DNA from: Thelephora terrestris
Lineage: Eukaryota > Basidiomycota > Agaricomycetes > Thelephorales > Thelephoraceae
Assembly (NCBI GenBank): GCA_015956445.1
Contig: WIUZ02000007.1
Coordinates: forward strand, 868,001-932,000
Length of the DNA: 64,000 nt
Direction: 5' to 3'
The translations under genes and the position numbers were made by a program. Below the pieces are notes generated by a model. The model did not search any database. It was given only the letters and a program-made list of their open reading frames with translations, and was not told the DNA's origin. The stretch's first letter is position 1, and the number at the start of each line of letters is the position of its first letter. Shown here one piece after another: positions 1 to 64,000 of this stretch.

Positions 1-745
1 ATTTTTATAAAATATTTATCTATATTCTGGAATTTTTCATGATTTTTCCAGCCAGAAAAACAATTTTCTGGATATTTCTGGGAGTAATTTACCATTTTGG
101 GCACTTTCTAGACCTGTGGGAATTTTTTCGGTATTTTTTAAGATTTTTCTGGCATTTTTCCGATTTTTCTGGCATATAATTTCCTTTTTTGGTAATTTTT
201 GCCAAAATCATTTTTGAGTTGCTCATGTAAGCCATCAAAATTTCCTTTTTTGGAAACTCTTTCCCAAAAAGGAAATTTCCTTTTTCGGTAATTTTTGTGA
301 AAAGCATTTTTGAGCTGCTTATGTAAGCCATCAAAATTTCCTTTTTTGGTAATCCATCAAATATTTCCTAAAAAGGAATTTCCTTTTTAGGAAAGACCCC
401 TCCAAAAGCAATTTTGAGACGCTTATGTAAGCCATCAAAACTTTCCTTTTTTGGACGGTCACATGACCTGATTACATAAGCAACACCCACTTTTTTCAGT
501 CACATGACCTGCTTATGTCAGCCATCAAAATTTCCTCTTTGGGAAATTCAATGCCAAAATCATTTTCAAGTCGCTTATGTAAGCCATCAAAAATTTCCTT
601 TTTTAGTCAGTCACATGATCTGCTTACATCAGCAACTCCCACTTTTTTCAGTCACCTGACCTGCTTATATAAGCCATCAAAATTTCCTTTTTTGGAAAAA
701 TCACATGACTCACTTATATAAGCACACCCAGTCACTCGGTGCTAC
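1..745. repeat. AT-rich degenerate repeat field
   Basis: A very AT-rich stretch built from two recurring motifs. The first is an 'agccatcaaaatttcc' core followed by a T-run; it recurs near 232, 327, 430, 521, 582 and 671, usually preceded by ttatgtaa or a variant. The second is 'agtcacatgacctgctta' or a variant, near 467, 500, 607, 650 and 697. Spacing is irregular (about 60-105 bp), so this is a decayed satellite or the edge of a repeated element rather than a clean tandem array. The short reading frames here show no protein-like composition. Its composition differs sharply from the GC-richer DNA to the right. Confidence 0.7.
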
Positions 746-789
746 CACATTGTCGGCTCCTGCCTAATCAGGAGTACCGAGCAGCTGGT

Positions 790-852
790 ATTGCAACTGC
801 CACAGGCAGCATTACAACTGCCACAGGCAGCATTGCAACTGCCACAGGCAGC
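790..852. repeat. 21-bp tandem repeat, three copies
   Basis: Three consecutive 21-bp units start at 790, 811 and 832 and differ by one base (attg versus atta at the unit start). A truncated fourth unit follows at 853. Each unit contains the inverted repeat ctgcc-aca-ggcag, so every unit can form a 5-bp stem with a 3-nt loop. No gene overlaps it. Confidence 0.85.
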
Positions 853-1427
853 ATTGCAATGCCATTGAGCATTGTAATCGCTACGAGTTAAAGTATTACA
901 ATTTTACGAGATCTGGCAGTAAATTGTACACAATTATGATAAGGACTACTGATTGTAGGTCCTCTATCAAGGAACGATACGGTTTGCCGAAGTCCAATTC
1001 TATCTTCAAGCCAACATCGCAGGAATCACGGAAACCCTCTCCCTCTGTTTGCTCTATTCACCAGTGGACGAAACCGTGAGGCAAAAATCACACAATGCCC
1101 TCAACGTATGTAGATACGAAGGTCAAAATAATTTAGTAATCATTCGGGTAGATACCATTCTTTCAGTCGTAGCAATGGTGCCGTTCGGGGAGCAGAATGA
1201 CCAGCCTCGTACTTTTTTTTTGGTAGAAAAGTTTGCGTTAGGTGTAATTGATACGGGCAACGCTTAAGATGGGTAATAATAGAAGCACGCCACACGAATA
1301 TATTGATCGAAGTCGATGTACCTCGCACCGGATAGATAAGATTAACGTGGCCGCTCTCTGCCCCAACGCCTTTCATGTTTCCTTCTTTCCCCATCCTTTC
1401 TCTTTACCACCATCATCTCCACCTCAA
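853..1427. other. Non-coding stretch upstream of first gene
   Basis: No supportable gene. It follows the 21-bp repeats and lies 5' of the gene starting at 1,428, so it probably holds that gene's promoter. I see no clear TATA box. Confidence 0.4.
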
Positions 1428-3754
1428 ATGACTTCGTCCCCCTTCGCATTTTCCAGCGACTCAGAGCACCGCCCTGGCTCAGATCCGCTTTTGTTTGCCA
1501 GCCAGTCTCCTCTTCTTCAAACCCAGGATTTCCGCCCATCCCACTCGGATATGGGGTCGTCTCAAGCAAACAATTTTTTTTCTGCCACTGGCAATCCCAT
1601 GGGTTCGCATTCCCAGGGATCATTGGGACTGTATCCCGGTCCCTCTATGGTATGTTTGCGAGCACTCACAAAATTATCTGACTTGACCACGTCCAAAGCG
1701 TTCGGGTCCCTACTCCTCTTTCCCGGACGTACAGTCGTTCGACTCCTCTGCGAACTCTCGCATGAGGAAATTGGAGCACGATAACTCCCAGCTCAAGCAA
1801 GAGCACGAGCATGTTGTTGCACACATGCAATCCATGGAGTGAGTTTTTTTTTCGCTGATTATATGCGCATATATGCGCTCTATATTGACTAAATAATATA
1901 TCTAGTGTCACATTCAATAGGTTTTTTCATCATGCGAACCAGCAACTGGCCGTAATTGCGGCTGGGATCACTGATCTCCCCGCCAACATCGCCAAATCCC
2001 TCTCCAGCGTCATGCAGCCCCCCTCCACGACCACGAAGCCCTCCAAGTCCGAGGCTCAGGTCGTCCTCCTCCCCCAGCTCGAACGGGTGCAATTCCTGGG
2101 CGTCGTTCACTGGGGCCCCGATTCTTACAACGCGCTGCGCAAGGGCAAGCCGAAGAAGGAGGAAGAGGACGACTTGGAAAACGACGATCCCTCGTCAATT
2201 TCTGAGTCGTCCAAAGGGAAGACTTCCACCCTCTCTTGCTACATGGAGGACGAGCACGGTCAGCCGATCCCCGAGTCCCAGAGGAACGCCGCCCGTCGCA
2301 AGGCGAAGTTGTTCTGGAACGGGTTCTTGAAGGACGTGAATGATGGGAAGGGGACGCTTCCCTCAAGCGGGCAGAAGCTGGACCTCCATGTAAGGGACCA
2401 GTTCGTGTTGATGATGGAGGTGAGCTACCCCTGGCTTCGGTATTACCAGAACCACTGGAAGGCCAACCGAATCTGGATTAACCACTATCCCAACTGGTAT
2501 CGGAGCGCTGTTGGAGCAGAAGGTGAGGTGATTGATGTCGACCAGGACGACGCCGATGTCCAGGAGCCTCCAAGGAGGAATCTCAAGCGACGTGTGGTCC
2601 ACGATGAGTTGAACGACCCCCGGAAGCGTACACGAGTGGAGGTGGATGAGTCCGCGCCTCCTCAAGCTCGTCGTACCCTTACCCTACAAACCAGGGTATG
2701 ATTCCTTTTCGTTTAGTCCGACTGTACACATCACTAACATTATCTAGCCGAAATTCCTGTACGCAGATCCTGACTATATGCGCCTCAAGACCGGCTAACT
2801 GACTCACCCCCTATAGCGCGGGTGTCCGTGTGGCCACAGCGGCTCTAACGATTCCTACGTCTCAGGTACGTATTTTCTGGGTCGTCTCAGTGTATTATCT
2901 AATTTCCCACCTTCCCAGGTCAACCCGGCAACTTCGGAAGGCGAGAGCCCCGCCTCTGGTTCTGGTATCCCGCCCGCCCTCCCTCCGGCTTCTGTCTCTG
3001 AGAACACTGCTGCTATCGCCTCGACTCCTGGATCTTCTGCTTGTGCTCAGACTTCTCTTGACGCTTCTGTGCAACCCCCAGTCTCTGCCTCTGTCGCTAC
3101 CCTTATCACCCCCTCTGCTTCTACTCAGGGCGACACAGAGCACATCTCTCGTGCTCAAAATAACAATCTTGTTCCTCCTACTGGTGCTACAGACTCTCAG
3201 GCCACTTCCTCTTCCACCTTGAACCCCGCCTCAACTGTTCCTGTCCTCGTGTCCTCTGATCCTGTTCAGCCGCCTACGTCCGGAGAAACCTCGGCTACAA
3301 ATCTTGGCAACATATCTGGATCTAGTACCAACGCCGCGCCGACCCCGATAGCTCCCAAAACTCCGGCACCCGGTAAAAAATCTCGCAAGTCAGCTCCCAA
3401 AAAGGTCAAGCAGCCCAAGAAGATGACTGCGGCACAGTAAGTTTCTATTAACTCGCTCTGTTCTACGGCTATGCTGACTAACATGGGATCTAGGGAACTG
3501 TGCTACAAAGAATGGAAGAAAACAAATGCCGGCACCGCCGAAAACGCTTTCGAAGTGTACTGGAAAGACTCCGTCACTCTTGCAAACAAGAGGGTAAGTG
3601 TCTTATCTCCTCTTTCCGTCATCTTATCTCACTTGGTGATCCCCATCAGAAATACGGACGCAAGGCCAAGAAGCCCGTACGTCACTGTTACGACAGCTTT
3701 TTATTTACTGATTCTACGTCGCTTCTACAGACTTCGACTTCTGAGGAGAGCTGA
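1428..3754 (+). CDS. Unknown Agaricomycete protein, nine exons
   Basis: Nine exons join in one frame: 1428-1649, 1699-1838, 1906-2695, 2748-2758, 2817-2865, 2919-3436, 3494-3593, 3650-3676 and 3731-3754. All introns are GT-AG and 49-80 bp. The Ser-rich N-terminus is followed by a short charged helix (RKLEHDNSQLKQEHEH). A conserved-looking central core (about 2,200-2,500) has SQRNAARRKAKLFW and an aromatic tract with LRYYQNHWKANRIW and NHYPNWY. A long Ser/Thr/Pro/Ala-rich linker and a lysine-rich patch follow. A final module (ELCYKEWKKTNAGT to VYWKDSVTLANKR) resembles a short DNA-binding-like helical module. From memory, many Agaricomycetes carry multicopy proteins with this aromatic core; their function is unknown. 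It could be a nuclear factor or a domesticated element-derived protein; neither is shown here. Confidence 0.75.
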
Positions 3755-4608
3755 GGCTCTCGTCTGTCTTGGAGGCGTGCCTGCAGCCCCCCAGAAAGGG
3801 TACCAATGTACCGGGCCGGCTGTGGTGCAGGTGGGAATAAGCGGGGGGGTGACCCCATTGTACAAATAGATCAGCATCGTTGTCCGTCGACTGTAATTGA
3901 TATGAATAGATTTTTTATCGCTCCTGCTCGACGCCCGTAGAACCGCAAACCTGCTCGGATCTATTGAAATCTATTTTACGCTACAGCCGGCAACAATTTA
4001 CTTATGAGTGCTCCTGAGCGCTCCTTGTGGATCTGCACGAGAGCACGCGTTATTCGTGTCATCCTTATGACTCTCCTCAACCCAGATCGAGCCCGGTCTA
4101 GGGCTTGATCGGTCTTGCTCCCGCCGGATCAAATTCTCACTGGGGTTGAACGTTTGAACAACCAAGGTTGGGAAACCCGTGAAATGAGTTGATCGTGAAC
4201 GTGATTCTTTCGTCAATTGGTGGCTCGTTATTAATGGTGCCATGGCAGGATGGTCGCAAGGCAGAACAAGTAGCGGATGAAGTACAGACGGTTAGGCTGG
4301 AATCCAGCCTCAAATTCAGAGCGGGGGACGATGGCTCGGGGGGATGCTCGGGATACAGGTGGTGTCCAATCAGTAAAGTGCTCACCAGTACAGTACTTGT
4401 TGCCGTCCGACTCTGTGCTGTGCAGGAAGCATTGCCAGTGGCAAAACGTAGAGTCTGGGCGATGTAGCACAGCACGCGGCCTTTTGCCCAATGGCTGCGT
4501 CTGCACGCACGAGGCAAAACCGCCGCCCACCTATTGAATGGAGTTCGGGTTCTTCCTCATGGCTTACGTGTCCCACGGTTTCCCCCCCATCTTCTACGAG
4601 TGTCGTCG
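3755..4608. other. Intergenic, no gene seen
   Basis: About 850 bp between the nine-exon gene and the NLR gene, both on the plus strand. Several short frames overlap on both strands without splice or composition support. A G-rich run (gcgggggggtg) lies near 3,840. It presumably holds the 3' end of the first gene and the NLR promoter. Confidence 0.4.
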
Positions 4609-7515
4609 ATGGCTCCAAAATCTCACCGATCGAAAAGGCGCGTTGGCGTTCTCCCGGAGTTGGCTGTGGCTATTGAAGCTTTGGGCGTTGCGAAGGATGC
4701 CTGTAGTGTTGCACCGGCCCAGTTTGCTTTATGTTCCGCTTACGACCTCCTGACTGTGATAAAAGTACGTTGCCTCCTGTTGCTGGTAAAGAGCTTCCAA
4801 TTCACGTTTTTCCAGGAAAACGGGGACAAAAAACAGGACTTTATCGATCTCGGAATCTGCTGCGCTGATGTGTGTGCAGCCCTCAACCGGGGGCTGGGCG
4901 GGAAAAGATCAGGCGAAATCAGCGAGTCAGTGTACGATGCCATCGAACAGCTGATAACGTGAGTTGAACCAACGATCCGCACGCTGAGCGGTCCACTTAC
5001 CAAGGTCTCAATCGCAGAATTATGGTCGAGATTCAGGGGGAGACCGTCAAGGAGGATGAACGAAGTTGGGTCTCCAAATTATTGGGTGCGAGGGGCGATA
5101 AGGATACAATTGCGGCCTGGAAGCAAGACCTCAATAGGGTCCTTCACGTATTCAACATGCGTTCTATCTGTTCTATGTGGCATTCGCCAATGACATCCTT
5201 TCAGACAGAGCTGGCAACTGTTACTCAAGTGGCGGTTGCGGATGTTGGAGAAGTGCCTCCCCCTGCGCCAAGGGCCTGTTTCGGACGCGGAGAGCTGATT
5301 GGGGAGGTCGTCCGACGCGCTGAAAATTTGGAATCCATCGCTCTCATCGGCGCAGGGGGGATTGGGAAATCGACAATCGCCCTTGCTGTCCTCCACGACG
5401 ATCGCATCAAGCAACAATTTGGCAGTAGCCGTCGATTCATTGGTTGCGATCAGTTTCCAGCTTCTCTCCCCCATTTTCTCGCCCACCTCTCCAAGGTCAT
5501 CGGTGCGGGAGTCGAAAACCCTGAGGATTTAACACACCTACAGCGGTTCCTTACCTCCAAGGAGATGCTGATAATTCTCGACGGCGCCGAGTCTATCTTA
5601 GACCCCAAAGGAACCGATGCTCGGGAGATTTACGACGCAGTGGATGAACTGTGTCAGTTCAAAACAATTTGTGTCTGCGTCGTCTCCCGTATCACAACGG
5701 TTCCTCAGTACCGCAACAGTCTGTACATCCCCACATTGTCGATGGAGGCCGCGCAGAATGTTTTCTACGGCATCTATGGTGACGGCACGCGATCCAGCAT
5801 CATCAATGATCTTCTCCAGCGCCTGGATTTCCACCCGCTTTCGATAACACTCCTCGCTACCACTGCATCCCAGAACGGGTGGGATTACGATTGACTGGCT
5901 GAAGAGTGGCGCATACAGCAAGCGCAGGGGCTCCGGACGCATTTCCACGATGACCTGGCCGCAACCATCGAATTATTGTTCGCTTCTCCCACGTTCTGCA
6001 ATCTCGGCCCGGACGCGCGAGAATTCCTCGAGGTGGTTGCTTCCTTCCCGCAAGGTGTGGATGAGAACAACCTCGACTTGCTTTTCCCCACTATCCCTGA
6101 CAACAAGAATCTGGTTGACAAGCTCTGTGATCTTTCTTTGGTGTACCGACGCATCGGCTTCATCAAAGTGTTGGCAGCACATGGAGATTATTTTTACCCC
6201 CGAGATCCAAGAACATCCCCACTCCTCTGTGCAACAACACATCACTACCTCACCCGACTGCTGGTTCGCCCCTCTTCTGACCCCACGGAAGCACGGTGGT
6301 TCAAGTCAGAGGACATAAACATTGAGCACCTGCTCCATATTGCCACATTCTTTCAAGAGGAGGTGCCTGGTGTCTGGGTTGCTTGTGCAAACTTCATGAG
6401 CCACCTCCGTTTTCACAGACCACGACAAACTGTGTTGGGGCGGAATATCGAAACACTTCCGGATGACCACCCTTCCAAGCCAGGATGCTTGTTTGAGCTC
6501 TCACGTCTCTACGAGTCGATTGGAAATTACGCAGAAGCAAAACGGCTTCTCACTCATACCTTGACACTTTGGAGACAGCGGGCAGATGACTCTCAGGTGG
6601 CTCAAACGTTAAGTTTCCTAGCTCATGTAAATCAGGGGCTGGGACTATTCACGGAAGAAATTCAAGAGGCTAAAGAGGCAATGGAAATTTACGAACGGTT
6701 CGGGGACAGAGTGGGGCAAGCAGATTGTTTGCATAACCTCGCGTTGTCACTGCTTGGAGACAATCAACTCGATGACGCAGAGGGTTACGCAATACGCATG
6801 ATCAATTTCCTCTCGGAGAAAGGTGAAGAATATCTGCTCTGCAAATCTCATCGCACTTTAGGCATCATATACGATTCCAAAGGAGTCAACGAGAAAGCCA
6901 TTCACCAGTTCAAGACAGCCTTCAGAATCGCGTCCCCTTTCAGTTGGCAAGATCAACTATTCGGGGTTCATTACACACTGGCACTGCTATTATGTGCCGA
7001 AGGCGAGCTCGGCGATGCAAACACCCACATTGAACAAGCTAGATCACACACGGTTGATGATGCACACAAGCTAGCTCGTGCGATGAACGTGCAGGCTTGG
7101 ATCTACTATCAGGAACACAGACTAGAACATGCGAAGTTCAAGGCTTTGCGTGCGGTCGTGATCTATGAGAAGCTTGGGTCAACACAGGATGCAGGGGCTT
7201 GTGGAGAACTCCTCCTCATGATTGAACGAGCGATGGAAAGGCGGTGTATCTCAGATACTGGCAGTGAGTTTTCTGGTATTGATGCCACCCCCCCACTCCT
7301 GCTAACTCTGTCCTATTCTAGCATGTGGTACATTATTCACCACCTCCACCAAAAACTCTCAAGGCACTGGTATTGGAGGATCTTGGAGGATGTCGTATAT
7401 GCACGTTGTTCTAGGCATTATTGCTCTATTGTACGTTGGTGGTATGCATTGTGTATAGTATTTTCTGACCACACCTTTCTGTAGGCTCTTCAACACTCTT
7501 CCCTTTGGATACTAG
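4609..7515 (+). CDS. NB-ARC/TPR NLR with C-terminal membrane helix; one in-frame stop
   Basis: Fungal NLR-type receptor of about 890 codons. Exons begin at 4609, 4816, 5018 and 7322, with a last short exon after an intron near 7,430. A 57-nt segment near 5,150-5,207 may be a further in-frame intron. Order of parts: a helical N-terminal domain (residues 1-200); NB-ARC with P-loop LIGAGGIGKSTIAL (about 209), Walker B MLIILDGAES (about 284), a VVSR sensor and FHPLSI in place of the usual GLPL; TPR repeats (about 580-830); then a Gly/Ser/Thr-rich linker. Joining the exons at 7263/7322 and across the last intron gives a hydrophobic end (MHVVLGIIALLLF then NTLPFGY, stop at 7513-7515), a likely membrane anchor. 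An in-frame TGA at 5892-5894 (WDYD-stop-LAEEWR) interrupts it; the frame continues unchanged on both sides. A CGA-to-TGA change would explain it. As it stands it is a recent pseudogene or a strain-specific null. Transcription unknown. Confidence 0.85.
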
Positions 7516-7539
7516 TTTTTTGTGAGGAGGTGGAAATGC

Positions 7540-8640
7540 CTATTTTATGTTAAGCACTACAAGGTTCAGCTGGGGGTTCATCTTCTCCACTGGTTATCTT
7601 CCTCCTACCCTCCAATCCCAGGACCCCCATTGGCAACTACCACCCATTAAGGGAAATAATTTCAATTAGGACACAAGCAAGAGAGAGAAAGCAAACAATA
7701 GCAGTAAGTGGACAATGCAAGCATGAGACATGGAAGGGTGTGTGGAATAGAAGCAAGGCAAGGCTGAGGGGAGGATCACAATCATTGTTACACATCTCTT
7801 TCTCAGTCAGGGGGTACCAGGGTAGTTAGCTTGCTCAAATTATGGAGCTTCATGGTGGATCTCTTCATGGTGAGAAATTTCAGGAAACAAAGAGACCGAA
7901 AGCCAACATCAAGCAGTGCACTGAACACACCATTTCTCAAGGGTCCTGAGAATTGAGCTCTGAAAAGTTGAATACAGGGTCAGATCCCTTGATATATATA
8001 GCCGTAAACCACGTAGGATTCAGGTGTACATCAAACATATCCCACCTGATGGGATCATTGACTTCACAGTCAATTGTGTTTCAGCTTTATGGACCTCTCC
8101 AAAACCAATATTATCTACAGTAGAGTGCCATCCATGTGCTCCAGTACAGAGTGGAACCAGGTCCAGTACTGGGCAGTGGAAAACAGAGCTTTTCCAGCCC
8201 ATCCATGGTGGTGAGGGTTCTGGTTTCATATCTTCAGTGGATGGTTTCTCAGGTGGATATGGGGGATTCGACCACAAGGGGCAGCTTGACTGAAAGACAA
8301 TGCTCATAACTAGTGAGATAGAAACACAAATCTACTGGCAGATTCCAAGTGGTACAATGCATGCCTCCTTCTGTGCAGATGGTGGTGATCGTCTGCAGTG
8401 GCGATGTTGTGGGGCCTGCCCTTGAGCATGACAGTAACCCAAAGCCCCTTACCTGTGTTCCATGGGGAATCTCTGAAAATTTTAACCCAATACCACTTGG
8501 CAAATAACCTGGAAATTCTGCACCTTGAATAAGGTCAAATTCTACTCAATGAATCACAAATCCAGCTGTTTCCTGACTCAACTGGACTGAATAACTCTGT
8601 CAGTGCTCACACTGAGAATGAGCGCCTATCCTATAGATGT
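7540..8640. other. CpG-starved spacer between convergent NLR genes
   Basis: About 1.1 kb with no supportable gene. I counted only about seven CpG dinucleotides between 7,561 and 8,640; several consecutive 60-base lines have none, whereas flanking genes have several per line. A TATA-like gatatatatagcc sits at about 7,990. Short frames on both strands do not resemble known proteins. This fits an old methylated transposable-element remnant (possibly a lone terminal repeat), but I found no matching ends or coding domains, so the family is unassigned. Confidence 0.5.
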
Positions 8641-8660
8641 CAGCATAAACAACCTTGACT

Positions 8661-11600
8661 TTAGTCACTATCTGTGGAGGGCATACCCAAAGTCCTGTAG
8701 AGATTACTGATAACAATCAGATGACCAATGAGATCACTGCAGTGTGCAGCAATGTCAAGTAAAGCGTTGCCATGGGTTGACGGCCAGGGCTGGTGTGGAG
8801 TTAGTGCCAAAAAAATGTGACAAAACTGCCATTCTGTCCACACCTTCTTCAGCCATTTTGTGGTTGTGTCCATTACCCGACAGCCGCTGGGCAGATCCCC
8901 AAGGGCCTTCAGCACCGCCAGCCAGAAGATAAATTTCCCATCCAAAAAATCAAACAGGGTTGACAACACTTCTGGGGTTGGGTCCTCCATCAAGACAAGG
9001 TGCTTGTGCCATGATCCACAGGCATATCGCAATGCACTACAGATACCCTCTGTCTCAATCTTTGGTAAATCTGTCACCTTGTAAATGAGGCCTGGGTCAG
9101 GGAGTGGGGGCTGGTCCTTCAGTGCCCTCCCAATGGTTTCGAGGCAGCACAAGAAAATTTTGATGTGACAGTCCGGGGATATGTAGAACCGATTGTCGGT
9201 GCAACGTTTCCAATCTGTTATGAAATCGGGAAAGGACTTGTGAAATGGTTGAACAGGTTCGTTGGGGTCCAAAGAGAGCACCAGGAGTGACCGGGTTAGT
9301 TCAAGGACAAGCCGGACTCGGTGATAGCCAAGGCCCATTAGGGTGGCAATTGTGGAGGGAGAGAGAGGATTTGTTGCAAGGACCACACAGCTGAGGATGG
9401 AACGGATGATGTTATCATCTTCAGCTTTGTTGTCTTGGAAGGACGTGTGAAGAATTGACAAGTAGAGGGTATCGAGGGTGTTGTATACCTTTAACTTTGC
9501 CTCTCCTTCGCATGATGTGCTCTCCGGAGATTCCATAAGCGTGTCAAGTTGACCCCATGGGACATCAAGGCGGCGACTGAGAACGTTGACAGTTGCGACA
9601 GCGTGTATGAAGAAGCCGGCTGCTCTTCGACACAACCAGTCGAGTTGTTCATCTGTTGGCCAACCCTGCTTGCCGCCATGGTGCTGTGCAAGTTTCGACA
9701 GTTCGCTCATGAAAAAGCGACGGATGTCCTGGTTGATGGTGTGGGCTTCGACCTCGTGAAGGATAAAGACATCTGTTAGATCCTGCAGCGGACCGTGGAA
9801 TCCAGTCGTAATGTGGGTCTCTGGTCGGCTGGTGATGAAGATTTTGAGCTTGGGAATGCCTTGAACATACTTTCCCAGCAAGGGGAGGATGGTGGATTCT
9901 AGACCTTCGTCCTGGCACTCGTCGAGGGCATCAATCACAATTGTGGTTGCAATACCGGTGGACCAGAGGGGTTCGACTATAAACTTTGCAATCTGGTCTT
10001 GAAGCGGATGGTACGCAATGTCTGGATTGGATTGGAGGAGATGAATGAGCAAGGACCGAATTTCTGGGTATCGTTATGCAAGCTGGAATGCCAGTGTGGG
10101 GAATATGAGCTGTAAATTGCTGCGATCATTGGAGCCTCTCAAGCAGAAAAAAGAGGCGCCCAAACGACCATCAGCGAACAGCCTCTCTGCAATGGTTTGC
10201 GCTATCGTGGTCTTTCCCGTCCCTGCGAGCCCATGGAGCCAGAAGATGGGAGACTGTTTGAAATCATCGGACCACTGCTCGACCTTATCTAGCACACTCT
10301 CCCGTGTCCCCTTCAGACAACCACTCCGGAGCCCATGCTGGTACCCAGCTCCGTGAGCACGAGGACAGGTGTTCAATACCAGCCATTCAGCTATTGAGTA
10401 ATCCGTTAGTGTGTGTCAAAGCAATTAGGATTATCCCGACTTTTGTCCTGAGAAAGCCGGTTAAAGTTCGATGTACAGTCCAATGTGGTTTTCAGTGACT
10501 TACAATCAGTTCACAGTTCTGGTCGTACAAGACTTTCTGTTGATGAAACTGCAGGCTACCTTAGCCCGGCATCTTGGGGGTAATTGGAAGATTAAGGCTG
10601 ACTTGGTACTCAATAATGGCGTCCCTGGCGTCCCCCGCAAGCCCACATATGGCCTCCATATATTTGTGGTTTTCTTGAGAACCAGTCGCACTGAAACTTT
10701 GAGATAGGGACTGTAACCGGACTTCGATTCCTTCAATGGCTCTGAGAAGCTGAGGGTCAGGATGCACGCTGGCACACAATCCATCAAGGGTACGTACTCA
10801 AACAGGATTTTCCGCTGCTCGGGTTTGCCTTCATCTCCAACGGCGCTACCCTCCACTTTCAACCTACCCAACCACGATAAGGTGGACTGTATCTTTTCCT
10901 TTACTCCCGGTACCCCCTATCAATAGATCAGTAAATGTTCCCATGGTGCATGTTGCTCTACCTTGTGAATTCTTAAAAACGCCTCGAAAGAGGTCTATGG
11001 TAAAGCCCTTCAGCTCAGACGATGAAGTCAGTGGTAGGAAGCTTACAGCCAGCTGGCAAAGTTGAGTTCCTATGGATTGTTGTTGAGATAACTACCCAAA
11101 AGACATCAGCTCAACCCGGCTTGTGTTTATGATTAATAAATGTACCAACCTGGTAGATGAGGATTGCGTGCTGAAGTTCTTCGGCGAACTTGACAATCGC
11201 ACCGGAATCCTGCTTTTTGTCGAGGAACCGATCCCATACCCCTTTCTCAGATAGCACCTGGGCTTGTTTCAAGATATTTTCTAAGGATCTACGGTGGGTA
11301 AGCCCGAGTTAGCAGGACAACAGAGACATAACGCCAACCGTTCAAGCTGTTCACGCCTCTCTTTCTCCTCGAGATTGACGTCGGGGCCTGTTGCCTTCAC
11401 GATGATATCCAACCTGTTGAGCCATGGGATAAGGGCCCCGAGCTTTTCTTCGACATCTTTGGTTTCCTAGGGTGGAGACATGACACATCAGCGAAATCAT
11501 GGTCAAATCGGCGAGGACGCACTTCGTAGTGCTTTCTGAACGCATCGATGGCATTCAAACAGGATTTGAGGGGCGGGAAAGCGTCGGCCGATTCTTTCGC

Positions 11601-11756
11601 AATGTCTAGAAATGTTGTTGCTGCATCGATGACCCGACCCCGTGTCCTTGCTGAGCAAAGCCGTTAGCTTATGAGGTGTGAATAATGGCATGATCGCGTA
11701 CATGAGCCACCCGCCCCAAAACCCGCTCGGCGTCGTTTACTTTGTGAGTCGGGCAT
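8661..11756 (-). CDS. NACHT NLR with helical N-terminal domain; one in-frame stop
   Basis: Fungal STAND/NLR receptor read right to left. The start (11,754-11,756) gives a short basic N-terminus (MPDSQSKRRRAGFG), joined over an intron to RTRGRVIDAATTFLDIAKES. Further exons encode a long helical domain (AFPPLKSCLNAIDAFRKHYE; ILKQAQVLSEKGVWDRFLDK; GLAGDARDAIIEYQ) resembling the MLKL/HeLo-like N-termini of Agaricomycete NACHT proteins. GCLKGTRESVL introduces NACHT: P-loop WLHGLAGTGKTTIAQ (about 10,220), Walker B TIVIDALDEC, sensor FITSRPE. A helical region follows, ending in GMPSTDSD at 8,661. Homologues often continue into WD40 or ankyrin repeats; none is visible here. An in-frame TAA at 10074-10076 separates FPTLAFQLA from RYPEIRSLL; the frame is the same on both sides. 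Its 3' end faces the other NLR across the CpG-poor spacer. Confidence 0.85.
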
Positions 11757-12080
11757 ATTTGAGAGTTGCCCGCAGAACGTGGAGACCGCCTTGATCGTCG
11801 TCCGCAAGATTCAGGCGCCTACACCACGAGGGCCCATCGCCACACTTCAGGCGCTCGCATGTGATGGCGGTGGGAAAGAAGCTTCATCTCGTGATAAGTG
11901 TACTCGACCACCGCGAGTCCCGCAGGCGACATGCAGGAATTGTGATTCCGGCCACGAAACTCTTGACGCCTGCAGCGAATTCCTAACGGCTTACTGCCCA
12001 GAGCTAGACTCCATTAACGCGACGCGGGTTTAGGCTGGTGAAGCATAGAAACGCGCCACCTTTCCGTTCCAAATTTCAAC
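11757..12080. other. Short intergenic stretch
   Basis: Lies between the NACHT gene start and a plus-strand NLR relic. It probably contains the NACHT promoter. No other feature is supported. Confidence 0.35.
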
Positions 12081-12630
12081 TCCCAATCAAACTCCCCAAG
12101 GCCGCTGGAGTTGTGCCGGTGGCTTCAAAGTTTCAGCAACCGAAAGGCGAGATGGCATCATCCCAAAATCGGATGCAGCCATCCAATTTTCAAGCGTTGC
12201 CTGTTGTGTTGCACCAGCCCAGATCACTCTAGACTTTGCTTGTGCCCTCCCGACTATAGTAATCAATGTACCCTCCCTTCTCTTCAATAGAGAGCCCCCA
12301 GTTAACGTTTATTCAGGTAACCGTGTGCAACAGACAGGGCTTTGTCAGTCGCGGACTGTTCTGCGCTCACGTGTGCGAAGCCCTCGACCGGGCTCCGACG
12401 GTGGGACTAGGTCAACCGAACTCAGCGAGTCGATGCATGAGGCCATCGAGCAGCTGATGACATAAGCCAGTGAACCAGCGATATGCACGCTGAGCGGTCC
12501 GCTCACCAAGGTCCCAATCATATTGCAATGGATGAGACCCATGGAAAGGTCGCCAATTCGATTGTCCCTCACTCAACGAGACTTTCACTCCAGCAGCCGC
12601 GTTGCTTGGGATCATCTGGATATAGATAGA
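12081..12630 (+). pseudogene. Relic of an NLR N-terminal region
   Basis: Degraded copy of the 5' part of an NLR like the gene at 4,609. Recognisable pieces, in the same order and with the same intron positions: ACCVAPAQITLDFA (compare DACSVAPAQFALCSA), then after a 60-bp intron-like gap LFCAHVCEALDR (compare GICCADVCAALNR), then the nucleotide stretch encoding MHEAIEQLMT (compare VYDAIEQLIT). The downstream intron sequence (acgctgagcggtcc near 12,487) also matches the one at 4,981. The ATP-binding domain is absent. It lies on the plus strand, convergent with the zinc-finger/RING gene copy A. Confidence 0.7.
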
Positions 12631-12950
12631 GAGTTAGTTTTTGGTCGGTTCGTCAGATTTGGCACTCAGGGCACTCCTGAAGGTGATGGCTAGACTCCCC
12701 TATCCTGACTGCATTCTGCACCACGTAACTGTATTATAATCAAAGACACAACTTCCTCGCGTCCGGTTCTGCGAGCCAACTCAGCCAGAATTTTCGGCCT
12801 TTCGTATGAAAAAGTTAGAATCACGATGTCAGCACATAAGTACATACAGGAATGGAACACTTCGGTTGAGACACCGATGACTATTGGTCTGGCCCTAACC
12901 CGGAAAGTCCCCGAAACGAATGTTTAAGCGGTTGGCCTGTGTCTACCCCG

Positions 12951-15900
12951 TCACGTCGGTACTAGATCTAGTTTGAACAAACAATAAAGAACCAGAGCAT
13001 CTTTGCAGACTGGGCACTTCGACGTCTCCAAAACCTCTGCGACTATACACCTCCAGGTTGATGACCGGGTCAGCATTGTCCCCAAAAAAGGGCGGGTGAA
13101 AATCCACTTACTCGTAGCAGAACAAGTGGCCACAGCTTGTCGCGGTCAGAATTGAGGTTGGCGTCGGACCTGAGAAACAGATTCTACACCCAAAAAATAC
13201 CTCTGGCGAACCCGGTTTGGATCTTTTTGATCTGCCGGCCTGCAACGAATCATCATCGTGGGATAGGTCGCCTAACCACGGGAGCGGTCAGGTTCGAATA
13301 ATGATGGTCATCGCAGCGAACGAACCTTGTTTCGTATCTCGTTCCGCATTTCGCGGGTTAGGGGATGTAGAGGTTGGGGAATCGGATCTGGCGTCTTCGT
13401 ACTGTTCCGAGTTCATGGGTGACGGCGTTGTCCCATCGCGCACATTCTGCGTTCGGACGTTCGACTCGTCCCGCGAATGATCAGTCCTAGTGGCATCACT
13501 CCTTAAACCGAAAGTTAAATAAAATAGAATGAGAGTAAATAGAATGAGAGTCTCGGCGTTCTACATACAGGGTGAGGCTATCCCGTTCCCCGAGTTTAGA
13601 AACACGAGGTGGGTCTGTGATGTGTTGACCATTCTCCTGGCACAGGTTAGGTTAGCGCTGAAGAATCCTTGATCGAGAAGATGGCCTTACGGCTCCTACT
13701 GAACGTGGTGGGAGCATATCCACGTTACAGTCCTCTTCAGGCCTGTCAGTGCGGACAGGGGATACCGTCATCGCGGGAGACCAAACACCCGAAGCGGTCT
13801 CATAGGCCACTCCGTCCCAGCGCTGCTGTGGGTAGATCCCGACGAGAAGGTTCGGGGTTGGTCCATTAGATGACGAGGGGCCACGCTCATCAAAGGGTGC
13901 GGTTTGATTTTCTAAGTTCAGCTTGGCGTGATGAACGGGTCGCGATTCGGCCTAACGATTGCCGCTCGGTCCCTGACATGGAACAATATGTGCTCAAAGC
14001 ACGCACCTTATCAACAAATGTGAACGAGGTGTTCTGGTCTCGGTTGACGTTCGGCAACAACACCTCCGAAGGTGGGTTACTGATAAGGGAATCTTCTAAA
14101 TTGGGAGGGGCGGGGTGAGGCTGCACAAATCGGGTTACTATGCTTTGGGCCTTGAACCGCATATGAGATTTCTTTCCCTGTTACCCATACGTCCCGTACC
14201 TTGGTGTTGGTATCATAAATGGCACCACGGTATTTGTCACCGATCTTCCCTGAGTAGAATCGTTGGGGCTCAGGGTCGCCACGAATCAAACGGAAAGGCT
14301 TACCCTCGTTTGTATGGATTGCAACCTCCTTTCCCTTGGTGTTCGTGATCTTACCTGACTGAGCACTAGCCGCATGAACCGCATTGAAATGCTACAAATT
14401 TGTAAATGGATGAGAATGTGACAAGTCTCCAGAACACGAACCGTGTGCCAGGCGGTTCCATCCTCAAACGGAGGCAGCGTAGGACATTTCGTACACTTCC
14501 AGCTGTGAAATGCTATTTTATGCTAGTTTCCAGTTAGTTGTGTTGGTGACGTTGCGGCAAGAGAAATTACAAACCTGCTTCAGGTCTTTTGGGGACGTGA
14601 AACGGAAGAGACAGTGCTCGCATGTCATCGTTTCCTTGAAGGAAGATTTATGGTCCTCGCTGACGTGCTAGAAACAAAGGTCAAACTTAACATCCGCCCA
14701 GCATCGCTAGATTATATGGAGAACCTGGTTCACCGCTTCCTGCGTCCCAAATTCCTCCGGACATTTAGGGCATAGGTAGGTTTTGTGCTCGTTCTCTTCA
14801 TGCTGTCCGAGGTTACTAACACTGCACCACCCCAAGTTGTAGAGTGGTGTACGTACAAATCGAAGTGCTGCAGCCGACACGAATTTCCTGGCACATTTCG
14901 GGCAGGGGAGATTTTGGTTCATCTCATAATGCTATACAGGCCGTCAGATTTCATCGACCTTAGAGCGTGATGATGGGGGGTCGCACTTTGTTACCTTTCC
15001 CTTCCGTTGCGGAGGTCTCGGGAAGATAGATACGTCGAAAGCCATGGTAAGCTTCGCGATGCTTTGATGATATTAGTGGGTGCGCTGGGCCGCCTTATTC
15101 ACAACACCAAGAAGCGAACCTGATGCGCCCCAAACGCTGTGGTGAAGTAACTGGAGCAGATACCGCACTTAAACTGGTGGTTAGCGTTGTAGTGCTGAGA
15201 TGCACGTCAGTACAAGCTCGGTGAATGGGGAGCAAGAAGTGACCTGGTCCATCATAGCCCGTGTAACGAACTCAGCACTACACTCGGAACATCTGAACTG
15301 GTGCTTCGAATCAGAATGCTTAGTGGCCGTTAGGGGGGTTCATTGTTCGCGAGAGGGATCAAGAACCTGCTCCATCGATTGTTTCCTCCTGACTTCACCC
15401 CACTCGTGCCACTCCAATATACCATGTTTCTCATAGCAATGCTAAAGGCAAACATGAAAAACACGTCACGATGGAACAGAAACAAGATATGCACCTTGTC
15501 CAACTTGACCTGCGTCGGGAATTCACCACCACAATCAGAGCATCCAAAGCAGTGGTTTGTGTAGTAGTGCTGGGAGGGCGTCAGGAGGTAGGGGCCAAAC
15601 TCAGGAATGGGTTCGGACCTGAGCCATTGCTTCTTCGGTCCCGAATCCGCAATCACATTCGGAGCATTCAAGAGTGCGATGATTTGTTTCGTAGTGCTAG
15701 AGGAGCATGTAAGGATGTGATCCAGAACCATTAGGGGGAAGAAAACCTGATCTGCTTCAGCCCATGTCATGAACTCACGATCACACACTGGGCATATGAA
15801 ACCATGTTCTGCGTCATAGTGCTGAATAGCCTTAAGCAGGTGTCCAATGAGTAAAAGGATGAATTGAACCTGATTCATCGCCTTCAACGTCCCGAATTCC

Positions 15901-17103
15901 CCATAACATTCGGGACAAGTTACCCAACGGTGGACTGCACTGTGGTGCTGAACGAATTTCACGTTAGCAGGTGACTGATGAGGGGAAGGATGAATATGAA
16001 CCCAATTCATCAATTCCGTTGTACCGAATCTCCAATCGCATTCTGGGCAATTCTCCAGATTGTGGCCCGTATCGTAGTGCTGAACAGTTTTGAGCAGGTA
16101 ACAAATGAGGGGCAAGATGAGTACGAACCTCATTCGCTGCAGCCCGTGTCATGAACTCGCGATCGCACACTGGGCATATAGTACCGTGTTCTGCGTCATA
16201 GTGCTGGACAGCCTTGAGCAGGTCGCCAATGAGTGAAAGGATGAGTTGAACCTGGTTCATCGCCTTCAACGTCCCGAATTCCCCGTAACATTCGGGACAA
16301 TTTACCCAACGGTGGACCTCACCGTGGTGCTGATCAACCTTGAGCAGGTGACCAATGAGGGAAAGGGCAACTGCGAACCTGGTCCACCACCTCCCGTGCC
16401 ATAGCACTAAAATTGCATTCGGGACAATCTACCCAGCTGTGAGTTGCATCGAAGTGCTGGACAGCTCTTAAGCAGGTGACAAGCGAGGGGAAAGATGAGT
16501 ACAAACCTGGTCCATCAACCTCCTTGTGCTGAATCTCTTATCGCATTGGGGACAATTGAGACAATTGTGGACCTCATCGTAGTGCTGAAAACCCTTAAGC
16601 GGGTGACACATGAGGGGAAGGACGGATATGAACCTGATTCATCGACTCCCGTGAGTCGAATTTACCACCACACTCGGGACAATCTACCCGGCGGTGGGCG
16701 GTAGCGTAGTGCTTGAAGATAAGACCGCATCAGCACCCAAAAGAGACATCGTCAAAACGGACGAACCTGAACTCGCTCGCTCTCCGTAGTGAAGGTGTAA
16801 TGACATCCTGAACATCGAAAGCGATGAATTGTGTTGCGGTGCTAGAGGAACTTCAGCGGAGGATTGTGGAACGGCAGGACGTGAATTGAAACCTGGTTGA
16901 TAGCATCCTTCGATCCAAATATGCGGCCGCACTCCGAGCAATGAACACTCTTACCCTTATGTTTCGCCTTGGCATGCTAATGTGATAAAATCAGCGAATC
17001 GAGACGCGGGATCGGATAAGGTTATGCACAGAATTCACCGCCTCCAGTGATCCAAAACAAGATGAGCAAGAGCTGCACTTCCAGGACTTTTGCTTTTTAG
17101 GCA
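12951..17103 (-). CDS. C2H2 zinc-finger array with C-terminal RING domain, copy A
   Basis: Large multi-exon gene. Exon 1 (MPKKQKSWKCSSCSSCFG) starts at 17,103. Then about 18 exons of roughly 80 nt recur about every 127 bp. Each starts with a His codon and ends mostly in Gln, following H-x4-H-x5-C-x2-C-x12, so each finger's Cys pair and His pair lie in neighbouring exons; the introns are phase 0. Clear examples: HHGEVHRWVNCPECYGEF (16,250-16,335) and HYDAEHGFICPVCDREF (15,750-15,834). After a non-finger segment and an acidic Ser/Pro linker comes a RING finger: CRIC, CGHLFCYE, CIVAEVLE, KCPVC, ending LYCLFKLDLVPT (12,951). RING domains usually give ubiquitin-ligase activity; the array would bind nucleic acid or protein. 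Some modules are degenerate (15,362-15,448; 14,990-15,065). A TAG at 13952-13954 replaces a Gln codon of copy B in the linker, so this copy may be inactive or use another splice form. Confidence 0.8.
15748..16335 (-). repeat. Internal exon-block duplication in copy A
   Basis: The two-exon block at 15,748-15,955 is nearly repeated at 16,125-16,335, with an offset of about 382 bp (three module lengths). Both blocks contain a GEFGTLKAMNQ exon and a neighbouring CPVCDREFMT exon. Intron sequences match as well, for example the gagtaaaaggatga and gagtgaaaggatga stretches near 15,850 and 16,230. This indicates a fairly recent unequal exchange inside the array. Confidence 0.75.
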
Positions 17104-17689
17104 TTTGGCTCGGTTGAGGTTCAAGCGGTTACAGGTATTCTTTTATGCACGAGGTTGGAGGGTTTGAAGTTTCGCTATGACAGATTCCCAAAAGTGTGGC
17201 GGGGGTGACGGTAGCTTGACCTCGTGGCCCGGGGGTGGGCGGCCGGGCCCACCACGAGTCAATTAAAAAAGACCCACCACGACTTGCGTAGACAATGAGA
17301 TCGGGAATCCAGGGAAGGCCTGTAATTGGAGTCCGGAACATCACAGGCACGTACGCGTCACACCGCGATATTCCTACAGAAGTTGGATGACACTCGGAAG
17401 TTAAGCTCGAGCTCGAATAATAGTACAACAAGAGGACACTGCTGCACGTGGGACATCTGGGAGTCGAATTTTCATGCTGCGTGATGCATCTGGCGAAGGG
17501 TAAGTCTAGCAGCCGCGTTGCTGAGTATTCTCTAGTCGTACTCACGGTAGAAAAAGATGACCGCACATCATGGCCGTCGGTCGTGCACCGATATCAACCG
17601 TTGGAGGTGCATCGCACATCCGGCATCGAAGAAAAAGGGGCACCAATGCAGCGGTTACCCTGCTAGCGGTACTGTTCACGCCTCGTAGG

Positions 17690-18068
17690 AGAAAGCTGGG
17701 CGTCCTGTTAGCTCAACAATTGACAAAAACGGCTCCGCCACGGCGGATTCACACAGACATCCGAATCGTAAGATCACACCCCTGGATTCGGCTGTGGGAT
17801 TCCTTCGACCTGACTGGTGGCGGAGAACTTGCGGTCTGCCAGGCAGAGCTTCGCTTTGTCAACGTCGTCGCCTCGCTCTGTCATGATGTCGAAGAATTTG
17901 ATGCCGCATCACACACGATCGATAAGTTCCTCAGGAGAAAGCCCAAGACTTTCTGCAGTTCTGCTCTACCATGGCGAGCTATATCGTTCCAAGGGGGAGA
18001 ACAGGAAGGCCATTGAATACTTCAAGACGGCCCTTGGAATCGCGTTCCCTCTCGCCGCCCAGAAATAA
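17690..18068 (+). pseudogene. Relic of NLR TPR region
   Basis: Plus-strand fragment whose frames read like the TPR part of the NLR at 4,609. ELAVCQAELRFVNVVASLCH is followed, in another frame, by LLYHGELYRSKGENRKAIEY and FKTALGIAFPLAAQ (compare EKAIHQFKTAFRIASPF in the intact-looking gene). The change of frame near 17,930 shows it is broken. No NB-ARC domain is nearby. It sits between the two zinc-finger/RING copies. Short matching anchors (ctccgacca near 18,266 and 22,135) suggest the fragment was inserted into, or lost from, one of the duplicated blocks. Confidence 0.6.
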
Positions 18069-18325
18069 GTAACGTTTACAACGCGGTCGCACCACCTCGT
18101 TTTGAACTAGACAAGAACTGCCCAAAGGCGTTGCAGAGAATTACACAAACTACATATCCTAGATGCAACCCCTATGTGGATGCACCATGACCAGATTTCT
18201 CTCAAGTTCTACCTCGGCTCGTTAGGGCACGAAACATCTGTCACGCCTGATGATGAAACCTCATAGCTCCGACCAATAGAATGTTCCCGAAGAAACCGTC
18301 TGAGTGCTTTGCCCATCTCCACGCG

Positions 18326-21300
18326 TCACGATGCCACATCCAGTTTCAACAAACAATAAAGAGCCAGAACATTTTTGCAGACAGGACACCTCGATGTCTT
18401 CAAAACCTCTGCGGCTATACACCTACACGTCGACAACTAAGTAAGCATCTCTTTGTCTCCCAAAAGTGGCAGGTGAGGATCCACTTACTCGTAGCAGAAC
18501 AAGTGTCCACAGTTTGTCGCCGTCAGTTTTGAGGCTGGCGTCGGGTCGGAGAGACAGATCCGACACTCAAAGTGTACCCCTGGCGAACACGGTTTCGGTG
18601 GTGACAGTCATCGTAAAACGCCTGGAACGAACCTTGCTTCGTATCATCTTGCGAGTTGAGGGATGAAGAGGTCCGGGAATCGGATCTGACCTCTTCATAC
18701 TGCTTCGAATTTGTGTTTGATGGCATTGCCCCACCAGGCTCGTTTTTTGTTCGGAAGCTTGGCTCCTTAAGAGAACTTGCGTTCCACTGGCACACACGGG
18801 TTAGCACTAAAGAACCTCCGATCAAGTAGGTGGCCTCGCAAGACCTACTGGACGTGATGAGAGCGTATCTATGTCACAGTCCTCTTCAGACTCGTCAGCG
18901 CCGATAGAGGACACCGTCATCGTGGGCGACCAAACATCTGAAGCGATCTCATAGACCACTCCATCCCGCCGTGGCTGTGGGTTGATTTCAACAAGAAGGC
19001 TCAGGGTCGGTCTGTCGGGTGGTAAGAGGTCAAATGGTGCGGCTTGATTTCCCGAGTATGCCGTGGTATGGCGAACGGGCTGCGGTTCGGCCTGATAATG
19101 GTCGCTCGGTCCCTGATATGGATCAAAGATCTTTGAAATAGGCTCACCTTGGGAGTCAAGGAACGTTGTTGGTCATTGATCTCTCCTGAATGGAATCATC
19201 AAGTCTTAAGGTCTCCACTAATACAATGGAAAGGCCTACCCTCGTTCGTAGGGATTGCAACTTCCTTTTCCTTTCCTCTTGTGTCCGTGGTCTCACTTGG
19301 CTGAGCACCAATAACTGCATGAACCGCGTTGAAATGCTACACACCCATCAACGAATGAGAATGAGACGAGTTTCCGGAATACGGACTATTTGCCAGGCGG
19401 TTCCATCCTCAAACGGAGGTAGCGCGGGACATTTTGTACATTTCCAGCTGTGAAATGCTATTTTATGCTATTTTCCAGTCACGACACTGACGCACAGCAA
19501 GATAAGGGGTGCCAAACCTGCTTAAGGTGCTTTAGGGACTTGAAAGAGGCGAGACAGTGCTCGCATGTTATGATTTCCTTGGGGGAAGGTTTGTGATCCT
19601 CGCCGACGTGCTGGAGGGAAGGATGGTCAAACTCAACATCCACTGAGAACCGCTAGACAATACGGGGAACCTGTTTCATCGCTGCCTCTGTCTCGAACTC
19701 CTCGAAACACTCAGGGCAAGGGAACGTTTTGTGCTCGTTTTCTTTGTGCTGTTCAAGAGCGTTAGCGTTGCAATGCCAAAGGCGATGCACCCACAAGTCG
19801 AAGTTCTCCGGTCGACCGAAATTTCTTGGCACATTTTGGGCAGGGGAAGTTGTGCTTCATCTCGTCATGCTAGTCAGGTTGTCACATTTCGTCGACTGAA
19901 GGGTGTGATGATGGGATCGCACTTTGCTCCTGTCTCCTTCTGTTGTGAAGATCTCAAAACAATGGACACAACGGAACTGATGGTAGGCTTCGTGATGCTT
20001 TGAGGACGTTAGCGAGTGTGTCCGGACCACCTCAGTAATAGTATCAAGAGGCAAACCTGATTCATGCCACCTTCCGTGGTGAAGTATTTAGAACAGACAA
20101 TGCATTCGAACTGATGGTTAGCATCGTGGTGCTGAGATACTTGTCAGTACAAGCTTAGGGCATGGGGGCGAGGAGTAAGTGACCTGGTCGACCAGGGCTT
20201 GTGTAACGAACTCGGCACTACACTCGGGACATTTGAAGCGGTGCTTCGCATCAAAGTGCTAAATGGCTGTCAGTGGGTTTCGTTGTTTACGGGAGGGGAT
20301 GAGAACCTGTTCCATCGCTGGCTTTGTCCTGAATTCACGGTCGCACTCAGAACACCCTATCATACGGTGTGCTTGGTCGTAATGCTCAAGACACGGCGCG
20401 TGAATACTCAAGTCATGATGCAATCAAGAAAATGATAAGCACCTCGTCTACCGCAGCCTGCTTCGTGAACTCCCCATTGCATTCCGCACATTTAAAGCGG
20501 TGTGTGGTGTCGTAGTGCTGGAGGGGCATGATGAGGTGGGCGCCAAGCTCAGGAATCGGTGCAGACCTGGCTCATCACTTCCTCGGTCAAGAATTCGCAG
20601 TGACATTCGGGGCATTCAAAAGTGCGGTGGTTTGCTTCGGAGTGCTAAAGGGGCATGTAAGGACATGATGCAGATCCGTTGGGTGGAAGTGAACCTGATT
20701 CATTCCAGCCCGCGTCGTGAACTCACGATCGCACACCGGGCATTTGAAGCTGTGTTCCGCATTATGATGCTGGATAGCTTTGAGCAGATGACCAATGAAA
20801 AGAAGGATGAACCAAACCTGATCCATCAACTCCTGCGTCCTGAACCTCCGATCGCATTCGGGACAATCTATCCAACGGTGGACCGCATCGTAGTGTTGAA
20901 CTGCCTGAAGCAGTGTCGTGTACTCCTGGTCACATAATGGGCATCCGAAACGGTGCTCCGCAGTATAATGCTGAACGGCCTTGAGCAAGTGGACCATGAG
21001 GGAAAGAATAGATACGGACCTGGTTCATTCCGGCCCTCGTCGTGAACTCACGATCACACACTGAACATTTGAAGCGGTGTTCTACATCGACGTGCTGAAC
21101 TATCCTCAGCAACCGACCGATGAGGGAAAGGATGAGTATGAACCTGATTCATCAACTCCCGTGTCCTGAATCTCCCATCGCATTCGGGACAATCTACCAA
21201 ACTGTGGACCGCATTGTAGTGCTTGAAGATATGACTACATCAGCACCTAGCAGACAGATCGTCAAACCGGGCAAACCTGAAGCCGGGCAATCTCCGTAGT

Positions 21301-21608
21301 AAATTTGACATCACATCCGGAACATCCAAAGCGATGTTTCGTGTTGCAGTGCTACGATAACTTCAGCGGAGGATCGTGAAATGGCAGGGGATGTAAACTG
21401 AGACCTGGTCCAGGGCACCCTTCGACCCAAAGTCGCGATTGCACTCCGAGCAGCGGAACTTATGTTTTGCCTGCATGTGCTGTTGCGGCGAAATTAGCGA
21501 ATCGGAACGTGGAAATCGGATAAGAGTATGCACAGAATTCAACACCCCCAACGATCCAAAAGAAGTTGAGCAAGCGCTGCACTTCCACGTCCCTTGATTT
21601 GCAGACAT
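18326..21608 (-). CDS. C2H2 zinc-finger array with C-terminal RING domain, copy B
   Basis: Paralogue of copy A. It starts MSANQGTWKCSACSTSFG at 21,608 and continues with about 15 finger exons of the same split design, e.g. HVDVEHRFKCSVCDREF (21,020-21,095) and HYDTTHRFKCAECNGEF (20,441-20,520). A TCEHCLASF module, the FHSWKCTKCP module and a linker exon follow. The RING end is clean: joining over a 54-nt intron gives DTKQGVHFECRICLSD, then CGHLFCYE, CIAAEVLK, RCPVC and LYCLLKLDVAS, stop at 18,326. Near 20,910 one finger has lost its 3' half and most of the following intron, fusing two modules in frame (QEYTTLLQAVQHYDAVH). The exon at about 19,180-19,336 contains two adjacent TGA codons (19,196-19,201) where copy A reads Gln-Arg. 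That exon starts and ends in phase 0, so skipping it would keep the frame. Inferred role: RING ubiquitin ligase with a finger-array recognition part. Confidence 0.78.
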
Positions 21609-22125
21609 CGGCTCGGTTGAGGGTCAGGTGGTGACAAGCGTCCTCGATGCGCAAAGTGAGAGTGTTCGAAGCCTCGTTGTGATAGATTTTCAAAAGTGTG
21701 GCGGGGGTGTGTGGCTTTGCCTCGTGGGGTGGGCCCACAGCGCGGTGGGCCACGTAAAATCCGGATGACGATCGAAGATTCAGGGAAAGCCTGAACATCA
21801 CGGGCACTCTACATCGTCACAATCTTAGAGATGGGTCCTAGGGTAACACTGGGAAATTGAGTCCGGATAAACGACACAACGAGACGGCACTGTCGCACAC
21901 GGGACATCTTGGAGTCGATATTCCGCCGTGTTGCACGAGCATCTGGCGGGGCGTGAATCTAGCAACCGCGTTGCTTGAGATTCTCTAGACGTGCTCGTGA
22001 CGGAAACGATATCCGTATATCGTGGCCGTTGGTCTCGTGTCAACGGTCGAAGGTGCATCCCACATCCTGCATTGAAGAGAAAGGAGCGGCAAGGCAGCGG
22101 TTATAGCCTCGTGGGAGAAAGCTAG

Positions 22126-23517
22126 GTGCGCAAACTCCGACCATTAGTATTGTTCACCACCAACAAGTAAGCTGAAGTCCCCCCGCCCCGCCTGTTTCCT
22201 CTTTGTTAACGCTGATATCCCGTCTCCCACAGCCCCGTTACATAGGGTGCATCACGAACCCGTTAGTTTTGCATGAGTCTACCCGAGCTGGGACATTTTG
22301 CTGATGAAACTACACACAGACCTGAAGGTTTCCGAAAATGCTCGATTGATTCCTCTCATCATGGATTGACTGACTTCTCATTCGGACCCTCAGAGGAACA
22401 ATGGCTCGTTACGACCCGACATGATCCGCAGACGATTATGTTTTTGTCTGTGAATGTCGGGGAATACTGTAGTATACTGTCATGACGGGTGACAGGGCTT
22501 ACGACCTGGAACTGTATAGGTCGCGGTGTGGATGGAATAGGGTCTGACGTTACCCTGTCAGCGTCACAGGGAATTCGTTCACCTTGGTCGATGGGATCAG
22601 TTACAGCGTATCGAGTTTGACAAATTTTTGGGGGCGCTAGTTTGATGTGGAATTTTGTAATTCCGGTTTTCCATTCAGGTGCGACAGACCACTCGTTCTC
22701 AATCTCAGCTCAAAAGCAGCAAGCGTTCCTATTACTACGTGCAGGAACTCCTCGGTGGGTCCAGCATTTCGTCCCACGACGAGGTCAATCTTCCGACACA
22801 TCCTTTCTTCGACTTCTCACAATCCTCTGGATTGGTTATCGTGGAGATAAATCCACGGTCACCCTTCTAATGTGGCCCCTCTGTTCCCAGTTCGAGTGTT
22901 TCAGTTCGCAGCCATTCGTGGCTGGGTTTGTTCTGTGTTTGGCGAGACGAAGCGCGAGGCGTGTGAGCTCTCGGTGCTGGTCTCCGAACGCTATAAGGGC
23001 CTGACAAAAATAACACAGGATATCTGGTTGTCAGCGCTGGCGAGCAGCGATTGACTACATTGGACAATTACTTCATTGGACAATTTGCCGTAGATTTCAC
23101 GACCCAACGCGCGTGGTATCGTGGAAACGTCCACTGAAGAATCCATTACCGCCTAGTTCCTCGAAACCGAATACAGTCTACGATATGAGATCCACAAAAG
23201 GAACCGTATATACATTATGTACGGCGTGTCCATGGTGGGGAAGGATGGCAAATGAAATGGATCCAAATCCAGCGTGTGCAGCCGGAGAGAGTGCCGTCGC
23301 CTAGACCGCAACTCCCCTGTAGGGTTCATTCACCCACTGGGCCCATCGTCTAGTATCAAAGGAACGCGACCAAAAGTCTGCGAGCTGTCTGCGGCGGAGC
23401 TAACCCTCGTTCTAATGAAAATCCCTCCCAGCCCACCACATAAACCAGGAATGTCGGGGAATCAGGAGAAAATGCAGGAATGTTACGTCCATTATGGGAT
23501 CAACATCCCGAAGCTGA
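22126..23517. other. Unresolved stretch with weak coding signals
   Basis: No gene I can name. Plus-strand frames at 22,273-22,485 and 22,679-23,054 have protein-like composition in places (RSYYYVQELLGGSSISSHDE, then FGETKREACELSVLVSERYK). A plausible acceptor sits at 22,680 (tccattcag), but I could not join the pieces in frame. It may be an unrecognised gene or a relic. The remainder, 23,060-23,517, shows nothing. Confidence 0.3.
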
Positions 23518-25325
23518 TCACGACCTTGGGGGTTCTGTACAAGCTTCCAAATCCGCCAACCCGCCCTCTCGATCGGCCTGGGCGAACGTGAAGGAAACGC
23601 TACCGCGTGCCCCCGAAAGCTCAAAAGTCTCCAGCTTGTGTGTAGCTACACGACTGGCTTCACGTATCCCAATTACAAGCCTGCAGGCAAGGTTGGAATG
23701 AAGCACAATCTCGAGACTGTGTGGGAGAAACGGGAAGGTTGAGCGGTGGTCCAGTTCAATGAACTAGTGCGGAGCATGCAAACCTGGATCCGACGCCGAC
23801 GAACTCGATCTAGGCGAACCACGGAGTTAAATGCGTTTCCTGAAGGCGCAACCCGGAACGTCTGCTTACCGGCATAAGCACGGTGATGAGGATATTGGCA
23901 ACCGTGACGAGAAACATGTACAGATAGAACCGCATGCCTGCACAAAAGATTAGCGAGTGGATTGGCGATCAGCCGATGAGACTTTTCCCCTTCAGCGTTA
24001 CTCACCGTGCAAGTAAATTACATTCAAGAAATCAGATGTGTTTTTCCGGTCTGGTCAACTCCGTTAGTAGCCACTCGCATCGAGTGGGCATCAGAAACCG
24101 ACAAGTTCTCATCGCGCTAATAACCATCAAAACTAGGACAACTGTGGTCGCGATGCCAATGAGCTAGGTCCTCCGAAACCAAGCAGCGCTTGACGCACCT
24201 CCTTCCAATATAATGAACAACACCCAGTTCACGTAAATTATGTTCGTGCCGCTGACAGCCAGACATCCCCGGTACGTCTCAGGAAATGGGTTATCTATGA
24301 CTAGAGGGGAGGTTCTAGCATCCGCAGGCATTGACTCCAAAAGCGAAGAACAAGACGAAGAGTGAAGCAATACCCACAGTTGATCACTTCGATGAACCTC
24401 TCCACAAATATCGTGTTTGGGATTTGGCAAGCTATCAGGAGCAAAGCAAGACCAAACCCGACTCGTTTGTCTTTGTTCCAAACCGCATACGTTCGGATGG
24501 CAAGCACGACTGTCCACAGCGAAAAGAGAGGGTGAGACTGAAATTCAACGGCACGGTTGATAATTCCCCTCGTCGCACGTACTTTCCGTCAAGTCCATCC
24601 CTAAAATACCCGCCCCTGAAACAAAATACACCAGATGAGACGGAAAATGTGAGACGAGTAAGGGGGAAGTAGTGAGACATGACCAAAGATACTCACAGCA
24701 TGCGGCTTGGAGTGCCTTCTTACACGAATCAGGGGTAGGGCCTAATGCGAACTGATCTAGAGGGAAGATGTTAATTACTATCAACTCAGCCGCCATCACG
24801 AGTGCTAGATCGAACGAGAGCGAACGTCGAATTCGAACGGGCCAGAGTATGGAGGGCCACATCCAAGCGCGTGTGGCGTTCTCCAGGCGAGGAGATGAAT
24901 TAAACACAGGCAGACATGTGGAAGCTGAACTCACTTCGAATCAGTAACGACAGGGAGGCGAATGACAGATACCGGATGAAGATGTATAGGATTTTTGTCC
25001 AATTCCATGAGGCACGCCAGATATACTTTACTTCCTGGGGTAGCATCAACAGCCAATCATAAGTCTACAGGGGCGACATTCATCAAAAACCGTAGAAAGC
25101 AAGTCAGCTGAACTCACCCAGAGCATCAACGTCGAAACTGCGGGAAGACCGGATTAGCCAACTGTGTCGTGTGGAAGCAGGTTGAAATTCTAACCGTAGA
25201 TTGCCTGACGGTAAGTCTATTTCAGAGCTTCGAGCGGTGAGGAAAAGAGAGTAACATACCTCGACAGCGTGCTTTCTGGAGAGAGCTGCTTCAAAGGGCC
25301 CCAATAGGTCACTGTTGTTCCCCAT
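23518..25325 (-). CDS. DUF6533-type multi-pass membrane protein
   Basis: Exons read right to left from MGNNSDLLGPFEAALSRKHA (25,325), through a 10-nt microexon (25,195-25,204), to VSTLMLWTYDWLLMLPQEVK and WNWTKILYIFIRYLSFASLS. This tract is the signature of the DUF6533 family common in Agaricomycetes. A Cys-containing loop (PTPDSCKKALQAAC), VVLAIRTYAVWNKDKRVGF, a second Cys loop (TYRGCLAVS), YVNWVLFIILEG, LVLMVISAMRTYRKNTSDFL, MFLVTVANILITVL and a hydrophilic tail (ending 23,518) follow. About seven hydrophobic segments are visible. Nearly all junctions are frame-consistent; one near 24,600 I could not resolve. Family function is unknown; the topology suggests a plasma-membrane sensor or transporter-like protein. 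Confidence 0.8.
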
Positions 25326-28300
25326 GGCCTCAGGCGAGAGGGGCGGCGGAAGAAGAGAGGGGGTAAGCGGAGGCTAAGGCCCTTGCCATGGCTTTATACA
25401 AACCAGTGGATCAACACTCCAGTATCCCCATCAAGAAGATATGCCCCCATTTGGACCGCTCTATGTCGCGGAACGAGAATACGATACAATCCGTCGCACG
25501 ATAATATTTGATCAAGGAGAAAGGAAGTCGAGCACTCGCATTACGGCATGACCCGGCAAACAGGATAAACGTCGATCGGATGCTTTAGCGGCAATACAAT
25601 CCGACTGCGCCACAAGAGATGCCTGTACACAATTGGGTTGAACCGTGAGGAAGTTTCCGTGATTGGTCGTCGGGGTGACCGAAGGGTAAACCAGGGTAAA
25701 GGGGAAGATCAAAGTATCCGAGTTGCAATCAGCGGGACGCGCGCCTTGGTCGGGGCATTCGCATTCGCTCGTTCTGAATACAGTAGGGCCTCGGCTCGAC
25801 CTGATTTACCGCACTTCTGGAAGCGGCTAACACGATCCCGCTGTGCAGATGCAGGTTCTCGCCGGCGCTCTGCACACTAAGGTACCCACGTGCGGAGATA
25901 CGATGGAGGACTCATTCAAGTCTGTTCTGCCATCGAGCATCAGAAGCCTTGGAGACTTTGGGCGGTCGAGGCTTGGAGGCTAGCACGTCCCGAGTCGAAA
26001 CCACACAGAAACGGAGGAACGACCACATCGCCCCGAGGAAATGAATAGGGAATAAGTAGTGGTGTGGGGCAACCTGAATGAATTGACCTTTCCCGTTAGC
26101 TTCATCGAACGAACGAAAGAAGGGGACGGTGAAACTACATTACGACTTACATGTGCCTCTGTGCGGAGGGTGGTCAGGAGCTTCTTTGTTCTTGGTGACT
26201 GAGACCGAGGCGGATGGGTGCCTTCTCGGCTGCATGCAACCCGCAGATCAGCTGGCATCGCTTGCCATGGGCTCGACCTTGCCCAGAGTGTACCGCGATG
26301 TTGTCGACATCGCAGGTTGTGGGAATCGCTCTAAGATTCCCGTGTCTGAGCCTCCTTGGCGACAGAGGTCGCCAACTAATAACACGACATCTGTGCAAAC
26401 GCCAGCACAGTCTGGAAGGCCGCGAATTTTCACAATCCTTCTCACATACTTTTTTCTCGCTTCTCACAAAATATTCAGGCTCTTCTGATCCGTCTTTTCC
26501 CCCTAACCTAACGTCAGACTTCAAGGAGGTGATCCACTATGTGTCAAGTACTGAAGCAACAAGAATACATGGATACGTACGTGCTTATCTGTCAGAAGCT
26601 GAGAGAATATGAAATTGGGCCTCGTCCATCGACAAATGTCGAAAAAGAGGCAAACAAGCAGGCGCATGATTACCACGACAGAGGTATGGGTTCATGTGTG
26701 CGCGGTTCAGTGGAGTGGAGAGCCTGCTTGGCACTGATCACGGTCGGAGGTTGGCCAGTGCGTGCGTCGCGGGCGGGCGTCACACCGGAGTCCTCTTCGC
26801 CAGGCAACGCCTTCGGTAGCTTCCGCGCCCCACAGCGCCATCTGTCAGTCCCACATCAGACATGATACGAGAGATGGTCGACTGACAATCCAACCCCGGT
26901 TATGTCAACCGAGGTGAGGCACCCCTCAGTTCCGCACCGGCTCAAAGTTTTCTCGTTCCACGAAAGCCTTCACCTCAAGACCGCCTCAGGCGTGCAATTG
27001 CTTATCTTCAATGACTGGTGAGCCCGATAGACCACTGCGGTCAATTGCAGGCTGATTACTTGCCACGGCACTGCACAACCGCAAACCTCAATGGGAGAAA
27101 ACTCTATTCGACGGCACTTCTAACGGGTATTTGTTTTTACGTGCTTGAATTTGATTTACACTCACTGCCCAGGTTCTTGATGATGCCAGAGTCCAACGTC
27201 AGGCCTTTGGTGCCTTGGCCCGGGACCGTCCTTTTGGGTTGAGGACGTTGGGTGACTTGAGTTATCTGTGAGCGCTGAGAATCCGAACTCTGATCGAGTG
27301 GATTCATCTCATCAAAATCAGGCCGGAAATTTGTGTCAAGCCCTCGTTCCGAGGAAAATCCGTTGACCAAGAGTTGGGCTTCTGGCGTCGCAGATTATAT
27401 CTGGCAGAGATATTGCAAACCTTAGCACCAGATATCGACGCATCTCCGCCATAGGAAACGGTGGGGCAATCGCGAAGCAGCCAGTAAATGAACTCTTCCA
27501 AGCACACCACCTGGTCCACGGGCCCTGAGGCGAGATTTGGTTAAGGATATACATATCCGTCGAACCTTGAAGGGTGCCACAGTAGTATTTGCGGTTTGGG
27601 AAACAGCCCTCGGGTGGCATCATCCACCGGTGCCAAATCGATGGCAGCCATTTGCAAATCGATGGCTCGGTTTTTCGAAAACGCCCGTGGCATTTCTTTT
27701 GTTTACATGTGGCGCTCAGAACCTCAAGCTTGCTCCATGACCTGTCGCTTCAGTCGAAAACCGTACGCAATAGCAATTCCTCTCGATAGAGCGAACCCGC
27801 GCCTTGAGAGTGTCCAGTGGACTGTGGACTCAGCTTGTACCGGACTACATAGCACAGTGGGGTACCGCCAGCTCAGGGACTATTGAATGCACACCAGACT
27901 ACATCCACCGAGGAGTCAACGCCATTTAAAACCTTGCGAGGGTCATGTTTTGCTTCCGCGGCAGAAGGGTGGGCTCGACGCAAGCCCGGCCCGGCAGAGC
28001 CGGAGCCCTCACGCGGGACGCGGGAGGTGTCCGATCTTCGATCGGATCGGCCGCAGGCCGAAGCTCGCCGAGGGATGTGGGTTTGGAACGAACGTAGGCA
28101 GAAGGGCATGCATACATCAAGTTCTCAATCACCGACTAGATATGTCAAGTGCGTTCGGTATCTGCTCTCGGGAGGGGCAGGGATGTGTGGACGGCAACCA
28201 GAGAGCAAGGTCGAACCGAAGTCACATTTCGATATACGCACGGTTTCAGCGATTTTACAAAAGAACGGAGTATGGGGCATACCGGTGATGCCGAGCACCT

Positions 28301-28912
28301 CATGTGTACAAAAAACTGCGGGCGTCCTTGAACGGCTGCAATGGGCGCCTGCGACGCCACCTGTAAAGGTAATGATCTAAATCTTTCATGCATGAAACTC
28401 TTCATCATTTTAGCACCAGGGGGACGGGGTATGAGCTGGTATGAGACTCATAGTCCGAAAGATCCCAAGTTGTCAGGGTGACTCCCACATTAGTATCCAG
28501 GACCCACCGCATTCCTTTCGTACTTGAGATCTCTGGATACCGGGCGTCCGACGGGGCGTGTGATGCACACACGAGTGCACGAGGACAAAGGTCGTCAAGC
28601 TTTCGAAAAGATTCGTCGTCGAGCCCTGAGTTTTCCCGTCCCACGAATGAATGGTACAAATGATGATAAGACGACATCGGAGGAAAGGCAACAAAGGTGC
28701 GACAGCGGGGAGAAACAACAATACTAGCCAGGGGGAGAATATGATTCGAAAACTGAGCCCGAAAGTAAAGTGAATAGAAAGTCTTTTGAAGACCCAAGGT
28801 GGAAGATTGAAAGGGGCAACAACAATTGGGCGTCGCTCAGCCCCGTTTCAAACGATCGGTTGAATGTGTTGAATGCAAAGGTCCCGTCCATATGATAGGA
28901 AAAAATCTGTGC
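25326..28912. other. Long region without a supportable gene
   Basis: About 3.6 kb with many short overlapping frames. Minus-strand frames around 27,300-27,620 (VVCLEEFIYWLLRDCPTVSY; GCFPNRKYYCGTLQGST) have protein-like stretches in different frames, so they may be a decayed gene; I do not recognise it. Minus frames at 25,980-26,520 include a hydrophobic patch but no family. The one structured item is a cluster of GC-rich hairpins at 27,971-28,060. The right end presumably includes the 3' flank of the next gene. Confidence 0.4.
27971..28060. repeat. Cluster of GC-rich mini-hairpins
   Basis: Five perfect inverted repeats in 90 bp: gggct/agccc (27971-27987, 7-nt loop); ccggc-aga-gccgg (27991-28003); cgcg-gga-cgcg (28012-28022); ccgatc-ttc-gatcgg (28031-28045); cggcc-gca-ggccg (28048-28060). 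Four of them have exactly 3-nt loops. The composition is much more GC-rich than the surrounding DNA. It resembles the compact hairpins of GC clusters or double-hairpin elements known from fungal organelle DNA, but it lies in nuclear-looking sequence. It could also be a structured RNA. Confidence 0.6.
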
Positions 28913-30631
28913 TCAAGCTTCCCCAGCAACGCTTCCCTCGCTCGCAGTCGTCATGGCATAGTCGGACATCGCGAGGTTGTTCCCCTTTCGTTTCTCGAGG
29001 GCCGTCCTGATCGAAGTCCAAGGTTGGTGAGGAAGGCTCGACCGCCTCTGCAAACTGCACAACGCGCTGTCAATCCTCTTTGGAGGCGTAGGAGTGTGAA
29101 CGAACACTCACTTTGAACGAAGGGTGGGGCTGCTAGCCAATTTTGAGAAGTTGCTAGGAAATAGCGGGTTCCCAGGTCCACGTTCGATCCCGTTGGAGCA
29201 ATCGTCGTCACGCACGCCTCTATAGTGGAAGTAGGGCGAAAGCCGGCCATCGAGATGGATGGAAGACGAGGAGGAGTTACTTCGGCGGGGCCTGTAGCCA
29301 CCTTCTGTATAGGATGAAGCTTTTGCCCCTCCGCCATCCCCACCCCCCACGGCGGCGGGAGATGAGAACACAGGGGTGGTGCTTTCGTGGATGTGGGAGG
29401 CGGGAGACGACAAGGAGGTAGAGATTCTCAGCCCGTGGACGACTTCCTCCGGCTTTGGTGGTGCTAAACTTGCGTCCTCGTCCGCGTTCTCGGCTTCCTC
29501 TTCTGCTGCCTCGCTGATGTCTCCCAAGCCAACCTGCGGGTCACCCGGCTGGGATGAAGTGGGATCCGATGCGAACACAGGCTCGATCGAGAGAGGAGGG
29601 GTCTCGTAATCGTCGTCAAAGACGTCAGCGTAGATTCCAGGGTTGTGATCAGCAAAACTGAAGTTTGGTCTGTGATCTACATCAACCGGGGAAAGCACCA
29701 AGCTGGAGTCCAGTCCGGTGATATCATCCTCCGGCTCTTCTTCCGACACGTCCAACTCTGGTGGAATCCCGAGCGCGCCTTTGATCCTCTCCCATAGAAG
29801 TTCGCTGTGAGAATGTACGCAAGCGCGTGCCTTCGCCGCCCATTCTTCATCAGAAGCAACGTCTCGATCGACATGCCTAAACCAGTACTCTAATTGGGCA
29901 CGAGACCATAACTTGGGGTCTCTCTTCGCGAAATCTTCCAGTTTCACGTTTTCTTCCGGCTGTCTGGCGTCCAGAGGGAAGGCTTGGGTCAACAGAGTAA
30001 AGAGCTTGGCGGTTGGGGGCGTGGAGATCAACGCTGATACCTCAGCCGCTCTGTCGATGAACGGAAGGTATACGTCATCGGGGAGGGGCGTGAAGTTTGG
30101 TGCAGAAGTCGAAGCAGGAATAGAGGGACCGATGTGTGATGGATGCGATTTGGGGTGGGTGGAGGACTTGGCGAGTTCGATGACTTGTTCAGGAGCGAGT
30201 CTTGGTTTGGAGAACGACGAGAGTTTGCGTTGTTGAGGGGAAGTACCGCCGGGAGACCCTGGAGTTGTGCGGCCAGAAGTAGGACTGGAACGACCACCGT
30301 TGGAGCCATTGGTGGGATTGAAGGTTGTAAAGGCAAAACTCAATCTGCTGGAGTCCCCTTGATTTGAGCCGACAGATGAATTGCTGCCATGTCGCTTGTG
30401 CGGACGTCGATCTCTGAAGTGTTGTGGGGATGATGATCTCGGAGGTTCTGGGTCGGGTTGTTGAGCTTCGACGCGGACGATGGTGAGTTTACTGGAGATG
30501 GTTCTGGCAGGGCTTGCGTTGATATCGAAATGTTTGCCGTAAGGGTCTGAGGCGGATATCGAGCCTCTTCTAAGGGACGCTCTGCGCGATGGGATGGGAG
30601 AGATGGACGGCGGCGACCCGGTGGGAGACAT
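28913..30631 (-). CDS. Conserved hypothetical, acidic Ser-rich protein
   Basis: Two exons: 30631-29112 and 29054-28913, joined over a 57-bp GT-AG intron, giving 553 residues. Without the intron a TGA directly after LRSK would end the frame. I prefer splicing because the donor (gtgagtg) and acceptor (gtgcag) are good and the tail (QRRSSLPHQPW to ASEGSVAGEA) reads like coding sequence. The N-terminus is Ser/Pro-rich and disordered. A folded core around residues 190-300 includes DDVYLPFIDRAAEVSALIST, KLWSRAQLEYWFRHVD and HSELLWERIKGALGIPPEL. The second half is acidic and Ser-rich. No known domain recognised; function unknown. The next gene, PET117, lies 224 bp upstream on the same strand. Confidence 0.8.
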
Positions 30632-30855
30632 GACATGAAATCGAGTGGGGGAGAAGGAGAAAGAGAGGATGAACCCTGCAGAGGAGCGAGGTGTTTGTCA
30701 CTGACCTTCTCCGGTCGATCGCTGAAGTTGAAAGTAATCAGCTGGACAGCGCATGCTCTCTTCTTGCAGTCAGTCGGGCTGCAAGTGAATGGGACGGGAA
30801 AACTCGGATCGTTTTTTACGTCGGCGTACGTATCGACCGTCTGTACGAACGTGGG

Positions 30856-31181
30856 TCACCCATCCTCGGTCGTCGACGTCGATGGAGGCAGCTGTGCAGG
30901 GTTAGACACCGTCTGCACCCTCTCATACAACTCTCGCCTCCGCAAACTCTCCTGAAGTGCTCCCTCTCGCTGCTTATGCTTCTCCAGTCTTCGTGCATCA
31001 TCACGCACCACGCCTTGATACATCGTCTACGTGAGAAGGATAAAAAATGATGAGCACGCGAAACGTGTCCGGAGCTTTCACGAACCTCGCGCTCTTGGCG
31101 TTGCATGTAGTGTACTGTGAATATGGTGACGCTGCAAAAGGTTACCGCGGCTACGAGTGTCGCTTTCGCCGTCCGCGACAT
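30856..31181 (-). CDS. PET117: PET117 cytochrome c oxidase assembly factor
   Basis: Two exons, 31181-31086 and 31026-30856, with a 59-bp intron in phase 0, give 88 residues, the usual small size of Pet117. Visible family marks: MSRTAKATLVAAVTFC with one hydrophobic N-terminal helix, HYMQRQERE, then MYQGVVRDDARRLEKHKQR and a Glu/Arg-rich helix ending before a short disordered tail. Pet117 is a mitochondrial inner-membrane-associated protein that works with Cox15 in heme A synthesis for complex IV assembly. It is easily missed because neither exon exceeds 60 codons. Its start is 123 bp from the stop of the next minus-strand gene. Confidence 0.92.
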
Positions 31182-31304
31182 GGTGGTTTGGTGGAAACGA
31201 CCTCGACAATCAACATTATCCTCCATCATTTGTGAGCCGTCGGTATACATACGCGATAATTTACGCTACAGGATCAAGGGTTTGCTATTACTACGAACAC
31301 TCAC

Positions 31305-32192
31305 TCATTGCGTGATTGTTTTGTCTGTGCTTTCATCGGGAGGTGTGCTTGTCTCTTCCTCCTTGACCAATACTACAGACTCGGGTGAGCGGCCTCGCCT
31401 CTCTTCGGCCTCCTTCTTTTGCCGTCTGAAACGCCCCTTCGTCTCGGTAGACCACTGCGAAACACCCGCTCTGCCGTCGGATCTGACGAGGGCATATAAC
31501 CGCCACGCGATGTACCCGAACACGAGACTGGTAGAGATCCACGCTGATAAGGCGGCGAGAAGCAGAATGAGCATGCTCAGGAATGTGCCTGAACGGAAAG
31601 CTATCAACTCAATCCTCGGAAACGCATCCGTCTTTAACGCACCGCAAAGCCCGATGATAAGCGCAGACACCACAACAGCGGCACATAAACCCGTGAAAAT
31701 GGTCGATGCAAGGACAAATACGGCAAATCCGCTGTGAAGGCCGTGTTATTTGTGGGTCGCTTGCCAGAAGGTGCTGAACGTACAGAAACGAAAGGAACGG
31801 GAGGCTGACAAGGATCAAGAAAACAGAGGCGAATGTCTGGAAACTGGTCAGAGGAGAATTAAGAGAAAGGGGGGAGACTGACTGAAGTTATTGGATATGT
31901 GTGGAAAGCGACTTCAATGAACTTCCTTGTTGGTACGACTAAGCTCTCCTCGAACCTTCATCAAGGATATCTCATGAGTTCGAAGAGCTACAGTATCAGA
32001 AAAGACCAACTCGACGTACTTTTTACATGCATCTGTGACAGATTGTGCGCTGACTTCAAACTGCGGCCAAAGTTCTTCCTCGTGGTCTAAAGGCGCGGTC
32101 ATGTTCGTGATGGTAGTGGAGAGATGTCCGTATGCGTTGTGTGCGCTTGAGAGCAGAGCGGAAGGGGTTGGGATCCCATTAATCATCGGCAT
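31305..32192 (-). CDS. Small membrane protein with four hydrophobic segments, promethin-like?
   Basis: Three exons: a soluble N-terminus (MPMINGIPTPSALLSSAHNA to VTDAC) starting at 32,192; a short exon FQTFASVFLILVSLPFLSF; and a last exon from GFAVFVLASTIFTGLCAAVV through IIGLCGALK, TFLSMLILLLAALSAWISTS and a charged tail ending STDKTITQ at 31,305. The tight run of hydrophobic helices with a Leu/Phe/Gly pattern (LVSLPFLSFLGFAVFVL) recalls promethin/LDAF1-type lipid-droplet assembly proteins of the ER. That link is tentative and from memory of the family. It starts 208 bp from, and divergent to, ADE17. Confidence 0.7.
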
Positions 32193-32400
32193 CTTCGTTG
32201 TTTGCAACACACTCCTGCACCGTCAACCCAACTTACCCCTCTTCGCTCCAACCCCAAGACACGAGGTGCTGCCGTGGCACATTCCACTCAGCCTCGGCGC
32301 TGCCGAACCGATGAGGGGTATCTGAGTCACGTGGGTAGTCAGCGCGCCAAATTCACCCAGTCTCAAATTTTGATCCTTTGATTCCGGACTCGAAAACACA
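32193..32400. promoter_or_regulatory. Divergent promoter of membrane-protein gene and ADE17
   Basis: 208 bp between two divergent start codons must hold both core promoters. Contains gagtcacgtgg (32,325), an E-box-like CACGTG core that could bind a bHLH factor such as Cbf1 or Pho4. No clear TATA box. Confidence 0.5.
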
Positions 32401-34538
32401 ATGTCAACGCCCATCGGTAAGCCTGACTTTGATGAGAAGATAAACACGCGTTTACGATCTGGATTACAGCCCTTTTGTCGGTGTACGACAAGTCTAACCT
32501 CCTCGAGCTCGCCAAGGGTTTGCATGAAGCTGGGGTGAGATTACTGGGGTCTGGGGGGACGGCGAAAAAGATCAGGGATGCTGGGATCCCTATCGAGTGA
32601 GTTGAACTCCCCTAATGTGGGCTGCAGTTTTTGAACTCATCCTATTTGCGCAGAGACGTCTCCGACATCACAAAAGCCCCCGAAATGCTGGGTGGAAGGG
32701 TGAAGACTCTCCATCCTGCAGTTCATGGAGGTAAGCAATGCGTTTCTGACCGTCCCATACGACCTTTCTCATCTGCAGAAACCAATTTTAGGCATCCTGG
32801 CTCGTTCGATCCCTTCAGACGAACAGGATCTCAAGGCTCAGTCGATTTCCCCAATCGCTATCGTCGTTTGTAACCTCTATCCGTTCACCGAAACCGTCGC
32901 AAAACCGGAGTGCACCCTCGAGAACGCAGTCGAAGAGATCGATATTGGAGGTGTTACGCTCCTCCGCGCCGCGGCAAAGAATCACAAACGGGTCTCCGTT
33001 CTTTCCGATCCCTCCGATTATGATGACTTCTTGAAAGCTTGGAAGGATGGTCAGGGGGACGTTGGGCAAAAGCTTAGGAGTAAACTTGCGCTCAAGGCGT
33101 TTGAAATGACGGCAAAATATGACGACGCTATCGGTGGATACTTCAGGGAGAAATATGCTTCCAGTGACCTTGGCCTGGAAGAACTTGCTGGAGCGGTTCA
33201 GAGGACTCCTCTGCGTTATGGCGCCAACCCTCACCAGAAACCTGCCCAGGCGTACGTCACAAGCGGAGAGCTCCCGTTCAAAGGTACTACAGAAACGATA
33301 TGCACTGTACCACGCGCTCACCCAACCCATCCTAGCTCTCTGTGGATCCCCTGGTTACATCAACCTCCTGGACGCACTCAACTCGTATGCCCTGGTCAAA
33401 GAATTGTCTGAAGCTCTCAACCTCCCCGCTGCCGCGTCATTCAAACACGTCTCACCCGCCGGCGCCGCCGTGGGGATCGAACTGGATGATACGGAGAAGG
33501 TTGTCTACGGCGTTGAAGACCTGAAGGAACCCTTAACCCCTCTGGCCAGCGCTTACGCTCGCGCTCGGGGTGCCGATAGAATGTCTTCTTTCGGAGATTT
33601 CATCGCCCTCTCCTCTCCTTGTGATCTTGCCACTGCGAAGATAATTTCGAGGGAAGTTTCAGACGGTATCATCGCCCCCGGATATGACCAGGACGCCCTG
33701 GAAGTTTTGAGGAAGAAGAAGGGTGGAAAATATTGTGTGTTGCAGGTACGCGCGTTTAGGATCAAACCTGTCCTCGCGCAATACTGAAACCGAGGTCATT
33801 AGATTGACCCGAACTACATCCCTGAGGAGTTCGAAACACGACAGGTATATGGGATTCACCTTTCACAGAAGAGGAACGATGCCAAGATCGGCTCGGATCT
33901 GTTCAATAACGTTGTCACTCAAAACAAGGATGTGAGCTGTCGCCTTACATTCATAGCTTTCATCTCCATTCTCATCGTTGTTCCAGCTTCCAGAGGATGC
34001 CGTGCGAGACCTGATTGTCGCCACGCTCGCCCTCAAGTACACACAATCTAACAGTGTTTCATATGCGTATCGTGGGTCTGTCATCGGCATCGGAGCCGGG
34101 CAACAATCTCGCATCCACTGCACCCGTCTGGCGGGATCAAAAGCCGATCTCTGGTGGCTCAGGCACCACCCCAAGGTCCTCTCTCTTCCCTTCAAAAAAG
34201 GTGTCAAACGTGCGGACAAGGCGAACGCCATCGACCTCTACGTTAGCGGCGAAGACCTTGAGGGGTCCGAGAAGACGAACTGGGAAGGTCTTTTCGAAAC
34301 TGTCCCTGAACCCTTAAGCGAGGGAGAGAGGAAGGAATGGGGCAAGAAGTTGGACAAGGCGGCGTGTTCGAGCGATGCGTTTTTCCCGTTCCCTGATAAC
34401 GTGCATCGGGCGAGGAAGAGTGGTGTGAAATATTTGGCCGCTCCGGGTGGAAGTGTCATGGACCAAGAGTGTATCAAGGCGGCGGACGAACACGGAATGG
34501 TGTTTGCGCATACCTCGCTGAGACTGTTCCACCATTAA
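32401..34538 (+). CDS. ADE17: Bifunctional AICAR transformylase / IMP cyclohydrolase
   Basis: Seven exons (32401-32416, 32470-32596, 32654-32730, 32792-33283, 33336-33745, 33803-33931, 33987-34538) give exactly 600 residues, close to the usual ~592. The protein makes the last two steps of de novo purine synthesis: formylation of AICAR using 10-formyl-THF, then ring closure to IMP. The N-terminal cyclohydrolase (MGS-like) domain shows [29 protein letters not shown] and VCNLYPF. The transformylase shows [35 protein letters not shown] and, near the end, GQQSRIHC and the DAFFPFPDN motif. First exon is only 16 nt. No defect seen. Cytosolic enzyme, homodimer in known cases. Confidence 0.97.
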
Positions 34539-35692
34539 GGTACGCTTGGGTTTCACGCCTTCCCTTCTCAGGACCTTCTCAAGAGGCGTCGTTGCAAGCA
34601 GTTAGGGTATTCAGGATCTAGGGTGTATTTCTAGTGTGAGGTGGGTGTTAGAGCTCACCTCCACGACAAACAAGCAAGGTCTGGGTTAGACCCGGTGATT
34701 GGACAAAAATAGAGAAACGGCGTTCTTGTTTTTTTTTTGTCAGTTCCCGCCTTATCTTTACCAGGACGTGCGGTTATTTGGCACACAGAAAGAGCTCTAG
34801 CGGCGGCAATTCCACCCAGGGAAATACGCTGATCGCTCAACAAGGAGCTCCTGGCGGAGCAAACGCTCTCTGTGAAAGAATCCGCGAAACTGAATAATTC
34901 AGGCTCGTGGCGCACTTGAGGTTTTGAATTTGTAGGCGGTCTGGGTCCCCCACCATGATTACCGTGCGGAGGAATCCTCAGATTAATTACAGGCCCTTCG
35001 CAACAGCTCAAGCTCATTATCGATAATCCCTTCCGGGATCGAAGGAAGTTTCTGGGGGACCTCATTACCAGGTCCGGGAAGAAAATCTCTTATGTAACCG
35101 TGGCGGAGACCTTCCGAAAGCTATATGTGTATGGAAAGATGGTCCTTCATGAGGAACGTTCATACATTCGAAAGAATTGGTCCTTGTACTTGGAGGATAC
35201 CCTTCTAACGTACGTTTCGAAACTTGTGACGGTTCGCTCTAGCCTCTCCATTCAAAAACGTGTCCGAGTGTGTCATTTGGGACCGAACCCTAGGCCCACT
35301 GGTGAGAAACGCGCGCGAGGGTTGGATAGACTGACCAGAATACATTATTTGCACAGATGAGAGCTTGTGTGTATATACTTTGTATGGGTTTATGGTTTTG
35401 TGATGGATGGAGATGGAGAAAGGGATATAATAAAACAACACTTGGGAAAGCCTGAAGGGGATGAAGAAGTACGGCAACTGCGAAGTATTGCCGAAGGGGC
35501 CGGGGGGGTGGGAGTTCTAAAGGGAGGGGGGGAGGCTTTCGTGAGGGAATACGATGGATGAATAGCAGTGATGATCTAGGGAGAGCACGACATGCACATA
35601 CAACATAGACATACATAAAAATGGGGTACGAGTGGAAAGGAATCCCAAACCGAAAGAGGGAACGATTGATCCGGAGAAAGCGTACCGCACAT
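34539..35692. other. Intergenic, no gene seen
   Basis: About 1.15 kb between the ADE17 stop and the stop of a minus-strand gene (tail to tail). It contains a T-run at 34,730 that may serve 3'-end formation. Short frames on both strands lack support. Confidence 0.45.
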
Positions 35693-36847
35693 TTAGAACA
35701 TGCCGGTGGGAAGCTGAGTCACAGTTCTGATTCGATAAGGAGGTGATCGAATTGAGGGGAAAGCGTCGAAAGCGTGAGGGGGCGTGAAGTTCGTGAAGGT
35801 GTTTTCGCACCCAACTCGAGGAGTGAGGGATGTGAGTTCCACGTCGCAGATGTCTGCTTCGTAAGGTGAGTCCGAGATCGAGTTGGACGAATTTGTGAAA
35901 TTCCAATCGTCGGCAGGTGGGGACAATGCCTCCAGAACGTTTCTGGAGAGTTTGACAGCGTCCGTGGGCTGTCGTTGGATCTCGGCGGTGGAGAATCCCG
36001 AAGAAATGTCGAAGCCGTCAACGCTAGCATTGTCCCTAGCCCCGGCATACCCCTTCCCAAAACTCATGTTATAGCTGACGCCCCGTGGTCGGTCCGAGCC
36101 TGGATTGATCGGGAATCCTTCCCCAATGTCACCATCACCTGGGTGGACATGTGACCGTCCTCCCGCTGATCCAAACGTGGAATTCAAAGAGTTTTGGTCC
36201 CTGTCGCGCTGGATCACCGGGACCCCGTTAGTTCCAAACAACTGTCGCGCCAATAGTATTTGGAGCCCAAAGTCAAGATCCTTCACCGAATCGGTCTCCT
36301 CGCGTTTGCCGGCGCCAGATGGGGATGGAGAAGGCGAAGGGGAATTTGGAAGATCGCCAAATGGGTTAGCGGAGAGACCGCGCATGCGAATTGATTCGGA
36401 GTAATAGTCAGTGATGTCCACATCCTCCCTCTCCCTGTCTTTGGAACTTGGGGTTGGCGCATTCGGAACTTGCTTGGGACTTGGGTAGAACGAATAGCGA
36501 TGATGATTCTGTAGAGGCGACGACGACAATGGCCCGGGAGAGGGAAAATGGCCTTTGGAAGGCGAGGGGGGCAAGGTTGAGGGGGGACATCTAGGGGGTG
36601 ACAGGAAAGCAGGCATGTAGTACGATTCAAGTCCAGGGGATCTGGACTTGGTCATACCGCCTGAGGAGGTCGTAGTCGCGGATGAGTTGGAGGTTGAACG
36701 TGAAGCGATGGAATGTGTTCGCTGGAGGATTTTCCTACGAAGATCCCCTCCCTCCCCGACTTGCAGGGCATCCGGGTATTGCCCCGGGCCCTGCTTGGTC
36801 TTGTTCGAGGAGGAACGTTTGGTGTACCTCGTACTTGCGCGATGCAT
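35693..36847 (-). CDS. Disordered Ser/Pro-rich hypothetical protein
   Basis: Single open frame from the first ATG (36,845-36,847; MHRASTRYTKRSSSNKTK) to TAA at 35,693, 384 residues. Ser, Pro, Gly and Asn dominate, with Pro-rich blocks (SPPRCPPSTLPPSPSKG; SPSPSPSPSGAG). A more ordered stretch, SVKDLDFGLQILLARQLFGT, lies mid-protein. The C-terminus has phospho-site-like clusters (SLTPRVG; SIRSPPYR). No signal peptide or membrane segment in this version; the frame extends upstream without ATG. Not recognised; possibly a signalling or cytoskeletal adaptor. Confidence 0.65.
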   Translation of the reverse strand: MHRASTRYTKRSSSNKTKQGPGQYPDALQVGEGGDLRRKILQRTHSIASRSTSNSSATTTSSGGMTKSRSPGLESYYMPAFLSPPRCPPSTLPPSPSKGHFPSPGPLSSSPLQNHHRYSFYPSPKQVPNAPTPSSKDREREDVDITDYYSESIRMRGLSANPFGDLPNSPSPSPSPSGAGKREETDSVKDLDFGLQILLARQLFGTNGVPVIQRDRDQNSLNSTFGSAGGRSHVHPGDGDIGEGFPINPGSDRPRGVSYNMSFGKGYAGARDNASVDGFDISSGFSTAEIQRQPTDAVKLSRNVLEALSPPADDWNFTNSSNSISDSPYEADICDVELTSLTPRVGCENTFTNFTPPHAFDAFPSIRSPPYRIRTVTQLPTGMF

Positions 36848-37124
36848 GACTTTCCTGTTCAGATGAGAGTGGAAGTCAAGTCGTACTGTACAACCGAAAC
36901 GTGGGAGGTGGACTAAGAAAACGCTGGCTAAGATGGTCACGGACCATGTAAGTACGTGATTGGAGCGTTCCCACGGTCGCTACGTTTCCCGATTTTGGAA
37001 TGCCCGGGAGGCTGTATTTGGGCCAGATGGGCTTAGGGTCTAGGCACTACGTCAGCATTACGCGCTCTGTTAAAGCATATCTCATGAGCCACTTTCGCTA
37101 CTGCCACAACTACTACTACCGATA

Positions 37125-38273
37125 TCACGAATGAAGGGGTTGCTGTTCTGCGGTTTTCATCTCTGCCCTCTCTCGTTCCAGATCCCGTCCCCAGGATTGC
37201 ACTTCGGGATGGCGCAAATACGGCAAACTGCTATCAAAAAACGGTTGCAGGGATGCAGTTCCACTGGATCGTTCATACTCGAACGCTGCACTGGATTGTT
37301 AGCGAACTGGATCAAGTGTTAGACGCACACCACAAAATCACCCTGGCTAGCCATCTCAAAACGATCCAGATCTAACTCCGGAAAACTATCAGCACGGGAT
37401 CATCCCAGGGGTCGGCAGCTCATACCTTTCACAAAACGAGCCTCGGGGGTCAATTGGTCCTCATATTCCTGAGGAGGAAAGGACGTGAAGACCGGTATTA
37501 TCGGCCGCATGGGATAGCCACACCTTCCAAAGTGCTTTTATACGCCGAGCGGGGGGGCTATCATGAAGCATCTCATAAACGAAGTTGTGCATAGCTTCCT
37601 ATCACTCGAGCAAGCGCTCAGTTTCGCCGCCGATTGGTGAGGTTGTGAAAACCTACTTCTTCCAATTTTCGTTTCTCTTCCTTCGGGATGTTCTCTCGCG
37701 GGGCAATGTCCCCGACTTGAACCGTTTGTCGGCACCCACATCCAGATGCGCGGGCCCATGGATCACTGACCTTGTGCCTCGGCGAGGTCATGTACCACCG
37801 CTAACATCACGCATCTTTACAATTAGTGTTGTGAGATCTGTTACAAACGATCAAGATGGGGGAAACACGAACTTTGGGATATCAAGCGTTTCGTCTGAAC
37901 AACACAAAGCCAACACAGCCATTCTGTACATGTGGTCTGCAATGCTGGAAAAGCCGTAACGATTGTTAGCCTGTTAGTACAGGCTAGGGAATCATCTTTG
38001 TACCTTTCGGGGTTTGGGACCTATTGAATGTAAACTTCTTCCTGTACTATGAAAAACAGCCTGTACCTTATGGTCTACCCAACCTGTGCGCTTCTGAGTC
38101 TGCCAATGATGACCAGTAATCGTCATTGTGCCCGCAACACAGGTTGTGAAAAAATCGGAAGACATCCATACCTTTAGCCTTTCGAGAATGTGAAAAAAAG
38201 AAAGACGGTCCATAGGCTCATCCCCATCAGACTTGTACAATGGGGGAAAGGTTCGCTGTCTGTCCGTGGACAT
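37125..38273 (-). CDS. HDDC2: HD-domain 5'-deoxynucleotidase (HDDC2/YGK1-like)
   Basis: Ten short exons assemble to about 209 residues, matching HDDC2 (about 204). Order: DRLSFFHILERLK, then a 27-nt exon KRTGWVDHK (38,067-38,093), a 17-nt microexon (38,004-38,020), IADHMYRMAVLALC, CVMLAVVHDLAEAQ, VGDIAPRENIPKEEKRKLEE, EAMHNFVYEML, EYEDQLTPEARFVK, DLDRFEMASQ, and AFEYERSSG ending QQPLHS (37,125). The metal-binding HD residues are in DHMYRM and VVHDLAEA, and the second catalytic segment is FVKDLDRFEM. The family hydrolyses deoxynucleoside 5'-monophosphates to deoxynucleosides in nucleotide-pool balance. No long open frame exists here, so it is easily overlooked; the splice chain is fully frame-consistent. 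Confidence 0.93.
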
Positions 38274-38465
38274 TGTGAGAGGTCTAAAGGATGCTACCTC
38301 CGATCAAGAGCCTGTTTAAACCTGATCATGAGGCGCTCACTTGCTGTTCCTTCGTCTGGACTCGAAGCACCCCAGGATAGTCGCTGCGTCCATCAGGATT
38401 AGTATGGAATAATATTACAAAGCTAAGTTAAATAAGTGGTATAACCACCACCCCCGCCACCCATC

Positions 38466-39572
38466 TTACACCTGTCTGTCGATTGGATTGTCGTCTGGCC
38501 CCTGTTTTGGTAAAGGATTCTCCATTCCGTCGAAGAGGATGTCCGAAGGCCCGTCCTCAACCCTACCGCTTCCTGATCTCGACATCGGATGCGACTTGGC
38601 TGAGAGGGAATAGCTACCATGGCCAGCCTTGTGGCCACGTCTAGGTGCGGTGCTGAAGTTTCCCCGCGAATAGCTCCCCGCGTTGTGTTTTCCGTAGGAC
38701 GTGCGGTTGCTGCTGGAACCGGGGACACGGTAACCGTCTTCGATGTCGTCATCGTCATCGTCATCCCCAGTCATCGGCATCTCCGTGTAATCCGAAGCAT
38801 AGTTGGGCCGTGAGAGCGGGAGGTTACGATAGGTCCCTTTTCTCAAATGGAGTGCGTAAGAGTAGATCGTAGCTGCAAGATAGAGCTACGGAGATGGAGG
38901 TCAGGCGAAAAAATAATCCTGCCGTCAAATCCTGTACCTTGATTAACCAGCCCAGAACGATTATTGCGATTGCAGCACCCTTTTCCCTTTTCCACAATTG
39001 CAAAGCCAGTCGTGCACGCTCTTCCTCCGAAACATTTTCCGTTTCTCCGAGGTAGTTCTCAATGATGTTGGCTTGAGCAGCCGAGTTGGACACGCGCCGA
39101 CCGTCGTGGGGACTGTACAACCACCACACAACGGCGAAAAAGATGGTCCATGAGGTTGATAGAACGTGGTCGGCAAAAAAGAGATGAGCAAAGTACAAGG
39201 TACTCTTTGGGTCTTCCTGTATAGTATTCCTACGTGTCAGCTGCGGAGACACAATCAGACATGACTGGGACCCACCCGCTTCACTGCGTTCAACCCCCAC
39301 GCCAAAGCAACCAGAGCGACCGTCGAGTAGATGTAAAGGCTGAGTTGTGCTGCAGAACTACCTGCGCCAGTCAAAACCGCAATCAGGCCATACACGCCAG
39401 CAACTTTATTGAAAAGCTGATGGAAGAAACTCAGATTTTAGTATGCACGTAATCGTAAACTTTGACGTACAGCGAAAAGCAAGGCAAGCACAACTCCTGT
39501 TTTCAAGTCCAAGCACCCGAGGAACGAGGAGAATGGGCGAGGCTTCCACTCCGGCCGCAGCATGAGTTTCAT
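38466..39572 (-). CDS. KEI1: KEI1, inositolphosphorylceramide synthase regulatory subunit
   Basis: Four exons from ATG at 39,570-39,572 (MKLMLRPEWKPRPF) to TAA at 38,466, about 310 residues. Family marks: FLGCLDLKTGVVLALLFALF, NKVAGVYGLIAVLTGAGSSA, QLSLYIYSTVALVALAWGL, then STLYFAHLFFADHVLSTSWT and FFAVVWWLYSPHDGRR. Four membrane segments lie in the first two thirds, with the last at IAIIVLGWLIKLYLAATIYS. The C-terminal tail is cytosolic, Asp-rich then Ser/Gly/Arg-rich. Kei1 partners Aur1 in the Golgi to make inositolphosphorylceramide, a fungal-specific sphingolipid. Its start codon is only 52 bp from that of the divergent eIF4E gene. Confidence 0.94.
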
Positions 39573-39624
39573 CGTCACCGTCGGGAAAGACGAGATGTGA
39601 TCTACTTCTTGAACTACACCCGTG
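39573..39624. promoter_or_regulatory. 52-bp divergent promoter, KEI1 / eIF4E
   Basis: The two divergent start codons are separated by only 52 bp, so the 5' leaders must overlap or be very short, or transcripts initiate inside the opposite gene. No TATA box visible. Confidence 0.6.
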
Positions 39625-40644
39625 ATGTCCTCATTCGCAAATCACCAACAACAATCTCGCTTCCCCGCAAACGCGTCGTCCGTGAGGGACCCTCACCAGA
39701 CGACAGACACAGGGTCTGCGAAACCCAAACAAAAGCAGCCGGACGATAAATCAAAGGGGACGAAACCAAAAACTCCTTCGCCCCTAACGCCCTCTAACGG
39801 CCCCGGAGACTTGCAAGTATCGATACACCCCCTGAAATATACGTATGTTCGTAGCGTTTGATAACTGTGATGAGACTTGGTCTGACGACTGGGACGATCA
39901 TTGTGCCTTGACAGATGGATATTCTGGTTCCGCCAACAGCGCTCGCCCGGGAATAAGCTCGTGAGCTACGAGGAGGGGATCAAGAAGATATCTACCTTCG
40001 GTTCCGTGAGCTTTCCGTTGAAATCTTGCAGGTTCTCTACCAAGTCTAATTCATGACATTTGAGGCAGATTGAAGAATTCTGGTCATTGTATACACATCT
40101 GAACCCCCCTTCGGCCTTGACCCCGACAACTGATTACCTCCTCTTTCACTCCGGCGTTCTTCGACCTGTGTGGGAGGACCCCCTCAACCTCTCTGGTGGC
40201 AAGTGGATCATTCGTTTAAAGAAGGGCGTTTCAGACCGCCTATGGGAGGACATCGTCCTCGCCGTTCTTGGAGAACAATTTGACGATCTCCAGCCACCGA
40301 CCGATGAAGATCCGGACGAGTGGCCTGGAATATGTGGCTGCACCATCAGCGTACGGCCGAACGAAGATATTATCAGCGTTTGGAATCGTTATGAGGCAGA
40401 CACGCAGATCAGGGATAAAATCAAGTAAGCCTCGCGAATTGTGCGCGGTTTGCATCACTATTGACTTTTTTCGTAGAGAATCTATTAAGAAGGCTTTAAA
40501 TCTGCCATCCACTTGCCTCCTGGAATACAAGACTAACAACGGTACGCAAACGGACGTCTATAAATTTGACTTTACTCATGCTGTACAGATTCCATGCAAG
40601 ACAAGTCTAGTTTCCGGACAACACCTGTTGTTGACCGCCAGTAG
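39625..40644 (+). CDS. eIF4E2: eIF4E class II (4E-HP-like) cap-binding protein
   Basis: Five exons (39625-39842, 39915-40005, 40069-40424, 40477-40541, 40589-40644) give 261 residues. A disordered Lys/Pro-rich N-terminus (about 65 residues) precedes the eIF4E fold: LKYTWIFWFRQQ, SYEEGIKKISTFGS, IEEFWSLYTHL, LRPVWEDPLNLSGGKWIIRL (cap-stacking Trp and Glu), LWEDIVLAVLGEQF, VRPNEDIISVWNR and LEYKTNN. The position of the first cap-stacking Trp of canonical eIF4E appears as Tyr (in SYEEG), as in class II members, which often repress translation of selected mRNAs. A short acidic insertion (QPPTDEDPDEWPG) extends a loop. Confidence 0.92.
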
Positions 40645-41440
40645 TCGACTATCCATATAATATCAATCTACCACTTACCTCACCCCTCCCCAAGAAAATT
40701 AAGAGCGCGGCAGGGTTTGCCTGTGATGAAATGCACCGACCTCTCTGCCATTAGTAAGGAGGAAGAGAAAAGGGTCCTGGTTTGGCGACGATGTCATGTG
40801 GGCACCCATGTGCAGCATGACCTTCTCGAACAGCATATGTAACCTCGCTGCAGGGCGATCACTTATGAAGGGGCCGATGCGCAGTGGCTGCATGTTCTTG
40901 GTGTTCTATTTTTTAGTGAAACGATAACCGGAATCCTTCAAGAGTCGAAACACTTCTACAGGCCTTCACACCAACCTCCTGTAAGAACGTATTCCCCGAG
41001 CTTCCGTGACAAAAAAACGCCTCCTTTCACCTGTCGATCGTTCTCGCCTCTACCCCTCAAACCCATACACCCATCACAAAATTACAAAAGAACCTATGAC
41101 CGCGTGGAGGAATGGTTGGGTCCCACAAATTTGTTGACCAATCTTGGGTTTATCGTCAGGCAACTAATTAGAACTCGGTGCTAAGTCCCCATGATTAATA
41201 TCCCCTCAGTTCTTCCAAGAAAGATGATCTTACTATAGACAAGGAGGGCGTAGGGGGCGATGCGACTTAGGGGGCTAGATGAGTGGCAGGACGCTGTAGG
41301 GCAAGATCTCCGCCAGTCCTGCCACTGACATCAGCTTCGCCACCCAGTCCCTCGACTTCTATAGGAACGCGTAATTTTTGCTGCGACGCTGTATGGTACA
41401 TCCATGGAAAGGGTGGGATCAACCTGAACCGTGATCATCT
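40645..41440. other. Intergenic, no gene seen
   Basis: About 800 bp between the eIF4E gene and a kinase relic. Nothing beyond short unsupported frames. Confidence 0.45.
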
Positions 41441-42490
41441 TCAATTCAGATGACACGCGATAGATGAATCCTGGGCCATTCGACCGACGTTTCGCGAAGC
41501 CCAATGGGTGGGCCGGTATCTAGAACTTCGATCCGCGAGGGCGAGGGCATTCGTTCCAGATGTCAGTTGGAACGCGTTAAGGTTCAGGGGGACACGTCGA
41601 AAGGACAGGCTATCACCGTCTTGGAATGGATGAAGAACGGAAGCATCAGGAAATTTGTTTACTGCCACCACGTTAACACGCTGGAACTGGTGTGTTGCCC
41701 ACCTTATCCGTCACTACTGGAGATGAAAGTATTGTTGAAGTTGTACGGTGTGGCACAGGGTCTGGAGCACTCCATCAATGATTTCAATGTGGTGACTAGC
41801 AAGCTTCACACATGGAAACCTCAGGCGAGCATGTGTCTCTTCAATTTTGAATAGGTCCTCTATTCCAAGACGTCTACCGGGCGAATGTCTTCCTGCCTCA
41901 TGACACGCCTCCTCGTGTCTGCGTCGCGGACTTTGGATTTGTGGTAATGGCCCTTAACCCTGACCTTAGAGGGCGGCAACCAAATACCTATAGTTGTCTT
42001 CCAGGTAGGCAGGGAAGGTGGGGATCTGTCACATCACATCGCCCAGGTCCTCGTAGGTGGCATACCTGGCCGTTCTACGGTTTCGGGGCAGCAGAATTAT
42101 CCCTTCCCTGTGGTCGAAGGGCTGTGCAGCCCAACTCAGTCAAATGCCGCCCCACCAATTGGGGCTCTGGTTTGTTAGCGTGCCAACACGAAATTACGAC
42201 CACAGGTTGCAGAAGTTGTGGAACACAGGCCTCAGCCAGCTGACAACCAGCTGTATGGAGCGACGCCGCCTTGCGCCAACGCTGAATATGTTTACACAAG
42301 CAGATTCTGTAATTGCGTCGCCTACCTTCCCTTAGCAACAGATCCCATCCACGATAGGCGCGTAGTACGATATCTACTATTGCTGGTCCGTCGGGCTAGA
42401 GTAGTACCTGTTCCACTTGTTTTCTTGCCCGGATCCGACGACGCCGTGCAGCTCATCCGCGGGTTATCTTCGACTCTTCAACCAGAATGA
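41441..42490 (+). pseudogene. Degraded protein kinase-like gene
   Basis: Plus-strand pieces in different frames recall a TKL-like protein kinase: a beta5-hinge segment TVLEWMKNGSIRKFV (about 41,620), a helix-E segment YGVAQGLEHS after an intron-like gap (41,740-41,770), then NVFLPHDTPPRVCVADFGFV with a DFG motif (41,885-41,943). The glycine-rich loop, the HRD catalytic loop and the C-lobe are missing or unreadable. Downstream frames to 42,490 (NAEYVYTSRFCNCVAYLPLA) may be part of the same relic. Agaricomycetes carry many such kinase fragments. Confidence 0.5.
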
Positions 42491-42989
42491 AATCTATCGC
42501 CCTCAATCGTACGAAGAAGGGGATCGAAGAGACAATGATCATGATGAGACTAAGTTGTTCTAGTTACCCGCCCCGTTCCGCGAGCCACTCAGTGTCCGGG
42601 CACAAAGGGCTCAAAGGGTTTATGGGACGGTAGCGAGCATCGAATATCATTATCGAATTTATACATACAAATACATATAAATTGTCATAACTTCCAGCGT
42701 CCTTCAACTTGTGCTGGTATCTCCCTGAACTGGTTTCGCGGTCGTCAGATTGACCACCCGTTGTGTGATAAACCACTTGGAACTCTTGCGAAGGGGCGGC
42801 CCGTTAAAAGCGACTTTGGGGAAGGGCAACAGAATGGCAGGCCGGGGAACAACGCACCCGCGAATAATGATCGAGTCCGTGATCGATTGAGCCCGTGTTT
42901 CCTGTGTTACTTACCTCCATCTGCCCGCCCCACCGGCTAGCGCGGGCGAAGCATCTCACTCTGCTTCGTATCAGATCACTCCACCAAAG
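42491..42989. other. Intergenic; probable CLR2 promoter
   Basis: About 500 bp without a gene, immediately 5' of CLR2. Confidence 0.4.
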
Positions 42990-45373
42990 ATGTCTGAGCT
43001 AGGTTTTCCAAGAACCGACGGGGATTCTTCGCTCTGGCCGTCAAACACGAGGAGGATCGTTGACCAAGCGGGCCAAGTCAACTACATGCATCCCTTGGAA
43101 ATCGATGACCCCCAGTGTCTCAAGTGGAGGGAAGATCTTGGGCGACTGGTAGCGGAGAAGATTGGACTTCCAGGTTAGCGCAACTCCATCTCTCGTCATT
43201 ACCCCGCTCGGTGCTGACGTATTCAGCTGGCCCGAAGTATATTCTGGCGTCGTGGCCAGAGGGCTATAAGATGTTCGTGCATTACAAAGGGTCGCAAATA
43301 AACCCTCGAACCGACAAGTATCTCATCGGTATGTCCTCATCGAAGACAATTCATTCGGTAGACCTCACGATCGCCCCGATTACAGGTTCGACACTAGTAA
43401 ACCGCTTTCGCTCAATCCCAGAATTCGTACTCCATGCAGTGTGGCTCATGATGGACACAACCCTACAAAGATCAAATTGCGGCTGCAAGTATTGTACACG
43501 CACACCCCAGCGAAACATCAGTCAAGCAGCTGGGTTGGTAAGCAGTACCCGGTCTGATTCTTCCCCTGTTGCTCGCATCCGCCAATCGACGCAGGCCCCT
43601 TCGAAGGCCCCCCGAGCCCGACTTCAAACCCTATCCCAGGTGAAACGGAAGGCGAGAACATCTGAACCGCCTTCCGTGACAGCCGGCCCAGCAGAGTCCT
43701 CACTCCTTCCGTCATCCCCACTAGGACTACAAGACTTAGTTCCAAGAGAGGTACCTTGGTTCGCCATACGTAAAGAGACAAAGCCCATCAAGCCTTCCAC
43801 TGGACCAAAAGTGGCTGTGAACGCTCACCGAATCGCCGACCTCGAAGGTGTAGATTCTCCCCATCGCAAACGACTCCACAGAATTGGCGAAGTAATCTGG
43901 TGTTTTTTGGATGATCCGATCGCCAGGCCCGGCGAACTAGACAGCGCTATTACCGCCTGGCCAGGTCTCGTCAAGAGTGTACAACGGTCCATGCATGTAA
44001 CTATCGTCATGGATGAATCATCCGTCGAGCACCGGAAGGGAAATGATCAACCCTACGTATACGAAGTCACCCTCTTTAACGTTGAGGCGGCTGTCACGAT
44101 TTCCGACGAAAAAGTGTTACCCTACCAGGCAGTGAGCTCGCCCCAGCCATTGCTGGACGCCTTATCATCCCTTATGCATACCATCGATCGGAAAGGACAT
44201 ACACTTAGCACTCCGGCGGAAGGAGGGATTAACGCATTATCGAAGTTTACATTTGAGGAGGCCGCGCTACCATATGCTCTCGCGGTCCAGACGCCGATTA
44301 TGCTCGCAAAGTGCTGGGCCTGCACCGACATCTGGACATTCAAGTACACTATCACTGCGGATAAGGCTGTTGCGGCTCCCGTCGTCCACCCCAAGAAGAA
44401 GTTCCGAACACCGGGGCTCCACATAGGACTTATACCAGGGTTGTCGCCCCCAACCCCCGCGGAGCCTTCGGCACAGCCTGCGGAATCGCCTGCCCAGGTG
44501 AAGACTCAAAAGAGGTATCAAGGCCTCTGGTGGGGTGGCGAACGTATCTGGGTAGACGACCTGGTCCGGTTGAAGCTCCCCCGGCATGAGCTCGCTCCCA
44601 ACGGCAGCGAAAGAATACTACCAGTCGTACCCCCTTCCGAGGCCACCGTAGAGTATACGATGCAGAAAGGCGCAGATAAAGAACACGCACCTGGCTCGGG
44701 CGATAGGGGTCTGTTCCTCAGAATCACGAGCATCTTCATCGTAGAGAAGAAGGTCCGAATCTCTGGCATGCTGTTCGATCTGGTCGAGGAGGGATGCGCT
44801 GATGTCGAAGGCGAGGAGGGGAAAGAGGAGCAACAGGAAGACACATCGGCCTTTGACATGAGATCTTTGGACCCCGCGCTGCTTCAGGGCGAAAGCTCAG
44901 GAGGGCCACCAGCTGAGCCTGCACCCAAGGTGTTCAAACCCGCCTCTGACCGTCAGGTGCTGTCTGGGCCATACGTGAGAAGTTGGGATCCGCCCCCACC
45001 TCCGCTCGGGTACAAGTTCCGCTCGATCTTGAAGGGAGATTGGGAGGCCGTGATGGACATCTCGCTATTGAGTGGCCGATACTATCCCGGGATATTGTCC
45101 AATCCGCTCCTTTCGGACCACTTGAAACGCTTACTGAGGTTGGAGGAGTCAATATCCCACCTTTACGCGTTGGAGGGCCTTGCCCCTGGCTACTACAACT
45201 CGGTGGATCCAGAGTTTGCCAAGGAGAGTAGGCAGAAGATGTTGTTGGAAGCGGTTGCGGAGGCTAAGAGCAAGTGTGAGGAGTGGTTTGACAAAGAGGC
45301 GGTTTCTAACCTGCTGGATGCGGAGTTGACAAGCGCGACATCGGACGTCGAGATGGAGGAGCAAGGGGAGTAG
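42990..45373 (+). CDS. clr2: CLR2-type transcriptional silencing protein
   Basis: Three exons (42990-43173, 43227-43328, 43386-45373) give 757 residues. The N-terminal Clr2 domain reads SSLWPSNTRRIVDQAGQVNY, MHPLEIDDP, KYILASWPEGYKMFVHYKG and FRSIPEFVLHAVWLM, followed by a cysteine cluster NCGCKYCTRTPQ. A basic Pro/Ser linker follows. The long C-terminal part (AVNAHRIADLEG; YQGLWWGGERIWVDDLVRLK; GLFLRITSIFIVEKKVRISG; YPGILSNPLLSDHLKRLL) fits the second, transcription-silencing Clr2 domain. In fission yeast Clr2 is part of SHREC with the deacetylase Clr3 and remodeler Mit1, acting in heterochromatic silencing. Intact; no odd features. Confidence 0.92.
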
Positions 45374-45840
45374 TATTTCGTGCTCATGCGCATTGCACAT
45401 GTCCTATTTTTTTAAGTCTGGCCTATTGTAGTTCGGAGTTGATTTTGCTGTCTAATCTCTCGTGCCAATACTACTTAGTACTTGGCATTGTTATTGGCCT
45501 GGTAACTACACCAAGCTGGGTCCACCACGTGACCCACGGCCCAGCAAACCGTGATTGTTCCGAAGTGCGGTCTGACAAGTGCGGGTTGCTTTCTCTTTCT
45601 TCTCATCACCCCCTTCATCGTTGTTGTCGGTGTTCGACGCTCAAGAGACAATTTGCGGACCGGGACCGTCGATCCTGCCCATCTGATAGACAACGACGGC
45701 ACTTAGCTTTCTGACCACCCCGCCACCTCCATCCCAGCATTAGGAACCCCCGATCTCTTCCTTCTTCCCCCCCAACTTTCTGTTCAATACCCGTTTACGG
45801 TTGAGGCATTGTCTGAAGGTGGCAGCTTCCTCTGCGTCCC
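45374..45840. other. Intergenic, CLR2 to KAR9
   Basis: About 470 bp with pyrimidine-rich tracts (45,590-45,780) typical of a fungal promoter upstream of KAR9. An E-box-like cacgtg lies at 45,526. No gene. Confidence 0.45.
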
Positions 45841-48672
45841 ATGCTGCTCTCAACCTCGACTTCAACTTCCAGTGACGGCATCGGGACAGGTTTCGTAACA
45901 CCACTCTCTCGCCAGCTCTCAGTAGCCAGCAGCTTCGCCTCGACGTCACTGAAATCCTCGGAATTGGATGACCGTGGTGCGTATGTGTTCAATCAATTTT
46001 ACTCGCGCCGCATGGTCTCCGCGTGGCTTCCGGGACCCAGCCCCGGAAATGTGCGTGCGAGGGAAAACAAGGGTGAAACCTCTTGCTAACGCGATTTCAC
46101 CCGTGGTGTATTCTTGTTTCAGAAAATGTCACATTAACGTCAAGTTCGGGTAAGTTTTTGAAGAATGGGAGGAGAAAAAGCCAAGAGTGCGTTCTAGATC
46201 GACCCTGCTGAAGTAATCATCCAACTAACAATCCGCTTGACTGTCATTCGGCATCCAATTAGAGATCTAGAGTTTCTGGCTGCTTCTACACACATCACAG
46301 AACTTTCATACAGCGTATCCGATATACAGGCGCGAATATTCGGTGTGTGTCGCGTGTCCGGATCTCACCCTTGCTTGTCTCATCAATCTACCACCACCTG
46401 TCTGGTTTCTGCAGAGATCCAGGAACTTCGTCACAAGTCCCAAGGGTCATCGGACGCGTCGGGGGCCAACAATGAGATCGATCAATTACTTGTCAGCTTG
46501 GATGAAAGATTGGAGTCGGTTACGAAAGGCGTGAAGGCCGTCACGGAGACTCTCGAGCCGATTCTCAACCGAACTTCGTTTCCCTCTGGAATATGCGCAG
46601 ATGGCGAGATAGTGGTCATTATTAGGAAACATGCGGCCCTCATGGCTGAGTGGGAGGCTGCAAAGGCTGAGAGCGAAACGCTCAGAGATGAATTGAAGGA
46701 GGACAAGTGGCTGATCGTGTTTAGGACAGTGACCGAACAGGCTGGAGGTCTGATGTCGAGTTTGGAGAAGGGCGTGAACCGGTGTCAGGTGCGTTTAAAT
46801 CCGAGATATCGCCTGCGGCCGGTCGTTCATCTCCGTCCAATAGGACTTCATCACGCAAGTTCATCTGAGAGACGATCAACGACGATCGTCGATACGGTCA
46901 GACAAGTCCCCGCCCACTTTAGAATCGTATTTTGCGCTTCTACAGTCATACGAAGCCAAGAAGAAGTATGATGCAGTTTCCCGCCTCGTTTTCAAGATCA
47001 AGGCTAAGGTGTTCTCTCCAGGCACTATGTCCCGGCCATCACGAAGGTGTTATCCGTCCTCGATAAGGGCGCCCAAGATCGTGTCACAAAGAATGGTGAA
47101 TGTTTACGACGACACGCGGAGTCCACACACCGGTGGAAGAACCTTCGAGAAAGAATACACCGAACCGATGAAGACATGGAGGATGTTCGACGGATACTCC
47201 AAGGTGACGAGCTGACACCGAGTGAGAGCGGGTCGGCCCTTTCCGCGGCCACGTCGGGATCCAAAGGCGGAAAGTCATCGAAAAGTGTCGAGAAGGCAAA
47301 GTCTCCGTTTCGAAAGTTGGCGCAGAAACTCAGAGGCTCTCCGAAACAACTACCATCCCTGCCGGTTACACCCACATTGTTCAAGACCACTCGGGAACCG
47401 TCCTCGGAACCAACCCGTACACTGCGGGCGAGATCTTCTCTGATTTTCCGTGGCAAGAGCGAGGAACCGTCAACTCCAGAGAGACCAAGTCATAAACACA
47501 CGCAGAGTTTGACGCCAGGGAGATCGACACCTAGTGCTACGGATACCCTTCGGGGCAAGCCGAAGTGGAACGCATCGACGAAGATAGTCCAGGACGAGTC
47601 TCTTTCTACGCCGAAGAATACTCCCAACGGTACTAACAACCAGGAAACTTCGCCTCATCGACGAAGCGTCTCACGAGCATCCATGTCTTCTTCTCGCCCA
47701 TGGTCTCCCATAACCCAATCCTCCATCCCATCCGTCACTCAGTCATCAATATTCACAAGACCTCCCTCACGTGTCCGCTCATCCTCACGCACTGGCTATA
47801 CCCCTGGGCCCCCGATACGACCACCATCACGCTCACATCCGAACGCCCCTGCAACGATCACCCCACCCCGTGCACGCCCGAAGACGCCAAGTAATATTCC
47901 TGCCCCCTCTATCCAATGGAGATCATTCTCTGATGGGGATGGACCCGTCATGTCTCCTACCTTTTCGGGATCGATAGGCGCTTCCTCCACTTCTGGTCGG
48001 GAGACGCCTGCAGACGCCCTTTCGCCACACCCACGCCCTCCCAGCCGCTCTATGATCCCTATTCCCAGCTTGAAGTTCTCGTCCCCATCACGATCTGCGT
48101 CTGCTATGTCCAACTACTCAGATTTTGACCCTTCTTTCAATCCCTTCCTTCAAGACACCACGATAAAGGCCCGTTTATCGAGCCAAACAGGCTATCAAGA
48201 TGCGAGGAAGACACCGAAACCCGGGATGCACACACTCCCTCCATCGAGCTTCCGGGACGGTATGTCTCCGCGATCACCCGCGACGCATTCACGGCCCGGC
48301 TCGCGGGCAGGAGCCCATACCCCTGGTGTGGATGGACAAAACCCACACATCTACGTCCCCACGAGTTCGAAGGACCCTCTGGACATGGAGGTCGCTCGTG
48401 TCGTTAACTCGATCCCCCACGCCCTTCTGATTGAACGTGTTGACCCCCCACTGAAGACTGTACCGAGGGAAGGAGAAGAAGTCAGGGCACAGTACGCGGT
48501 GTCCAGTCCACTATCTAGGAAATTGATCACGTGCAAGTTGACGACGCTGACAAGGCCCAGTGCCAGAGGTAGTGGGCAAGAACCGGGAACGACGAAGAAG
48601 GTGATGTGTAGGGTTGGGGGAGGATGGCAGGGTTTGCAGGTGTACATCCAAAACCATCAGGCTGGAGCGTGA
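45841..48672 (+). CDS. KAR9: KAR9 family microtubule/spindle-orientation protein
   Basis: Multi-exon gene: MLLSTSTSTSSDGIG start, a 27-nt second exon, then DLEFLAASTHITELSYSVSD, EIQELRHK, EWEAAKAESETLRDELKEDK, FRTVTEQAGGLMSSLEKGVN, ESYFALLQSYEAKKKYDAVS, VLSVLDKGAQDRVTKNGECL and RTDEDMEDVRRIL. These are coiled-coil segments as in Kar9. A long Ser/Pro-rich middle follows (47,300-48,350). The C-terminal 95 residues (SSKDPLDMEVARVVN; CKLTTL; VMCRVGGGWQGLQVYIQNH) form a GAS2-related (GAR) microtubule-binding domain. Kar9 links plus-end trackers to actin-based transport and orients the spindle. At 47,021-47,025 the expected SPG-x-YVPAITKVL is one nucleotide short, so the frame shifts unless a weak 38-nt intron is used. 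Confidence 0.88.
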
Positions 48673-50012
48673 TCCCTCTGGTCTGGTCATTTCCTTACCC
48701 CCCTTCATATGCCCCTTACGCTTTGAGGTGTCGCAACGACCAACCGGTCTCTCCATTTGCGAGCGTCCACGATTGCATGTGCTCGGCATTTTCCCACGTC
48801 ACTGTATGTGGCTCTCCCCTTGTATATGTTTGCTTCGCACTGTTTTACGTTCTCATGTTCATCGTTCCCAGGCTACGCTGTCCTTCCCTATGATATCGGT
48901 CGAAGTACGGGTCCCCCTCTATACATAGAAATATTGCTTGTCCACTGCATGCGATGTCCTTAATTCCCTCCTTGTATATGTTTCTTCATTTCTCGACGTC
49001 AGGATCTCCGTAATAGACACATGGCCATGATCATAATTGTTCGTGTGGAACTAGTAGTGGGTTGGTCATGATGGTATTCCATTCTCCGGTCGCAGGCCTC
49101 ACTAGCGTTCGGACGATCCGACCGAACACACTGTTTCCCCGCAAGGTGAGCTGCACCTTACTGTCCCTCCCGCATGCAACTGTGGGACGTTAGCCCGGCC
49201 TCTACTACTTTTTGAATCGAAACATTGGGGCACCTCCCTTATCTTATTGAGTACAAACCACCAAGATATCACTGTGGGTAGCAACCCATTCTCAATTGTG
49301 TTGGGCAGGACGTCGTTCTCCCGGCATCTTTTATCTGTTTATCTAACGGAGACGTGAAAGTGGGCTTATCGATGAACGTTAATTACGACAGCATCACCGC
49401 GACGTACGCCTTCAGATCCGGAGCTCTCGCGTTAGCTTCTAGCAGCTCAGGCCTAATTTTAGCCCCGACCACAGCCGTACCTGATATGCCAAACCTCACC
49501 TTATTGCTTATCGCGTGAGAGCCTCTCAATTTGTCCGAGGACCTCAGAAGCATTACTGATGCAGGGTTGTGGATTGTGTACAGTGAGCGAATGATGGACA
49601 AACGAAGGGAAACGACAAAAATGACAGGGAAAAGAATAAGACGTGATAGCGAAATTCCTAGAACCCTGGATCGAATATCAAAACACGGGCGACGAGAGTG
49701 ATGTGATGTGTATGTGTTTGTGTGGGTGATGTTGTCAATGAGCGATACTCCGGGTACTATGTGAGTGGGAAGTGGGCGGTGGATCGATGGCGGATGGGAG
49801 GAAAGGGGCATGCGTAAACGATGAGGGATGGATCGGATGCGATAAAGAGCGGAGGATGAGAGGGGTGGCTGGGCGTCAGACGATGGTAGAAGGAAACAGC
49901 AGCCTTACACCTTGTGGTTTTACCCTCACCCTTCGTCGTGCACCTAGGTATCCTTCTTGACCACAGGGTAGGCTCCAAGCGCGCGGGGATGTGCGACGTC
50001 GCATTCATCAGA
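48673..50012. other. Intergenic, no gene seen
   Basis: About 1.3 kb between KAR9 and the stop of a minus-strand membrane-protein gene (tail to tail). The minus-strand frame at 49,383-49,811 has one hydrophobic patch but no splice or family support. Confidence 0.4.
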
Positions 50013-51560
50013 CTAGCGTGTGACCTTTGTCGCCACCGAGGTTCCCAGCGAGCCGTCAGAGATCTGCGTCGTGAGCTGATGCTCCTTGCCTCGCTTTTCG
50101 TCCAAGTCGACCGAAGACCGCAGTCCTTGAGAAGTCACCGTACCGGTAATACCCTCGCGATTATTGTTACCCGGAACGGCGACGACGTGAGAGGTGGGAA
50201 GGTCTGAATCAACTCCCATCAGAGTCATCCGAGCGATCTCAACGCTGGTGTCGAAGCCTGGATCGACGGTGTCCTGCTGCATGAATGGGTCGCCGGCATC
50301 CAGAGCACGAAGTATCGCGGGTATGATGACGGACATGCTGGACACGATCACTGACACCGACGCTTCCACACCGCCTGCGAAGAAGAGAAGGGAAGCGTAC
50401 GTGAGGTGAGTGGAGGTTCGAGAGATTGCGTGTCACTGAACGAGAGACCGTCCGTACCAAAAATGGCTTCTAGAACCCCTGGCCTGTACATCACCAGAAC
50501 GGCGTGCGTGACCGAAGCCATGGAAGTTACGATCGATACGGAGAATATCCTGAGTAAGCGAGAGCGCAACGCTGGAACGCAAACACCCTTGAGGATCTGA
50601 TTCCTTGGGTGAGATCCGCCGAACAAACAGAAAGGGCGGGAGGTTCGCCATACCAGCAAGGGGGTACAAATCAAGATCCCGTCCGAGATGATCGTTGCTT
50701 AAGATCAATTCGACTGATGAGGGCGGGTGAGACACGAGCGAACGCGACGGCTTACTGATCATCTGAGTGACAGGAACGGCTTTTGGGAGGACGCATATGG
50801 ATCCGGGAACGTCCTTCCACCCTGGATCAGTGATCTCACAAACCCAGTATGCCTGCAGAACCAGTACGAGGTACTGTGCGAAGAGGAATGCAGCGATCCC
50901 TGGGGGCGGAGAATAAGCAAAACAGGAAAAGGACGTTGAGGGTAGAAGCGGCGAACATAACAGGATCTTCTTCTGTAGCCGCCAGGGGGTGACCCGGACC
51001 ACAGTCAACACGATGGAGATCCTTCCTCCCCTGTTCGATGGTGAGCGCAAGATCCTGAGTTGGACGAACGACTCTCACCAAACTGGCGTGTAAAAACCAC
51101 CAATCATAAGATAAGCCCCGGTGATTCTTTGACCTCGGGAAAGGGACGCTATTATCCACCGCGAGCGATTGATCGGATGAAGCACATTTGCACGTTATGG
51201 TAAAATCTTACCTCGAGCCAGCATGGAAGTGCCTAAAGCCGCGGAAAGAAAAATAGTCAATTTTGAAATCTGAGACCAGCCACGGCGCTTTTAGCAGATG
51301 CTTGCACGAACCGATCACGAAAAGGACGAAGACGAGAGAACTGAACAAGACGACAGTATCGTCATGGCCCCATATTCCCCTCGAAAATCTCGTAAAACAT
51401 CTGTAGAAGGTGACAACGACCGTGAGAGCAAATAAAGCCGTCGCGCTGACTGGAGGAGGGACATCAGCCGGCGATCCACGAAACTGAATGTGGAAGCGCT
51501 AAACTGAACTCACTCCTAAGATCCTCGAAGTCGATGGGGTCGCCCATCCCTTGGCCCTCA
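50013..51560 (-). CDS. Seven-helix-like fungal membrane protein (splicing incomplete)
   Basis: Minus-strand exons with successive hydrophobic helices: PPPVSATALFALTVVVTFYR with GIWGHDDTVVLFSSLVFVLF (51,345-51,480), FYTPVWGGRISIVLTVVRV (about 51,010-51,090), TLNVLFLFCLF, IAAFLFAQYLVLVLQAYWVC with EITDPGWKDVPGS (50,780-50,910), then MASVTHAVLVMYRPG (about 50,500) and ASVSVIVSSMSVIIPAILRA (about 50,350), followed by a hydrophilic tail ending TKVTR at 50,013. The order and the W-DD motif after the first helix resemble Agaricomycete integral-membrane proteins of rhodopsin-like topology; function unknown. I could not resolve the start codon or two mid-gene junctions (near 51,190 and 50,930), so a frameshifted or decaying copy is possible. 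Confidence 0.55.
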
Positions 51561-53366
51561 GTCAAGAAGTGGACGGAAAAAACGGGAGGGAAGGGCGAGA
51601 ACGGGGGCGGGAGAGGAGGACTGGTAGTTCATTGGGTCTGACAGACATTCATCATATAATGTCCACGTCCGACATCTTAAGACAGGAGCCCGAGCCCTGT
51701 CCGTAGAGAAAAGGTTCCGAGAGCTGTTCATCGCGCCAAAGCACCGGAAAAATCACGTACGTCACCAAAACCACACAAGATAAAGGATTTCCATTGTCCT
51801 GGTGGTAGTGTGCGACCTCGAAATCGGAGTGAAGAGACGCGCACGGTACCGCGTGATGTGTTCCTGAACGGGCTAAAGGCAAAGATATGAACGCTCACAT
51901 TCACAACGGTCGGTAAGGAACTTGTACGTCAGGCAGTGCCGCGAGTACAGGTCTCCGTCGTTTCGCGAGAGGTCACCAACATTACGAAAATTTACGTAGA
52001 GAGCCCCATGTCCACAAATAGAACCAAAGGAGTTTGCGAAGAGACTCGACCACAGCGATGGGCAGTCAGGCAAGGATGAAGGGCCGATGCTCTCTCGCAG
52101 GAGGGGGAAAATTTGGAGACGTGCAAACTGTTCCGCTGGTTTGCCGGTGAGTGATGCGTGGCCGCGGCCCAAGGCACGCAGCACACACCGGAACGGATAT
52201 CAGTCGCTGCGTGGAGATGATCCTCGGTTCGGATCCGTTTATAGAACCTCACTGCAGAAGCAGATCTTTCAGCTAATGTGAGTAGTTGCGCTTCCGATTT
52301 CCTGTCTGCCTTTTGATCGGAGTGGGTCTTGCGCGGCGGCTTGTAACATCGGCCTCCGACTGGTTCAGTTTCCGGCCTTTGAGGTCGTCAGCGATCCGTG
52401 GTACCATGCGTGCGTTTCTGGTTGCGAGTCCCAGGATGCCGAATACTGAGGCAATCAAAGGCTTGGGCAGCGGCATTTCGAAATTGTGACACGCCTAATC
52501 TCGCTTGGGAATGTGCTTCCCATTCCTGAGGTCCGGGAAAATTCAGATTGCGTTTACGCCGACTGCTTTGTAAAAAGCGACGCTCGTGAACAGGGCCTGA
52601 GCGGGGAATGCATTAATACGACCTACACCCCAGATGGGGGACAAAGGCTTTTGTCCACATCCGCAAGTTCCTTGTCCTGGATCTCCTCTTGGATTTGTCC
52701 CATCTTGAGTGTTCTTAACGGAGCTTTGAAGCCCAGAGTGCAGTGTAGCGGTTTGCAATTGCAGTGAATATCAAAGGTGATTGGGTGATTACCCTGCGGG
52801 GAATCAGCTGGCAGCTCGGTCGGCCTTCAATCACGAGGATCAACGGGGTGGCGTAAGTATTCGATGGGATCTAGCCTTGTGTTCAACTTCAATGGTCGAG
52901 GCTCATCACGAGAGCCTATAGGAATAGTATTGGCAAGAGGCACAAGGTCCTAGCGCTCTTTCCTTTTTTTGGATTAATTACCCCCCAACTTTGCTTCCGC
53001 TCGGGAGCCTTCTCGGGGACAGACAAACTATAGAGTTCATCTCCGCTCCGTCCCACCGTTTTTTAGTCTTCAGAGTTACAACGTGCGACGTCTGCAGACC
53101 GGGATCAGGGAAAGGAGTGTCACTGGTTCATCCAATCAGCACATTTGCATTTGCTCGTCCGTCGGGGCAGCAAGTCGAGCCTGGTTGCGTAGAGGATGTT
53201 CAAACGCCTCTTCGTGAGCATAGTAGGGGATTACGAGAGGAAGCGAGAAGCACATAGTTTAGCAATACTGAGATCTCAATCGGCCCCCGTGAAAACATCC
53301 CTCCAACCTAACATCTCAGACCATCCTTAGATGATCTACGGGCGGACCAATGAAGAGGCGTGCGGA
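51561..53366. other. Long region without a supportable gene
   Basis: About 1.8 kb. Several frames under 100 codons lie on both strands; none has recognisable domains, repeated motifs or convincing splice partners. It lies between the 5' side of the membrane-protein gene and the 3' end of TRAPPC12. Confidence 0.4.
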
Positions 53367-56028
53367 TTAGTTGGTAGGCATCTTCAGGCAGGTCGTCCTC
53401 AACCCATCCCCACTCAATTGAGCCACCTGAATCAAGAGATCTTTCTTGAGCTCCATCCCGTGCGACGCGCGGAGTTCGTATAATGTAGCTGGGGGTCGTA
53501 CATCAGAGTCCGAATGTGCACATGTGACAGGATAGGCGGCCAGACACGGTATCCAGGGAAAGCACAAGGGGCGGAGAAGCGTGCGGGGGGAAATTGTCAG
53601 TTTACGGCACCCCAAAATCGAGCCAGGCAGCTAATCCGGAAGAAAATGGGGGTGGGAATGGGAAACTACTTACAGATGTTGAACAGGAAAGGCTCCGTCG
53701 TGACGATCTCAAAAGGGTTCCTGCGTAAAGCTCCTTCGAGGACTTCGATACCCTGCGCGGATAAAATAAGCACCATAGGTACTCAACACTCCAACAACAG
53801 ATAGAAACATACCTCCTTGAGCTTTCCTTGGCTTAACATTGCAACGCCGAGGTTGTTCACGGCCTATCAGGTTTGAACAAAGGTCGCGTGAAACGGTGAT
53901 CAGCAACAGCAGTTTGCCAAGAGAGAGCAATACTAAACAAGACAGGACCACGGACGCCGTGCAATCTCGATCCAATGCAAATGACCAAGAACCTCGTGCT
54001 TCCACAACGAGTTAGGCCTAAGTAATGTGCGAGGGCGGGGATCACTATAACGCGCGAGAAGGGTACGGCCGCCCCGCCCGCTGACAACGAGTGATGAGTC
54101 ACGACGAGGCACAATCGCCGAAACATTAGAGAAACACCCACGCCCTGCCGCGTAGGTCAGACCACCATGAGCAACGTGTGTACGTGATGTCACATTTTCC
54201 TGAGACGAGGGCTCGCGGCATGACGATTCCGCACATGCGCCACTCGACGGGAGGAACTGCGGCCGGCCCCTTCTCGAGAACAATTCCAAATTCGAGTAGA
54301 TGAAACAAAGATAAGAGTCGGAGCGAAGCCAGAACGAAGGAATGGAACATGGGGAGCGAACAAGCCCAGAACCAGAACGAATGACTTACTACGAAATCGT
54401 TTGGATTGATGGCCACAAGTCCCCGCAGGATTTCTTCCGCTCTGATCCAATCTCCCTGAGCGGATGCCATAAGCGCAGCGTTCATGTTTACGAGATTCTT
54501 GTGTCTTTGCGCAATATTTCCCCCACGCCCCCCAGACCCTTGGCTTTGATTCCCGCTTGCAATTGACACTTGGGATCCAAACCGACTGGGATTTGGAGAG
54601 CCATCTGGAGATGCGACCGCAGACACAGATGGTGTCGCAGTGTTTGCGATCGATTCAGACACCTGGTTGAATTCTGCCAGAGCCTGTTCGAGGAGACCAG
54701 CTTGGAGGTATATCCTTCCCACTGCCGATCGCAGTTCGGGTGAGAACGGGGTGCAGAGTGGGGCGAGGAGGCGTGTAGCGGCTGTGAACTCCTAATCGGC
54801 AGCAAATAAAATGTGTCGTGGTGAGGGAAAGAATCTCACAGTCAGAGGCGTAGTATCAATAGCAGAAGAGCGCACACCTTCATTTCAATGAACTGGCTGG
54901 CAATGATCAACGCCATCCTGCTACCTCTCTCTTTCCACATCGCTGCGAGGGCAGTCCCTCCGTCTCCCCTGGGCCCTTTAACGTTCCTCCCCCCAATCCC
55001 TACGGTTACGCTCCCCCTCCTCTCTCTCTCCAATTGTTTGACCCTCTCCCTCTCACCTTCCTCGAGTGCGGCTTTTGCCATAAGTTTGCACTTCTTGATC
55101 ATCGCATACATCGTGTCCAGATAGCCCACGGAATCCCCTGCCCAGTACTTGAGCCTGGAATGGAGGACCTCCAGCTCGAACGGAACGAGGCGTTCAAAGA
55201 CATAGTTGCGCGAGGACAATGGTTCAATCGAGGACAAGACGGAGTACAGGTTCGTGCATTCCGCTGTGCATTGGTTGAAGAGCCGGAGACGGGCGAGGCA
55301 GGAGAGTCGAAGGTACCAGAGCTATATCAAAAGTAGGGCATCCACACGCTGCCGAAGAGTAGCACAAGATAAGCCACGCACAGGCAGAATTGTGCTGATC
55401 TCCTCTGGGTTGGAGGCGACAAGCCTATCGCGAGCCATTCTTGCGATTGCTCTCCAACTGTTCGACATCTGGTCGTTGGTGCTCCTCAGCTCAATTTACA
55501 AAGCAGTGCACGGGGAGTCATCCAATTCAGGTATGACGAACTTACGACCAACGAATGAAAATCATTCCTCTGCCACTCGCCGGTCAGATCCCTAATCGGT
55601 CTCTCCTCAGGTACGATGTATTTGTTCAGTAACGTAGACAAAGGATCGGTCTAGGGATGCAAAGGTTGCTCAACAGATGGTCACCAGGTTAACGCTGGCT
55701 TGAAGTACGAAAGGCGCACATTTGGAATCGGCAGAAACATTGTCGGAGCGATCAACGCGGGGATATAGAGGTCCGGCATCTCCTCCTCATCCTCATCGCT
55801 GTCTGGACCTGGAGCAGATGCTGAAAGCGGTTGGGGTGCGGGAGAAAGCTGAAGATCTTTGTCGGGAGGTGGGCTCATCAAGGCAATGTCAGTCGTGGCT
55901 GGAGGCTGGGCCTGAGCAGACGACGAGGAAACCGTGGAATCTTCCGATGAAGAGTTGTCATCGTCGTGGAAGAATGCGTCAATTTCTCGTGGGTTCCTGG
56001 GTTCTTGTTCCGGCTCAGTTGGGTCCAT
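53367..56028 (-). CDS. TRAPPC12: TRAPPC12-like vesicle-tethering (TRAPP) subunit
   Basis: Exons read right to left from MDPTEPEQEPRNPREIDAFF (start 56,026-56,028). The acidic disordered N-terminus ends IAPTMFLPIPN, then DPLSTLLNKYIVPEERPIRD, SNSWRAIARMARDRLVASNP, LRLSCLARLRLFNQCTAECT, PFELEVLHSRLKYWAGDSVG, VGRIYLQAGLLEQALAEFNQ, NLVNMNAALMASAQGDWIRA, AVNNLGVAMLSQGKLKEGIE, EPFLFNISTLYELRASHGME and LLIQVAQLSGDGLRTTCLKM. The TPR layout and the C-terminal FN-TLYEL to CLK ending match TRAPPC12. The complex acts as tether/GEF in ER-Golgi and endosomal traffic. One intron (about 53,870-54,385) is some 520 bp, ten times the local norm. Shares a 292-bp divergent promoter with the sirtuin gene. Confidence 0.92.
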
Positions 56029-56320
56029 TATTGATATGAGCGGCAATGATGGACGCGGAAAGCGAAGCGGGCCGGGGTTTTCCGAAGCCCCAGTTTTCAG
56101 AATGGACGTGTCATTGGTTTCGGTGCGGTCGATGTCCGTCCGTTATTTACCCTGTGCACACTGCACAGATTTTCCCCATCCGAACTATCGGTGAGGGCCC
56201 GTTGTAAGCTCGGAATCAGGTTCACTCAAGCGGTGGGAGGCCGAACTGTCACACGACGTGACGGCTGCATCACGTCTTGTCAGTAACTGTGACCTGTGAG
56301 TGTGCCAGCCGCCGTGGCGG
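56029..56320. promoter_or_regulatory. Divergent promoter, TRAPPC12 / SIR2
   Basis: 292 bp between divergent start codons, with two tgacgtg/cacgacgtgacgg-like stretches near 56,255 and 56,275. No TATA box seen. Confidence 0.45.
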
Positions 56321-58885
56321 ATGGCGGAAAATCTGGTGAACTCACAGCCGCTGGTTAAACCATCACCTCGCTACTTGGCACAGGCGAAAGCTTTCTTATC
56401 GTACATAGCAGATGTAGAGGTAGACGAGGAGACGATCGAGGACATTCTCACCGGTCTCGATGAGGAATTTATCCCATCTGTTACTAGCGACGGGGAAGAA
56501 TCTGGTGCCGAGCCCAATTCCCCAAGCAGAAACTCTCCAGGCGGCGAGCTGGATGAAGAGGAGGACGAGTTCGCCCAAGAAGGTCAGCCTTCCTTTCACA
56601 TCACCCAGCTTCCGGTTCCGGTGGTACTTATTTGGGCGTTTGTCTCCAGCCAACGATGCGTGGACCGAAGAAGAGGTTAAACAGATAATACAATTCCTAA
56701 AACAGCGTGGTAAGGGGCACGTAGGCTTCTATCCAGCTCCTTCACTTCTCACATTTATGCGCAGGGATGAAGGCCTTCCTCACGGAGTACGTGCTTGTAC
56801 GCCAGATACCGATTGCCCGCATTCTCTATGCGTTCGGTATTTCGTTGGTCAGTACATTGGCTATGAAGCATCTACCGGAGCTCAACGAACCCTGAAGTGC
56901 AAAGAACTGCGGGAGAAGCAACTAAAGACACAGATGTACTTCCTCAAGGTCGTCATCTTCCAAGTGTACGCATTCTATTGTGCATCCGACCTGAAAAATC
57001 GATCGCTTTAATCCTTCCGCTAGCCTACAAAGGAGACAGAAGCTTTCGCTTTACAACAGCGTCGATGATGCCGTCGATCTCATCCACAAATCGCGGAACA
57101 TCCTCATCCTGACAGGAGCGGGGATCAGTAAGCAGATGTCAGCCGTCCCCAATTTTCCGAGCTAAGAGCATGCTAAGGTGTATCATGCGGCATACCTGAC
57201 TTTCGCTCCGAAAACGGGTTGTATGCAAGCTTGAAGGAGAGGAATGACTACGATCTTGACGATCCTCAGCAAATGCAAGTCGCGCTTCATGTCGTGGGCT
57301 CGCTTCTTCACGTTCATCTCACAGGTTTGATATTAAATACTTCCGAGAGAAGCCAGATGGTGAGCAAATCGACGGTCACCCAACAACATTGCACCTGACC
57401 GTCACTTATACGTCCTCAGTCTTCTAGTGAGTGAGCCCGCACGATCACATACATTCATGCTGAGTCTGACACTGTGCAGTGGTTTTGCAAAGTATGGTTC
57501 TGGCCTCGACCGATCCGTGGAAAACTGACCATTTGTCACAGGGACATATACCCATCCAGGTTCATCCCCTCACCGTGTCACCGTTTCATAAAGCTCATCG
57601 AGGACCAAGGCAAGGTAAGCGTACCATACATGTGTCGTCATCTATGAGCCATGTCTGATCTTCACCGTCAGCTTCTACGCGTAAGTCCTATACCGTGGCA
57701 CCGGGAGCATTTCCTTTGTTTACGGTTTGGATGACCCCCGATGACGATGATCAGAACTACACCCAGAACATTGACACCCTTGAGACCGCCGCAGGGGTGA
57801 GACGTGTTCTCCAGTGTCACGGGTCATTCGCTACTGCTTCCTGCATTCAATGTTGCGTGAAAGTGGTCGGTGTTGAGATAGAGGAGGAGATATTGGCCAG
57901 TCGAGTACCTTTGTGCAAGGTCTGTAATGCAGGGGGCGGGAACACGGGCAAGGCCTCAAAGGCTTCGAAAGAACAACACAAGAGGAAAAAGAAAAAGCGG
58001 AAGAATAACGGGTGGGACGAGGACGACAGTGAAGAAGACGAACCAGATCTCCCGAATCACCCTCCTGGGATCATGAAGGTCTTTCACCCTCCTTCACCTT
58101 GCTCTTGTCGTGGCTGATATACCTCCCTCGTCAACTCGCACAGCCTGACATCACTTTTTTCGGAGAGAAGCTGACAGACGACTTTGACCGTGCGTTGGAG
58201 GAAGATAGGGAGCGTGTGGACCTCGTTTTGATCATCGGGACGTCTCTCAAAGTATCTCCCGTCGCGGAAGCACCAGGTGTGATCAAACCTGGTGTAGCGA
58301 TACCTCATGACTGATTCCCGCTTCCGTCGGTTTCAGGGTACCTCCCCCATTCCGTCCCACAGATCCTCATAAACAAGACACCTATCAACCACATCAATCC
58401 AGACGTGAGCCCCACTCAATTTAACCTTCGTATGGCTGATTTAACCCCCACTGGTCGTAGATAATGTTACTCGGGAACGCGGATACCATCGTGCAGCATC
58501 TTTGTCTCAAGCTCGGATGGGACCTCCCACTCGACCCACGCCAGAAGGGCCCGCTGGCTCAATCGGCAAAGACTCAGGCTATCCTTGGTAAGCGACCATC
58601 GTCAAGTGCGGACTCGGCCAACGAATCGGAGGAGGTCGTAGGACCCACGAGGGTAGGGGACAGGTATGCCAGATTCAACGCTTCCTCTGAAAATGTATAC
58701 AGCACTGACGCGTCATCTCCCTCAGCCATGTGTGGTTGTTCGAAGGTGCGGATGGTGGAAGGTGGTTGAAAGAGTTCGAGAGAACTCTTCAACAAGAACG
58801 AGAAGCTCAGGATTTGATCATTCGGGAGACTTTGGATGAAGGTGACCCCGAGCCGAGGAACGCGAAGAAAGCTAGAGTGATGTAG
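56321..58885 (+). CDS. SIR2: SIR2-family NAD-dependent protein deacetylase
   Basis: Class I sirtuin in many exons. N-terminus: [20 protein letters not shown], acidic [27 protein letters not shown] and [27 protein letters not shown], the helical N-domain of fungal Sir2/Hst1. Catalytic core: [19 protein letters not shown] (spliced at 57,119), [51 protein letters not shown] with the catalytic His, zinc ligands CIQC and [40 protein letters not shown]. Between zinc module and PDITFFG lies a Lys-rich then acidic insertion ([23 protein letters not shown]), probably nuclear targeting. The tail ([11 protein letters not shown] to KKARVM) ends at 58,885. It removes acetyl groups from histones and other proteins in silencing. 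Confidence 0.94.
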
Positions 58886-59177
58886 GTCGAAGTCCGTTAA
58901 CTGAGGGCACAAATACGGTTTCGTTTGTAGAACCCCTCGCAAAGTCGGTTAACTACTTGCAGATTTATTGCTTCGCGAGATACAGAAACTATTTATTTCT
59001 CGACGACTTTGTTAATTCCCGGTCATGAAACCCGCAAGGATTTGTGCGACTCGGGGACACCTAATGCGATATACCAATGTGGATATCGGTGGGCATAATT
59101 AAGTACGTCAAGGTCCGTAAGAGAGAGAAAATTTGAGAAGCGGAAGAGAAAATGATGGAAAATTTATAATCCGACAA

Positions 59178-60163
59178 TTACTCCAAACCGGATAAATCCT
59201 TGGGTCGAGCCTTTCGAGAAGGATTCGCCCTTGCAGGGGCGCTGCCAGACCGATCGCGTCCTGGAACATACGGAGGATCTGACCTGCTACCGTCTTCCTC
59301 TGAGTCATCGTTGGAATCCGTGCGCGAAGGTTGTGGCTGCGAGGCAAGAGACCCTCCAGCGAAAGAAGCCCTGCGCGGTGCCACCGGGGGGCCAGCTTGG
59401 GTTTCGTAGGGAGGCGGAGGCGCGCCCTGGGTGATTGGCATCGGTCCTGACGCCATCATCTCAGGCGGCATTTGCGGGTAACCCTGGAGTCGTGCTTGTG
59501 CGATCATCTGGGGCGGCATCTGTGCTCGTGTTTGAGGGTACATCGGAGGTGGCACTCGTTCAACGCCATAACCCGAATCCGAACGATCCGCGAACGAGTA
59601 GGTACCTTGGTGAACGAGCCCAACCACGCGTCCCGCTCCATTGTGAAGCTGGCTGAAGACGGGCATCGGAGGGTGAAAGCGTTGGGGAGGGGCAAGGGGG
59701 CGCATTCTCGGTCCGGCGTTTGGATCGGGATATGGTTGCCCTGGGCCTTGAACTCTGGCTTGGGAAAGAAGGACTTGTTGTTGGGAAACAGGTTGTCCCG
59801 GCACAGGGCGGGTATGTGGCGGTAGGTTATGCAATTGCTCTGGGACGTGCATTCGACCATAATTGGAGGCAGACGGTCCCCCTCCTGCCCCTGCTGGAAT
59901 TGCTGGTCCTGCAGATCTGCATCCGGCGTGATCAACCAAAAATTCTAAACCGCAATGGAGAAAACAGAAACAACTGACTGTTCTCGAAGCCCACAGACGA
60001 TGTGCATCAGTTCATCTTGTCGGCGGGATACAACGCTGAGCTGTGATTGCAAGCTCGTGATGTTCTGCAAGAGCTGTCCCCCTCCAGGGATTGAAGTGAG
60101 TTCTGCGACAGTGTTGTCTGCGTCCAGGTTTTCACCGTTATTGGAGGCCGGGGGAGGAGCCAT
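59178..60163 (-). CDS. Pro/Gln-rich protein with short coiled coil
   Basis: Two exons joined by an intron near 59,922-59,965; using the acceptor at ...gatgcag keeps the frame (CA|A TCT GCA). Start ATG at 60,161-60,163 (MAPPPASNNGENLDADNTVA). Residues 20-62 form a probable coiled coil (GGGQLLQNITSLQSQLSVVS; RRQDELMHIVCGLREQ). The rest is low complexity: HNLPPHTRPVPGQPVSQQQV, PGQPYPDPNAGPRM, repeated PPQM/MPPQ motifs, then an acidic NDDSEEDGSR patch and a basic end (NPSRKARPKDLSGLE). The composition suggests a nuclear regulator or RNP-associated protein; no named family recognised. Confidence 0.7.
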
Positions 60164-63100
60164 GAGTATCGGATGGTCAAAGTGGAAAATATTCAACGGA
60201 GGGGCTCTTAGGCAAAAGGATGCCACGAGTGAGATTCAAAGGCGAGTGAGTTGGGAGGTGTGGCAGGGTTGGGTGAAGAAAGAGCTGTGGTTTCTTTCTG
60301 ACATGCTTTATATACAGAGGCAGGGACATGATCCTGCGGCGGGGGTGGCGAGTCGTCCGAGGGAGGTAGACCAGTAGTGATTTTTACGGACGCCACGGTT
60401 ATGGCCATCCTGTCCATATTTGGTACCAACACGAGGAGAGAAGGCGGAGCGATGCGCATGTGGATGAAAACGTGGACGATTGTGAATGATATAACAAAGA
60501 CCCTGTCCTGCAATCAGAGGCGCTTATCAGGAACGGTTCATCCGAAAGAATTGCACTCGCAGGACCGACCGTTGCTGCCCAAGACTCGCGCCGTACGCGA
60601 CCCTCAGAAGGTCCATAAACTTTTCGAAAGACCGAGTGACCTCTTGCGTTGTCAAGGGCAAGACATGTAAAGGCGGTCAAAGGGGGCTCAGTTGAGTTTA
60701 CGGCAGTTCATTGGTCGGTGAGATGAATCCTGTCCGATTTGTCAGAGCCACGGTCGAATGGGCACAACAGCGCTCATCTGGACATCCGGGCGTTATTTGG
60801 AATAAGACTGTGGGGGCAGACACCGTGTAATCGATGAAGTCAAGTCCAAGGGACCATGGATCAATCGATCAAGCGGGCACAATTCTAACCTGTAGTACTT
60901 ACGTAAACACCGCCGCACTTCCCACTGTCGCCCACCCCCAAAGAACTATCCGCCGTCGTGCGGTCTACCAATGGACGCAATCTCAACCGCAGGCCCCTTG
61001 CGGTAGTTCTGGCCCACAGCAGCTGAGACCACTCGCCCGACCGCTGCCCATGCCACTTCTGTTGGCTCATGAGCCACAGGTTAGTCATGAGCCACTCATT
61101 CGCATCGCAGCCGCATCGCTATTGTTCGTTCGACTCATCTGTGCATCAGGAGCCGGCTTGCTTTCGGAAGGATCAAGGGTTTGGTGCGTGTCTCTTGGCT
61201 CACATACTTCCCCGCATGACAACTAATACACGTATTCAACCGAACGCCATTGCTAGTAGCAGGGTCTCACGCTCGCCCCAGATAAATTCAAATTCGGATG
61301 CCACCTCCTGGCGCAAACAAAAGAGCTGAATCTTCCCACTTCAAGACTCCACTCTTGCAAAGGTTGTTGGCGACGAACGTGGGGAGATCCTCGGCGGGAC
61401 TGAGAAATCCAGGTTTTACAGTCTCCCGGGCGTACAGCGAGCAGCACGCTTACGAGCAACTACTCTCAGCCAACCACGATCAGACGACACTTTCAGCCAA
61501 GCTTGATATATGAGTTAGTCGCCGCAGATCTCGTTGCAAGTTTATGGCTATCCCATGGCTGGAATTCAGTGGTCACTCACGGTGCAGTTTCTCGCCTCTC
61601 GCCCCTGCTGCAATGTTCCTTGTGCCACGATGTGCGCTGGGGGAAAAATGTGACAATTTCGTGTCCACGCTGAGCTCCAGCTATCACAAAGCCCTGTCCG
61701 GGAAAGAGCTGCTATCAAAAGGTCCGGAGGTTGCCGCCTAGGAGCTCTCGCGCCCAAGGGGTTGTCGCTTCCTCCGAGAAATAGGGTGGCGCATTTCGCT
61801 GCAAGGAGCAAGACGCGGAAGGCCAGTCAAGGGGAAGCCGGTTGAGGCCTGCGCCGCTTCATTGTTCGATGGGGATGGGCCTGTGTAGGCGACACACCCG
61901 TGGTCCAATGGGCGTCACAGTGACCGTGCTCGCCCGAACCTCGGAGATTATAACTTTGCCTCATGCTGATGGCGGTAGGATCCAGCTGTTATTGGGTTTA
62001 GAGACAATGGAACGCTCCGAGTGATCACAATAGACCAAAACTAGGACACCGATATAGTTGGATGCTGTATTAAACCGGCAAAGGACAGGGCAAGGAGGCC
62101 GTTTGTCTGAATGGAGGTACGTAGCAGGGTGATAGATTAAAGCAAACAGCCGAAAATTATGAATGGTCAGCGGCAAACGCCAAAATCGAAAAAGATGGTC
62201 CTGTTCGATGGGACCATGTCTCAAGGTCGAACTCGCGTCCATCGCGGAGGAATGGATCCAAGGCAGTTTACAGCGCCAGTTGTAGGGGAACGCGATTAGA
62301 AGGCGATGAGGTCGACCGAAGAGCGATCCCTTCTATCGCGTGAGATACGGGTTCTTCCAGGGTCTTCCCAGCATCGAGCGGTCCGCCTTCCAGCAGGGTA
62401 TATATAGCCGAGGCCGTTCAGTAAATTTGCCTCTCCCCTTTTCTTACCGACCGCCCGAAATTTTTTGATGCCTCCTTCGCTTGTCGTCTCCCTTCCTCCC
62501 ACAGCGTCCTAGCTGCCGGTTTGCGCAGGCAGATAGCAAACCGATGCCCAAGCGACCAGTACGACGAACGTAAGGAGTCGTTTTCGTTCTGCGAGAATCC
62601 GCACAGGCTGAAAACATCCTTCAGCGCCTGAACCACCGCTCGGCCCCCCATTATTTGGCCCCAAAGTCAGCTTTCCGTAGCCCGCGCCAATAGAAGTGCT
62701 GTATGAAGTGGACACATGCATCCCAGACTTCACCCGAGGTTGTTTCGATGGACGTGAAGTTATCGAGCAGGTGCTCAACCGCTCAATGCCCACATCTTCC
62801 GACATTTTCCACCACCCCTCAGCACTTAGCTTGGGCTTAGTACTCGACGTCAGCTGAAAACAGTCCGAAGGAATCATTCTGTTAGCACATTGGATCCTGG
62901 GGCTCAAAGTTGTCCCGGATTGGAATCAATATTGTGGTGAAGGCGTTGCTCCGATGCGTCAATTCAGAATCTCCCGAGTCTTGCAGAAGGCGGTCAGGAT
63001 CACTTAAGGTTGTTCTCTTCAAAAGTGCAAGGTTGGCAAACTGCGGCGGTCGGCCTCGTCCGTTCGTCCCTGCGTGGCTTGACCTGACATGTCGTACTAT

Positions 63101-63523
63101 TCAGTTCAGCATTCAGGGCAATTACAAACGGTCGAAGTGAGGCTGTTGCCGGGGCATGCTTACACATCCACGATGCGCAACAGTCAAAAAGTGAAGGTTA
63201 TTGAGGCGGGGGTTGATCTAAGCGCCTAGATTCCTGCCAAAGTTAGCGCCAGTACATGAGTACGCCCAGATGGGGCAGTACCAGCCACACCGGTCGTGAT
63301 TCCATACAGTTTCATTGAGTACAAAGTACAGGAGAGGAGATAGCGAGATAATCGAAACGAGAACAACAAACAATTACGAAGGAATGCAACAGGGAAAGCA
63401 CGTCGACAACCGTGGAAGAGTCCTACTCATCGAAGAGGGGAAGTTACAAAAGGACTGCGAACGTCCAGGAAACAGGGAAACAGGAGGCAAGAAACCCAAC
63501 CTACGCGTCCTCCACTCCAAATG
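60164..63523. other. Long region without a supportable gene
   Basis: About 3.4 kb. Many short frames on both strands, none with domain or splice support. The minus frame at 62,509-62,907 ends in one hydrophobic segment (LLTFVVLVAWASVCYLPA), but its upstream part looks random. A TATA-like gtatatatagcc lies at about 62,399-62,410 on the plus strand with no gene after it. Confidence 0.4.
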
Positions 63524-64000
63524 TTACTTCAGCAACAACTCATCATCCGACTCTTCGGCTTTCTGAGGTGAGAGCGGTAATCCATCATCAATCTCTGTAA
63601 CCCTCCCATCCTTACAAACCCTCACGCTTGCTTGAAAGTCTCTTTGAGTGACAGTACCACTCCTCTTCCTCGCCGGAGCCTTTCGTTTGGGGGCGGGAGC
63701 AGGCTTCAACCAAACTACTCTCGGCTGCGGGATCTTGCCGGGATTATAGTCGCTGGCTTTGATCGTATCGCTCCGCTTTCGACTGGCGCGTTCCGCCGCA
63801 TTCTTGCTCGACCCCGCCACAGGTTTCTCTCCTTGTTGTGCCTGATTGTTTTCAGGCACTGTCGGCATCGAACGAGCGCGATTCAAGGGAGCTATGGCAA
63901 CGTCAGCACACCAGCGTAAAACAACATGCGATGGGATGAACAAGACCTTCTAGGTTCATTTCCGAAACTTTAGTTCCCAGCGCTTCCAGGTCGTCAAGGC
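63524..64000 (-). CDS. 3' end of a gene running off the right edge
   Basis: Partial. The edge exon reads LDDLEALGTKVSEMNLE. A GT-AG intron of about 55 bp (63,893-63,947) joins it in frame to the last exon APLNRARSMPTVPENNQAQQ, KNAAERASRKRSDTIKASDY, VVWLKPAPAPKRKAPARKRS, SVRVCKDGRVTEIDDGLPLS and an acidic end ESDDELLLK (TAA-side at 63,524). A basic, Lys/Arg/Pro-rich tail suggests a nuclear protein. Not identified because only the C-terminus is present. Confidence 0.65.

What the first reader, a model, noticed from the sequence alone, without database searches (positions are those of the whole stretch)
12951..21608. Tandem genes for split-finger C2H2 arrays ending in a RING domain
Two neighbouring minus-strand genes encode about 15-18 C2H2 modules followed by a C-terminal RING. 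In both, each finger is cut at the same point: Cys pair at one exon's end, His pair at the next exon's start, with phase-0 introns on both sides, about 80-nt exons and a period near 127 bp. Such symmetric modules can be added, lost or skipped without changing frame. Array plus RING suggests a fast-changing recognition surface coupled to ubiquitin ligation, and the genes sit among NLR genes and relics. The exon pattern and RING residues are read directly; the function is inference.
Basis: partly seen in the sequence, partly recalled or inferred. Interest (0 to 1): 0.8.

Follow-up and report, generated by a model that had tools for sequence, protein, structure and literature searches.

The report
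Split-finger exon arrays joined to RING
Two neighbouring fungus-like genes string together about twenty small zinc fingers, each built across two exons, in front of a RING domain that probably tags other proteins with ubiquitin, and finger number appears to change by copying exon-intron units in one zone of the array.

Summary
Gene A (21608-18326, minus, 702 aa) and gene B (17104-12951, minus, 884 aa) read as chains of mostly 75/78-nt phase-0 exons. Each exon starts with HxxxxH and ends after CxxC, so fingers straddle introns. A has 18 finger positions, B 21, followed by a linker and a C3HC4 RING. Thirty strict module exons lie in the region, none elsewhere in the window, none in 200 shuffles.

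The same genome holds a sister cluster of five RING genes, two with the same array, and one array without a RING.

The inferred "fast-changing surface" is only partly supported. Across four paralogues, three N-terminal and eight C-terminal modules are constant; a middle zone varies (1, 2, 5 or 8 modules), and in A and B its exons were copied with their introns. Codons look constrained (dN/dS 0.23-0.51). Canonical DNA-contact positions -1 and 6 are conserved and linkers short, so a PRDM9/KRAB-like DNA reader is unlikely.

Best reading: a birth-and-death family of RING E3 ligases with a modular finger arm. Splicing, activity and targets are untested.

The parts
18326..21608 (-). Gene A: 23 exons, 702 aa (hand model): 18 finger positions, linker, C-terminal RING
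   Evidence: Pfam zf-C2H2_4 126 bits (cut-off 27), zf-RING_2 33.8 (27.3) on the first-pass 709-aa model
12951..17104 (-). Gene B: 29 exons, 884 aa (hand model): 21 finger positions, 3 without a full set of ligands in register, linker, C-terminal RING
   Evidence: Pfam zf-C2H2_4 96 bits, zf-RING_5 31.0 (27.9), zf-RING_2 27.8 (27.3) on the first-pass 870-aa model
19387..21608 (-). Gene A array exons 1-17 (split-finger modules)
14442..17104 (-). Gene B array exons 1-21 (split-finger modules)
20695..21221 (-). Gene A expansion zone: five modules of types W-F-F-W-F (exons 4-7)
   Evidence: module tree; zone introns alike
15747..16711 (-). Gene B expansion zone: eight modules of types W-W-W-W-F-W-W-F (exons 4-11)
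   Evidence: module tree; zone introns alike
20818..20970 (-). Gene A exon 6: fused double module with one unsplit finger, 18 nt resembling an intron tail read as coding
   Evidence: comparison with neighbouring introns
14987..15061 (-). Gene B module 17, cysteine pair lost, frame kept
15367..15441 (-). Gene B module 14, cysteine pair lost, frame kept
18326..18579 (-). Gene A RING (C3HC4) in two exons, 18579-18489 and 18422-18326, phase-2 intron, hydrophobic C-terminal tail
12951..13271 (-). Gene B RING in two exons, 13271-13112 and 13050-12951; the first also encodes HDDD...RSKRSK
17411..17631 (-). Decayed RING relic upstream of gene B (P1/P2-type RING)
21976..22077 (-). Decayed RING relic upstream of gene A

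Best explanation
Genes A and B belong to a small tandem family (birth and death) of RING-type E3 ubiquitin ligases. The N-terminal arm is a rod of closely packed C2H2 fingers that captures a partner, more likely a protein than a DNA site. The C-terminal RING with its conserved hydrophobic tail recruits an E2 and ubiquitinates the captured partner. Because every module exon begins with the His pair and ends with the Cys pair in phase 0, adding, losing or skipping any exon again closes every finger and keeps the frame. The arm's length therefore changes by duplication of exon-intron units, and this has happened in one middle zone while the flanking modules stayed constant. Shown here: exon anatomy, intact RING ligands, constant flanks, variable zone, copied introns, codon constraint. 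Inferred: one spliced transcript, E3 activity, protein targets, biological role.
For: Same split-module exons in five arrays. Three N-terminal and eight C-terminal modules in the same order in A, B, P3 and P4; five of these positions form supported four-gene clades (A10, A11, A13, A14, A15 groups). Zone modules form two supported clades, W (9 rows) and F (7 rows), with 5, 8, 1 and 2 members in A, B, P3 and P4. Zone introns are alike (45 pairs, mean identity 0.71, minimum 0.64), other introns are at shuffle level (156 pairs 0.54; shuffles 0.54), so A and B grew by copying DNA units including the intron. dN/dS of constant modules 0.23-0.51 in five gene pairs; RING 0.34 (0.15-0.68), linker 0.51 (0.33-0.80): the linker's frame is conserved, which supports joining fingers to RING. 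RING ligands complete in 6 of 7 family members, all with the same split position. Helix -1 and 6 conserved; linkers of 3-4 residues in 54 of 58 parsed modules. Best solved relative of the RING: RNF4.
Against: No transcript or activity data. Introns of A and B differ less (129 of 453 sites, 0.285) than synonymous sites (0.437), so measured against introns the constraint on codons (pN 0.202) is milder. Exon 1 of A and B gives dN/dS 1.23 on few sites, and the best conserved-looking linker exon has an interval reaching 1.05. Gene B has damaged fingers and P4's RING has lost a ligand, so part of the family may be decaying. Two members have a RING without the array and one has the array without a RING, so the pairing is not obligatory. 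The RNF4 score comes from a tandem-RING fusion chain; single RNF4 chains score only 9e-5.
Confidence: 0.55

Rival explanations
1. The array is a sequence-specific DNA-binding domain of KRAB-ZNF/PRDM9 type whose specificity evolves; the RING acts on chromatin proteins or regulates the factor's own turnover.
For: C2H2 spacing is canonical (C-x2-C-x12-H-x4-H); the closest solved chains to the fingers are DNA-binding arrays, designed Aart, CTCF and TFIIIA. Gene B and P5 keep a basic RSKRSK stretch that could be a nuclear signal.
Against: Helix position -1 is Thr/Ser in 62 of 65 fingers and 6 is Gln in 43 of 65, so two of four recognition positions hardly vary; positions 2 and 3 do vary (mismatch 0.68 and 0.62 of 63 paralogue pairs) but not more than positions such as +1, 5 and 9 (0.62-0.65). 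Linkers of 3-4 residues instead of the seven of TGEKP-type linkers (seven is recalled). No within-gene zone pair above dN/dS 0.86 (18 of 20 measurable).
Confidence: 0.2
2. A decaying repeat family: tandem duplicates that once coded for a functional ligase and now drift, with gene A perhaps the only working copy.
For: Worn fingers in B, lost RING ligand in P4, two RING relics, RING-less array at C23. B-P4 dN/dS 0.51 is higher than A-P4 0.31.
Against: Open frames over 702 and 884 codons with matching splice sites; dN/dS below 1 with intervals excluding 1 in all five constant-module comparisons; even the worn B modules keep length and frame.
Confidence: 0.2
3. The array binds RNA or ubiquitin rather than a variable protein partner (JAZ-like or UBZ-like fingers), with constant rather than changing targets.
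For: zf-C2H2_jaz (dsRNA-binding) matches A at 95.7 bits; zf_UBZ appears weakly in P3 (18.2 bits, cut-off 25.6).
Against: Those matches fall below that of the general C2H2 model on the same fingers (zf-C2H2_4 126 bits in A, 118 in P3); the UBZ match is below its cut-off.
Confidence: 0.15

Closest known systems
RNF4-type and other C-terminal RING E3 ligases
   Same: C3HC4 RING at the very C-terminus with a short hydrophobic tail; best PDB match of the RING
   Different: RNF4 has SUMO-interacting motifs and no finger array (recalled); SIMs were not tested here
ZNF598/Hel2 and the RNF114/125/138/166 group (RING plus C2H2)
   Same: RING and C2H2 fingers in one protein
   Different: Their RING is N-terminal and the fingers few (recalled); here the RING is C-terminal behind 18-21 finger positions
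KRAB-ZNF and PRDM9 finger arrays
   Same: Tandem C2H2 fingers whose number changes by unit duplication in clustered genes
   Different: There the finger domain is described as one exon (PMC2443715, passages); here each finger is split between exons, linkers are short, and the zone pairs do not exceed dN/dS 0.86 against 2.7 for PRDM9 (PMC5120217, passages)
RING-domain genes linked to complex multicellularity in Agaricomycetes
   Same: RING zinc-finger proteins are named among ubiquitination genes in orthogroups specific to complex multicellular fungi (PMC8893723, one passage)
   Different: That passage does not mention C2H2 arrays; whether the present genome belongs there was not established

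Membership tests
RING-type E3 ubiquitin ligase | C3HC4 ligands with RING spacing | tested here: met
   8 of 8 ligands in A and B, 6 of 7 family members complete, P4 lacks the second Cys
RING-type E3 ubiquitin ligase | Profile match above curated cut-off | tested here: met
   A: zf-RING_2 33.8 (27.3), RING_5 31.2 (27.9), C3HC4 27.6 (21); B: RING_5 31.0, RING_2 27.8, C3HC4 25.9
RING-type E3 ubiquitin ligase | E2-dependent ubiquitin transfer | not testable with these tools
   needs protein
C2H2 zinc-finger protein | C-x2-C-x12-H-x3-5-H repeats above profile cut-off | tested here: met
   65 of 72 fingers over five arrays have all ligands in register (P4 module 13 was left out, no partner exon set); Pfam 126 and 96 bits
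KRAB-ZNF/PRDM9-type DNA reader | TGEKP-like seven-residue linkers | tested here: not met
   3 residues in 31 and 4 in 23 of 58 parsed modules
KRAB-ZNF/PRDM9-type DNA reader | Change concentrated at helix -1, 2, 3, 6 | tested here: not met
   mismatch 0.10, 0.68, 0.62, 0.35 of 63 pairs against 0.44-0.65 at other non-ligand positions apart from the core Phe (0.19)
KRAB-ZNF/PRDM9-type DNA reader | dN/dS above 1 between finger copies | tested here: not met
   0.08-0.86 in 18 of 20 within-gene zone pairs, 2 saturated
ZNF598/Hel2; RNF125 group | N-terminal RING before fingers | tested here: not met
   RING is the last domain in A and B
RNF4-like SUMO-targeted ligase | SUMO-interacting motifs | not tested
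   a hydrophobic LLVEI stretch in the linker of A was seen only
NLR | NB-ARC or NACHT domain in the gene | tested here: not met
   none among the Pfam families listed for A (25 of 26 shown) and B (16)

The most novel reading that the evidence does not exclude
An exon-coded accordion ligase: splitting each finger between exons makes every exon boundary compatible with every other, so DNA-level unit duplication and possibly exon skipping can lengthen, shorten or recombine the substrate arm (each new junction making a hybrid finger) while the RING and the flanking modules stay fixed; in strains and by splicing one gene could give a set of E3 ligases of different reach.
Probability: 0.25. Interest if true: 0.8.

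Novelty: new variant of a known kind. Interest (0 to 1): 0.52.

Why it matters
Ligases usually gain new targets by gene duplication and mutation. A family whose binding arm grows and shrinks by whole exon-intron units, with the cut placed so that any join closes the fingers, would give a simple, testable case of modular evolution of substrate recognition. It also shows a limit: the splice-donor codon CAG occupies helix position 6 of most fingers (44 of 70 module exons end in CAG), so exon architecture and finger chemistry constrain each other. And it warns annotators: a six-frame search with the Pfam C2H2 model saw only two matches in this window, because the introns cut the fingers.

Tried and rejected
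Rejected: a chance pattern; a DNA reader with a changing code as first choice; NLR membership; a general feature of the genome's C2H2 genes: of the 30 C2H2 loci returned with DNA out of 113 matches, 0 show split-module exons in the scan. First-pass models had introns of 22, 35 and 123 nt in the linkers; comparison with P5 gave better acceptors and introns of 46-82 nt. Searches with A and B proteins used the first-pass models or parts of them.\n\nLed nowhere: Rfam, 0 matches; Pfam on the A linker, 0 families; literature: ten searches brought no listed title or abstract describing split-finger arrays with RING; this is only the held open-access library and I read passages of five papers, none in full. 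The host species was not identified, and no other fungal genome could be searched, so the family's spread is unknown.\n\n
Full report
What is there. On the minus strand, gene A runs from 21608 to 18326 (23 exons, 702 aa) and gene B from 17104 to 12951 (29 exons, 884 aa) in hand-built models. Each array exon reads HxxxxH, a linker of three or four residues in most cases, CxxC and twelve more residues, then a phase-0 donor. A finger C-x2-C-x12-H-x4-H is therefore completed only across an intron that falls between helix residue 6 and the first His. Strict exons of this form number 30 in the region, none elsewhere in the window, none in 200 shuffles. Over five arrays of the genome 63 of 72 exons are 75 or 78 nt.\n\nIntactness. 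Counting fingers whose four ligands are in register: A 17 of 18, B 18 of 21, P3 11 of 12, P4 11 of 12 (its last module left out), Q 8 of 9, together 65 of 72. The exceptions in A and B include the atypical last module; B modules 14 and 17 have lost both cysteines while keeping length and frame. A exon 6 is a fusion: part of a module and most of an intron are gone, 18 nt resembling the tails of neighbouring introns are now coding, and the finger spacing came out right.\n\nRING. Both genes end in a C3HC4 RING split by a phase-2 intron and followed by a short hydrophobic tail. It passes several Pfam cut-offs. Its best solved relative is an RNF4 tandem-RING chain (8.3e-9), but single RNF4 chains score 9e-5, within a crowd of ordinary RINGs (91 matches, 60 shown).\n\nThe family in this genome. 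A RING search gave 17 matches, 13 of them in seven genes: A, B and five tandem genes at C34:1939-1950 kb, all on the minus strand. P3 and P4 carry the same split-module array (12 and 13 array exons); P5, whose RING exons are 87% and 78% identical to A's, keeps only a few finger-like exons; in P1 and P2 the scan found no split modules, only single unsplit fingers by eye. A protein search with A's array found a further array at C23:2201131-2200023, with nine module exons and a final half-module followed by a stop; no RING was found in the 3.4 kb read downstream. A P1-type RING query found decayed RINGs upstream of both A and B, in the place that P2 holds upstream of P3, so the duplicated unit was probably a RING gene plus an array gene. 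The A/B duplication is visible in DNA from about 22103 to 18338 against 17657 to 12966.\n\nWhere module number changes. In A, B, P3 and P4 the first three and a block of eight C-terminal modules come in the same order. In a DNA tree of 64 modules (first exons and the last two of A and B left out), five of the C-terminal positions form supported four-gene clades, while positions A9, A12 and others are unresolved for want of columns. Between them lie modules of two types, W and F, each a supported clade: five in A, eight in B, one in P3, two in P4. The introns behind these zone modules in A and B resemble each other (45 pairs, mean 0.71, minimum 0.64), whereas the remaining introns are at shuffle level within a gene (156 pairs 0.54, shuffles 0.54) though they resemble their counterparts in the other gene (mean 0.69 over 11). 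The zone therefore grew by copying exon plus intron.\n\nSelection. Nei-Gojobori dN/dS of constant modules: A-B 0.36 (0.27-0.48), A-P3 0.23, A-P4 0.31, P3-P4 0.36, B-P4 0.51; B-P3 was not computed. RING A-B 0.34 (0.15-0.68), linker 0.51 (0.33-0.80), one linker exon 0.60 (0.33-1.05). Against this: introns of A and B differ at 0.285 of aligned sites, less than synonymous sites (0.437), so the yardstick matters; exon 1 gives 1.23 on 16 synonymous sites. Within zones, 18 of 20 pairs give 0.08-0.86, two are saturated. Thus neither clear decay of A nor positive selection is shown.\n\nRecognition mode. Residue -1 is Thr/Ser in 62 of 65 intact fingers, residue 6 Gln in 43 of 65; 44 of 70 module exons end in CAG, which suits a splice donor (the last point recalled). 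Linkers have 3 or 4 residues in 54 of 58 parsed modules. These features speak against a DNA code reader and for a compact protein- or RNA-binding rod. The choice of protein partner is inference.\n\nSetting. NLR-type genes lie at 4968-7484 + and 8661-10073 - (with, 20 of the 126 listed ORFs were scanned). In the sister cluster 10 of 21 listed ORFs were scanned: a WD40 protein and a RING, no NLR domain. An immune role is thus possible but rests on neighbourhood at one locus only.\n\nLiterature. Passages seen: fungal C2H2 survey PMC12295980, repeat evolution PMC5120217, mammalian C2H2 genes PMC2443715, Agaricomycete development PMC8893723, fungal NLRs PMC12258605, which mentions NLRs with C-terminal zinc fingers repeated three times. 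None of these passages describes split-finger arrays with a RING; the ten searches of the held library are named in Tried and rejected.\n\nVerdict. The anatomy is real and unusual; the parts are known kinds. The most likely working is a RING ligase with a modular finger arm. The bold reading, an arm whose length is set by exon units and perhaps by splicing, is not excluded and is directly testable by cDNA and strain comparison.

Noticed in passing
window 17411-17631 and 21976-22077, minus: Two decayed RING relics upstream of genes B and A, matching the RING-only genes P1/P2 of the sister cluster.
   Followed up: partly
G000:C23:2201131-2200023, minus (in L059): Array of nine split-module exons without a RING in the 3.4 kb read behind it; two adjacent modules (6 and 7) are recent duplicates.
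   Followed up: partly
window 4698-5013 and 12198-12519: 72.5% identical DNA over 324 bases, suggesting a duplicated piece near the NLR-type gene and a relic close to gene B's end.
   Followed up: no
window 178-864: Tandem repeats with periods of 96, 152, 41 and 21 bp.
   Followed up: no
window about 17.95-18.06 kb, plus strand: A short reading frame between A and B that by eye resembles a TPR repeat; Pfam on the overlapping plus-strand ORF 17561-18013 found nothing.
   Followed up: partly
L055, gene P4, around C34:1942030: P4's RING has Tyr in place of the second zinc-binding Cys, so it may be inactive.
   Followed up: no
gene B 13271-13112 and gene P5: Both keep an HDDD...RSKRSK segment just before the RING that gene A lacks; a possible nuclear signal.
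   Followed up: no
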